Shown: positions 1 to 41,731 of the stretch, piece by piece | How positions within the stretch are numbered: the stretch's first letter is position 1 | Layout: every line of letters starts with the position of its first letter | DNA from: Nitrospira sp. | GTDB lineage: Bacteria > Nitrospirota > Nitrospiria > Nitrospirales > UBA8639 | Direction: 5' to 3' | Length of the DNA: 41,731 nucleotides | NCBI GenBank assembly: GCA_028819435.1 | Contig: JAPPLK010000054.1 | Location: 1 to 41,731, forward strand | Notes under the pieces: model-generated | The model's input: only the letters and a program-made list of their open reading frames with translations | What the model was told of the DNA's origin: nothing | The model's database searches: none | Program-made: the position numbers and the translations under genes

Positions 1-135
1 ATCCGGCACGACTTCATAACTGGCCAGACGAAGCGCGTGGTCCTGTAAATATCGACACAGGCTTTCTTTCCCTCGATCTTCCGCTTCTCCGGAACAGATC
101 TTACTGTTAATGACCAAGACCGCAACGTCAATCAT
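1..135 (-). CDS. MogA/MoaB-like molybdenum cofactor biosynthesis protein (5' part only)
   Basis: Reading leftwards from an ATG at 133-135, 45 codons stay open to the window edge, so only the N-terminus is present. It begins MIDVAVLVINSKICSGEAED and continues with a D-R-G-K segment. This resembles the start of MoaB/Mog proteins (a beta strand, then an S/N-x-x-x-x-G-E-x-x-D turn), which adenylylate molybdopterin in molybdenum cofactor synthesis. It starts 11 bases after the tatC stop, which suggests co-transcription with htrA-tatC. Tat substrates often carry molybdenum cofactor, which makes the pairing sensible, but that link is inference. With 45 residues the family call is probable rather than certain. 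Confidence 0.6.
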   Translation of the reverse strand, partial: MIDVAVLVINSKICSGEAEDRGKESLCRYLQDHALRLASYEVVPD

Positions 136-146
136 GTGACAGGACG

Positions 147-1073
147 TCAGGGGACACCCACGTAATCGTCATCGTGCCCGCCGGTGGCCGTTTGAGGTTG
201 CAACGTGCCGGTACCCTTTGACGCAGGACTGGCGGCAGCCGTCTCCTCGTCGTCGGTGGCCTCCGGTTTCTTCTTGAAAAACCCGGCGCTGATGATGCCG
301 ACTTCATAGAAAAAGTACATCGGCAAGGCCATGAGACATTGATTGAACGGGTCGGGAGTCGGCGTCAACAGTGCGGCAAAAAGAAACGCCCCCAAAAACG
401 CCCATTTCCTGTACTTTTTCAAAAACGGCGCGTCCACCCACCCCAATTTGGCCATGAGCGTGAGTGCCAGCGGTACTTCAAAAATCAGCCCGAATACCAC
501 CAGGAACCACAGCGCGAATCCCACGTAACTGGCAATGGATATTTGCGGGATGAAACCCGCCTTGACGCCGTAGGAAATCAGAAAGTTCAGGGCAAACGGC
601 AGGACGAAGAAGAAACAGAACCCCAACCCCAAATAAAATGCCACGGCGCTGATTGCGACAAACGGAGCCACGAACCGGCGTTCCTGCGCGTGCAAGCCGG
701 GAACCACAAACGCCCAAATTTCCCAGAGGATATATGGGGTAGCGAGCACCAGGGCGAACAGGGCGGCGACTTTAAGGTTTTGCCACAGCGCTTCAGCCGG
801 CGACAAAAAGATAAAGGGAATTTTCGGCAAATCCGTCGGAACCCACTCCAGGTTTCCGGGCACAAACATGTTCTGTAAGGGAATACGCAGCCACTGCACC
901 AGGGTATCGGCATAGAAAAACGTTCCGACGAAAAACAGAGCCACGACCACGACCACTTTGGTCAGCCGTTTCTGAAATTCAAACAAGTGCTGCATAACAG
1001 GCATCTTTTTATCCTCGAGAGGATTAAAGATCTTGTCCTGCATCCACTTGGAAAATTTCGCTTGTTCCGCCAT
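147..1073 (-). CDS. tatC: Sec-independent protein translocase TatC (copy 1)
   Basis: TatC is the multispanning membrane core of the twin-arginine translocase, which exports folded proteins. The 308-residue product has six hydrophobic segments. The N-terminal cytoplasmic H-L-F-E-F-Q-K-R-L stretch stands in for the usual HLxELRxRL, and a G-L-I-F-E-V-P loop matches the conserved FExP region. It is longer than the usual roughly 250 residues because of an N-terminal leader of about 25 residues and a charged, low-complexity C-terminal tail of about 40. No tatA or tatB is adjacent. It lies between htrA and a MogA-like gene on the same strand. A second, divergent TatC is encoded at 7196-7987. Confidence 0.95.
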   Translation of the reverse strand: MAEQAKFSKWMQDKIFNPLEDKKMPVMQHLFEFQKRLTKVVVVVALFFVGTFFYADTLVQWLRIPLQNMFVPGNLEWVPTDLPKIPFIFLSPAEALWQNLKVAALFALVLATPYILWEIWAFVVPGLHAQERRFVAPFVAISAVAFYLGLGFCFFFVLPFALNFLISYGVKAGFIPQISIASYVGFALWFLVVFGLIFEVPLALTLMAKLGWVDAPFLKKYRKWAFLGAFLFAALLTPTPDPFNQCLMALPMYFFYEVGIISAGFFKKKPEATDDEETAAASPASKGTGTLQPQTATGGHDDDYVGVP

Positions 1074-1162
1074 GAATCAATACGACTCTTTGCGTCTAAC
1101 CAAAACCCTGTCAACCATGACCGGTATAGGTATACATAGAACGATCCGGCAATCTGACGGTG

Positions 1163-2650
1163 CTATTCAGGATTCACCGCCACAAAAAGATTATTCCCTC
1201 TCCGGCTTAAAAAGAGCACGACCAATTCCTCTTTTTTAATCATCGGTGCCACCCGTTGATAGTCGTCCAAGCTCTTGACAACTTCCCGATTGACTTCCTG
1301 AATGATGTCCCCTTGTTGCAAACCCGCGGATTCTGCCGCACTTCCGGGTTTCACTTCATTCACCACGACACCGGCAACGTCTTCAGGGACGTTCAGCTGT
1401 TTGCGTCGTTCATCGGTTAACGGGGCCACGTCCAGACCGGCAAGCACATTGTCGAGTTTTTCAGTTGTCGCGGGAGGCGCCAAGCCTCTGCCGCTGGCCA
1501 ACATTTCATCCGTCGGCCGTTCTCCCACTGTCATGGTTAATTTCTTTTGTTCGCCGTTGCGTAAGATGGTGAGTTCAACCTCGGAGCCGACTGGCGTCCG
1601 CGCAACAATATTGCGAAGGTGATTGACGTCTCTCACTTTCTTGCCGTGATATTCAAGCAACACGTCTCCTCGTTGCAAAAGCCCTCCCGCGGATGGGCCT
1701 TTTTCATTCACTTCACTAATCAGCACGCCACCCTGATGAGATTCCGGCAATTGAAAGGACTGCGCCAGGGCCGGACTCAACTCTTGAATCGCAATCCCCA
1801 TCCACCCTCTCACGACACGTCCGGTTTTAATCAGGCTGCTCGTAATGTTCTGGACAATATCAACGGGAATGGCAAACCCGATACCTTCCGAACCGCCGGT
1901 TCGGGAAAAGATGGCGGTATTGATGCCGACAATTTCACCCGCCATGTTCACAAGGGGTCCGCCGGAATTGCCCGGATTGATGGGCGCATCGGTCTGGATA
2001 AAATCCTCGTATTCCGTAATCCCGACGTTCCCCCGTCCCATGGCGCTGATGATACCCATCGTCACGGACGACGTCAGACCGAATGGGCTTCCTACGGCCA
2101 GGACCAGGTCGCCCACCCTGATCGACTCCTGAACGCTCCACGAAATGAACGGAAGTTTATCCCCTTCGATCTTGATCACCGCCAAATCGGTCTTGGGATC
2201 AGTCCCCACGACTTTTGCGGGGTGTTCTTTTCCATCAAACGTCGTCACCGTAATGTCCGTGGACTCCTCCACAACGTGGTTGTTGGTCACAATATACCCT
2301 TCCGGACTGATGATGACACCGGACCCGGCACTCATGCCCGGAGGTCCGGGTGGCCGTCCCGGAGGACCTGGGGGTAGCATGGGAGGTCCGGGAGGTCCGG
2401 GCGGACCTCCAAAGGGGCCGGGGGGTAAGCGTCGAGGGCCCCGGGACCTGGCTGGTTCTGCAACTGCAACGTTCACCACGGCGGGTTGCACTTTCGCGAC
2501 AATATCGGAGAATCCCTTACTAAAGGCTTCAGGGACAGTGGCCGACGCCGGTTGGGGGGAAAAAACAAACAGGAATCCCGCAAAAACCAAACCAGTGAGA
2601 CCGAAGACCACATTTCCCTTGCGACACCCGTATAAAATTTCCATAATCAT
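1163..2650 (-). CDS. HtrA/DegP-family periplasmic serine protease with Gly-Pro-rich linker
   Basis: This is a trypsin-fold protease and chaperone of envelope quality control. The 495-residue product has a hydrophobic signal segment (about 13-38), then a Gly-Pro-rich collagen-like stretch (about 71-106) where many HtrAs have a short loop. The protease domain carries the triad His125 (T-N-N-H-V-V), Asp155 (T-D-L-A-V-I) and Ser229 (G-N-S-G-G-P-L), so it should be active. Two PDZ domains follow (about 270-365 and 400-490). The start is supported by AAAGGA eight bases upstream of ATG 2648-2650. It heads the htrA-tatC-mogA run. Two PDZ domains suit DegP/DegQ rather than DegS. Confidence 0.95.
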   Translation of the reverse strand: MIMEILYGCRKGNVVFGLTGLVFAGFLFVFSPQPASATVPEAFSKGFSDIVAKVQPAVVNVAVAEPARSRGPRRLPPGPFGGPPGPPGPPMLPPGPPGRPPGPPGMSAGSGVIISPEGYIVTNNHVVEESTDITVTTFDGKEHPAKVVGTDPKTDLAVIKIEGDKLPFISWSVQESIRVGDLVLAVGSPFGLTSSVTMGIISAMGRGNVGITEYEDFIQTDAPINPGNSGGPLVNMAGEIVGINTAIFSRTGGSEGIGFAIPVDIVQNITSSLIKTGRVVRGWMGIAIQELSPALAQSFQLPESHQGGVLISEVNEKGPSAGGLLQRGDVLLEYHGKKVRDVNHLRNIVARTPVGSEVELTILRNGEQKKLTMTVGERPTDEMLASGRGLAPPATTEKLDNVLAGLDVAPLTDERRKQLNVPEDVAGVVVNEVKPGSAAESAGLQQGDIIQEVNREVVKSLDDYQRVAPMIKKEELVVLFLSRRGNNLFVAVNPE

Positions 2651-2880
2651 AAAATCTATCCTTTGAAGTTAATGGCTTATGCCAATATCAAGACACAGGA
2701 ACCGGGTCAGGGTTGGAACCTCCTGCCTGTTTCCCAGAGAAACATTGAGCCCAATTAACCGATTCTACACTAATCTCTTTCAGCTATTCAAAGGCAAACC
2801 GGAACCACCTTCTCCTATTGTGAATATACAGACCGGGGACATGGTCATCCAGCATGCCACCTTGTTGTAAGTTAGAACAC

Positions 2881-2938
2881 CCCCTCTCCCATTTCCCGCA
2901 TCAGGCAGGAAATAGGGAGAGGGCTGGGGTGAGGGGGA
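2881..2938. repeat. GC-rich palindromic intergenic repeat (CCCTCTCCC family), copy 1
   Basis: An inverted repeat: the left arm (2881-2896) is a C/T-rich CCCCTCTCCC block and the right arm (2908-2923) its near complement ending GGGAGAGGG, followed by CTGGGGTGAGGGGG. Similar units occur at 5427-5466, 5530-5571, 20907-20945 and 29220-29264. The intergenic stretch 2651-2940 holds nothing else recognisable. The repeat's G-rich end lies directly before an ATG at 2940 and could act as a ribosome binding site. Confidence 0.75.
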
Positions 2939-2978
2939 CATGGTCAGCAAACGAGCAAACAACACATACCCTGACTAC

Positions 2979-3935
2979 ATGCGCGCACTGACCCAACGTT
3001 CCGGTTTGGAATATTGCGAGCAATACCCCACCCCGACTCCGACTGACGGTGAAGTCCTCGTGCGGGTCATCCAGGCGGGAATCTGCGCCACAGACCTGCA
3101 ACTGGTGCAGGGCTACATGGATTTTCAGGGAGTGCTCGGCCATGAATTCGTCGGAATCGTTGACGAGACCCCGCACCATCCTGATCTCGTCGGAAAGCGG
3201 GTCGTCGGTGAAATCAACGCGGCCTGCCGGGTTTGCCCGGCCTGTCAAGCCGGACGCTTGACGCATTGCCCCCATCGAACAACCCTGGGTATCGACCGCC
3301 GGGACGGAGCCTTTGCCGACTTTCTGGCCCTGCCCGTTGAAAATCTGTATCCCCTGCCAGACGAAATCACCAACGATCAAGCGGTCTTTACGGAGCCACT
3401 CGCCGCGGCCTGTCAAATTCTCGAACAGGTTTCCATCCACGAGGCGGATAGAGTCCTGGTGATCGGTGATGGAAAACTGGGGTTGCTATGCGCTCAAGTC
3501 CTGCATCGTACAGGATGCCGCTTAACGGTGTTGGGACGTCATCCCGAAAAATTGCAGATCCTTGCTGATCGCGGCATTCATACGAGTCAGGACCCCGCAT
3601 CGCTTTCTCCCGGATTCGATATCGTGGTCGAAGCCACCGGCACAGCCGACGGATTCAAATTGGCCTGTGAGTGCGTTCGACCCAGAGGAACCATCGTGCT
3701 CAAGTCAACCTACCACGGGCAGACCGCCGTGGATATGACCGCGCTCGTGATTCATGAAATCACCGTAGTAGGCTCACGGTGCGGCCCGTTCTCCCAGGCG
3801 ATCGCGTTGCTGCGGGAAAACGCCATCGACGTGCAATCGCTCATCCACAAACGCTTTTCGATTGAAGAGGGGACGGACGCCTTCACCCACGCGGTCACAA
3901 AAGGCGTGTTGAAGGTGCTCCTGGAAATGACGTAA
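2979..3935 (+). CDS. Zinc-dependent medium-chain alcohol dehydrogenase family protein
   Basis: A member of the MDR superfamily (threonine, sorbitol or alcohol dehydrogenase-like), oxidising an unidentified alcohol with NAD(P). The catalytic zinc ligands are visible as G-I-C-A-T-D and G-H-E; the structural zinc site is the four-cysteine C-R-V-C-P-A-C-(6)-C lobe. The Rossmann nucleotide-binding motif appears as V-I-G-D-G-K-L-G. The start chosen is ATG 2979 because the product then begins M-R-A-L like its relatives. An in-frame ATG at 2940 would add 13 residues that look unrelated but has a better purine tract before it, supplied by the upstream repeat. It is a single plus-strand gene between minus-strand operons. 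The substrate cannot be told from sequence. Confidence 0.9.
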   Translation: MRALTQRSGLEYCEQYPTPTPTDGEVLVRVIQAGICATDLQLVQGYMDFQGVLGHEFVGIVDETPHHPDLVGKRVVGEINAACRVCPACQAGRLTHCPHRTTLGIDRRDGAFADFLALPVENLYPLPDEITNDQAVFTEPLAAACQILEQVSIHEADRVLVIGDGKLGLLCAQVLHRTGCRLTVLGRHPEKLQILADRGIHTSQDPASLSPGFDIVVEATGTADGFKLACECVRPRGTIVLKSTYHGQTAVDMTALVIHEITVVGSRCGPFSQAIALLRENAIDVQSLIHKRFSIEEGTDAFTHAVTKGVLKVLLEMT

Positions 3936-3986
3936 GAGAGACCTAAAAGGAAGTTCACCTGTAGGGGAACTAGATAAAAGTGCAGG

Positions 3987-4277
3987 CTAAAATCTCAAGG
4001 CGTTGGCAACGACTTGAGGATTTTTTGCTGCGATCCGCAACAAGGCGCGCGCCGGTCCCTCCGGTTTCCGCCGCCCTTGTTCCCAGTTCTGAAGCGTCGC
4101 CACGCTGACGCCAATCATAAGAGCGAACTCGTGCTGCGATTTCTTTAACCGGGTACGAATCTCCTGCACGTCTTCGGGCCGGAAATCTGTCGTCCGTCCA
4201 GGCTTCAGTTGTCCACGACGAATAGCTCCTGCCTGTTTTATACTTGTCACCAAACGATCAAATTCTTTTTGCTTCAC
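3987..4277 (-). CDS. HigA-type antitoxin, helix-turn-helix (Xre family)
   Basis: A 96-residue DNA-binding protein whose C-terminal half is a canonical Xre/HTH_3 domain: Q-H-E-F-A-L-M-I-G-V-S-V-A-T-L-Q-N-W-E-Q-G-R is the turn and recognition helix. It would neutralise the toxin encoded immediately upstream and repress the shared promoter. Its ATG overlaps the toxin stop codon by four bases (ATGA), indicating translational coupling. Toxin first, antitoxin second is the HigBA order. The N-terminal 45 residues resemble NadS/HigA proteins. The family is firm; activity is inferred. Confidence 0.88.
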   Translation of the reverse strand: MKQKEFDRLVTSIKQAGAIRRGQLKPGRTTDFRPEDVQEIRTRLKKSQHEFALMIGVSVATLQNWEQGRRKPEGPARALLRIAAKNPQVVANALRF

Positions 4278-4591
4278 TCGAATTCCTCCTTGATCAACCG
4301 TCGCAAGGTTGCCAATTGCTTGAGTGTGAGATTTTCTTGGTCATTCTTGCGATACACCATCAGCATATAGCACGTTTCGGACTTCGCGTCACAAAAATAA
4401 ATGGCTCGTAATCCGCTCCTCTTCCCCATACCGGCGCGGCACCAACGTAGCTTGCGCAATCCTCCGGAACCCTGCATGAGAGTGCCCTGTGTGGGCCGGA
4501 GCAGTAGGGTTAACTGAAGCTTCCTGTATTCCTCCAATGAGAGTTCTCGCTCGATATCCTCCGTGAAAATGGGAGTTTCGATAAATCTCAT
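4274..4591 (-). CDS. HigB/RelE-superfamily toxin
   Basis: A 105-residue basic protein of the RelE/HigB fold, a ribosome-dependent mRNA endonuclease family. Hallmarks are the central G-G-L-R-K-L-R-W strand, a G-K-R-S-G-L-R-A-I-Y-F strand and a Y-M-L-M-V-Y-R-K-N-D-Q-E-N-L-T segment, as in bacterial HigB-2-like toxins. Length is normal for the family. It is the first gene of a two-gene operon with the HTH antitoxin. The pair lies next to tRNA-Thr, a common neighbourhood for accessory genes, although no integrase is seen. Confidence 0.87.
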   Translation of the reverse strand: MRFIETPIFTEDIERELSLEEYRKLQLTLLLRPTQGTLMQGSGGLRKLRWCRAGMGKRSGLRAIYFCDAKSETCYMLMVYRKNDQENLTLKQLATLRRLIKEEFE

Positions 4592-4713
4592 TTTTGCAAA
4601 CTACGCCAATGGCGGAGCACTTGCAACTTCTGGAATGATAGAAACTCTCTTTTTCTTCTAAGTCAAATTCATCGCTTGTCAAAGCGATCTCAGTGCGTAA
4701 CAATAGACCTAAA

Positions 4714-4788
4714 GCTGGCGTAGCTCAATGGCAGAGCAGCGGTTTTGTAAACCGCTGGTTGGAGGTTCGATTCCTCTCGCCAGCTCCA
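4714..4788 (+). tRNA. tRNA-Thr (anticodon TGT)
   Basis: A full cloverleaf can be drawn. The acceptor stem is GCTGGCG paired with CGCCAGC. The D arm carries TAGCTCAATGGCAGAGCA. The anticodon stem GCGGT/ACCGC encloses the loop TTTGTAA with anticodon TGT. The T arm is GGAGG-TTCGATT-CCTCT. The discriminator T is at 4785 and CCA at 4786-4788 is encoded. Reading frames that overlap it on either strand are not genes. Confidence 0.97.
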
Positions 4789-4870
4789 ACCATCCATCCT
4801 TCCTTTCCCCACACAGCCATCAATCACCTAAAGGGAGTTGTGGGCACTTTGGCCGGACGGCCCGTGCTTG

Positions 4871-5391
4871 TCAGATCCACCTTTGCACAGCTTCTGCAGT
4901 GTCCTTTGGGTTGGTGTTGAAGCAAATTTTTGCCTTTGGCGCACATTCGTGTACTGCGTTGATGACACGTTCAAACACGATGAGTTGCTCGGGTACCGTA
5001 CGAACACCGGCACCAACGAGCACGCAATCATAGCTCTCTTCGACTAAAGAATTTTTCACGACCTCATACGCAGACTCCGCATCATTGAGAAACAGCAGGT
5101 TTGCTTCGTAGCCAAGCTCGTTAAGCTTATTTTTATCGGCTTCCAGCGCAGCAGTTAATTGTTCGGGGTTGAGGTCCGGCCATTTACTATAGGAACCTCT
5201 GAGTTATTGTGATAGCGGGATGCAGGGCAAGGCGTCCCGGAGCGAAACCCGAAGCTTATCATAGAGATAGGTGAGGGTTGAGCGAGGACACAACGCAGCC
5301 ATACGCCCGATAGTGCAGTAAATCAGAGGTTCCTATAGTCAATCACATCAGGATTCCAACCGATAAGTGCTACTCGTTTTTTCTCGCTCAT
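4871..5391 (-). pseudogene. Conserved small protein gene interrupted by a MITE-like insertion
   Basis: An ATG at 5389-5391, preceded by a strong GGAGGAAAC site, opens a frame reading MSEKKRVALIGWNPDVIDY. It runs into the element at 5191-5334, where translation stops after three more codons. Removing the 144-bp element plus a 2-bp target duplication leaves exactly 375 bp: 124 codons in one frame plus a stop, rejoining at S-K-W-P-D-L and ending V-Q-R-W-I. The ancestral protein had an N-terminal beta strand (V-A-L-I-G-W) and a central D-C-V-L-V-G-A-G-V-R strand-turn, suggesting a small alpha/beta fold. I do not recognise the family. The 63-residue open remnant (4871-5059) has no convincing start of its own. 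Confidence 0.85.
5191..5334. mobile_element. MITE-like 144-bp non-autonomous element
   Basis: Terminal inverted repeats AGGAACCTCTGA (5191-5202) and TCAGAGGTTCCT (5323-5334) are perfect over 12 bp; allowing one mismatch they extend to about 16 bp. The host frame is restored only if a duplicated AT dinucleotide is also removed, so the target duplication is 2 bp (AT or TA, ambiguous in the ACTATAG context). A TA-type duplication is typical of elements mobilised by IS630/Tc1-mariner transposases; that assignment is inference. The interior has no plausible gene. A second copy begins at 41680, and a lone terminus lies at 35644-35659. Confidence 0.85.
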
Positions 5392-5426
5392 GTTTCCTCC
5401 CTGGAAAATTCGCTTCGTACCTTCAT

Positions 5427-5466
5427 TCCCCCTCACCCAGCTCTCTCCCACGGCGGGGAGAGGGAA
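5427..5466. repeat. GC-rich palindromic repeat, copy 2
   Basis: A unit reading CCCCTCACCCAGCTCTCTCC, then a short loop, then GGCGGGGAGAGGGA. It has the same arrangement as the copies at 2881 and 29220. It lies between the disrupted gene and the cyclophilin gene. Confidence 0.7.
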
Positions 5467-5483
5467 AAAACAAAGATAAAGAC

Positions 5484-5518
5484 TCTGGATCCCCGATTAA
5501 GGATGTCGAGGATGACGG
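5484..5518. repeat. Half copy of a GGATTCC/GGGATGACG-type dispersed repeat
   Basis: The segment CTGGATCCCCGATTAAGGAT, then GTCGAGGATGACGG, resembles the right arm of the longer inverted repeat at 27861-27967. It sits between two GC-rich palindromic units. Confidence 0.55.
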
Positions 5519-5529
5519 AAGAGAGAAGG

Positions 5530-5571
5530 CCCCTTCACCCCGACCCTCTCCCTCGTTGGGGAGAGGGAGAG
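5530..5571. repeat. GC-rich palindromic repeat, copy 3
   Basis: CCCCTTCACCCCGACCCTCT, then CCC, a CTCGTT loop, and GGGGAGAGGGAGAG form a strong hairpin just beyond the cyclophilin stop codon. It may help terminate the long minus-strand operon, but no T-run follows in that direction. Confidence 0.7.
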
Positions 5572-5591
5572 AAGAAGGCGTCAGGCTAATT

Positions 5592-6110
5592 CTAGGACGA
5601 AATCGTTACGGTCATTTCGATGCGTTCGAGTGGATTATCGCGGCCGTCTCGTTTGGCGGCGACGACACGATCAGTGATTTCCATGCCGCTGATGACTTCT
5701 CCGAAGGCCGTATATTGACCATCCAGGAACGACGCATCGGCGACGCAGATAAAAAACTGTGACCCCGCGCTGTCGGGGTCCTGGGCCCGCGCCATCGAGA
5801 GCACGCCGCGTTTGTGTGGTTTGTTGCTGAACTCGGCTTTAATATGATACCCGGGTCCGCCCATCCCGTGATTGGAGCGATCGGCATTCTTGCTGTTCGG
5901 ATCGCCGCCTTGAATCATGAATCCGGGTATAACTCGATGAAACGTGGTTCCATCGTAAAAGTTTTGCGACGCGAGTTTGCAAAAATTCTGCGCGTGGTTC
6001 GGCGCCACGTCCGGGTAAAATTTGAGGACGATGTCTCCCCAGGACTCGCCCTGAGACGACACGGCAATAGTAGCACGGGTGTCTGTGGTCACTTCTCTCA
6101 TCTCTGACAT
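5592..6110 (-). CDS. Cyclophilin-type peptidyl-prolyl cis-trans isomerase
   Basis: A 172-residue cyclophilin that catalyses proline cis-trans isomerisation in folding. The core signature F-H-R-V-I-P-G-F-M-I-Q-G-G-D (about 57-70) contains the catalytic Arg59, followed by M-A-R-A-Q-D-P-D-S-A-G-S-Q-F-F-I and L-D-G-Q-Y-T-A-F-G-E-V. There is no signal peptide, so it is cytoplasmic. The tryptophan of cyclosporin-sensitive cyclophilins is replaced, as in many bacterial members. The start is ATG 6108-6110, just after AAAGGAGAACGT. An upstream TTG would extend the frame through that ribosome site and is unlikely. It is the last gene of the run beginning near radA, 11 bases after the propeller gene. 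Confidence 0.95.
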   Translation of the reverse strand: MSEMREVTTDTRATIAVSSQGESWGDIVLKFYPDVAPNHAQNFCKLASQNFYDGTTFHRVIPGFMIQGGDPNSKNADRSNHGMGGPGYHIKAEFSNKPHKRGVLSMARAQDPDSAGSQFFICVADASFLDGQYTAFGEVISGMEITDRVVAAKRDGRDNPLERIEMTVTISS

Positions 6111-6121
6111 ACGTTCTCCTT

Positions 6122-7168
6122 TCAAAAATAAGGCCGGGGCATCGTGTAGTGCATGCCCAGTGTTTCACTGATATTGCTCCAATGATTGCCGTCGTCCTGG
6201 CTGCGGAAGGCGCCTGCACTGGTCCCGACGTACAACTCCCCTTTCGAAGAGGCCATCATGACTTGAATCGACAATTCGGTTAACCCGTTATTGACCGGCA
6301 CCCATTTGGCATTCTGAAAATTATTCTTGAAAATTCCTCGCCCCGTTGCAACAAATAACGCCGCTCTTGTGACGACGATGCCGCGAATTGAATCATTCGG
6401 CAGCGACCGGCCAACGGGTTTCCACGTCTTCCCTGAATCCTTGCTGCGATACACGCCCCCATCCTGGGTGCCTACGTATAAGTGCTGTTGCGGGCTCACC
6501 GTCGTCACACGAATATGCGTATGGGTCAGGTGTTCCTTGGGGTCCACCAGGGGATCGCCCACTTTTTGCCACTTGCCGTATTTGGTCGCATCAATTTGAT
6601 ACAAGCCTTTGCCCGCAGTACCGGCGAATAATTGCGACGTGTTCGTCATCGCCAGGCTGGCGACGAGTACCTGCTCGAGACCGGGTGCCACGACGGACCA
6701 CCTATGCGCGGCTTCGTCCCACTGGTAGACACCCTTCCCCGTCCCCGCATACATGATTCCGTGATGGGCCAGCAGCGATTTGACCTCCACGAATCTCAAG
6801 CCGGCCTTGATCGACTCCCAGGTTTTTCCATCTTCTTTTGTCCGAAAGACGCCGCCACGTACCGTCCCGGCGTACACCGTCCCTTTCTCATCCGCACTCA
6901 GACAAAGAATAAAGCGATCCCCCAAACCGTTGTTGATTGCTTCCCAGGTCTCGCCGTAATCGTCACTGAAAAACACGCCGAACCCGAACGAACCCGCATA
7001 GAGCACTCCCCCACCCGTCGTAGCCAGGGCTTGGATGCTCGGCGGAACACCGCCCTCCCGTTTAAAGTGATCGGGGTGCCCGCGGTCTTCAGCCAAAACG
7101 GGAACGCTCCCACATGACACCATGAAGACGAACAGGAACGCGACCCGACGCAAGAGGTATGCAGTCAC
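6122..7168 (-). CDS. Exported Asp-box (BNR/YCF48-like) beta-propeller protein
   Basis: A 348-residue protein with a signal peptide (about 1-26, ending V-L-A) and repeated blades, each with a Y-A-G/Y-V-G-T strand and an Asp-box such as S-D-D-Y-G-E-T-W, K-E-D-G-K-T-W, S-K-D-S-G-K-T-W and S-Q-D-D-G-N-H-W. These features match sortilin/Vps10, BNR and YCF48-like propellers, which act as binding or assembly scaffolds. No catalytic residues can be assigned. The start is a GTG at 7166-7168, giving a basic N-terminus before the hydrophobic stretch. It lies 27 bases after tatC copy 2 and 11 before the cyclophilin. Its periplasmic location is a prediction. Confidence 0.85.
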   Translation of the reverse strand: MTAYLLRRVAFLFVFMVSCGSVPVLAEDRGHPDHFKREGGVPPSIQALATTGGGVLYAGSFGFGVFFSDDYGETWEAINNGLGDRFILCLSADEKGTVYAGTVRGGVFRTKEDGKTWESIKAGLRFVEVKSLLAHHGIMYAGTGKGVYQWDEAAHRWSVVAPGLEQVLVASLAMTNTSQLFAGTAGKGLYQIDATKYGKWQKVGDPLVDPKEHLTHTHIRVTTVSPQQHLYVGTQDGGVYRSKDSGKTWKPVGRSLPNDSIRGIVVTRAALFVATGRGIFKNNFQNAKWVPVNNGLTELSIQVMMASSKGELYVGTSAGAFRSQDDGNHWSNISETLGMHYTMPRPYF

Positions 7169-7195
7169 AAAGTAAACCAGAACCGGTACGTTTGG

Positions 7196-7987
7196 TCAGG
7201 ACACACGATTGCCTGCCGTTCCGGTTGGCATGGGGGTTTCTTCTTCAGGATCGTCGCCGTCCTCTTCCTCTTCAACTTTGGGAGGGATACGGCCGAAGAT
7301 CTTGGCTCCCCACACGCCGATTTCATACAACACGATGAGCGGGATAGCCATAAGGAGCATCGTAAACAGGGTCGCGTCTGGAGTGATAATCGCCGACAGG
7401 ATCAGCGCCAACATGGCCGCGTGCCGGCGGTATTGCGCTAAATGTGCGTGGGTAACCAGACCCGCGCGAGCCAAAAGGGACAGCGCCAAGGGAATTTCGA
7501 ACGCGAAGCCGAAGGCCAGCAAAAACTTCACGTTGAAATCCACGTAGATGCCCACGGCCAATTCGGGTTTGAGTTCCCGTTCCAAGCCGAACGATACAAA
7601 AAAGTCGATCACCAGCGGAAGGATTACCAAATTGCAAAAGATCAGCCCCAACACGAAGAAGCCGGTCGCAAGGAGAAACAAAGGGATGCCCCAACCTTGT
7701 TCGCCCGGCAACAGGGCCGGCTGCACGAATTTCCAGAATTGATACAGGATGACCGGCAGGCTGACCACGATACCGGCGAGAAACGAAATCTTGATCGACG
7801 CAAACAAAGCTTCGGCCGGGCCGTAAAACAACAGGTCGTCCGCAAAGGGCCGCTTGAACCATTCAATCAGGTCAGGTGACACCGAGAACATCGCGACAAA
7901 CGCCACCATGATCGTCGCCCCGACGATGATCAGCCGGCGTTTGATGTCACGGATATGGCGCGTAAACGGATGAGCGAGTGTAGCCAT
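7196..7987 (-). CDS. tatC: Sec-independent protein translocase TatC (copy 2)
   Basis: A 263-residue, six-span TatC. It has the conserved A-F-G-F-A-F-E-I-P-L loop, the P-F-A/P-A-E-A-L-F-A-S-I-K segment after the first span, and an acidic tail rich in E and D. Compared with copy 1 (147-1073) it lacks the N-terminal leader, and the H-L-x-E-L-R element is reduced to H-I-R-D-I-K-R-R-L. The two are clearly paralogues of different subtypes. It sits between the DUF465 gene and an exported propeller. No tatA/B is nearby. Whether the copies form separate translocases is unknown. Confidence 0.94.
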   Translation of the reverse strand: MATLAHPFTRHIRDIKRRLIIVGATIMVAFVAMFSVSPDLIEWFKRPFADDLLFYGPAEALFASIKISFLAGIVVSLPVILYQFWKFVQPALLPGEQGWGIPLFLLATGFFVLGLIFCNLVILPLVIDFFVSFGLERELKPELAVGIYVDFNVKFLLAFGFAFEIPLALSLLARAGLVTHAHLAQYRRHAAMLALILSAIITPDATLFTMLLMAIPLIVLYEIGVWGAKIFGRIPPKVEEEEDGDDPEEETPMPTGTAGNRVS

Positions 7988-8014
7988 GGGGTGATTGACA
8001 AGGAACCCTGCGAA

Positions 8015-8257
8015 TTACGAGGCTGCGGTTTTTTCTTGCTCATTCCGGTACTCGCGGATGAGCATGGCCATGCGGTCCTTCTTGCTGAGCTTTGCTCTCT
8101 GGATCTGCTTTTTCTGCACTTCTTCTTCAGGAGTCAGAATGTGATTTTTCAACAATTCCTGCAGTTGCTCATCCAATTGATGGTGCGCCTCTTGGAGTTC
8201 ACGAAAATCAGCATTAGTATTACGGAGGTGTTCGGCAATTTGGTCATCAGTCAGCAT
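8015..8257 (-). CDS. DUF465/YdcH-like small coiled-coil protein
   Basis: An 80-residue, highly charged helical protein. The pattern is R-E-L-Q-E-A-H-H-Q-L-D-E-Q-L-Q-E-L, a short break (I-L-T-P-E-E-E), then K-K-Q-I-Q-R-A-K-L-S-K-K-D-R-M. This hairpin of two helices is typical of DUF465 (YdcH) proteins, whose function is not established. It lies between rimI and tatC copy 2, with 27-29-base gaps, in the same operon run. Confidence 0.8.
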   Translation of the reverse strand: MLTDDQIAEHLRNTNADFRELQEAHHQLDEQLQELLKNHILTPEEEVQKKQIQRAKLSKKDRMAMLIREYRNEQEKTAAS

Positions 8258-8286
8258 GAGACCCCTCCCTTGTCATGAAGTGAATC

Positions 8287-8790
8287 TTATAGATGAATAT
8301 TGTTCGTCAATGGCAATTGCATAAGGATAGCATCCTCATTCGGGTTCGTATAGTAGGACCGGCGGCAACCGTATTGCCGAAACCCCAAGGACTGATACAG
8401 TTGCTGTCCCACGCGATTACCGGCCCGGACTTCCAGGAGAGCTCGCGTCGTTCCTTGCGTGATCCCCTCCTCTATGGCATGCCGGACCAGATGGCTCGCG
8501 ATGCCCAAACGCCGGCAATCCTGCCGCACGGCCAGATTCATCAGGCGCAACTCCTCAAAGACCACCCAGTAACAGATGTACCCGAGTAGCGGTTTCGTAG
8601 AAGATCCCTCGCCCGAAAGAAAAGCTCCAAGGAAACGACCAAAGGGATTCCCCTGCAACTCCGCCTCAAACATCCTCCAAGTCCAAGGTTCCGAGAACGA
8701 CTCCTGCTCAATAGCGATGACGTCGTCCAGGTCCCGGCTTTGAAATGGGCGAACGTCGAGATCAGGACGGGCTGAGGTTCGTATCGTCAT
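8287..8790 (-). CDS. rimI: RimI-like GNAT N-acetyltransferase
   Basis: A 167-residue GNAT protein, probably the N-alpha-acetyltransferase of ribosomal protein S18. Evidence includes the R-P-F-Q-S-R-D-L-D-D-V opening, F-S-E-P-W-T, the acetyl-CoA loop Q-D-C-R-R-L-G-I-A-S-H-L (motif A, R/Q-x-x-G-x-G/A), and the later E-V-R-A-G-N-R-V-G-Q-Q-L-Y-Q-S-L-G-F (motif B). I chose ATG 8788-8790, 7 bases after the tsaB stop; the longer frame would run back through the end of tsaB. Adjacency to tsaB is a widespread arrangement and supports the RimI call. Confidence 0.9.
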   Translation of the reverse strand: MTIRTSARPDLDVRPFQSRDLDDVIAIEQESFSEPWTWRMFEAELQGNPFGRFLGAFLSGEGSSTKPLLGYICYWVVFEELRLMNLAVRQDCRRLGIASHLVRHAIEEGITQGTTRALLEVRAGNRVGQQLYQSLGFRQYGCRRSYYTNPNEDAILMQLPLTNNIHL

Positions 8791-8797
8791 CGTCAAA

Positions 8798-9502
8798 TCA
8801 TTGCGGCGACGCGTGTCGCGTCTTGAAATCCCATTGGACTTCCGCATCACAGCGTTGAACATAATGCGGCGAGATATGGGGTCCGGCGAATTTCCCGGTG
8901 TGAAACGCGTCCAAGCTCGCCAGCCCGACGTGGTAGGCAGACGGGTTCATCGATTCCGGCTCCCCAGCAATCGCCATATCACCCAACTTGTCCTTGAGTA
9001 CGCGCTGGTGACGCAACCACCCTTCGCCAAACAGAATCGTGGGTTGGCGAATCGAATTCATCACGTCTTGAATCGTTCCGACCCGATCTTCCAGTAACCG
9101 GACTGCGCGCCCGTTTTGCCATTGAAACTGGGCCCAATAAACTTCATCGGCTCGGGCGATCAGCACGGGACACACGGGATGCTCGGAGGCCCCGTAATTC
9201 CACGCCATCGCTTCCAACGTCGGCACGGTGACAAGGGGCAAGCCCGTGACCGTTCGAAATCCTACCATAGTTGAAAGGCCCACGCGCAAACCTGTAAAGG
9301 ACCCGGGACCCGCGGAGACGGCAAGGCCCTCAATCGCCGAGAACGGACACGACAAGGAGGTCAGGAGGTCTTGAATGGCAGGAACCAGGGAGCTGGCGTG
9401 CGAAGCACAGTTCGGCTGGTTTTTTTCAGCCAACAGGACAGCCTCATCCATGAGGGCCACACTTTGACACCGTGTTGCGGTTTCAACGGCCAACAATTTC
9501 AC
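8798..9502 (-). CDS. tsaB: tRNA threonylcarbamoyladenosine biosynthesis protein TsaB
   Basis: A 234-residue ASKHA-fold protein that partners TsaD (and TsaE) in forming t6A37 on ANN-decoding tRNAs. Visible features are M-K-L-L-A-V-E-T-A-T at the N-terminus, S-A-I-E-G-L-A-V-S-A-G-P-G-S-F-T-G-L-R, and the P-L-V-T-V-P-T-L-E-A-M-A region. Length matches the family. The start is GTG. It is followed directly by rimI and preceded by a lipoprotein gene. Confidence 0.95.
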   Translation of the reverse strand: MKLLAVETATRCQSVALMDEAVLLAEKNQPNCASHASSLVPAIQDLLTSLSCPFSAIEGLAVSAGPGSFTGLRVGLSTMVGFRTVTGLPLVTVPTLEAMAWNYGASEHPVCPVLIARADEVYWAQFQWQNGRAVRLLEDRVGTIQDVMNSIRQPTILFGEGWLRHQRVLKDKLGDMAIAGEPESMNPSAYHVGLASLDAFHTGKFAGPHISPHYVQRCDAEVQWDFKTRHASPQ

Positions 9503-9547
9503 CGTGGCTCCAATGATTTGTAGGATCCCTGGAATGGCGCACCCGCG

Positions 9548-10378
9548 TCACCGAAATTCAAACTCCTTTGCGGACACCGGAATATTTGGCACAAGCTCTG
9601 AAAATTCCAATCTGACCGATCCGGACGTCACGTATTCTTTCACTTCAATCGAAAATGGCAGAACCACCGAATCCGGTTGCCCTGACGGTCCCACGTTCCG
9701 ATAATCCGAAACCGTGAGGGTGACCAGCTTTTTCCCCTTGGCCGTATAATATTCGATGCCTTGGATCAGGGCCGAAGAATGATCCACCCACACGTGTTGC
9801 AACACGGAGGCGTTCGATTCATTACCATGAGAGAGAGCCACGGTATACCGATAGGCCGTATTCGCCACATGGACTTCGCGAAACTGCTCTGCGGTCCATC
9901 GTAGTCTGCCAAGAAGAACGTCGACGGCACGCAAACTGAGTTGAACCGGAAGGCCTAAATCCCCGAGGGGACGAAAATCCGGCACGCGCCCAACCATGGG
10001 GTACAGGCGGCCGGCCGTGTGCAGGGTATATGGCCGGCCGTTCAACAGGAAATCGAACAGAGTCCCACCAAATCGTGTAAAGCCTTTAATACGAACGGCT
10101 CGTGGGCGCTGGTAGAACAGCGTTCCTTGAATACTGTGCGAAAAGGGAGAAAACGATCCTTCGACGTCGGCCTGAAACAACCCTTTTAAACTTGTAATGT
10201 TGGCTTCACGTGCGTGAAGGGTTGCAAGCACTTGTTGGGGAGTCAACACGGGGGCCCGTGCCGGAATCGGCTCAACCGGCGGTGCAGGGGTACGGCCTGC
10301 ACATGCGCCAAGACTGAGGCACAACACCCCGACGGCCACCCACCGGACAAAATGGTGCCTGCGACATGACACGTACAT
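9548..10378 (-). CDS. Outer-membrane-type lipoprotein, LolA/LolB-fold-like (DUF4292-like)
   Basis: A 276-residue protein with a lipoprotein signal peptide: a basic start, a hydrophobic core and the lipobox L-G-A-C with acylated Cys26, followed by a Pro-rich linker. The body has the alternating strands of LolA/LolB-like proteins (A-N-I-T-S-L-K-G-L-F-Q-A-D-V-E-G, G-T-L-F-Y-Q-R-P-R-A-V-R-I-K-G-F). These are typical of lipid or lipoprotein carriers and the DUF4292 group. It lies 15 bases after radA and 45 before tsaB, in the same operon. The fold assignment is by pattern; its exact role is unknown. Confidence 0.75.
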   Translation of the reverse strand: MYVSCRRHHFVRWVAVGVLCLSLGACAGRTPAPPVEPIPARAPVLTPQQVLATLHAREANITSLKGLFQADVEGSFSPFSHSIQGTLFYQRPRAVRIKGFTRFGGTLFDFLLNGRPYTLHTAGRLYPMVGRVPDFRPLGDLGLPVQLSLRAVDVLLGRLRWTAEQFREVHVANTAYRYTVALSHGNESNASVLQHVWVDHSSALIQGIEYYTAKGKKLVTLTVSDYRNVGPSGQPDSVVLPFSIEVKEYVTSGSVRLEFSELVPNIPVSAKEFEFR

Positions 10379-10393
10379 GCACCTCCCCTGCGG

Positions 10394-11764
10394 CTACGAA
10401 GCTGACGTTACGACGTGATCGAATACTTCCCCAACTTCGTGAACGCCATAGAGTTCCATCCCGGGATTACTCAAATGCTTAGTCAGGTTTCCCTGCGGTA
10501 GCACGCACCGTTGGAAACCCAGTTTCATGGCTTCACGAATCCGCAAATCGACCTGGCTGACGGGACGGATTTCCCCACCCAAGCCCACTTCTCCAATGCA
10601 GCAGGTTTGCCCGTCAAACGCATGGTCACGGAAACTGGAGACGATCGCCGCGACAATGCCCACGTCAATTGCAGGTTCGTCGAGCCGAAGCCCGCCCACC
10701 ACGTTGAGATACACGTCGTATCCGGACAGGTGCAATCCCAATCGTTTTTCCACCACGGCCAGCAACAGCGCCACACGATTCAATTCTATCCCATTCGCCA
10801 TGCGCTTGGGCATCGCATATCCCGTGGCCGTGACCAGGGCTTGCAGTTCGACCAGAATCGGACGACTCCCTTCCAGGCTCGACACGACTACCGATCCCGT
10901 GTTTTTGGCAGGCCGGCCCGCCAAAAACAGTTCGGACGGATTGGCAACTTCCTGCAATCCGCCGTCGTTCATTTCAAACACGCCGATTTCATTCGTTGCC
11001 CCGAACCGATTCTTCACGGCACGCAAAATCCGGTAGGCGTGGCTCTTGTCGCCTTCAAAATACAAGACGGTATCGACGATATGCTCGAGCAGTTTGGGAC
11101 CGGCAATCATGCCCTCCTTCGTCACGTGCCCGATAACGAAGACCGGCACGCCCGTTCGTTTGGCATACCACATGAGTTGGCACGCCACTTCCTGCACCTG
11201 GCTGATCGTGCCGGGGGCGGACGTCACCTGGTCGGTGTGGACGGTCTGAACGGAATCCACGACCAAGGCCGTGGGTCGAAGGGTCTCTGCTGCCTTGAGC
11301 ACGCCTTCGAGTGAGGTTTCCGTCAGGATGTATAACGAGGAACTCAAGACGCCCAGACGATCCCCGCGCATTTTGATCTGTTGCGCGGATTCTTCACCCG
11401 TAACGTAGAGGACCGGCGGATTGCGCTGCTCAAGCCCATGCAAGGTTTGCAGCAACAAGGTGGTTTTCCCGATGCCGGGATCGCCGCCGACCAAAACGAT
11501 CGACCCGGGCACGACGCCGCCGCCGAGCACTCGATCGAGTTCGGTCAAGCCCGTGGCAAAACGGATCTCCTTGGTGACGGCCACTTCATTGATCGGCATC
11601 GCGGTTTCCCCGTCTCCGATCTCTTGCCGGCCACGCTGCCGAACGGTGCTTTCCTCTTTCAGGGAATTCCACTGGCCGCAATCCGGGCAACGTCCGACCC
11701 ACCGTGGCGATTGACCGCCACATTCCTGGCAGACAAAAACCGTGCGCGGCTTACCGGTTTTCAT
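10394..11764 (-). CDS. radA: DNA repair protein RadA
   Basis: RadA is a RecA-like branch-migration helicase in homologous recombination. The 456-residue product has the N-terminal C4 zinc finger (Cys12, Cys15, Cys26, Cys29), Walker A G-G-D-P-G-I-G-K-T (93-101), Walker B L-V-V-D-S-V, the RadA-specific K-N-R-F-G motif and a Lon-protease-like C-terminal domain (A-I-D-V-G-I-V-A-A-I-V-S-S). Length is typical. It is followed 15 bases later by the lipoprotein gene. Confidence 0.97.
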   Translation of the reverse strand: MKTGKPRTVFVCQECGGQSPRWVGRCPDCGQWNSLKEESTVRQRGRQEIGDGETAMPINEVAVTKEIRFATGLTELDRVLGGGVVPGSIVLVGGDPGIGKTTLLLQTLHGLEQRNPPVLYVTGEESAQQIKMRGDRLGVLSSSLYILTETSLEGVLKAAETLRPTALVVDSVQTVHTDQVTSAPGTISQVQEVACQLMWYAKRTGVPVFVIGHVTKEGMIAGPKLLEHIVDTVLYFEGDKSHAYRILRAVKNRFGATNEIGVFEMNDGGLQEVANPSELFLAGRPAKNTGSVVVSSLEGSRPILVELQALVTATGYAMPKRMANGIELNRVALLLAVVEKRLGLHLSGYDVYLNVVGGLRLDEPAIDVGIVAAIVSSFRDHAFDGQTCCIGEVGLGGEIRPVSQVDLRIREAMKLGFQRCVLPQGNLTKHLSNPGMELYGVHEVGEVFDHVVTSAS

Positions 11765-11797
11765 AGGACATGGGTCCAGCCGGAGAACCGTCGGCGG

Positions 11798-12652
11798 TTA
11801 CAATTGTTTCCGGACTTCTTTCCATGAATTGACGATCTTCGCACGTCGCGGATATTTCTTTTTTTCCCTGGGATCGGGAAAGATGACCGTCTTAACCCGG
11901 TTTTTCACCAACGTCTGAGCAAATTCCCACGTTCGCCCGATAGCAGCTTCGAGGTTATCCCACCCGCCTTCCTTCAGCTTTTCCATAAACGCCAACAAGG
12001 CTTTTCCCTCCTGGGGAACCATTCTCGTGATCCCAACGGGAAATTCGTGCTGCCTCAGCCATGCGCGGATTTCATGCAGGGCCGTGCCCGGACGGTCATG
12101 CACGTAGACGACGTTGTAATAGAATTCGGTCAACTTCGACAGCTCGTGCGCAGCATTCTCCTGAGGCTTTCCCAATCCACCAAGACTCGCGATGCCGGGG
12201 AGGGCCGTCAACGGGTTCGAGCCGTCTTCCTGAACGAGGACGGAACAATCCACCAACAGAATCGGACGCCGGCGTTCCCAGGACGCCAGGTTCCCCTTGC
12301 CTTCCGCAGACTCAACGCGTGGGCTGGATTCCACGGTTGCAACAATCTTGTGATTGCCCCGCATGTGGGTCTTGAATTCCAAAAAAGCTCGGCCGTCGCC
12401 GCCAGTGAGCGCCGTCCCGGCATGCTGGCCTTGAACGGTAAAGGTCACGGTTTCTCCACCCAGGCCCCTGTTTCCCAATAACCCTTTTTCAATCAACGCG
12501 GCTTTCAACGTCACGGAGGTTCCAGGTCGAGCCAGGACGTCTTCGACAATCAGGTGCCCTTGAACTTTATCCTGCGCCGCAGTCGTGCCGGGGATGAGAA
12601 GGAAGCCGATGAGAATAAACCGGAAGGATAAGAAGGGAAATACTCGGTTCAC
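11798..12652 (-). CDS. Secreted protein with Ig-like domain and HAD-like C-terminal domain
   Basis: With the GTG at 12650-12652 (after a GAGGA tract) the 284-residue product begins with a good signal peptide ending T-T-A-A-Q. The first domain, G-T-S-V-T-L-K-A-A-L through G-R-A-F-L-E-F-K-T, has the beta-strand layout of bacterial Ig-like/Big domains. The second begins R-R-P-I-L-L-V-D-C-S and continues with N-V-V-Y-V-H-D-R-P-G and V-K-T-V-I-F-P-D, resembling the HAD fold with the nucleophile motif altered (D-C-S instead of DxDxT). A GTG at 12712 would prepend 20 residues that spoil the signal peptide. Function unknown; the HAD relation is tentative. Confidence 0.65.
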   Translation of the reverse strand: MNRVFPFLSFRFILIGFLLIPGTTAAQDKVQGHLIVEDVLARPGTSVTLKAALIEKGLLGNRGLGGETVTFTVQGQHAGTALTGGDGRAFLEFKTHMRGNHKIVATVESSPRVESAEGKGNLASWERRRPILLVDCSVLVQEDGSNPLTALPGIASLGGLGKPQENAAHELSKLTEFYYNVVYVHDRPGTALHEIRAWLRQHEFPVGITRMVPQEGKALLAFMEKLKEGGWDNLEAAIGRTWEFAQTLVKNRVKTVIFPDPREKKKYPRRAKIVNSWKEVRKQL

Positions 12653-12788
12653 GAAGGAATTCCTCAAGAACGTCGCAGCACCGCTACCACTGTCACCGGA
12701 ATACTCTAGCACGTCAATTTCAAATAGATCCAGCCGGGACCTTCACGTCGTCAGGCCTCGACAACTCATGGCAAACAGTTCACTGGCG

Positions 12789-13073
12789 CTAGCCAAGTTG
12801 ACGTTTGCGAAGTTCTTCCCTGTACGTCTTCTCGTACAACACGTCCCATTCAGGAGAACCCTCGGGTATCCGGCGGGAATAAGACTGCAAGCGGGACCGG
12901 ACTAACCGATGAATCTGCTCCTCGACGTTCATCGAGTCCGCGAGGACCCGCTTGATTTCTTTTAACGCTTGAGTAGAAGTTCCACGAAGTTTCCCTTCAG
13001 ACGTATCTTGAAGAGCCTGAAGAATGACGTGCGAAAGATGGGTCTGCTTGTCGTCGGATAAGAGAGGGGCCAT
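12789..13073 (-). CDS. DUF507 family protein (copy B)
   Basis: A 94-residue, mostly helical charged protein. The paired helices L-S-H-V-I-L-Q-A-L and K-E-I-K-R-V-L-A-D-S-M-N-V-E-E-Q-I-H-R-L-V-R-S-R-L-Q-S-Y match the second DUF507 gene at 13209-13490, which has L-S-V-E-D-R-L-H-A-E-I-R-T-L-L-K-Q-Y. Both end in a lysine/arginine-rich tail. The family has no established function. It is separated from copy A by a 135-base gap that holds a partial GC-rich repeat. No good ribosome site is seen before ATG 13071-13073. Confidence 0.72.
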   Translation of the reverse strand: MAPLLSDDKQTHLSHVILQALQDTSEGKLRGTSTQALKEIKRVLADSMNVEEQIHRLVRSRLQSYSRRIPEGSPEWDVLYEKTYREELRKRQLG

Positions 13074-13208
13074 ATGACAGCGTAAACATGGATTCGGTCA
13101 CTCGTTGACCATTTCCGGTCTTTCGTTCCCCTCCTTTGTAAGCCTGTCCTCGACGTTTTTAATCGGGGAGAGGGGCCAGGGGAGGTAGAGCGTAGTAGCC
13201 GCCTGCGT

Positions 13209-13490
13209 TTACAGGACCAGCCCGCGCTCCTTGACCAACTTGGTTTTCACCATCGTAAACATCTTTTGATAATCGGCCCGGCCGCTTTGAAACTCCGCGT
13301 CGTACTGCTTCAACAGAGTCCGGATTTCGGCATGAAGCCGGTCTTCCACGGAAAGCTCGTCGGTGATAGCTTTCCCGACGCCACGGATCAATCGCTCTTT
13401 TGACCCGGAGATTTCCAGGAGCCCTTGCTCCTGCAAACGGTCCACGACCTCCGTTGCCAACGATTGAATGTGTTCTTCGGTGACTCGCAT
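13209..13490 (-). CDS. DUF507 family protein (copy A)
   Basis: A 93-residue protein starting M-R-V-T-E-E-H-I-Q-S-L-A, a form typical of DUF507 proteins. The core is D-E-L-S-V-E-D-R-L-H-A-E-I-R-T-L-L-K-Q-Y and the end M-F-T-M-V-K-T-K-L-V-K-E-R. The start is ATG 13488-13490, four bases after the stop of the cyclophilin-like gene; the longer frame would overlap that gene. Tight spacing implies a shared transcript with it. Function unknown. Confidence 0.82.
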   Translation of the reverse strand: MRVTEEHIQSLATEVVDRLQEQGLLEISGSKERLIRGVGKAITDELSVEDRLHAEIRTLLKQYDAEFQSGRADYQKMFTMVKTKLVKERGLVL

Positions 13491-13494
13491 CCCG

Positions 13495-13884
13495 CTATGA
13501 AACAACCTTTTCGATTTTCATCATCGTCGCGCCAACGGCCTCATGAAGCACCTTCGGATCTCCGATCAGCCGTCCGACGACGTTCACCCGGTCAGCCGGA
13601 ACAGGATCTTCTCCGATACTCATCGGCGTTCGTCCGAAAAACACCGCCAACGCCCCCCCAAGCCCCCAATACGCCACGTCGCCCACTTTCACGTTCGTCG
13701 TCGCGGTTTCACGGTAGTCCTTGACTCCGGGAATCTGGCAATAAAATTCCTCTCCCCATTGATTCACGTTGGCTTCCACCGGCAGAGCATCATAGATGGC
13801 CTGCGCCGTTCGCGTAGACTTCAACGCGGCTTCCACGGTCACGCCGCCAATCGTAATCTTAATCCGTTTCGGTTTGTCGTCCAT
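13495..13884 (-). CDS. Cyclophilin-like fold protein (TM1367-type)
   Basis: A 129-residue beta-rich protein: I-K-I-T-I-G-G-V-T-V-E-A-A-L, T-A-Q-A-I-Y-D-A-L-P, N-Q-W-G-E-E-F-Y-C-Q-I-P, V-G-D-V-A-Y-W and A-L-A-V-F-F-G-R-T-P-M-S. These match the small cyclophilin-like family typified by Thermotoga TM1367. Members keep the barrel but not the canonical FHR isomerase signature, so isomerase activity is not expected from sequence. It is first in the run leading to the two DUF507 genes. Confidence 0.8.
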   Translation of the reverse strand: MDDKPKRIKITIGGVTVEAALKSTRTAQAIYDALPVEANVNQWGEEFYCQIPGVKDYRETATTNVKVGDVAYWGLGGALAVFFGRTPMSIGEDPVPADRVNVVGRLIGDPKVLHEAVGATMMKIEKVVS

Positions 13885-13948
13885 GTCCGTATGTCACTTC
13901 CTTTCCCAAAAGAGCCAATGCTTTTCCCTGTCACTCTCAATGAAAATT

Positions 13949-14380
13949 TCAGCGTGGTTCGTCACGCTCAACTAGGTTTCCCCATACTTCGACTACAAGA
14001 CCAGGGACGCAAGCAAACTCGCGAACGTTGGCCGTGACCATGGTCAGGCCGTGTGCCAGACCCGTGGCTGCCAGCCAAAGATCATTCGGTCCAATCATCC
14101 TGCCCGCTACGGCTAACTCTGCCCACACTTGCGCATGTGCTCGGGCGATCGCCAGATCTATCGGCAACAAGGCAAAGCGCTCAAGGAGTGCTTCGACAAA
14201 GGCTGAACGTTTCGCCCGAATCTTCGAATGTACCGCACGATGCACTCCGTGGAGGAGTTCGCTCACTGTGACGACCGAGAGAAAAAACTCTTCCTGTTGT
14301 CGTTGTGCCAAATGGCGCTCTAGGTCGAGACGCTTCCGCTCATAATCAATCAGGATACTGGCGTCAATCAAGACTCCCAC
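13949..14380 (-). CDS. VapC-type PIN-domain toxin
   Basis: A 143-residue PIN-domain ribonuclease. The metal-binding acids are Asp6 (L-I-D-A-S), Glu41 (V-S-E-L-L-H-G-V) and Asp100 (G-P-N-D-L-W-L-A-A), and the T-A-N-V-R-E-F motif is also present, so the active site looks intact. VapC toxins cut tRNAs or rRNA. Its start overlaps the 3' end of the upstream antitoxin gene by 13 bases, implying translational coupling. It marks the first gene pair of the accessory zone. Confidence 0.92.
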   Translation of the reverse strand: MGVLIDASILIDYERKRLDLERHLAQRQQEEFFLSVVTVSELLHGVHRAVHSKIRAKRSAFVEALLERFALLPIDLAIARAHAQVWAELAVAGRMIGPNDLWLAATGLAHGLTMVTANVREFACVPGLVVEVWGNLVERDEPR

Positions 14381-14646
14381 GGATTACGAACCTCCGCACG
14401 AGCAAGCGCCTCTCGAGCCGCCGTAAGGTCGTCGGCAAACTGCGTGGCTTCGGCTGAGGAGAGATGGGGAAGCGATGCCAACAGCGAGGGAAGTTCCGCA
14501 AGCCGTTTCCCTACAGGAAGCGGGCGGAGTTCTGCCATGGGTTTATTGCCACGCACGAGCACGAAACTCTCACCACGGTAGGCAACGCGGTTGATGTATT
14601 CTGCGAAGTGACGAGCCATTTCAGTAACAGAGAGTGTATGTGCCAT
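14368..14646 (-). CDS. Phd/YefM-type antitoxin of the PIN toxin
   Basis: A 92-residue protein starting M-A-H-T-L-S-V-T-E-M-A-R-H-F-A-E-Y-I-N-R-V-A-Y-R-G-E-S-F, the DNA-binding N-terminal layout of Phd/YefM antitoxins, then G-N-K-P-M-A-E-L-R-P. The acidic C-terminal half would wrap the toxin. GGAGG lies seven bases upstream of ATG 14644-14646; an adjacent ATG three bases earlier is an alternative. A palindromic operator candidate lies directly upstream at 14668-14690. Confidence 0.88.
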   Translation of the reverse strand: MAHTLSVTEMARHFAEYINRVAYRGESFVLVRGNKPMAELRPLPVGKRLAELPSLLASLPHLSSAEATQFADDLTAAREALARAEVRNPWES

Positions 14647-14667
14647 CATAGAACCTCCACAAAAACA

Positions 14668-14690
14668 TAAAATCATATTATCTGATTTTA
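14668..14690 (-). promoter_or_regulatory. Candidate VapB operator overlapping the -10 region
   Basis: Perfect 8-bp arms TAAAATCA (14668-14675) and TGATTTTA (14683-14690) flank a 7-base centre. In the antitoxin's direction the centre contains TAATAT (14675-14680), a plausible -10 box. An operator covering the -10 box is the expected design for autorepressed toxin-antitoxin operons. Confidence 0.6.
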
Positions 14691-14782
14691 ATATCGATGT
14701 CTACCAAGTCTTATCCAGCAACCAAGCTCACAGTCGTTCTCATAACCGCATAACGGTTGGGTAATCCGTACGGAGGGCCGGG

Positions 14783-15070
14783 TCAGACGATGTAGCCCCA
14801 TTTACGGAAGGTTGCCTGGAGTTCAGGGTCGTCTCGAAACGCCTGATAATAGATATATTCCGGTGCCAAGTCCGTGCCGTTGGGCCACACCATAGTCTGA
14901 AGTTCTTCGTCAACTCGAAACGTCTTGAACACGTCCGGATCCTTCAATGACTCGAACGCCGGTCCTTCAAATACCTCCGTGAGATCCACGATGCCTTCGC
15001 GTCCGTCGTCGAAACCTACTGCTACCCGGTAGCCGTTGAGTGGTTTTGCATGTGTCACATGGAGAAACAT
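14783..15070 (-). CDS. DUF2442 domain protein
   Basis: A 95-residue protein with the DUF2442 pattern: H-V-T-H-A-K-P-L-N-G-Y-R-V-A-V-G-F-D-D-G-R-E-G, then D-L, a K-D-P-D-V-F-K-T-F-R-V-D segment and T-M-V-W-P-N-G-T-D-L-A-P-E-Y-I-Y. It starts four bases after the stop of the DUF4160 gene. The two families are commonly found as a pair that looks like a toxin-antitoxin module, with DUF2442 as the presumed partner; no activity can be read from sequence. Confidence 0.85.
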   Translation of the reverse strand: MFLHVTHAKPLNGYRVAVGFDDGREGIVDLTEVFEGPAFESLKDPDVFKTFRVDEELQTMVWPNGTDLAPEYIYYQAFRDDPELQATFRKWGYIV

Positions 15071-15074
15071 TGAG

Positions 15075-15332
15075 TCATTCCAACGGTTCGATGGGATTCG
15101 GCGCCTCTTTCCTACGGCACCTTTCCCAGTTATCCAAAAGTTCGTCTTTATGTAGCTCGTACCACTCTATCACATGTCGAAGTGCTCGTTTGGGAAATTG
15201 TCCCTCCACAACACCCGTGTGGATGTGAACAATTATCTCATACTCGCCATACTTCGCATGAAAATGCGCGGGAACGTGATCATCCCAAAACATGGCGATG
15301 ACAATTCCGAGAAATCTACTGATAACCGGCAT
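15075..15332 (-). CDS. DUF4160 domain protein
   Basis: An 85-residue protein: M-P-V-I-S-R-F-L-G-I-V-I-A-M-F-W-D-D-H-V-P-A-H-F-H-A-K-Y-G-E-Y-E. The histidine-rich H-x-P-x-H-F-H element and the following strand are characteristic of DUF4160. It ends W-E-R-C-R-R-K-E-A-P-N-P-I-E-P-L. It is upstream of, and coupled to, the DUF2442 gene. A role as toxin of the pair is a working hypothesis. Confidence 0.85.
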   Translation of the reverse strand: MPVISRFLGIVIAMFWDDHVPAHFHAKYGEYEIIVHIHTGVVEGQFPKRALRHVIEWYELHKDELLDNWERCRRKEAPNPIEPLE

Positions 15333-15364
15333 GTTGTTTTCTATGCATCATCGTCTAAAGCGTT

Positions 15365-15420
15365 GTAGGTTGGATTAGCCCTTCGACTACGCTCAGGACA
15401 GGCGTAGCGTAATCCAACAA
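15365..15420. repeat. TAATCC-type dispersed inverted repeat
   Basis: TGTAGGTTGGATTA and TAATCCAACA form outer arms around a CCCTTCGACTACGCTCAGGA segment. The same ingredients recur at 15437-15485, 18715-18745, 20833-20898 and in part at 29294-29330. Confidence 0.65.
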
Positions 15421-15436
15421 TTGTATGATTGGTGAT

Positions 15437-15485
15437 CGTCCTGAACGAAGTAAGGGTGTCGGGTTACGCATTGCAACCCAACCCA
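15437..15485. repeat. Second TAATCC/GGGTTACGC-type repeat unit
   Basis: The segment begins TCGTCCTGAACGAAGTAAGG, continues with GTGTCGGGTTACGCATTGC and ends AACCCAACCC. It is close to the unit at 18715-18745, which shares GGGTGTCGGGTTACGC. Confidence 0.55.
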
Positions 15486-15503
15486 CACCACTAATTAAGC
15501 CAA

Positions 15504-15908
15504 CTACCTGTTGCATAGACGAGTGCCTGAATCCAGCACCGGTGCTATATTGATTTTAGTAGGACCACCCATAAGTTTGATGGCTTTCTCAACAGGGACG
15601 CCTTCGACTCTAGCAGCCTCTTCTGCTATTTTGTGGAACTCAGGATCATCTAGCCATATTTCTTCAATGTTGGAAAATCCGTGCTTCTCTGCTACTCCTT
15701 TGGCTATGCCATTCAATGCGTATGTTTTTTCTTCAGATTTGAATACTACAGCACCACGTCCAATTGGTAGACATTCGACTATGCCAGAAGATACAGACAG
15801 AGGCCATTTCGTCCCAAATTGTTGCTTGGAAATTTTTTGTTGATTCTCTGCATGCGCAACTAACGGCAACATGAGCATGAATGCTGTAACGGTGTAGAAT
15901 TTTTTCAT
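15504..15908 (-). CDS. YebY/DUF2511-like periplasmic protein
   Basis: A 134-residue protein with a clear Sec signal peptide (M-K-K-F-Y-T-V-T-A-F-M-L-M-L-P-L-V-A-H-A) and a mature part containing I-S-K-Q-Q-F-G-T-K-W-P-L-S-V-S-S-G-I-V-E-C and K-T-Y-A-L-N-G-I-A-K-G, the signature of DUF2511/YebY proteins. An AAAGGACAAAAC site precedes ATG 15906-15908. Two cysteines in the mature region could form a disulfide. Function not established; its codon use and lower GC fit the surrounding accessory zone. Confidence 0.8.
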   Translation of the reverse strand: MKKFYTVTAFMLMLPLVAHAENQQKISKQQFGTKWPLSVSSGIVECLPIGRGAVVFKSEEKTYALNGIAKGVAEKHGFSNIEEIWLDDPEFHKIAEEAARVEGVPVEKAIKLMGGPTKINIAPVLDSGTRLCNR

Positions 15909-15961
15909 GTTTTGTCCTTTTGGGCGAAATCTGTTCAGACTTAACCATTGTTCCGCGATAC

Positions 15962-16168
15962 TTACAAGTCAGATTCTTCAATGCTCGCGACTTTCATCAA
16001 ATGTCTTTGTAGCCCTGTTTTCAAAGGCTTGTCTGCATGCACTGGAACTGAAACGCGAGCACTAAGGCCTGGCTTGGCATAGATATGATGGCTTCCGCTA
16101 ATTCGCTTAAGTTCCCATCCTTTGTCTTCAAGAAGACGGCATAGTGTTTTGCCGCTGATAATCTTCAA
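15962..16168 (-). CDS. HicA-type toxin
   Basis: A 68-residue double-stranded-RNA-binding-fold mRNA interferase. It has the HicA pattern S-G-K-T-L-C-R-L-L-E-D-K-G-W-E-L-K-R-I-S-G-S-H-H-I-Y, with the catalytic histidine in G-S-H-H (27-28), then V-S-V-P-V-H-A-D-K-P-L-K-T-G-L. The ATG overlaps the HicB stop codon by four bases. Length is normal. Confidence 0.92.
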   Translation of the reverse strand: MKIISGKTLCRLLEDKGWELKRISGSHHIYAKPGLSARVSVPVHADKPLKTGLQRHLMKVASIEESDL

Positions 16169-16368
16169 ACGGCTATCTCCATAACTTTGTCTTTTGGAGA
16201 TACTTCAATGTTTTGAACATCCACGGACAAGCAACCTTCAACAGCTTCGTATAAGTTACTCAATAGTTCATCAAAAGTATCCCCTTGTGTTGCACAACCA
16301 GGAATAGCCGGCACTTCACCCCAGTACCCGCCTTCTTTTGCTTCATGGATTATGACCTTAAGTTTCAT
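16165..16368 (-). CDS. HicB-type antitoxin
   Basis: A 67-residue HicB with the partial RNase H-like fold: M-K-L-K-V-I-I-H-E-A-K-E-G-G-Y-W-G-E-V-P-A-I-P-G-C-A-T-Q-G-D-T. The E-x-P-x-I-P-G-C-x-T-x-G-x-T core is diagnostic. AGAGGAGG precedes ATG 16366-16368; the longer open frame upstream reads through a repeat and is not coding. No separate C-terminal DNA-binding domain is visible, so this is the short form. Confidence 0.92.
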   Translation of the reverse strand: MKLKVIIHEAKEGGYWGEVPAIPGCATQGDTFDELLSNLYEAVEGCLSVDVQNIEVSPKDKVMEIAV

Positions 16369-16380
16369 AACACCTCCTCT

Positions 16381-16401
16381 AGCAATCAGCAGATTGCTGA
16401 T
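16381..16401 (-). promoter_or_regulatory. Candidate operator upstream of hicBA
   Basis: Overlapping inverted repeats: AGCAATC (16381-16387) with GATTGCT (16392-16398), and ATCAGCA (16385-16391) with TGCTGAT (16395-16401). They lie just upstream of the HicB ribosome site and may bind the HicAB complex. No -10/-35 was assigned. Confidence 0.45.
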
Positions 16402-16444
16402 AACCGATTCACAATGGCTGAACGTCCAACAATTGTTCCATCTC

Positions 16445-16475
16445 CTTGAATTTTCCCAAAACCAACTGTAGCGTG
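16445..16475. repeat. 31-bp direct repeat, left copy (flanks NTPase/nuclease cassette)
   Basis: Begins CTTGAATTTTCCCAAAACCA and ends CTGTAGCGTG. It matches 19178-19208 in the same orientation at 29 of 31 positions, with weaker similarity beyond. Between the copies lie only the KAP NTPase gene and the PD-(D/E)XK-like gene. Confidence 0.8.
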
Positions 16476-16516
16476 CCCCCAAAGCCAACGCAAGAAAGGG
16501 CCTCTTGGAATTCGGA

Positions 16517-18655
16517 TCAGTCGTTTGAGATGGGGTGCTGCCTACTCGCATATTTTTGGACAAGGTTAAAAAGTGATTCGGCGTCATCAGGCGACATCTT
16601 CAGGCTTTCTGTAATCCATGGCTTCAGGTCTTCGAACTGCTTGGACAGGCTTTCAATCCTCTCTCTCAACACCGCATCGCTTTCATAGAGGTCAACGAGT
16701 CGATTCCATTGCAGGTCTGTAGATCGGTGAACTGCACGGTCGCCCAACAAGCCACTATTACCCTCCGTCTGAACAGATCGAAGGAGAGCAAAGGTCAGTT
16801 TGGGCGAATCGTTAATATCAAGCGAGTTTTCCAATGGATCCAGGTTGTTCTTGGCAAATTCAAATACCTCTGCCAAATTTCGGTCTTTGGCAAGATCGTC
16901 AACAGACGCAGAACGAATTTCGTCACGCAACCTTCTCCTGAACTCGTCTAGTCCCGTCTGTGACTCAAGGCGACGAACCAAATCGATCTTGGAAGAGAAC
17001 CATGGCAACTTGGGAAGAATGCGCTGAACAGCATCTTTAACCGCGTCGGGACCATTTAGCAAATCCAGAAGGATACGGATAACGGACCAGACAATCATCC
17101 TTGCTTCATGCCATGCAACATTGTTTACAGGAAGATCCGGCAATAGATTCAAGAGCACGATGATCCCTGGATTCACATGTTCCAAAGCGAACCGATCTCT
17201 GAATTCTTTCAGATAAAAAATAACGTACTGCCATCGCATCGGAGCAAGCGAACGAATGAATTTCTCCAGAGCCTCATAATCAGCCATCAATGCGAAGGCT
17301 CGCTCTGCGTCAGCAAAAACTAGCAAATCATGACCCACCACACGTTCCAGATAGAATCGCAGGTAGCATTCATGGCCCACACGGCGCTCTTTAAGTTGTT
17401 CGCTCACCAATTGTTGATATCGATCACCTAGTTCAGTGTCACGTATGTGATGCCAAGCAACGGGAAAAAGGCGGTGAAACATGCCTTTAACTACTCCGTC
17501 GCGAGGTTTGGCCGCTTCGATTAGTGCTTCGATCTGCTTTTTCCGATGTACATGCGGTTCGACCGCGGGGTTCCTATATCTCTCAACGAACTCGTCGGCA
17601 ATTCTTGAGTTACTAAGAGATGAGGCGGTTGCGGTGAGGCCATCGATTGCGCCGGGAAGGAGATTGAAGACATCGGGTAGGAATATCCGAACTGCTTCAA
17701 GCCCTAGCACATCAGCTAGTGCTACCTGACCGTTGAGGCCAGCTACTGTCCCTCTGATAGCAGCGGCGTAGCGGCGAACATCTCGGATGTTGTGAATAAG
17801 TGGACCGACGAGATCTGGATAAACATCCTCCCATACTTTCTTGTCGAACGGACCAGGATTTTCTATACCGTCGAGGGCGTCTTTAATCGCGGCGTTAATT
17901 TGTTCGTGGAGAAGATGGCGAGGCACTTTCGGGAGGTCGAACGGCAGTTGAAGAATTTTCTCCAGATAGTCACGTCCAGAAAACCCTTGTTCATCAAGTG
18001 CCTGCTCGACCAGAATCCGATCACAGACTATGATATAGATGAGGTTCGGAAAGCTCGCCGTCAGCCGTACCAGCTTGAAGATGTCACGGATTTCGGATCT
18101 CGACAATCGATCGACGTCGTCGAGCACAACGACAATCGGTTTATCAAGATCTTCAATAGCCTTTCTGACCCTGTCACGACACTCGACAATCCCCTCTTTC
18201 TGACGCTGAAAAAGTTTGTAAAGGAGTTTCATTGTCATGGAAAGTCGCTCCGTCCATGGACCGACAATAGGTACCCAAGCCGTTCCAGACAACATCTCGC
18301 TAAAATTTTCCAGAGATTATCCTATCTCCACAAGATCAGCGCGAATCTTGAATTGGGCAGTGAGTTCAGCGAAAAACCGTTTAACAAGCTGCTCCGTACC
18401 ACTGAACATCCACGGGTTGAAGTCGAGAATAGGAATACCAGCCTGCTTGAACTCTGTCTTAGCAAGATTGATAAACGAGGTCTTGCCTGACCCCCATGGT
18501 CCAAAAACCCCGACGGCGACGCCCTCGCTCACATCTAGTTCGAGAACCTGCCGGGAGAAAGACTTGGCCGTGTCCAGTCTGCCTAGGACATCGCATTTAG
18601 GTTCTTGAATTGGATTGTCGCCGGGAATTGAAACAGGTTTCTTATCGGGGCTCAT
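16517..18655 (-). pseudogene. KAP-family P-loop NTPase with in-frame stop codon
   Basis: A single reading frame of 712 codons runs from ATG 18653-18655 to 16517 and is broken once by TAA at 18317-18319 (codon 113). No frameshift is involved: seven in-frame codons (S-L-E-N-F-S-E) link the stop to the next Met. Before the stop lies Walker A G-P-W-G-S-G-K-T-S with F-N-P-W-M-F-S-G, a KAP hallmark. After it are Walker B I-V-V-V-L-D-D-V-D-R-L-S and P-N-L-I-Y-I-I-V-C-D. KAP NTPases are large, often membrane-linked P-loop proteins found in mobile or defence contexts. The usual KAP membrane insert is not obvious here. It may be a recent pseudogene, a readthrough gene or a sequencing error. Confidence 0.82.
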
Positions 18656-18714
18656 GTTGGCACGACCCTTTCGATCGACGCGATTTCTTTACCCCAAAAA
18701 CCCATAGAATGCGT

Positions 18715-18745
18715 AGTGAGGGTGTCGGGTTACGCTTTGCTAACC
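18715..18745. repeat. GGGTTACGC dispersed repeat overlapping a gene end
   Basis: GTGAGGGTGTCGGGTTACGC, then TTTGCTAACC. It shares GGGTGTCGGGTTACGC with 15452-15467 and overlaps the last codons of the PD-(D/E)XK-like gene, whose stop codon falls inside the repeat. The true C-terminus of that gene may therefore have been altered. Confidence 0.55.
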
Positions 18746-19173
18746 AGATCTACATCACTCATTTGTTCATCTCCACGACCTATTCTATGCCACGCTTCTC
18801 TGAATTGTGGTGCGTCATAAGCGGTTGGTTGAAGCCAATACGAAATTTTTCCATTTCTCTCGCCACGATGCGCTAGAGACCTGACTTCTTTTGGAAACAT
18901 CACAAAAACATTTGGCTCCTTAGCTACATTGTTTACTATAATCCAAAAATCACCCATTACCTTCTCGATACTGTTGCCAAGAGGAACAGGATTTCTTTTC
19001 GATAACGATTTAACTTGGACACCAATGAAACGGGTATTGCTTTTGTTATAGGCAATAATATCTATACCGCGAGCATTGCGTGCCGTAGGCATAACATTCC
19101 ACCCCATGCACGACAACTTATAGCATGTGTAATACATGCCCATATTTCCTATGATTTGTGGGTTAAGATTCAT
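18730..19173 (-). CDS. PD-(D/E)XK nuclease-like protein
   Basis: A 147-residue protein beginning M-N-L-N-P-Q-I-I-G-N-M-G-M-Y-Y-T-C-Y-K-L. The segment A-R-G-I-D-I-I-A-Y-N-K-S-N-T-R-F-I-G-V-Q-V-K-S fits the core of PD-(D/E)XK nucleases (Asp, then Q-x-K on the next strand), as in Mrr- or resolvase-like families. The start chosen is ATG 19171-19173; a longer frame reads back through the 31-bp repeat. It is directly upstream of the KAP NTPase on the same strand and could form a functional pair with it. The exact family is not recognised; activity is inferred from the motif. Confidence 0.65.
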   Translation of the reverse strand: MNLNPQIIGNMGMYYTCYKLSCMGWNVMPTARNARGIDIIAYNKSNTRFIGVQVKSLSKRNPVPLGNSIEKVMGDFWIIVNNVAKEPNVFVMFPKEVRSLAHRGERNGKISYWLQPTAYDAPQFREAWHRIGRGDEQMSDVDLVSKA

Positions 19174-19177
19174 CCTT

Positions 19178-19208
19178 CTTGAATTTTCCCCAAACCGACT
19201 GTAGCGTG
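19178..19208. repeat. 31-bp direct repeat, right copy
   Basis: Begins CTTGAATTTTCCCCAAACCG and ends CTGTAGCGTG; 29 of 31 positions equal the copy at 16445-16475. It lies in the short gap between two divergent genes (18730-19173 and 19250-20011). Confidence 0.8.
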
Positions 19209-19249
19209 TCTCAAACGGGAGCCCAAGAACAGGGGCACGTGGTGCGGGC

Positions 19250-20011
19250 ATGCTTGAATCTTCGTTTATTTTTCTCAAGGGCATCGGAGAGACCACGGAA
19301 CGGCGGCTGTGGGACGATGGTATCACCCATTGGCGGCAATTCCTTAAGACTACCACCGCCCTGGGTATCGGTCCGGCACGAAAAGCGCTTTATGATCGTG
19401 AAGTTGAACGAGCCTTGGAGGATTTGCGACGCGCGCAATGGCGCAAGGTGGCCGGACGATTCAAAGCAGCCGATCATTGGCGATTGGTTGAAGCCTTTCG
19501 CGAAAGAACGGTCTTTCTGGACATTGAAACCAACGGCTACCCTGCCGGAGAAGGCGAAATTACCATGGTCGGCTTGTACGGTCATCACACGATGACCACG
19601 CTGGTTCGCCATCAAAACCTGACTTTGGATCGCTTGCAGGAGGAACTGTCCAACTATGACCTGATCGTCACGTTTTTCGGATCGGGGTTCGACCTGCCGT
19701 ATTTGCGAGCCAGCTACCCCCGTTTGGATCTCTCTCATGCCCATTTTGACCTGTGTTTCGCCGCCAGGCGCTTGGGGCTACGAGGCGGGTTGAAGCATAT
19801 CGAAGCAAAACTCGGGCTGTCTCGCTCCGACGATGTACAAGGGCTGAATGGCTGGGATGCCGTCAATCTGTGGCATGCCTGGCAAGCCGGAGATGAGCGG
19901 GCCGGCGAAACCCTGCTTCAATACAACGAAGCGGACGTCCGCAATCTCGAGCCGCTTACCGAATATCTGTATCAAGCCCTTCGGGAACGGCACGGACCAG
20001 GCGGCGATTGA
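19250..20011 (+). CDS. RNase H-fold 3'-5' exonuclease (YprB/RNase_H_2-like)
   Basis: A 253-residue protein with an N-terminal helix-hairpin-helix-like segment (F-L-K-G-I-G-E-T-T-E-R-R-L-W-D-D-G-I) and a DEDD-type exonuclease fold. Visible metal-site elements are D-I-E (91-93), F-G-S-G-F-D-L-P-Y-L (Asp148), D-L with L-K-H-I-E-A-K-L-G after Asp167, and Y-N-E-A-D-V (225-230, Asp229). The family (YprB/PF13482-like) acts on nucleic acids, but the natural substrate is unclear. Its stop is two bases before the PP2C gene start, so the two are probably coupled. Confidence 0.85.
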   Translation: MLESSFIFLKGIGETTERRLWDDGITHWRQFLKTTTALGIGPARKALYDREVERALEDLRRAQWRKVAGRFKAADHWRLVEAFRERTVFLDIETNGYPAGEGEITMVGLYGHHTMTTLVRHQNLTLDRLQEELSNYDLIVTFFGSGFDLPYLRASYPRLDLSHAHFDLCFAARRLGLRGGLKHIEAKLGLSRSDDVQGLNGWDAVNLWHAWQAGDERAGETLLQYNEADVRNLEPLTEYLYQALRERHGPGGD

Positions 20012-20013
20012 TC

Positions 20014-20781
20014 ATGGACCGGACCGTACAATGGCATGGAGCCGGTGCCACACACACCGGACTTGTGCGACCCACGAACCAGGATGCGTTCCTGATCTCG
20101 AATGAACTGGGGTTATGGATAGTGGCCGACGGCATGGGCGGGTATGCGGGAGGCGACGTCGCCAGCAGAATAACCGTGGAAACCATCCATAACTACATCA
20201 CGGAACATGCCGGGCACCATTCAACAACCAAGGTGGACGAGATGCCTTCTCTTTTGCAGTCGGCGGTCGAGTACGCCAACGAAGCCGTTCTTGCCCATGC
20301 CGAAGCCAACCCTGAATTCGCCGGGATGGGAACGACTGTGGTCCTTTTCTTTCTGCCTGCCCCCTGTTCCCCTCTGGCGTGGGTCGCCCATGCCGGGGAC
20401 AGCCGTGCATATCTCATCAGGGATCAAGAGATTTCCGCATTGACCCGGGATCACACCGTGCTGGAAGAATACATACAGCAAGGACGACTACCGAAATCAA
20501 CGCCGGCCACTCATCCGCTCGGACATAAGCTTACTAGAGGAATTGGAGTCAATTCCACAATTGAAACAGATATTTCGGCAATGAAACTTCAACTTGAAGA
20601 TGAAATTATGCTGTTCAGCGACGGCCTGAACAAAATGTTGAATGACAAGCAGATTCTGAACACCCTCGTTACGATGCGCGAGGAAACACCGGAACACAAA
20701 TGCCGGACACTTATCGATCAAGCCAACGATCGTGGCGGAGTGGACAATACCACCGTGATCCTGATTGCAAGATCGCATTAA
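20014..20781 (+). CDS. PP2C-family protein serine/threonine phosphatase
   Basis: A 255-residue, metal-dependent phosphatase of the bacterial Stp/PrpC type. Motifs in order: R-P-T-N-Q-D-A-F, W-I-V-A-D-G-M-G-G-Y-A-G-G-D-V-A-S, G-M-G-T-T-V-V, H-A-G-D-S-R-A-Y-L, L-T-R-D-H-T, L-F-S-D-G-L and D-N-T-T-V-I-L-I, giving all metal-binding aspartates. I chose ATG 20014; a TTG at 20008 would overlap the exonuclease stop. It lacks membrane segments, so it is cytoplasmic. No partner kinase is in the window. Confidence 0.94.
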   Translation: MDRTVQWHGAGATHTGLVRPTNQDAFLISNELGLWIVADGMGGYAGGDVASRITVETIHNYITEHAGHHSTTKVDEMPSLLQSAVEYANEAVLAHAEANPEFAGMGTTVVLFFLPAPCSPLAWVAHAGDSRAYLIRDQEISALTRDHTVLEEYIQQGRLPKSTPATHPLGHKLTRGIGVNSTIETDISAMKLQLEDEIMLFSDGLNKMLNDKQILNTLVTMREETPEHKCRTLIDQANDRGGVDNTTVILIARSH

Positions 20782-20832
20782 CCCTTTCCTTACCAAAACG
20801 TATTTGATGATTTGGGACATACGCTGACATTG

Positions 20833-20898
20833 CCGGATTACGCCCTTCGACAAGCCTGTCCTGAGCTTGCCGAAGGGCTCAGGGGTAATCCGACCTAC
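20833..20898. repeat. TAATCC-type inverted repeat between convergent genes
   Basis: GCCGGATTACG and the matching GGTAATCCGACC are outer arms; nested inside are CCCTTCGACAAGCCTGTCCT and GAGCTTGCCGAAGGG. The strong hairpin sits between the PP2C gene (plus) and the ribE cluster (minus) and could serve as a two-way terminator. Confidence 0.65.
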
Positions 20899-20906
20899 CC
20901 CGATTC

Positions 20907-20945
20907 TCCCCCTCACCCTACCCTCTCCCGCCAAGGGCGAGAGTT
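20907..20945. repeat. GC-rich palindromic repeat, copy 4
   Basis: TCCCCCTCACCCTACCCTCT, then CCCGCCAAGGGCGAGAG. Same family as 2881-2938. It stops just before the end of the small membrane-protein gene at 20953. Confidence 0.65.
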
Positions 20946-20952
20946 TTATAAG

Positions 20953-21117
20953 TCAGTACTGCCCGCCCATAGGCTGGCACGTGATCCAGGTGGCGCAACT
21001 CCATTCGTAGAATTGCACGATCAGCCACAAGATCAAGGGGATGGTCACGGCCACAAGCATGGCAAAAAACAGGACGCGAAGGGGCACCGGAAGTTTTCTG
21101 ATCAGCGAGGGAACCAT
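20953..21117 (-). CDS. Small single-span membrane protein downstream of ribE
   Basis: A 54-residue frame starting M-V-P-S-L-I-R-K-L-P-V-P-L-R, then one hydrophobic span (V-L-F-F-A-M-L-V-A-V-T-I-P-L-I-L-W-L-I-V) and a tail with two cysteines (W-S-C-A-T-W-I-T-C-Q-P-M). The basic-then-hydrophobic layout predicts N-in topology. It begins 15 bases after the ribE stop on the same strand. Function unknown. It is below common length cut-offs and easily missed. Coding status rests on composition and spacing. Confidence 0.6.
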   Translation of the reverse strand: MVPSLIRKLPVPLRVLFFAMLVAVTIPLILWLIVQFYEWSCATWITCQPMGGQY

Positions 21118-21131
21118 CGTCTCTCGTTGCC

Positions 21132-21788
21132 CTACGTCAATCCTCGTTTTTGGAAATAGTCCCGGTCGATGACCGGAGCCGCTTTTTCCGGCAACTTGCC
21201 GCTATATTGAAGCAGCCGCTCGACGTATTTGCCGATCAGGTCCGACTCCAGGTTGACGGCATCCCCGGGCTGTTTGATGCCCAAGGTGGTGACCTTGGCC
21301 GTGTGTGGAATAATCGCCACGGACACCCCGTTTTCCGACACGCCGTTGATGGTCAGACTGACGCCATCGACGGTAATCGACCCCTTCGGGATACAATACC
21401 GCAAAATAGGCTCAGACACTTCCAGGGTCAGCAGCAACGTGTTGCCCGCTTGCGTTCGCTCCCGAAGGATACCTGTCCCGTCCACGTGCCCCGTCACGAG
21501 ATGTCCGCCCAGACGGTCATTCAGTTTCAACGCCCGCTCGAGATTTACCGCCGCACCCGCCGTGAGCGTACCCAACGTGGTTGCACCCAGGGTCTCGACG
21601 GAGACGTCAACGGAAAAATCCGTTTCACCAACCTCGGCAGCCGTCAGACAGGCTCCGGAAACGCTCACACTTTCACCAAGATGAAGATCCTTGAGAACCA
21701 TCCCAGCCAAAATCGACAACCGCGCACCGGCAAGGCCAGGCACCAGGGACTTGACCACCCCCATTTCTTCGACGATCCCGCTGAACAC
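21132..21788 (-). CDS. ribE: Riboflavin synthase alpha chain
   Basis: Converts two 6,7-dimethyl-8-ribityllumazine molecules into riboflavin. The 218-residue product has the two internally repeated lumazine-binding barrels: M-F-S-G-I-V-E-E-M-G with G-E-S-V-S-V-S-G-A-C-L-T in the first half, and H-V-D-G-T-G with G-S-I-T-V-D-G-V-S-L-T in the second. The start is GTG at 21786-21788, one base after the stop of an upstream small gene, which suggests coupling. No FMN riboswitch is seen upstream, and the other rib genes are not in the window. Confidence 0.96.
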   Translation of the reverse strand: MFSGIVEEMGVVKSLVPGLAGARLSILAGMVLKDLHLGESVSVSGACLTAAEVGETDFSVDVSVETLGATTLGTLTAGAAVNLERALKLNDRLGGHLVTGHVDGTGILRERTQAGNTLLLTLEVSEPILRYCIPKGSITVDGVSLTINGVSENGVSVAIIPHTAKVTTLGIKQPGDAVNLESDLIGKYVERLLQYSGKLPEKAAPVIDRDYFQKRGLT

Positions 21789-21789
21789 G

Positions 21790-21918
21790 CTATTTGTCCT
21801 TGTCGTTACTCAGAAAAACCATACGAAACACAAGGATAAACACCACGATCAAGACGACGACTCCCGCCGCGGCCAATACGCCAATAACGACGTCGCCCGT
21901 TGTCATCGCTTCTTCCAT
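21790..21918 (-). CDS. Very small membrane protein between the MFS gene and ribE
   Basis: A 42-residue frame: M-E-E-A-M-T-T-G-D-V-V-I-G-V-L-A-A-A-G-V and then V-V-L-I-V-V-F-I-L-V-F-R-M, followed by a charged end (S-N-D-K-D-K). One transmembrane helix is clear. An AAAGGA site lies nine bases before ATG 21916-21918, and the stop is one base from the ribE start. The arrangement indicates a translated, operon-embedded gene. Function unknown. A second ATG four codons in is also possible. Confidence 0.6.
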   Translation of the reverse strand: MEEAMTTGDVVIGVLAAAGVVVLIVVFILVFRMVFLSNDKDK

Positions 21919-21955
21919 GCCCGGTTATCCTTTCCGTCGAGTCCCGGTGCTCTCG

Positions 21956-23140
21956 CTAGAGACGCCTCGACAGCCGGCTTGTCGCTATCCAGAACCCTGC
22001 TGCCGTCAACAATTGCAGGCATCCGATAATGGTGAAGGCCCCAGTATAACTGATTGCGGCAACAAGCACACCTGCCACGATCGGTCCACCCGCATGCCCG
22101 ATATCCATAATGGTCCCGCGCAACCCCATACCGGCTCCGACGTTTTCAGCTTTTCCCAGGTCCGCAATCATCGCAGCCGATGAGGACGTAATGACCGCTT
22201 CACCAAACCCGAACCCTGCCGCGCACAGGGCCAACCAAACCAACTGGGTCGTTTGCGGAACGGCCACAATGAAAAGACCACAGACCAACAAACCCAGCGT
22301 AATCAACGGTCGCCTCCCAACGCGGTCAGAGACACGGCCCATCACCGGCTTGGAGAGAAACGACGTCAACCCTTGTATGCCGAACAGCACTCCACTCTCG
22401 GCCAAGCTCAGCCCGATGGACAACGCGTATAACGGCAGGAATGCCATCAGGGTCCCATTGGCCATCATTTTCGAGGCCTCCGTGACACTCGCGGCAACCA
22501 TGCCAAGATGTCTCAACACGGTCCGCAAACCATGCAGGACGTTTGAGAAAAGCACCTTGGCTTCCAGCTTCACGCGACGCGACGGAGCCGGACAGCGCCA
22601 CCACAACACCAGATACAGGATGAGCCCGACCAGCCCGAACCCGCCACCAGTCAAAAACGTTTCCGTATAGCCGGACGTATCGATGATCCATCCACCCAGC
22701 ATCGGGCCCACCAATGCACCGCCTTGTGCCGCGGAGGTATACCAGCCCAATGCCGTCCCTCTGGTCGCGGGATATAAATCCGCCACCATGGCCAAGGCCA
22801 ACGGTGTAAAGACGGCCGTGGCCAATCCATGGACCAACCGCAGTACCGTCAAAACTTCCAGGTTCGATACCAACGGATAGACGAAGGGCGGCAACGCAAA
22901 TGCCAGGACCCCCACCATCATCAAGCGTGAGCGGTTCACCAGGTCGGACAACGTTCCGACGGGCAGCTTGAGCAGGATACCCGTCATGGTCGAAGCGGCG
23001 ACGATAAACCCCACCGTAACCGGACCAGCACCCAATGATTCGGCAAAAGGAGCCAAGGCCGGCATACGAACGAGGTTGTAGCTGACAAAGGAACAAAACC
23101 CTACTCCGCACAGCAGCACGAATATCGGAGTCACGGTCAT
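21956..23140 (-). CDS. Major facilitator superfamily transporter
   Basis: A 394-residue, 12-helix MFS protein. The loop 2-3 signature G-T-L-S-D-L-V-N-R-S-R-L-M and the repeat in the second half, G-R-V-S-D-R-V-G-R-R-P-L-I-T, are the paired MFS motif A. It resembles drug/metabolite exporters of the DHA1 type, but the substrate is unassigned. It is upstream of the small gene and ribE on the same strand and divergent from the CLC gene. Confidence 0.9.
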   Translation of the reverse strand: MTVTPIFVLLCGVGFCSFVSYNLVRMPALAPFAESLGAGPVTVGFIVAASTMTGILLKLPVGTLSDLVNRSRLMMVGVLAFALPPFVYPLVSNLEVLTVLRLVHGLATAVFTPLALAMVADLYPATRGTALGWYTSAAQGGALVGPMLGGWIIDTSGYTETFLTGGGFGLVGLILYLVLWWRCPAPSRRVKLEAKVLFSNVLHGLRTVLRHLGMVAASVTEASKMMANGTLMAFLPLYALSIGLSLAESGVLFGIQGLTSFLSKPVMGRVSDRVGRRPLITLGLLVCGLFIVAVPQTTQLVWLALCAAGFGFGEAVITSSSAAMIADLGKAENVGAGMGLRGTIMDIGHAGGPIVAGVLVAAISYTGAFTIIGCLQLLTAAGFWIATSRLSRRL

Positions 23141-23209
23141 TCGCGTACGTCTTCACTCATGTGTTGACAATGGATACTAAAAATAGTCGCCGGCACACAG
23201 CCTTGCGTT

Positions 23210-23228
23210 TTATCCATGCCATGGATAA
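23210..23228. promoter_or_regulatory. Palindrome in the MFS-CLC divergent intergenic region
   Basis: TTATCCATGCCATGGATAA has perfect 9-bp arms around one central base and lies between divergent transport genes. This is the shape of a dimeric repressor site. No regulator gene is adjacent, so the binding protein is unknown. Confidence 0.4.
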
Positions 23229-23263
23229 TTTGCAAGGATAATAAGATTGCGAAAGGCAACATC

Positions 23264-24610
23264 ATGACGACGCGCTTTACGGAACTATCCATTCTATTTT
23301 TCAGCGTGGCCAAGTGGTTTCTCCTGGCCACTGTCGTAGGCCTGCTCGTCGGACTCTCCTCCACGCTGATACTCATCGTCCTCCAGGGCAGCATCACGTT
23401 CACGCAATCGTTCCCGTACGTGTTTCTTCTCTTGCCGGTCAGCCTCGCACTCTCCGGGGCCATGACGGCCCGCTTCGCTTTCAGGGCGCGAGGGTACGGC
23501 ACCGAACAAGTGATTCGCGCCATTCATCAAGAAGGCGGGAAAATCCACCCTCGCGTGATTCCCGTCAAATTCATCGCCACCATCGTCACGATTGCGAGTG
23601 GGGGTTCAGCAGGAAACGTCGGACCATGTGCGCAAATCGGCGGAGCGTTGTGCTCGACGTTCGGACAATTCATTCGCCTGGAAGACGTTGACCGGGTACG
23701 ACTCGTCGTCTGCGGAATCAGCGCCGGCTTCGCCGCCGTCTTCGGCACCCCGGTCGCCGGGGCCTTGTTTGCCATTGAGGTACTCTGGGTCGGACGATTG
23801 TCCTACGGGGCGCTGTTCCCTTCACTGGTTTCGGCGTTTGTCGGGCATCAGGTTGCCGCGTACATGGGAATTACCTACCTCTCGCCCGTATTCCCATCCG
23901 TCCCGTCGTTGAGCATTCCCTTTTTGCTCAGCGTCGGATTGGCAGGAATCACGTTCGGCGTGGCGGCGTTTGCCTTCGTGGAAATGATGGGACTCGGAAA
24001 GCGGCTGGCCCTTTTGACCAAAACCTCCCCCGTGCTGACAGGCGTGATCGGCGGGGTCATCCTCATCGGCGTCACGTTTCTTTTTTCGGACGACTATCTC
24101 GGCCTGGGTTGGACAACGGTTGCCCAGACGCTCAAGGGCGACGACCTTCCCTGGTACGCCTTTGCAGTCAAGGCGGTCACCACCAGTGTGACGCTGAACT
24201 TCGGCGGCAGCGGGGGCATTCTTCTTCCCCTCTGTTTTTACGGGGCCACCTTGGGATCGACACTGGCCCATGGACTGGGTTTGGACCCCACCACCCTTGC
24301 CGCACTGGGATTCGTGAGCGTGTTGGCCGGTGCCACCAATACGCCCATCGCGTCTTTGGTTTTGGCCCTGGAATTATTCGGTCCTGCCATTGCACCGTAC
24401 GCGGCCACGAGTTGCGCCATGAGTTACCTGCTCACGGGTCATCGTAGCGTCATCCCCACGCAACTCCTGCACGAATCCAAGTCCCCGTCGTTTGCACTCG
24501 CGTCTCAGCAGGAAATCGAAAGGGTGACGTTGGCGATCAAAGCCCGGCGTACGACGTTCACGAAAATTTTCTTTGGCAAACGGTCCTCGCCTGAATCGTC
24601 CGACGAATAA
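23264..24610 (+). CDS. CLC-family chloride channel/transporter lacking the gating glutamate
   Basis: A 448-residue CLC protein with multiple membrane helices. The motifs are recognisable but altered: G-Y-G-T-E-Q-V-I-R-A-I-H replaces the GSGIP region; S-G-G-S-A-G-N-V-G-P-C replaces the G-K/R-E-G-P motif, so the gating Glu is Val119; and G-G-S-G-G-I-L-L-P-L-C-F-Y-G-A and N-T-P-I-A-S-L-V-L-A-L-E follow. In characterised CLCs this Glu couples proton exchange, and a Val there is found in channel-type CLC-K. I chose ATG 23264 after AAAGG; an earlier ATG (23216) adds 16 unlikely residues. There is no C-terminal CBS pair. Confidence 0.9.
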   Translation: MTTRFTELSILFFSVAKWFLLATVVGLLVGLSSTLILIVLQGSITFTQSFPYVFLLLPVSLALSGAMTARFAFRARGYGTEQVIRAIHQEGGKIHPRVIPVKFIATIVTIASGGSAGNVGPCAQIGGALCSTFGQFIRLEDVDRVRLVVCGISAGFAAVFGTPVAGALFAIEVLWVGRLSYGALFPSLVSAFVGHQVAAYMGITYLSPVFPSVPSLSIPFLLSVGLAGITFGVAAFAFVEMMGLGKRLALLTKTSPVLTGVIGGVILIGVTFLFSDDYLGLGWTTVAQTLKGDDLPWYAFAVKAVTTSVTLNFGGSGGILLPLCFYGATLGSTLAHGLGLDPTTLAALGFVSVLAGATNTPIASLVLALELFGPAIAPYAATSCAMSYLLTGHRSVIPTQLLHESKSPSFALASQQEIERVTLAIKARRTTFTKIFFGKRSSPESSDE

Positions 24611-24693
24611 TTCCTCGTCTTTTCCGGTCAACTTCGTCGATTGGCGGTCTCCTTTGTGCTCCCGACAAGTTCCTGTTACACTTTCTCCCGTTC

Positions 24694-26553
24694 ATGCCAC
24701 CTGCCATACACCCAGTCGATCTTCTTCGAGTTCTTCGACACCAACGTCTGACCCCGGCCATTGTCTTTTTGACGTCCCGGCGCGCCTGCGATGAAGCCAT
24801 CGGGAGCTTCGAGCACCGCCAACTCCCTATTCCTCCCACGCGGTCGACGGCCATCACGGACGTACTGGATCACATGATTGCCGAATATCCCAGTATCGCC
24901 GGCCATCCCCTGATTCCCACGGTTCAACAATATGGAGTGGCGGCCCATCACGCCGGGCACCTGCCGTCCTGGAAAATTGCCGTTGAAGAACTCATGCGTC
25001 AGGGGTGTCTGGATGCGGTCTTCGCCACCACGACACTGGCCGCCGGGGTGGATTTTCCCGCCCGTACCGTCGTGATGACCCAATCGAGCGTCCGCAAGAA
25101 CCGCAATATCATGGAATTGACCGTCAATGAAATCCAGCAACTCGCCGGCCGCGGCGGAAGACGCGGGAAAGATTACGTAGGGTTCGTCGTGGTCACGCCG
25201 TCGCCGTACATCGACCTCGGCCCCATCGCGAATGGACTCACGAACCACCCGGAGCCGATCGACAGTCAATTTGTCGTTTCCTATCCCATGGTCCTGAATC
25301 TCCTGAAAGCTCATTCCATCGACCATATCCAACCCATCCTGGAAAAGAGTTTTGCGCAATTCCAGCTCAATCAACGAGCCGATGCGTATGAAACAAAGCT
25401 GGATGACGTGGAAACTCAACTGGAGACCTATGGCCGTCGCGAATGCGCCGATTGGATTGCGCAGTGGCAGTCTTTCAGCCTGGCCAAGAAACGCCGCTCG
25501 CACCATCGCCGGAAAACGCAGCACGACCCACCGGAAATCTCAGCGCAATTGGCGTTCCTGACGCCGGGTCGCACAGTCGAACTTTCCAAGGCTCATGCCA
25601 TCGTCCTGCGGCAATATCGAAGCCGTGGACAAGGGGCTCCCATGTTGACCGTGATGCGCAGCGGCGGACGTATCATAGAATATCCCGCAAGCGCGGTGAC
25701 CGCGGTAATCGACGAAGTCATCGACCTTACGGAGGCTCGCCGGTTTCCCTGGTGCACGCCCCAGAGCCTGAATCACGCCATCGAAACCTTGGAACAGTTT
25801 CCCGCTCGTTTACGACGTCTGCCGATTCGCGTCGACCAGGACGGCGCCGACAACCCGGTCCTGACCGAAACGCTCAAGGACGAATTTCCTTGTCCAACCT
25901 GCCCGTCCCGTCCCGCGTGCCAAAAGGACCATCCGCAGGCCCTAAAGCTCCGACAGGAAGAACATCGACTGACGAAAACCATTCATGCCATGCGCACCGA
26001 ACTCTGGCACCGCTTCCAGCAACACGTGGAAGTATTGCAAAAATTCGGCTACCTGACACCCGCGTGCCAACTGACATCCGAGGGCGACTGGGCACGACTG
26101 ATTCGCATCAACCATTCGTTACTCATCACGGAACTGATCAGGATGGGAGCGTTTGAAGGCATTACGGCCTCTTTGCTGGCCGGCGTGTTGGCGAGCATCG
26201 CGCATGACGACGACCGACCGGCCTCCTTTCCCGGACGCCATCCGGCCCTGACCTCGACCCTCGGACAAGTGCGAAAGATCGCCCACTCGTTATCCGCGTA
26301 TGAAGAGCCGCCCCTCCTGAGGTGGGACGTTGCAGCGATAGCCGACCGGTGGATCGCCGAACCCACCCTTCCCTGGAACGAACTGATTCGCTCGACCACC
26401 ATGGCGGAAGGAGACGTTTACCGGCTCCTCGCCAGGACGCTGGAATATCTCTCGCAAGTATATGGACTCAAAGCGACCCATCCCGGGCTGGCTGGTGTCG
26501 CCAGGGACGCCATGGATCTCATGCGCCGGGACGTGCTGCAAGAATTGCCGTAG
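24694..26553 (+). CDS. C-terminal half of a Ski2-like helicase (RecA2, DSHCT-like), encoded alone
   Basis: A 619-residue protein that starts at the second RecA domain: P-A-I-V-F-L-T-S-R-R-A-C-D, then H-H-A-G-H-L-P-S-W-K, motif V A-T-T-T-L-A-A-G-V-D-F (111-121) and motif VI Q-Q-L-A-G-R-G-G-R-R-G (148-158). It has no motif I, II or III. A C-P-T-C-P-S-R-P-A-C cluster is present near residue 400, and the C-terminus has the DSHCT pattern (W-N-E-L-I-R-S-T-T-M-A-E-G-D-V-Y-R-L-L). The missing half is encoded next, 36 bases downstream, on the same strand. The two would need to assemble in trans to work. Confidence 0.88.
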   Translation: MPPAIHPVDLLRVLRHQRLTPAIVFLTSRRACDEAIGSFEHRQLPIPPTRSTAITDVLDHMIAEYPSIAGHPLIPTVQQYGVAAHHAGHLPSWKIAVEELMRQGCLDAVFATTTLAAGVDFPARTVVMTQSSVRKNRNIMELTVNEIQQLAGRGGRRGKDYVGFVVVTPSPYIDLGPIANGLTNHPEPIDSQFVVSYPMVLNLLKAHSIDHIQPILEKSFAQFQLNQRADAYETKLDDVETQLETYGRRECADWIAQWQSFSLAKKRRSHHRRKTQHDPPEISAQLAFLTPGRTVELSKAHAIVLRQYRSRGQGAPMLTVMRSGGRIIEYPASAVTAVIDEVIDLTEARRFPWCTPQSLNHAIETLEQFPARLRRLPIRVDQDGADNPVLTETLKDEFPCPTCPSRPACQKDHPQALKLRQEEHRLTKTIHAMRTELWHRFQQHVEVLQKFGYLTPACQLTSEGDWARLIRINHSLLITELIRMGAFEGITASLLAGVLASIAHDDDRPASFPGRHPALTSTLGQVRKIAHSLSAYEEPPLLRWDVAAIADRWIAEPTLPWNELIRSTTMAEGDVYRLLARTLEYLSQVYGLKATHPGLAGVARDAMDLMRRDVLQELP

Positions 26554-26589
26554 AAAAACAAGGAGAAAACACGTGCACCGGGTAGATAG

Positions 26590-27654
26590 ATGACCAACGA
26601 CGCATTGGCAAAACACTTGACTGGCCTGCCCGTCAGGCTGCTTCATCGTCTGGCAAAAAACCGGGTGCACCGGCACTTCCGCATGGGGAAAACCCGGCTG
26701 ATTCAATCACTCCTGTCGTTGCCACCCGAACAACGGTCAGAAATCGAAACAACGCTCACGTCCTTCCTGCCGGAACCTCCACGCCCTTCCAAGCCTTCCA
26801 AGCCGGATAGAGCGGCCAAGCCGAACCTTCAGCCCGATGCGCCGTCCCGTCCCGCCCCGCCTTCCCGGCAGCACCAGGTCCCGACCGAAGCGGCCATCAG
26901 CACACAGGCTCTGCTTGAAGGAATCGGCGTGCCTCCGCCACAACCGTTCAAGCCTGACGACTGGCAACGGGAAGCCATCAACTGCCTGGCAACCAATGAC
27001 GTGATCTTGAGCGTCCCCACCGGCAGCGGCAAAACCTACGTGGCGATCGAAGCCATGCGACGGGCCATCGAAGCCGAACGAACGGTGATTTATACGTCCC
27101 CCTTGAAGGCGCTCTCAAACACAAAACTGACGGAGTTTTCGCAACTCTTCGGTGCGGATCAGGTCGGTATTCTCACGGGCGACCGTCGTGACAATCCACA
27201 GGCTCCCATCCTGATCATGACCACCGAGATCCTGCGGAATCTGCTGTACGATGCCGCAAGTGGCGAGATCGACATGCGGCTGGATACCCTGGGCTTGATT
27301 ATTCTGGATGAATCGCAATTTCTGGCCGACGCGGAACGAGGCGTGGTGTGGGAAGAAACGATTATTTTCGCTCCGGCACAATCACGGCTCCTGCTGTTGT
27401 CGGCCTCCATCGGAAACCCCGAGGAAGTCGCCGCCTGGATCGGTTCCATCCGTTCTACGTCCTGCCACCTGATCCAACACCGCAAGCGCTCCGTCCCGCT
27501 TCGCGCGGCCTATCTCGACCCTTCAGGAAAACTCGCCCCATTCTTTCGCACGCGGGACATTGCGTCCGGTAAAGATTTCGCCCTCCATCCCGAAACCAAA
27601 CGCCTGTTTGCGAACTACGAAGACCGGACCCTCGGCCCACGATACAGGCGGTAA
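26590..27654 (+). CDS. N-terminal half of a Ski2-like helicase (RecA1), encoded downstream of its C-terminal half
   Basis: A 354-residue protein: a short helical N-domain (1-60), a Pro-rich linker (61-100), then RecA domain 1 with motif I V-P-T-G-S-G-K-T (142-149), Ia Y-T-S-P-L-K-A-L-S-N-T-K, motif II I-I-L-D-E-S-Q (237-243) and motif III L-S-A-S-I (270-274). DESQ replaces the usual DEVH. It ends Y-R-R soon after the linker preceding RecA2, exactly where the other half begins in single-chain relatives. No later motifs are present. Its Pro-rich linker is unusual. The ribosome site before ATG 26590 is weak. Confidence 0.88.
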   Translation: MTNDALAKHLTGLPVRLLHRLAKNRVHRHFRMGKTRLIQSLLSLPPEQRSEIETTLTSFLPEPPRPSKPSKPDRAAKPNLQPDAPSRPAPPSRQHQVPTEAAISTQALLEGIGVPPPQPFKPDDWQREAINCLATNDVILSVPTGSGKTYVAIEAMRRAIEAERTVIYTSPLKALSNTKLTEFSQLFGADQVGILTGDRRDNPQAPILIMTTEILRNLLYDAASGEIDMRLDTLGLIILDESQFLADAERGVVWEETIIFAPAQSRLLLLSASIGNPEEVAAWIGSIRSTSCHLIQHRKRSVPLRAAYLDPSGKLAPFFRTRDIASGKDFALHPETKRLFANYEDRTLGPRYRR

Positions 27655-27729
27655 CACCATCGGCTCCAACCAGCCGGCGCGTGCAGGTTCGATAAATCCC
27701 CAAAAATGCACGAAATCAAAAGTTTTGTA

Positions 27730-27801
27730 CATTTTGTACAAAACCTTACAATTTGTAAAATTTTTACAGATTTTACAAATTATGTCAAATTGTACAAAAT
27801 G
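27730..27801. repeat. 72-bp AT-rich nested inverted repeat
   Basis: Outer arms CATTTTGTACAA (27730-27741) and TTGTACAAAATG (27790-27801) and inner arms AATTTGTAAAAT (27750-27761) and ATTTTACAAATT (27770-27781) are both perfect over 12 bp. They are separated symmetrically by 8-base internal loops and an 8-base terminal loop. A further arm, GTTTTGTAC (27722-27730), pairs with GTACAAAAC (27736-27744). The sequence is very AT-rich against a GC-rich background. It lies 75 bases beyond the helicase half-gene. The stretch 27655-28061 otherwise holds only the dispersed repeat at 27861. Confidence 0.75.
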
Positions 27802-27860
27802 GACGGCATTGATGCGAAAATAGCTACTTTTGTCATTGGTATGAAAATAGCCCCCCTTTG

Positions 27861-27967
27861 GTCATTCCCGCCCCCGATCCGTCAATCCTGCGAAAGCAGG
27901 AATCCAGGGTCTTTTATCTTCACGAACGAAAAACCCCTAGATCCCCGATCAAGTCGGGGATGACGGA
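27861..27967. repeat. Inverted dispersed repeat (GTCATTCCCG...GGGATGACGG)
   Basis: Left arm: GTCATTCCCG, with CCTGCGAAAGCAGGAATCCA. Right arm: AGATCCCCGATCAAGTCGGG and GATGACGG. The outer ends are complementary (GTCATTCCC against GGGATGAC, with one mismatch). A half copy is at 5484-5518. This type of element is widespread in GC-rich bacterial genomes. Confidence 0.7.
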
Positions 27968-28061
27968 AAGGGAAAAGCAGATTCTTCGCCTGCGGCTCAG
28001 AATGACCACGCTGGTCTATTGCTCAAGGCAGACAAAGGAGGGGAAGTCGCAAAGAACCGGC

Positions 28062-28427
28062 TCAGAGAAGACGGCGGGAGGGTTTGGTGTCCGTGGTTGG
28101 ATCTTTATCGGGACGGCAGATGTCGCATTGACACATTTGCCGAAGTTTGCCGAATGCATACAAGCCGGTATCGTGCCCGTCACTCCAAATCAGGCGTAAG
28201 GCATAATGTCCCACGGGTTGAATATCCTTCAGCATGATCAGCATCGGGACGTCATCGGGTTTCAGCTTCAATTCGCCGGTCCATTCATCCGTACAGGCCG
28301 CACAGGGGCAGTGCAACCGCAGGTACCGAACCGGATAGACGCCCAGGTGCCCATCGCTCCACGTGATACCGAACACGCCCTTCTCGAGCCACTTCATGTC
28401 TTCAGGCTGAATGGTCTCCGTGCCCAT
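28062..28427 (-). CDS. DUF971 (GBBH-like) domain protein
   Basis: A 121-residue protein. The DUF971 core is seen in G-I-T-W-S-D-G-H-L-G-V-Y-P-V-R-Y-L-R-L-H-C-P-C-A-A-C-T-D-E-W-T-G and the later R-L-I-W-S-D-G-H-D-T-G-L-Y. The H-C-P-C-A-A-C cysteines and a final C-Q-C-D-I-C could bind a metal or Fe-S centre. Such proteins are found near Fe-S assembly and apbC-type genes elsewhere; no such genes are in this window. The start is ATG 28425-28427, eight bases after the recO stop, so the two are co-transcribed. The longer open frame overlaps recO and is rejected. Confidence 0.88.
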   Translation of the reverse strand: MGTETIQPEDMKWLEKGVFGITWSDGHLGVYPVRYLRLHCPCAACTDEWTGELKLKPDDVPMLIMLKDIQPVGHYALRLIWSDGHDTGLYAFGKLRQMCQCDICRPDKDPTTDTKPSRRLL

Positions 28428-28434
28428 GGATCGT

Positions 28435-29190
28435 TTACTTTCCCGCCGTCGCCAACAGTTCCTTCTCCGGCAACCGTTTTCCGACCACGGATCTCGCATA
28501 CGTTTCGATGATGGTTTCCACTTCTCTCCGCACCTGACCCGTCGCTTTCAGGCGCGCCGCCCGAGTAAAGGGTATCCGACGTGCTTGACGGAGAAACGCC
28601 ATGCTCCCCTGAGACATCGGCAAACAGTAATCCCAACTACCACCATCACAGGACCTACACAAACACCCCCCGGCCGATGGTGAAAACCGGGAAGGTTGCT
28701 CTTCCAAAGCCCGGCTACAGGATGCACAGCGATCGACCTGTGGTTGGAACCCGGAATGACTCAGGATATGAATCTGAAACAGCAACGTAAGCAACGCCGG
28801 ATCGTCCGTTCGGACCAGCGATCTTAACCCTTCCAGTAACGTGTGATAAATCGTGGGGTTGGAATCACGGTCCGCGGTCACGCCATCGACCAGGGCCACC
28901 ATGCGAGAAGCCGCCCATATCAAATCCAAACTCTCTCGTAACGGACTGAAGGATTCGAGACTATCGACGTAGCTGATGGACCCAAGGCTATCGTTTCGTT
29001 TGTTGAAGAACGTGAGGTTAATGGACGAAAATGGTTCGAGCATGCCGCCGAACCGGCTTTTCATCCGTCTCGCGCCGCGCGCAATCCCTCGGACCTTGCC
29101 CATTTGAAGCGAATAAAACGTGAGGATGCGATCGGCCTCTCCCCAGCGCATGCTTTTCAGCACGATCGCTTTTGTGGTGACAAGAGCCAT
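28435..29190 (-). CDS. recO: DNA repair protein RecO
   Basis: A 251-residue recombination mediator that works with RecF and RecR to load RecA. It begins M-A-L-V-T-T-K-A-I-V-L-K-S-M-R-W-G-E-A-D-R-I, the OB-fold start typical of RecO, and has the zinc site C-A-S-C-(n)-C-L-C-R-S-C. I chose ATG 29188-29190; the longer frame reads through the upstream repeat. It follows mgtE and a 150-base gap with two repeats. Confidence 0.94.
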   Translation of the reverse strand: MALVTTKAIVLKSMRWGEADRILTFYSLQMGKVRGIARGARRMKSRFGGMLEPFSSINLTFFNKRNDSLGSISYVDSLESFSPLRESLDLIWAASRMVALVDGVTADRDSNPTIYHTLLEGLRSLVRTDDPALLTLLFQIHILSHSGFQPQVDRCASCSRALEEQPSRFSPSAGGCLCRSCDGGSWDYCLPMSQGSMAFLRQARRIPFTRAARLKATGQVRREVETIIETYARSVVGKRLPEKELLATAGK

Positions 29191-29219
29191 ACAAAAAAAC
29201 GTGCTTGAGAACTTATTGC

Positions 29220-29264
29220 CCCCCCTCACCCCAGCCCTCTCCCTCCAGGGGAGAGGGGGTTTTT
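29220..29264. repeat. GC-rich palindromic repeat, copy 5
   Basis: CCCCCTCACCCCAGCCCTCT, then CCCTCCAGGGGAGAGGGGG and TTTTT. The hairpin followed by a T-run is terminator-like on the plus strand, although both flanking genes are on the minus strand. A partial TAATCC-type segment follows at 29294-29330. Confidence 0.7.
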
Positions 29265-29341
29265 ACTGGCCCCTGCCTCCCCTTCACCCCTCCTGATCCT
29301 TCGGCTACGCTCAGGACAGGCAAAGGAGGGGAAGGGCTCGA

Positions 29342-30778
29342 TTACCTCAGATATTCCAACATCATCGTTGCAAATCCAAGGTAGATACTGACCCCCGTGA
29401 TGTCCATGGCCGTGGTGATGAACGGGCCCGCCGCCACGGCCGGATCAACGTGAAACTTTCGTAAGAGCAAGGGGGTAACCGTGGCCATACTCGATGAAAT
29501 CAGAAACGTAATCAGAATAGCCCCACCGACGACCATGCCAAGATACCCGTTTCCCTGCCACACCCATCCCGTCAAAAAAAGCAACACTCCGCAGATGACG
29601 CCGAGAAGCAGCCCGATTCGAAATTCCCGAAACACGACCTTCCAAATGTCACTGTGGTCGACGCGGCCCGTCGCCAGTCCCCGAATGATCAGGGTCGAAG
29701 ATTGAATCCCCAGGTTGCCGCCCATTGCCGCAATCACGGGGATAAAGGTCACCACGGCCACGACCTCCTGAATCGTGAACCGGAACCACCACAGGATAAA
29801 TCCCGATACCAGACTTCCGGCCAAGTTGGTAAACAACCAGGGAAACCGCAGGCCCGCGGCCACGAGACTGGGGGTGCTCATTTGCGCGTCTTCCTCTGTC
29901 GCCCCGGCCATCTTCAACATGTCCTTGGTGTCTTCATCTCGAATCACGTCCACCACGTCGTCTACCGTAATGATCCCCACGAGTCGATGTTCGGCATCAA
30001 TAACCGGAATCGCCAACAGGTTGTAATTCGCCACCTGACTGGCGACTTCCTTTTGCGCGGTCCCGACGTTCACGCTGATGACGTCCCGGAAGAGCATGCT
30101 TTTTAAGGGGGCCGTTGGAGCGACAACCAGCAATTCGCGCAACGACACCACGCCCGTCAACCGTCTTTCCCGATCTGTTGCGTACACATAAAACACGGTC
30201 TCGGCCTTGGTGGCCTGTTGAAGACGTTGGATGGCCTCGCGGGCCGTGGTCTCTTCGGGCAAGGAGAAGAACTCCGTCGTCATGATACTGCCGGCCGTTC
30301 CCTTGGGATACGCCATCAGGTTGGCGACTTCCTGAGATTCCTCAGCTTTCATCAGCGGCAAGATATTTTTCGCCACCTCATCAGGCAGCACGCCTAAAAT
30401 ATCCGCTACGTCGTCGGTCGGGACGGTTCGTAACATCCACGCGATATCCGCGGCGTTTCGATCTTCAAGCAGTTCAAGAATCATCTCGTCGCTCAACTCG
30501 CTCACGACCTTGCCTTGCTCAGCCACGCCTTCGACCAATTCAAAAACCGTCCGTCGTTCTTGCGGGGCATCCAAATTCATAATCACCCTGGCGACGTCTG
30601 CGGGATGCAACCGGGCGATCAGGTTGGTCAGGTTTGAAATGGCGCCACGCTTCAAGAGACGGCGCGTCGAGAGCCTCACCACGTCGAATTTGCTTTGACT
30701 ATTGGCAGACTCCGACGCAGCCTGATCCTTGGCGGCCGGATGGGCACTGGGTGTCATTGTTTTGGCCGGGTCCGTCAT
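29342..30778 (-). CDS. mgtE: Magnesium transporter MgtE
   Basis: A 478-residue MgtE channel: a helical N-domain (R-L-H-P-A-D-V-A-R-V-I, L-P-D-E-V-A-K), the P-K-G-T-A-G-S-I-M-T-T-E-F connection to paired CBS domains (about 180-310), and five membrane spans with M-G-G-N-L-G-I-Q-S-S and G-P-F-I-T-T-A-M-D-I. These are the Mg2+ pore and selectivity elements of the family. ATG 30776-30778 overlaps the era stop as ATGA, so translation is coupled to era. Upstream ATGs would lie inside era. Confidence 0.95.
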   Translation of the reverse strand: MTDPAKTMTPSAHPAAKDQAASESANSQSKFDVVRLSTRRLLKRGAISNLTNLIARLHPADVARVIMNLDAPQERRTVFELVEGVAEQGKVVSELSDEMILELLEDRNAADIAWMLRTVPTDDVADILGVLPDEVAKNILPLMKAEESQEVANLMAYPKGTAGSIMTTEFFSLPEETTAREAIQRLQQATKAETVFYVYATDRERRLTGVVSLRELLVVAPTAPLKSMLFRDVISVNVGTAQKEVASQVANYNLLAIPVIDAEHRLVGIITVDDVVDVIRDEDTKDMLKMAGATEEDAQMSTPSLVAAGLRFPWLFTNLAGSLVSGFILWWFRFTIQEVVAVVTFIPVIAAMGGNLGIQSSTLIIRGLATGRVDHSDIWKVVFREFRIGLLLGVICGVLLFLTGWVWQGNGYLGMVVGGAILITFLISSSMATVTPLLLRKFHVDPAVAAGPFITTAMDITGVSIYLGFATMMLEYLR

Positions 30779-31674
30779 GGCTGTGTCGCGTATCCCAATT
30801 CTACCAACCAACGATCATCGTCACGCCACGCGTTTTTTACTTTCACGTGGAGTTTCAAAAAAACTTTGTTGGCCAACGCCTTCGCCAACTCCAACCGGGC
30901 GGCAGTACCGATCGCCTTTAACCGTTCTCCCGATTTTCCGATCACAATCGCCTTCTGGCCGGGTTTCTCGACAACAATGGTGGCCGCGATCGTGGTGACG
31001 CACCCTTCTTCCAGAAACTCATCCACCTTCACGGCAACGGCATAGGGCAGTTCCGCCTTGGTCGCTTCAATGACCTTTTCCCGTATGGTCTCCGCCGCCA
31101 GGTGACGCCATGACTGGTCCGTAACAAAATCTTCATCAAAGGCGTCTTCCTGTTCAACCACCCGGTCAAACACCAACGACGCCAACAGGTCAACGTTCAG
31201 ACCGGTCTTGGCTGATAAGGGAACGATTTCCGTCCATTCTCCCAACTGTCGATAGGCCTCGATCACCGGCAACACGTGACGTTTACGAATCAAGTCAATT
31301 TTATTCACCAACAAAAAAGCCGGTAACGCCGACGATTGGGCATGTCTCGAGAATATTTGCTCTACCACAAATCGATCGACGGGACCAGGCAAATTTCGTC
31401 CATCCACCATGACCGCCAGCACGTCGGCATCATGCATGGCATCGAGCGCCGTTCGCACCATGAGTTTATTCAGTCGATGCCAAGGCCGGTGCAGCCCCGG
31501 CGTATCCAACAACGCTAATTGACCTTGCGGGAAATGCGCCACGCCTAAAATCCGCGAACGCGTGGTCTGGGGTTTGTCGGAAACGATGGCAATCTTTTGA
31601 TTCACCAACGTGTTCACGAGGGTGGATTTCCCCACGTTGGAACAACCCAGGACAGCCATCGTACCGAATTTCAT
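30775..31674 (-). CDS. era: GTPase Era
   Basis: A 299-residue ribosome-assembly GTPase with a C-terminal KH domain that binds 16S rRNA. G1 is G-C-S-N-V-G-K-S-T (usually GRPNVGKST), G2 T-T-R, G3 D-T-P-G-L, G4 N-K-I-D and G5 L-S-A-K. The KH part contains V-I-G-K-S-G-E-R-L-K-A-I-G. The start is ATG 31672-31674; an upstream TTG is unlikely. The gene is preceded by ftsB and coupled to mgtE by a four-base overlap. Confidence 0.96.
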   Translation of the reverse strand: MKFGTMAVLGCSNVGKSTLVNTLVNQKIAIVSDKPQTTRSRILGVAHFPQGQLALLDTPGLHRPWHRLNKLMVRTALDAMHDADVLAVMVDGRNLPGPVDRFVVEQIFSRHAQSSALPAFLLVNKIDLIRKRHVLPVIEAYRQLGEWTEIVPLSAKTGLNVDLLASLVFDRVVEQEDAFDEDFVTDQSWRHLAAETIREKVIEATKAELPYAVAVKVDEFLEEGCVTTIAATIVVEKPGQKAIVIGKSGERLKAIGTAARLELAKALANKVFLKLHVKVKNAWRDDDRWLVELGYATQP

Positions 31675-31795
31675 GACGCAACCCAAACGGAAGGCAGATG
31701 CAGAGGAGGAGTCCCGACAGGCAAATTTCGCTGATCATTCACTCATTGCCAGTTACCTCCCTCTTACCCTGACTCTCTCCTTGAAAAAAATTCGT

Positions 31796-32125
31796 CTACG
31801 GCGATTCGACGAATTGATAGACCATTTCTCCTTCCTTCACGTACCCTAACCGCTCCCGCGCCAACGTTTCCAAGGTAAAAAGATCGGATTCCAGGTGATG
31901 GATTTCCTCGCGAAGCGCGGCGTTCGCGCGCTCCAGCGAGATAATTTCCTCCTGCGTTCTATCAAGTTCCTGGGTCATCATCCAATACTGCGGCAACCCT
32001 GTTCCCTGCAACGCCCACGCCACGCACAACATGATCCCAATGCTGAGACCCAAAGGATAACCCAGCGATCGCGAAACGGACCAGCGACTCGGCTTCTTCG
32101 GTTGTCTGCGGTTCTGGCGGACCAC
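31796..32125 (-). CDS. ftsB: FtsB/DivIC-like septum formation protein
   Basis: A 109-residue bitopic protein: a basic N-terminus, one membrane span (G-L-S-I-G-I-M-L-C-V-A-W-A-L), then a coiled coil (Q-E-L-D-R-T-Q-E-E-I-I-S-L-E-R-A-N-A-A-L-R-E-E-I) and the FtsB motif T-L-E-T-L-A-R-E-R-L-G-Y-V-K-E-G-E. It would act in the FtsQLB divisome complex. The GTG start lies one base after the enolase stop; eno-ftsB is a widely conserved pair, which supports the call. Confidence 0.9.
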   Translation of the reverse strand: MVRQNRRQPKKPSRWSVSRSLGYPLGLSIGIMLCVAWALQGTGLPQYWMMTQELDRTQEEIISLERANAALREEIHHLESDLFTLETLARERLGYVKEGEMVYQFVESP

Positions 32126-32126
32126 G

Positions 32127-33416
<1,290 letters not shown>

Positions 33417-33454
33417 TCACGCGTCGCTTCTTGGAAAGTGAAACGCTCCGAACG

Positions 33455-34879
33455 TTACGGCGAAAGCCGCGTCTTGAACAACGCATTCACTTTTTGGGGA
33501 TTGGCTTTGCCCCCGGAACGTTTCATTGCCTGGCCGACCAGGAACCCGATTACCGTTCCTTTGCCTCCTCGATATTGGGCCACTTGAGCGGGATGCTGCT
33601 CGATGACCGCGTCAATCAAGGACAGTAATTCCCCTTCATCAGACAGTTGCCGGAGCCCCTTTTCTTCGACAAGTTGCGCCGCCGACTTGTCGCCAGCGTA
33701 GAGTTCGGGAAAAATCTCCTTGGCGACTTTCAAACTGATGGTGTGATCGTGCACCAATTGCAACAAGCCCACCAACCGTTCCGGGGACACGGGGGAAGAT
33801 TCCACGGTCGTCCCGGCTTGATGCAGTTCACGCAGAAATTCACTCATGAGAAAGTTGCTGATGAGTTTGGGTTCTGCAAACAACGTGACGCAAGCCTCAA
33901 AATAGTCGGCTAAGGCCCGGGAACTCGTGAGGACACCGGCATCATAATCCGGCAACCCGTAGTCATGGAGAAATCGCCGGTGACGATCCCTGGGTAATTC
34001 CTGAATCGTGGCTTGCAGTTCCTCGATCCACTCTTCGGAAATGACAAGCGGAACGAGATCGGGATCGGGAAAATACCGGTAATCATGGGCTTCTTCCTTA
34101 CTTCTCATGACCGCGGTCTGGTTCCGTTCGATATCCCACAACCGGGTTTCCTGGATAATCGTTCCTCCCTCGCTGAGCACTTTGGTCTGCCGTTTGATTT
34201 CATATTCAATGGCGTCTTTGACGAACTTGAACGAGTTGATATTTTTGAGTTCCACCTTGGTACCCAATTCATCGGACCCCACTGGCCTCAATGACAGGTT
34301 GGGTTCACAGCGCAGACTGCCCTGTTCCATGTTGCCGTCACAGACGCCGATATACATCAACACGTCCCGCAGGGACTTCAGGTACGAAACGACTTCGTCT
34401 GCCGAACGCATGTCAGGTTCGGTCACAATTTCAATCAACGGCGTTCCCGCTCGATTCAGGTCGACAAGACTGCCGGCATCCGCGTGAATGTTTTTCCCTG
34501 CGTCTTCTTCCAAGTGCGCTCGACGAATCCTGACTTTTTTGGACGTCCCGTTGGCCTGCAACTCCAACCAGCCATGCTCGCAAATGGGCCGGTCATACTG
34601 GGATACCTGGTAACCTTTCGGCAGGTCCGGGTAAAAATAATTCTTCCGGGCAAATTGGTTCGTCGTCCGAACGGTACAATTCAACGCTAATCCCGTCCGA
34701 ACCGCCATTTCCACGGCGTGTTTGTTTACGACCGGCAACGCGCCGGGCAACCCCAGGCACACGGGACACGTTCGGGTGTTGGCAGGCAACCCGAACTCCG
34801 TCGCACAACCGCAGAACATTTTCGACTGCGTTTGGAGTTGCGCGTGAACCTCCAGCCCAATAACAGTCTCGAACGTCAC
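33455..34879 (-). CDS. gatB: Aspartyl/glutamyl-tRNA amidotransferase subunit B
   Basis: A 474-residue subunit of GatCAB, which amidates Glu-tRNA(Gln) and/or Asp-tRNA(Asn). It begins with [18 protein letters not shown], followed by C-P-V-C-L-G-L-P-G (zinc site), the cradle [10 protein letters not shown], and the C-terminal helical YqeY-like domain. The start is GTG 34877-34879, which overlaps the YtxH stop (GTGA). The gene is separated from gatC/gatA by two small genes. Confidence 0.97.
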
Positions 34880-35241
34880 CGTGACGAATCGGATTCTTCT
34901 GAAGAGGAGTTCCGCAGGTGCTGCACCGACTCCCGGCCGGCGTCCACGGCGTCCTTGACGACCGTCTCGGCCTCATTCAACAACTCGCGGCCCTTGACCA
35001 TCACGTCACCCCAGGTTTCCGTGGCTTTTTCTGAAAAATCCCGGACGTCGTCGCCCACGCGACGTGCAAGACGACGGACGGTTTCTCGCGATTCACTGCC
35101 GGTTTGTGGAGCCAACAACAAACCAGCCACGGCGCCACACGCCACCCCGCCCACAAACGCCATCATCACCGTGCCGATTGACGCCATGCCACTCAAAAAA
35201 GCCAGCGCCACGTTGCCGGATGAATCATGATTGTTTCCCAT
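34876..35241 (-). CDS. YtxH-like small membrane protein
   Basis: A 121-residue protein with one hydrophobic, glycine-rich segment ([25 protein letters not shown]), the YtxH signature, followed by a charged amphipathic helix ([15 protein letters not shown]). YtxH proteins are often stress-associated; the precise role is not known. It starts immediately after the DUF948 stop and overlaps gatB. Confidence 0.85.
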
Positions 35242-35631
35242 TTACCCTCCCTCCTTTTTTTGCGCACGATTTTTTAAAGTCAGTACCACGGCTTTCAGGC
35301 CCACGACCGCCTCGACCAGGCCTTTGATGAACGTCAGACCTTTTCCACGAAACACTCCATGCACCTGATTAACCGTCTCACCCACCTGACCAAGGGCATT
35401 CACCAGAACCGATACCCGGTCCACGCCCTCCCGGGCTTGCGTGGACATGACCCGGACGTTCTCATTCGTCTGCCTCAGATCCTTCAGAATCTCCGGCAAC
35501 TCGGCACTCACCTGCAACAGTAATCGCTCGGCTTGCAGGACGGCCTTTCGCAATTGAAGCACAGTTGGAATGACCACTCCCACAAGCACCACAAAGGCCA
35601 GGGCAATGATCACGGCAGCTATCTCAAGCAT
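35242..35631 (-). CDS. DUF948-like single-span protein
   Basis: A 129-residue protein with an N-terminal membrane helix (I-A-A-V-I-I-A-L-A-F-V-V-L-V-G-V-V-I) and a long coiled coil (L-Q-A-E-R-L-L-L-Q-V-S-A-E-L-P-E-I-L-K-D-L-R-Q-T), the layout of DUF948 proteins. DUF948 next to YtxH is a frequent pairing. The GGAAGGTG site before ATG 35629-35631 lies beside a lone MITE terminus. Confidence 0.83.
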   Translation of the reverse strand: MLEIAAVIIALAFVVLVGVVIPTVLQLRKAVLQAERLLLQVSAELPEILKDLRQTNENVRVMSTQAREGVDRVSVLVNALGQVGETVNQVHGVFRGKGLTFIKGLVEAVVGLKAVVLTLKNRAQKKEGG

Positions 35632-35643
35632 ACGTCACCTTCC

Positions 35644-35659
35644 TAAATCAGAGGTTCCT
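35644..35659. repeat. Lone terminal repeat of the MITE-like element
   Basis: TAAATCAGAGGTTCCT equals the right terminus of the element at 5191-5334 over 16 bp. It touches the gatA stop codon on one side and the DUF948 ribosome site on the other. No other end or interior of the element is present nearby. Confidence 0.7.
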
Positions 35660-37129
35660 TTATCTAATACGTGGTCGTTTTTTGCGCCAGTCCGTTGCCA
35701 ATTCATACGCCCGTGCAGCCCGGAGCACGACGTCTTCTTCAAAGGGGCGCCCCAAAATTTGCATGCCAATCGGCAATCCTTTCCGGCTGAACCCGCAAGG
35801 CAAGGAAATTGCCGGAACCCCGGCCAAACTCGCGGAGATGGTATACAGATCCGACAAGTACATTTGCAAAGGATCTTCGATTTTTTCACCGAGTTGAAAC
35901 GCCGGGGTCGGCATCACGGGGGTCACGAGCAAGTCCACGTCCTGAAAGACCCGATCGAAATCCTCTCGAATCAGGGTCCGCACCGCTTGGGCCTTGGCAT
36001 AATACGCATCATAATAACCACTACTCAACGCATAGGTGCCCAACATGATCCGGCGTTTCACCTCCTGACCAAAGCCTTCCTGTCTCGTGGTCCGGTACAT
36101 CTCCAGAAGGTCAGAACTCTCCTTGGCCCGGAATCCATATTTGACGCCGTCATAACGAGCCAGGTTGGAACTCGCCTCCGCCGTCGCTACAATATAGTAG
36201 GTCGCCACCGCCACTCCCGTATGCGGGAGCGAGACCTCTTCCATCGTCCCGCCTAAATCTTCCAGCACGGCGAGCGCTTCACCCACGGCGTCGTAAACTT
36301 CTTCGTCCAGGCCTTCCGCAAAAAATTCCAATGGGACGCCGATTTTCAGTTTTTTGACGTCCTTCTTTTTAAATACTCGTGTAAAATCTGGAACGGCTTT
36401 GTCCGCGGAGGTCGAATCCCGGGCATCGTGGCCGGCAAGCACGTTCAACATCAACGCGGCATCCATGACGTCCTTGGTAATAGGCCCGATTTGATCCAAA
36501 GAAGAGGCAAACGCAATGAGCCCATACCGGGACACGCGTCCATACGTCGGTTTCAGCCCAACCACCCCGCAACAAGCGGCCGGTTGGCGGATCGACCCAC
36601 CGGTATCCGTTCCCAGGGCGGCCACGCATTCATCGGCAGCCACGGCCGCGGCCGATCCGCCGCTCGAGCCGCCGGGCACGTGGGAGAGATTCCAGGGATT
36701 TCGACTCGCGCCAAAAGCCGAATATTCCGTGGAGGAACCCATCCCGAATTCATCCAAATTGGTTTTGCCGATCAGGAAATATTGTTGCGCCAGTAACGCG
36801 TCCACCGCGGTAGCGGAGTATGGCGGCACGAAGCCTCCCAGGATGCGCGACCCGCACGTCGTCGGCAGGCCTTCCGTACAAATGTTATCCTTGACGGCAA
36901 TCGGCATCGCCATCATGGGCTCGGTTTTTCTCCACGCGCTCAACGCGTGGTCCAGCGCTTCGGCCTGAGACAACAGGGTCTCTTTGTCGTTCAGCGTGAT
37001 ATAGGCTTTGACCTTCGATTCCACGACGCTGATCCGCAGGAAGTAAGCACGGACGATCTCTACGGCACTGACGTCCCCACGCGTAAAGCGATCCTGAAGC
37101 TCTTTCAGGGTACATTTAACAAGTGACAT
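35660..37129 (-). CDS. gatA: Aspartyl/glutamyl-tRNA amidotransferase subunit A
   Basis: A 489-residue amidase-signature enzyme that releases ammonia from glutamine. The Ser-cisSer-Lys triad is visible: Lys80 (A-V-K-D-N-I), Ser155 (P-G-G-S-S-G-G-S) and Ser179 (D-T-G-G-S-I-R). Length is standard. It follows panD by about 60 bases in the gatC-panD-gatA run. Its stop codon abuts a lone MITE terminus, so the last residues should be compared with relatives for change. Confidence 0.98.
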   Translation of the reverse strand: MSLVKCTLKELQDRFTRGDVSAVEIVRAYFLRISVVESKVKAYITLNDKETLLSQAEALDHALSAWRKTEPMMAMPIAVKDNICTEGLPTTCGSRILGGFVPPYSATAVDALLAQQYFLIGKTNLDEFGMGSSTEYSAFGASRNPWNLSHVPGGSSGGSAAAVAADECVAALGTDTGGSIRQPAACCGVVGLKPTYGRVSRYGLIAFASSLDQIGPITKDVMDAALMLNVLAGHDARDSTSADKAVPDFTRVFKKKDVKKLKIGVPLEFFAEGLDEEVYDAVGEALAVLEDLGGTMEEVSLPHTGVAVATYYIVATAEASSNLARYDGVKYGFRAKESSDLLEMYRTTRQEGFGQEVKRRIMLGTYALSSGYYDAYYAKAQAVRTLIREDFDRVFQDVDLLVTPVMPTPAFQLGEKIEDPLQMYLSDLYTISASLAGVPAISLPCGFSRKGLPIGMQILGRPFEEDVVLRAARAYELATDWRKKRPRIR

Positions 37130-37188
37130 GGCTATAAAACGGGGTTACAAGTGCAGGAAGAAGCGACGACCGGCCGCCGCGTTCGGTA

Positions 37189-37545
37189 TCAGGAACAATT
37201 GGCGATTCGATTGTCGTCGTCGACTTGAATGATTCGAGGGCTATGATGCTTGGCTTCGTCATCATTGTAATATTCATAACAAAAAATGATGACACGGTCA
37301 CCAGTCACGCCTTTTCTGGCCGTGGGACCATTGAGCACGACTTCGCCCGATCCCCTCTTTCCACTAATCGCATAGGTCGTGAACCGCTCCCCATTGTTCA
37401 AATTCGAGACCATCACGAGTTCATAGGGCAAAATGCCGGCCGCATCCAAGAGGTCCTCATCGACCGTCAGGCTGCCCTCATATTCCAAACAGGCATCCGT
37501 GACCACCGCCCGATGGATTTTCGCCCGTAACATCTGTCGTAACAT
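37189..37545 (-). CDS. panD: Aspartate 1-decarboxylase
   Basis: A 118-residue pyruvoyl enzyme that makes beta-alanine for pantothenate and CoA. The self-cleavage site Gly24-Ser25 is in L-E-Y-E-G-S-L-T-V-D, and the N-G-P-T-A-R and G-D-R-V-I-I-F-C-Y segments are conserved. It lies between gatC and gatA, which is an unusual place; coaD (39487-39975) for a later CoA step is also in the window but on the other strand. Confidence 0.96.
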   Translation of the reverse strand: MLRQMLRAKIHRAVVTDACLEYEGSLTVDEDLLDAAGILPYELVMVSNLNNGERFTTYAISGKRGSGEVVLNGPTARKGVTGDRVIIFCYEYYNDDEAKHHSPRIIQVDDDNRIANCS

Positions 37546-37566
37546 GATACCCTCGACTTTCTCCGA

Positions 37567-37863
37567 TTACCGATCACTGATAATTTGCGGCACCTGAAAC
37601 AGGCCATCGACCGCTTCCGGCGCGTTGCTCAACGCCTGATCTCGTGACAGCGACGATTGGACCTCATCTTCACGCAACACGTTGGCGTCACCCGCCACCA
37701 CCGACGTTGTCCCGGGAACCCCAGCCGTATCAACGGCGTTCAGCTCTTCCATATAGGTCAAAATTCGGCTCAGTTGGGTGCTCAACCGCTCCAGTTCCTC
37801 CCGGCTCAGTTGAAGCCGCGCAAGTTCCGCCACGTACTCCACCTGACTGATTTCGATGCTCAT
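37567..37863 (-). CDS. gatC: Aspartyl/glutamyl-tRNA amidotransferase subunit C
   Basis: A 98-residue subunit that wraps GatA and GatB. It has the family pattern V-E-Y-V-A-E-L-A-R-L-Q-L-S-R-E-E-L-E-R-L, I-L-T-Y-M-E-E-L-N-A-V-D-T and L-R-E-D-E-V. It is first in the gatC-panD-gatA run, with a strong promoter candidate at 37917-37945. Confidence 0.96.
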   Translation of the reverse strand: MSIEISQVEYVAELARLQLSREELERLSTQLSRILTYMEELNAVDTAGVPGTTSVVAGDANVLREDEVQSSLSRDQALSNAPEAVDGLFQVPQIISDR

Positions 37864-37916
37864 CGACGAGGCTCTTCTTCTTTCCAGGCTGGTATTTTTC
37901 CCACAACAGGGAAAGA

Positions 37917-37945
37917 ATTATACCATTAGGGATGACATACTACAA
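37917..37945 (-). promoter_or_regulatory. Sigma-70-type promoter candidate for gatC-panD-gatA
   Basis: Reading the minus strand: -35 TTGTAG (37940-37945), a 17-base spacer, and -10 TATAAT (37917-37922), a perfect -10 match. It lies about 54 bases upstream of the gatC start. Confidence 0.65.
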
Positions 37946-38033
37946 AGAGGTGGGCATTCTATCATGATGGGTAGCTGGAAAGCTACGGCAGACCTTCTCC
38001 TTGAGACGGACTTTTCAGGAGAACGACGTTCCT

Positions 38034-38759
38034 TCAACGCAGGGATTGGCGCGGCAACGAGGACGGCGACATCCATCCCTCATCGGCAAAAGAGACGTAG
38101 CGTCCGTCACCAACGATGACGTGGTCCAACACCTGCACGCCGAGAATGTCTCCGGCATCCTGCAAGCGTGCGGTTAACGCCCGGTCTTCTTTGCTGGGCT
38201 TGGGGTCTCCACTCGGATGATTATGTAAAAAGATCACGGCCGCTGCCGACTCGCGCACGGCTTCATTGAACACTTCACGGGGATGCACCAGGCTGCTCGT
38301 CAAACTCCCTTCAGACACGGTCTTTTCCCGAATGACCGCGTGTTTGGCATCGAGAAGAATCACCTTAAAAACCTCGCGGCGTAAATCCCGCAACAAGGGA
38401 TAGTAATGCTCGAAGACCGTTTGACTGTTGGCAATCACTGTCCCCTTTGTCAGCGGAGTCGCGAGTACCCGTTTCCCCAGCTCTATGGCCGCCATGATCT
38501 GGGCCACCTTGGCCGGACCGATGCCCGGGACGGCACAGAGTTCCTGGATGCTCCGGTTGGCCAATCCCTGCAACCCGCCCACGTGTTTCAGCAGGTCTCT
38601 GCCGACTCCGACGGCCGACGTCTTGTGCCTGCCCACGCGAAGCAGGATAGCCAGCAATTGCGCCTCCGTCAGTGATTCCGGCCCTTCTTCCAACAATCGC
38701 TCGCGGGGCCGTTCGCCTTTCGGCCAATGCAGAATACCTTGCAAGGGTTTTTCGTCCAT
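38034..38759 (-). CDS. radC: RadC family protein (JAB/MPN domain)
   Basis: A 241-residue protein. The N-terminal UPF0758 part (R-P-R-E-R-L-L-E-E-G-P-E-S-L-T-E-A-Q-L-L-A-I-L) includes a helix-hairpin-helix (C-A-V-P-G-I-G-P-A-K), and the JAB domain carries the metal motif H-N-H-P-S-G-D (H-x-H-x7-D type), preceded by a conserved Glu. The start is ATG 38757-38759, matching relatives. Earlier ATGs would lie at or before the predicted transcription start of the promoter at 38818-38847. Despite its name, a DNA-repair role is not established for the family. Confidence 0.93.
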   Translation of the reverse strand: MDEKPLQGILHWPKGERPRERLLEEGPESLTEAQLLAILLRVGRHKTSAVGVGRDLLKHVGGLQGLANRSIQELCAVPGIGPAKVAQIMAAIELGKRVLATPLTKGTVIANSQTVFEHYYPLLRDLRREVFKVILLDAKHAVIREKTVSEGSLTSSLVHPREVFNEAVRESAAAVIFLHNHPSGDPKPSKEDRALTARLQDAGDILGVQVLDHVIVGDGRYVSFADEGWMSPSSLPRQSLR

Positions 38760-38817
38760 CTCTTCTTGGTCGTCTCTCACCGGAAGCCTTCGACGGCGTT
38801 TATCGCAAGCATATACC

Positions 38818-38847
38818 ATATTAGACCGAACCTTCACATATTATCAA
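38818..38847 (-). promoter_or_regulatory. Promoter candidate for radC
   Basis: On the minus strand: -35 TTGATA (38842-38847), an 18-base spacer and -10 TAATAT (38818-38823). It supports the internal ATG at 38757-38759 as the radC start. Confidence 0.5.
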
Positions 38848-38920
38848 AACAGCGCTACTTAAGCTTGTCTTGCCGCTCGAAAAATCAGTATGTTACTTTT
38901 TTCGTTTAAGAGGAATATCC

Positions 38921-39496
38921 ATGCGCATCGTTGCCGGCATACAAAAAGGGCGTCGTCTCAAGGAACCCGACGGACAAGGTCTTCGACCGACTTCGGCCCG
39001 GGTCCGCGAAGCCTTATTGGCGATCCTGGCCCATCACATAGAAGATGCATGTGTGTTGGATCTCTATGCCGGCACCGGGGCATTGGGGCTTGAGTCCTTG
39101 AGTCGTGGAGCCCACCGGGCCGTTTTTGTGGACAACGACGTCGCCTCATCACGAATTCTTCGCGAAAACATCGCCCGGTGCGGTTATGACAACCAATGCA
39201 TGGTCATCTCCCAGGACGTTGAGACGTTTGTCACGTCACCCCCATCGTTCGGGGAACCGCCGGCGTTCGATCTTATCTTTGTGGACCCGCCGTACCACGG
39301 CACCGACCTGACCTTGTTGCTCGAACGACTGGGCGTGAGCGGAAAAATCGCTCCCCAAGGAACGCTGGTTCTTGAACATTTCTTCAAACACGCAGTCCCG
39401 AACGGAACCGGAGATCTCGTCCGGACTCGTCAGTCCCGGTACGGCGACACCATGCTCACCTTCTATCAACGTGCCGCGGAGACGACATGCGCCTAG
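38921..39496 (+). CDS. rsmD: 16S rRNA (guanine966-N2)-methyltransferase RsmD
   Basis: A 191-residue SAM-dependent methyltransferase. It begins M-R-I-V-A-G-I-Q-K-G-R-R-L-K, with the SAM motif V-L-D-L-Y-A-G-T-G-A-L-G-L-E and the catalytic D-P-P-Y at F-V-D-P-P-Y. I chose ATG 38921 after AAGAGGA; an in-frame ATG 51 bases upstream adds residues that do not fit the family. It overlaps coaD by ten bases, the usual rsmD-coaD pair. Confidence 0.95.
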   Translation: MRIVAGIQKGRRLKEPDGQGLRPTSARVREALLAILAHHIEDACVLDLYAGTGALGLESLSRGAHRAVFVDNDVASSRILRENIARCGYDNQCMVISQDVETFVTSPPSFGEPPAFDLIFVDPPYHGTDLTLLLERLGVSGKIAPQGTLVLEHFFKHAVPNGTGDLVRTRQSRYGDTMLTFYQRAAETTCA

Positions 39497-39975
39497 CCGT
39501 CTATCCGGGGACTTTCGATCCCATTACCCGTGGCCACACGGACATTGTCAGCCGTAGCCTGAGCATCTTCGACCGGCTGATCGTGGCCGTGGCTCCCAAC
39601 CCGCGTAAAGGTGCGCTCCTCTCTCTCGAAGAACGAGTCGAACTGGCGAAAATCGCCACAAAGGAATTTCCCAACGTAGAAGTGGAATCATTCAACGGCC
39701 TGTTGGTGGAATACGTACGGCAGCGAGGCGCCCATGGCATTATTCGAGGGTTACGCGCGGTATCGGACTTTGAGCACGAGTTTCAAATGGCCTTGCTCAA
39801 TCGTAAGCTCGATGAACGGCTGGAAACGGTCTTCCTGATGCCAAGCGAAGAATATTCGTATTTGACGTCGAGCATCGTCAAAGAACTGGCCCTGTTCGGC
39901 GGCGAGTTGGAGGCGTTTCTCATCCCCGAGGTGGCCAAACACCTTCGCGAAAAATACGGACATCCATCACCATGA
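39487..39975 (+). CDS. coaD: Phosphopantetheine adenylyltransferase
   Basis: A 162-residue nucleotidyltransferase of the penultimate CoA step. The P-G-T-F-D-P-I-T-R-G-H-T-D-I motif holds the catalytic T/HxGH (His17), followed by N-P-R-K and the Y-S-Y-L-T-S-S-I-V-K-E (ISSTxV-like) end. Its start lies inside the rsmD end, and its stop overlaps the aminotransferase start (ATGA). Confidence 0.97.
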   Translation: MRLAVYPGTFDPITRGHTDIVSRSLSIFDRLIVAVAPNPRKGALLSLEERVELAKIATKEFPNVEVESFNGLLVEYVRQRGAHGIIRGLRAVSDFEHEFQMALLNRKLDERLETVFLMPSEEYSYLTSSIVKELALFGGELEAFLIPEVAKHLREKYGHPSP

Positions 39976-41165
39976 AACTGGCCGCCCGTACCACCCGCGT
40001 CGTCCCGTCGGCAACCTTGAACGTTTCAGCAACGGCTAAATCCATGGCGGCCCAAGGCCTGGACGTTGTGAATTTTTCCGCCGGAGAACCGGCCGCCGAC
40101 ACGCCGGAAATCGTGAAAGCAGCGGCCAGGGCAGCCATCACGGACGGGTTTACCAAATACACGCCCGCCTCGGGCATCGACGAACTCAAACAGGCCATCG
40201 TTGACAAATTTTCCCGGGACCAAGGCATCCACTACGACACATCGCAAATCCTGGTGTCCTGTGGGGCCAAGCATACCCTGTACAACGCTGCGCAAGCCCT
40301 CTTGGATCCCGGGGACGAAGTCATCATCCCCGCTCCCTATTGGGTATCCTATCCCGATATTGTCAGGCTGGCCAATGGGCAACCCGTGATCCTGGAGACC
40401 AGGGAAAGCGATGGATATGCCCTCGATCCAAAACAATTGGAAGCCAAAGTCACCCCCCGCACCAAGGCGCTGGTCCTGAACAGCCCGTCCAACCCGACCG
40501 GGGCGCTGTATGCCAGGGAAACCCTTGAAGCCGTAGCCGACGTGGCCAAACGTCACGGCTTTCTCGTGATCTCCGACGAAATCTACGAAGAGCTCGTCTA
40601 CGAAGAAACCTCGTTCATGAGCATCGTGTCCGTCGCACCCGAAATTGCCGATCAGACGCTTGTGGTCAACGGCGTGTCCAAAGCGTTTTCCATGACGGGA
40701 TGGCGAATCGGCTACGCAGGCGGGCCGAAAGCGTTAATCGCCGCAATGTCGGTCATTCAAAGCCAAAGCACGTCGAATCCCTCGTCGATTTCCCAAAAGG
40801 CCGCAGTCGCCGCCCTCCGGGACGGGACTTCATTTTTCAAGGAGTTGCTGGCGGATCTCACACCCAAACGTCGCCTCATGGTTGACACGTTGAACGCGAT
40901 GACCGGGGTCACCTGTCCGACCCCTGCCGGAGCCTTTTACGCCTTTCCCAACGTTTCGGGAATCCTGGGCAAACAACATGCCAATGGAACCATCACGACC
41001 TCGGCGGACCTGGCCACCTACTTATTACACGAAGCGCACGTGGCCTGTGTGCCCGGCGACCCATTCGGAAGCCCGCACCATCTGCGGTTGACCTATACTC
41101 CAACGCTGGATGCGATCGAACGAGGGCTCAAAAAGATCCGGACGGCGATACAAGCCCTTGTCTGA
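39972..41165 (+). CDS. aspC: Class I/II aspartate-type aminotransferase (PLP)
   Basis: A 397-residue PLP enzyme of the aspartate aminotransferase Ib subfamily. The features are the S-P-S-N-P-T-G loop (Asn174), D-E-I-Y-E-E-L-V-Y (Asp202, Tyr205), the Schiff-base Lys237 in N-G-V-S-K-A-F-S-M-T-G-W-R-I-G-Y-A-G, and a substrate-binding Arg in H-L-R-L-T-Y. Ib members use aspartate and sometimes prephenate. Coupled to coaD by a four-base overlap. Confidence 0.93.
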   Translation: MKLAARTTRVVPSATLNVSATAKSMAAQGLDVVNFSAGEPAADTPEIVKAAARAAITDGFTKYTPASGIDELKQAIVDKFSRDQGIHYDTSQILVSCGAKHTLYNAAQALLDPGDEVIIPAPYWVSYPDIVRLANGQPVILETRESDGYALDPKQLEAKVTPRTKALVLNSPSNPTGALYARETLEAVADVAKRHGFLVISDEIYEELVYEETSFMSIVSVAPEIADQTLVVNGVSKAFSMTGWRIGYAGGPKALIAAMSVIQSQSTSNPSSISQKAAVAALRDGTSFFKELLADLTPKRRLMVDTLNAMTGVTCPTPAGAFYAFPNVSGILGKQHANGTITTSADLATYLLHEAHVACVPGDPFGSPHHLRLTYTPTLDAIERGLKKIRTAIQALV

Positions 41166-41229
41166 GCCCCTTGACTTGACCGGCAAACGTATTATTGACG
41201 ATAAAAAATCGTGCCACGAGAGGATCGCC

Positions 41230-41613
41230 ATGCCGCTTTACGAATATAAATGTGAAACCTGCCACCATCAATTCGAAGTCCAGCAAAAATTTTCCGATCC
41301 GTTAATCGACAAATGCGTACGGTGCGGCAAAGGGGTTCGAAAACTCATATCGGCTCCCGGCATCATGTTCAAGGGAAGCGGCTGGTACGTGACGGATTAC
41401 TCAAACAAACTGAAGGATCCCAGCCAAGCGAAAGAACCTGAGAGCCCGGCCAAGGAAGCCAAGGACAAACCAAGCGGCGAGTCGGAAAAAGTCACGGCCA
41501 AAAGCGAATCCGGGGCCAGCGCTGAAACAAAAGCACCCGTCCCCGTATCTTCTCCATCGAATTCTGCATCATCGGGTTCACCTTCAAGTTCCTCTTCGGG
41601 TTCCGCCACCTGA
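41230..41613 (+). CDS. FmdB-family zinc-ribbon protein with low-complexity tail
   Basis: A 127-residue protein: M-P-L-Y-E-Y-K-C-E-T-C-H-H-Q-F-E, then K-C-V-R-C-G-K, forms the C4 zinc ribbon of the FmdB family (putative regulators), ending in P-G-I-M-F-K-G-S-G-W-Y-V-T-D-Y. The second half is a low-complexity Lys/Glu/Ser tail, longer than usual. I chose ATG 41230 (AGGA eight bases upstream); the longer frame overlaps the aminotransferase. Confidence 0.92.
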   Translation: MPLYEYKCETCHHQFEVQQKFSDPLIDKCVRCGKGVRKLISAPGIMFKGSGWYVTDYSNKLKDPSQAKEPESPAKEAKDKPSGESEKVTAKSESGASAETKAPVPVSSPSNSASSGSPSSSSSGSAT

Positions 41614-41679
41614 TTTTCAGACATTCCCGGAGCCCTTCCTCTTGACAGCACCCGGTCTCAATGCATAGCCTTATTTATA

Positions 41680-41731
41680 AGGAACCTCTGATTTATTGTG
41701 ATAGCGGGATGCAGGGCAAGGCGTCCCGGAG
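41680..41731. mobile_element. Second copy of the MITE-like element, cut by the window end
   Basis: From AGGAACCTCTGATTTATTGT the 52 bases match 5191-5242 with a single difference (position 13, G versus T). The left terminus is intact; the rest is beyond the window. It lies 67 bases after the fmdB stop codon, in non-coding sequence. Confidence 0.85.

Follow-up and report, generated by a model that had tools for sequence, protein, structure and literature searches.

In this study, we describe a HelY/Ski2-like helicase of Nitrospira that is divided between its two RecA lobes into two separate proteins, whose genes stand in permuted order, the C-terminal half before the N-terminal half, within the window (the whole stretch of 41,731 nucleotides that was analysed). 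The domain content of the two proteins, their collinearity with an intact chain, the conservation of the split and of its gene order, purifying selection on both genes, the grouping of the split proteins in one clade and the retention of both halves where they lie apart are established here. We propose with considerable confidence that the pair encodes a HelY/Ski2-like RNA helicase with two obligate subunits, while its assembly, activity and substrate are inferred.

The original prediction of two open reading frames on the same strand, 36 nt apart, was borne out; all features given below lie on the + strand. The upstream gene, or C-half (24694..26553), encodes 619 aa comprising RecA2 with motifs IV-VI, a stalk with a beta-barrel, a cysteine cluster and a DSHCT domain. 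Pfam matches were Helicase_C (residues 79-158), a weak MTR4 stalk (215-245) and DSHCT (460-615, E 1.8e-22; PF08148, 80.4 bits against a cut-off of 22.7; 26071..26538). At the start of RecA2, motif IV reads VFLTSRRAC (residues 24-32, 24763..24789), with variants of it in 55/55 loci, and it is followed by motif V, ATTTLAAGVDFPA (25024..25062), and by motif VI, QLAGRGGRRGKD (25138..25173), which carries the arginine finger, was found in 55/55 loci and has G152, R153, G155, R156 and R157 invariant in alignment A1. The C-half thus begins ahead of motif IV and holds motifs IV, V and VI, that is, the whole of RecA2. No motifs I-III were found in it by the domain and motif check, so that the content first predicted (motifs V and VI and a DSHCT end, without motifs I-III) stood, while the start assigned to RecA2 had to be refined to take in motif IV. 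Between the stalk helices, AF2 secondary structure predicts a five-strand beta-barrel in an arch/KOW-like position (residues 293-342, 25570..25719), and the cysteine cluster further on, CPTCPSRPAC (25891..25920), has C400, C403 and C409 invariant in alignment A1.

The two genes are separated by a 36-nt gap (26554..26589), with a TAG as the stop of the C-half and a second in-frame TAG right before the N-half ATG; in relatives, both the length of the gap and the relative frame of the genes differ. A tiny frame, VHRVDR (26573-26593), has AGGAG 7 nt upstream and a TGA that overlaps this ATG, and similar frames occur in some congeners; as a leader of six codons ahead of the N-half it was rejected, not being conserved in the order. 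The N-half gene (26590..27654), conserved across the order, encodes 354 aa made up of a small helical N-terminal module, a linker and RecA1. The four-helix module (residues 1-65, 26590..26784) is SAP/Rho_N-like by weak structural resemblance: it has no Pfam match above cut-off, and its matches in the structure search, including FAN1, PIAS1 and Rho, were all non-significant (E above 1). It belongs to the split clade only and was found neither in single chains nor in the matches of family f4, which says only that it is lineage-specific. A Pro-rich variable linker follows (residues 66-116, 26785..26937), modelled with low confidence over most of its length. The Pfam match to DEAD (residues 125-279) contains motif I (Walker A, PTGSGKT, 27016..27036) and motif III (SAS, 27400..27408), each in 55/55 loci, as well as motif II (27307..27318), which is DESQ in 55/55 loci and DEAQ in family f4. 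No RecA2 was found in the N-half by the domain check, in agreement with the prediction that it carries motifs I-III and ends before that lobe. Its C-terminal tail (residues 306-354, 27505..27651), on the RecA1 side of the former inter-lobe linker, has conserved residues and is a possible docking tail. Just 3' of the N-half (27702-27850) lies an AT-rich tract in which imperfect inverted repeats, with arms of up to 38 nt, overlap one another and several matches resemble promoters. Taken together, the criterion for a Ski2-like SF2 enzyme, namely RecA1 motifs I-III and RecA2 motifs IV-VI, is met, but it is spread over two proteins.

In a search of the PDB, the N-half matched the RecA1 part of Mtr4/Ski2 and the C-half the remainder, and the N-half followed by the C-half aligned end to end, collinearly, with an intact 718-aa homologue. 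The cut site is the variable RecA1-RecA2 linker, which, counted between RPVPL and motif IV, is 60 to 184 residues long in those single chains that were measured. For the AF2 model, both frames were folded as the TAG-readthrough fusion that the DNA allows, with the readthrough used only as a linker. Residues 1-619 of this model (pLDDT 74.7, pTM 0.58) align to Mtr4 391-1070, and N-half residues 119-303 to Mtr4 147-325 (1.9 A, 41% identity), giving a fold match for each half; in the absence of an inter-domain error, the placement of the two subunits relative to each other is not settled.

A search for the same split order in relatives had been named as a check in the original prediction, and the order recurs. 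Among 60 order-weighted genomes, the window's own included and tallied from listed coordinates, 50 have both halves adjacent on the same strand, C then N, and five have both halves apart; in two (G027 and G047) only a C-half was found, lying at or close to the end of a contig, and in three genomes that are 71-84% complete (G034, G035 and G055) neither half was found. The pair is conserved across four families and 18 of the 19 genera sampled, with the adjacent genes from -4 to 195 nt apart and each of the three relative frames represented; chance falls far short of explaining such recurrence of one gene order and one cut. The C-then-N order was also seen in single-contig genomes (G010, G011, G022, G028, G030 and G054). 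Families f1, f2 and f3 have the same pair with differing neighbour genes, of a housekeeping kind in the window's family, so that no shared neighbour offers a clue to function. In family f2, the start of the N-half overlaps the C-half stop by 4 nt and a GGAGG or AGGA site lies in the last C-half codons, which, from the sequence, points to translational coupling. One N-half match (L031, genome G020) has a single in-frame TAA. Over 296 genomes sampled in the phylum, 95/95 full-length matches to the C-half are encoded by a frame of their own, 619-730 aa long, and all of them belong to the window's order; in the rest of this sample a clear DSHCT helicase was found only in G226, of the same class, as a single chain. 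The order is taken to be that of Nitrospira from the original suggestion and from the target site of the Nitrospira 16S probe Ntspa662, which lies within SSU rRNA in G156, as an exact match, and in the window's genome, with one mismatch. A single-chain DSHCT helicase of 718 aa from the same class and another order (L118 4939-7095) groups with Methylomirabilota in the tree.

Natural experiments in which the halves lie apart are provided by G012 and four genomes of family f4. The halves of G012 are 7.2 kb apart and both are kept; in family f4 they are separated by about 13 kb (G042) or stand on separate contigs, and both were found. Where complete, these separated halves are open reading frames. 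The insert of G012 (L062 11158-18344) places a gene for an 1862-aa autotransporter-like protein between the halves, and recurrent HSCARGNP-like peptides in the short frames next to it suggest interspersed repeats. The N-half of G042 (L065 3777-4166) runs into the contig end with an inverted piece, likely an assembly fault. The lone halves seen all lie close to or at a contig end or come from incomplete genomes, and one genome (G151) is without both halves.

Outside the order, both lobes lie in one frame in 79 of the best 80 relatives in the species-genome collection; the remaining one (L220) was ruled out as a split, being a collinear frame break. Among the matches listed for Methylomirabilota/Rokubacteria (86/95 genomes) and Actinomycetota (181/296), most frames are of single-chain length. 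Two short frames that were looked at as possible splits in other phyla (G448 and G443) proved to be one frame break and one contig end; other short frames, and matches beyond those listed, are left out of this result. As far as these sequences go, relatives elsewhere appear to be single chains, in line with the original expectation that bacterial HelY-type enzymes are otherwise single-chain, and the absence of a split there is a result of the sample and not proof.

Purifying selection acts on both genes, with dN/dS of about 0.06-0.2. In pairwise comparisons within the genus, dN/dS was 0.06-0.13 for the C-half and 0.13-0.20 for the N-half, whose N-terminal module and linker evolve faster than the RecA1 core (0.07-0.12). 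In 55/55 loci, a set in which a few genomes are counted twice, there is no variation in motifs I, Ia, Ib, II, III and V, and only slight variation in IV and VI. DExH at motif II and SAT at motif III are shared by all 76 extracted single chains, whereas every split N-half in alignment A2 has DE[SA]Q and SAS; the DExH box criterion of Ski2-like enzymes is therefore not met by the split clade (DESQ, or DEAQ in f4). The split proteins form one clade (SH-aLRT 100) on a stem of 1.83 changes per site, with its placement among single chains unresolved. The change to DESQ, together with this long stem, could indicate altered chemistry or function.

The two RecA lobes of an SF2 helicase form a single ATP site, and translocation is driven by their movement relative to each other; RecA1 binds ATP, and hydrolysis requires the arginine finger of RecA2. 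To our knowledge, a covalent link between the two lobes is nearly universal. As the ATP-site residues are invariant on both proteins and such a site is shared between the lobes, we infer that the two proteins meet. The N-half protein would supply the RecA1 lobe, including motifs I-III and the P-loop that binds ATP, and the C-half protein the RecA2 lobe with the arginine finger as well as the stalk/beta-barrel, the cysteine cluster and DSHCT; by binding each other they would rebuild the ATP site at the RecA1/RecA2 interface. Breakage in the variable inter-lobe linker would have lost nothing needed, and the variation in its length makes non-covalent association plausible. Most likely, a working motor forms only when the two proteins meet, although there are no transcript, proteomic or binding data. 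The dimer is putatively a 3'-to-5' RNA helicase of RNA processing or decay, as for HelY, with the substrate assigned by homology alone. The HelY of M. smegmatis is reported to be an RNA-activated ATPase and 3'-5' RNA helicase (PMC8931766).

The C-then-N order probably arose from tandem duplication of the whole gene (N-C-N-C), with subsequent loss of the first N and the second C, which is the simplest path to it. Profile searches at full sensitivity over the 2.5 kb flanking the f1-f3 loci on each side found no remnants of the lost halves, thus the duplication route is not directly shown. A more tentative idea, which we rather doubt, is that assembly is conditional: ATPase and unwinding would start only once the RecA1 and RecA2 subunits come together on a target RNA, to which RecA1 would be brought by its own helical module, the changes from DExH to DESQ and from SAT to SAS being tuned to the non-covalent interface.

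Since the window is one contig of a 114-contig assembly, the gene order might in principle reflect faulty assembly or binning, which the original prediction named as an outcome that would refute it; the same order in many independent assemblies, closed single-contig genomes included, excludes an assembly error, and we give this explanation practically no weight. A split helicase gene usually signals decay, and the pair might be pseudogenes, the remnants of a broken helicase. We agree with the original argument that a C-then-N order is inexplicable by a stop or frameshift in one gene, and its further argument against decay also held: decay is refuted by the low dN/dS, the invariant motifs, conservation over the families and genera sampled, and the lack of an intact copy, as no complete helicase of the family, the other outcome that would have told against the prediction, nor any other copy was found elsewhere in the genome. 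We regard the chance of decay as negligible. Hardly more tenable is a single circularly permuted chain, C then N, made by stop-codon readthrough or frameshifting, as might be imagined from the shared frame of the two window genes, which only two TAG codons keep apart; relatives differ in relative frame, in the length of the gap and in stop codons, all three frames are used, f2 has its overlap, and in other genomes the genes lie 7-13 kb apart or on different contigs.

Separation of the halves in family f4 and G012, as well as the altered motif II, would also suit two independent proteins, the N-half a lone ATP-binding protein and the C-half a non-catalytic RNA-binding or scaffold protein. This seems quite improbable to us, as motifs I-III are kept in 55/55 N-halves and V and VI in 55/55 C-halves, which is sensible only if the ATP site is completed between them; in addition, lone halves are confined to contig ends or incomplete genomes, and both halves are missing together in G151. 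An unlikely possibility, yet one that deserves some attention, is a two-subunit enzyme whose substrate is not RNA, such as a DNA helicase serving repair or anti-phage defence, given profile matches, weak and partial, to Hel308, to HamB and to further defence helicases and the faint likeness of the added module to the SAP DNA-binding domains of FAN1 and PIAS1, and also to Rho. Against it, the best matches and the DSHCT/stalk architecture are those of Mtr4/Ski2/HelY, the pair occurs nearly throughout the order and, in the window's family, among housekeeping genes, unlike defence islands, and the Hel308 score is far under the NCBIfam cut-off. The two-subunit RNA helicase remains our preferred reading, resting on SF2 mechanism together with the natural experiments, in which the halves are separated yet both kept and, in one case, absent together.

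Several known identities were also tried for the pair and rejected: Hel308 (51.9 and 57.2 bits against the NCBIfam equivalog cut-off of 1200), the DEXQ helicase Suv3 (DEXQc_Suv3 36 bits against 77 bits for DEAD, with a DSHCT/Mtr4-like C-half), and Hachiman HamB or another defence helicase (partial matches only, those to HamB covering one RecA lobe of models of 509-1163 residues). We found no report of a RecA1/RecA2-split helicase, or of this Nitrospira protein, in the open-access literature searched. An order-wide split dating from before the divergence of the families would be a natural test of whether the covalent lobe link is needed and a clear case of gene fission with permutation, and the pair would offer a ready split helicase for mechanism and tool-building. 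It also carries a warning for annotation, as either half alone resembles a truncated helicase.

A nucleic-acid motor naturally in two polypeptides is known from the reverse gyrases of Nanoarchaeum equitans and Methanopyrus kandleri, the break falling between the helicase and topoisomerase domains in N. equitans and the boundaries not following those domains in Methanopyrus (PMC8185306); neither is described there as a RecA-lobe cut with reversed gene order. The eukaryotic exosome helicases Mtr4/Ski2 have the same fold of both halves, the stalk region and DSHCT, but they are single chains, and the aligned yeast Mtr4 has DEVH at motif II. Their arch is also larger. HelY (the Rv2092c homologue of M. 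smegmatis and the single chains of cyanobacteria and Methylomirabilota) has the same RecA1, RecA2 and DSHCT, in the domain order of N-half plus C-half, and the chains of Methylomirabilota/Rokubacteria carry a similar cysteine cluster, CHRCPWG..C. While HelY holds both lobes in a single polypeptide, the split pair is two polypeptides in permuted gene order, with DE[SA]Q in place of DExH at motif II, SAS in place of SAT at motif III, and an extra N-terminal helical module.
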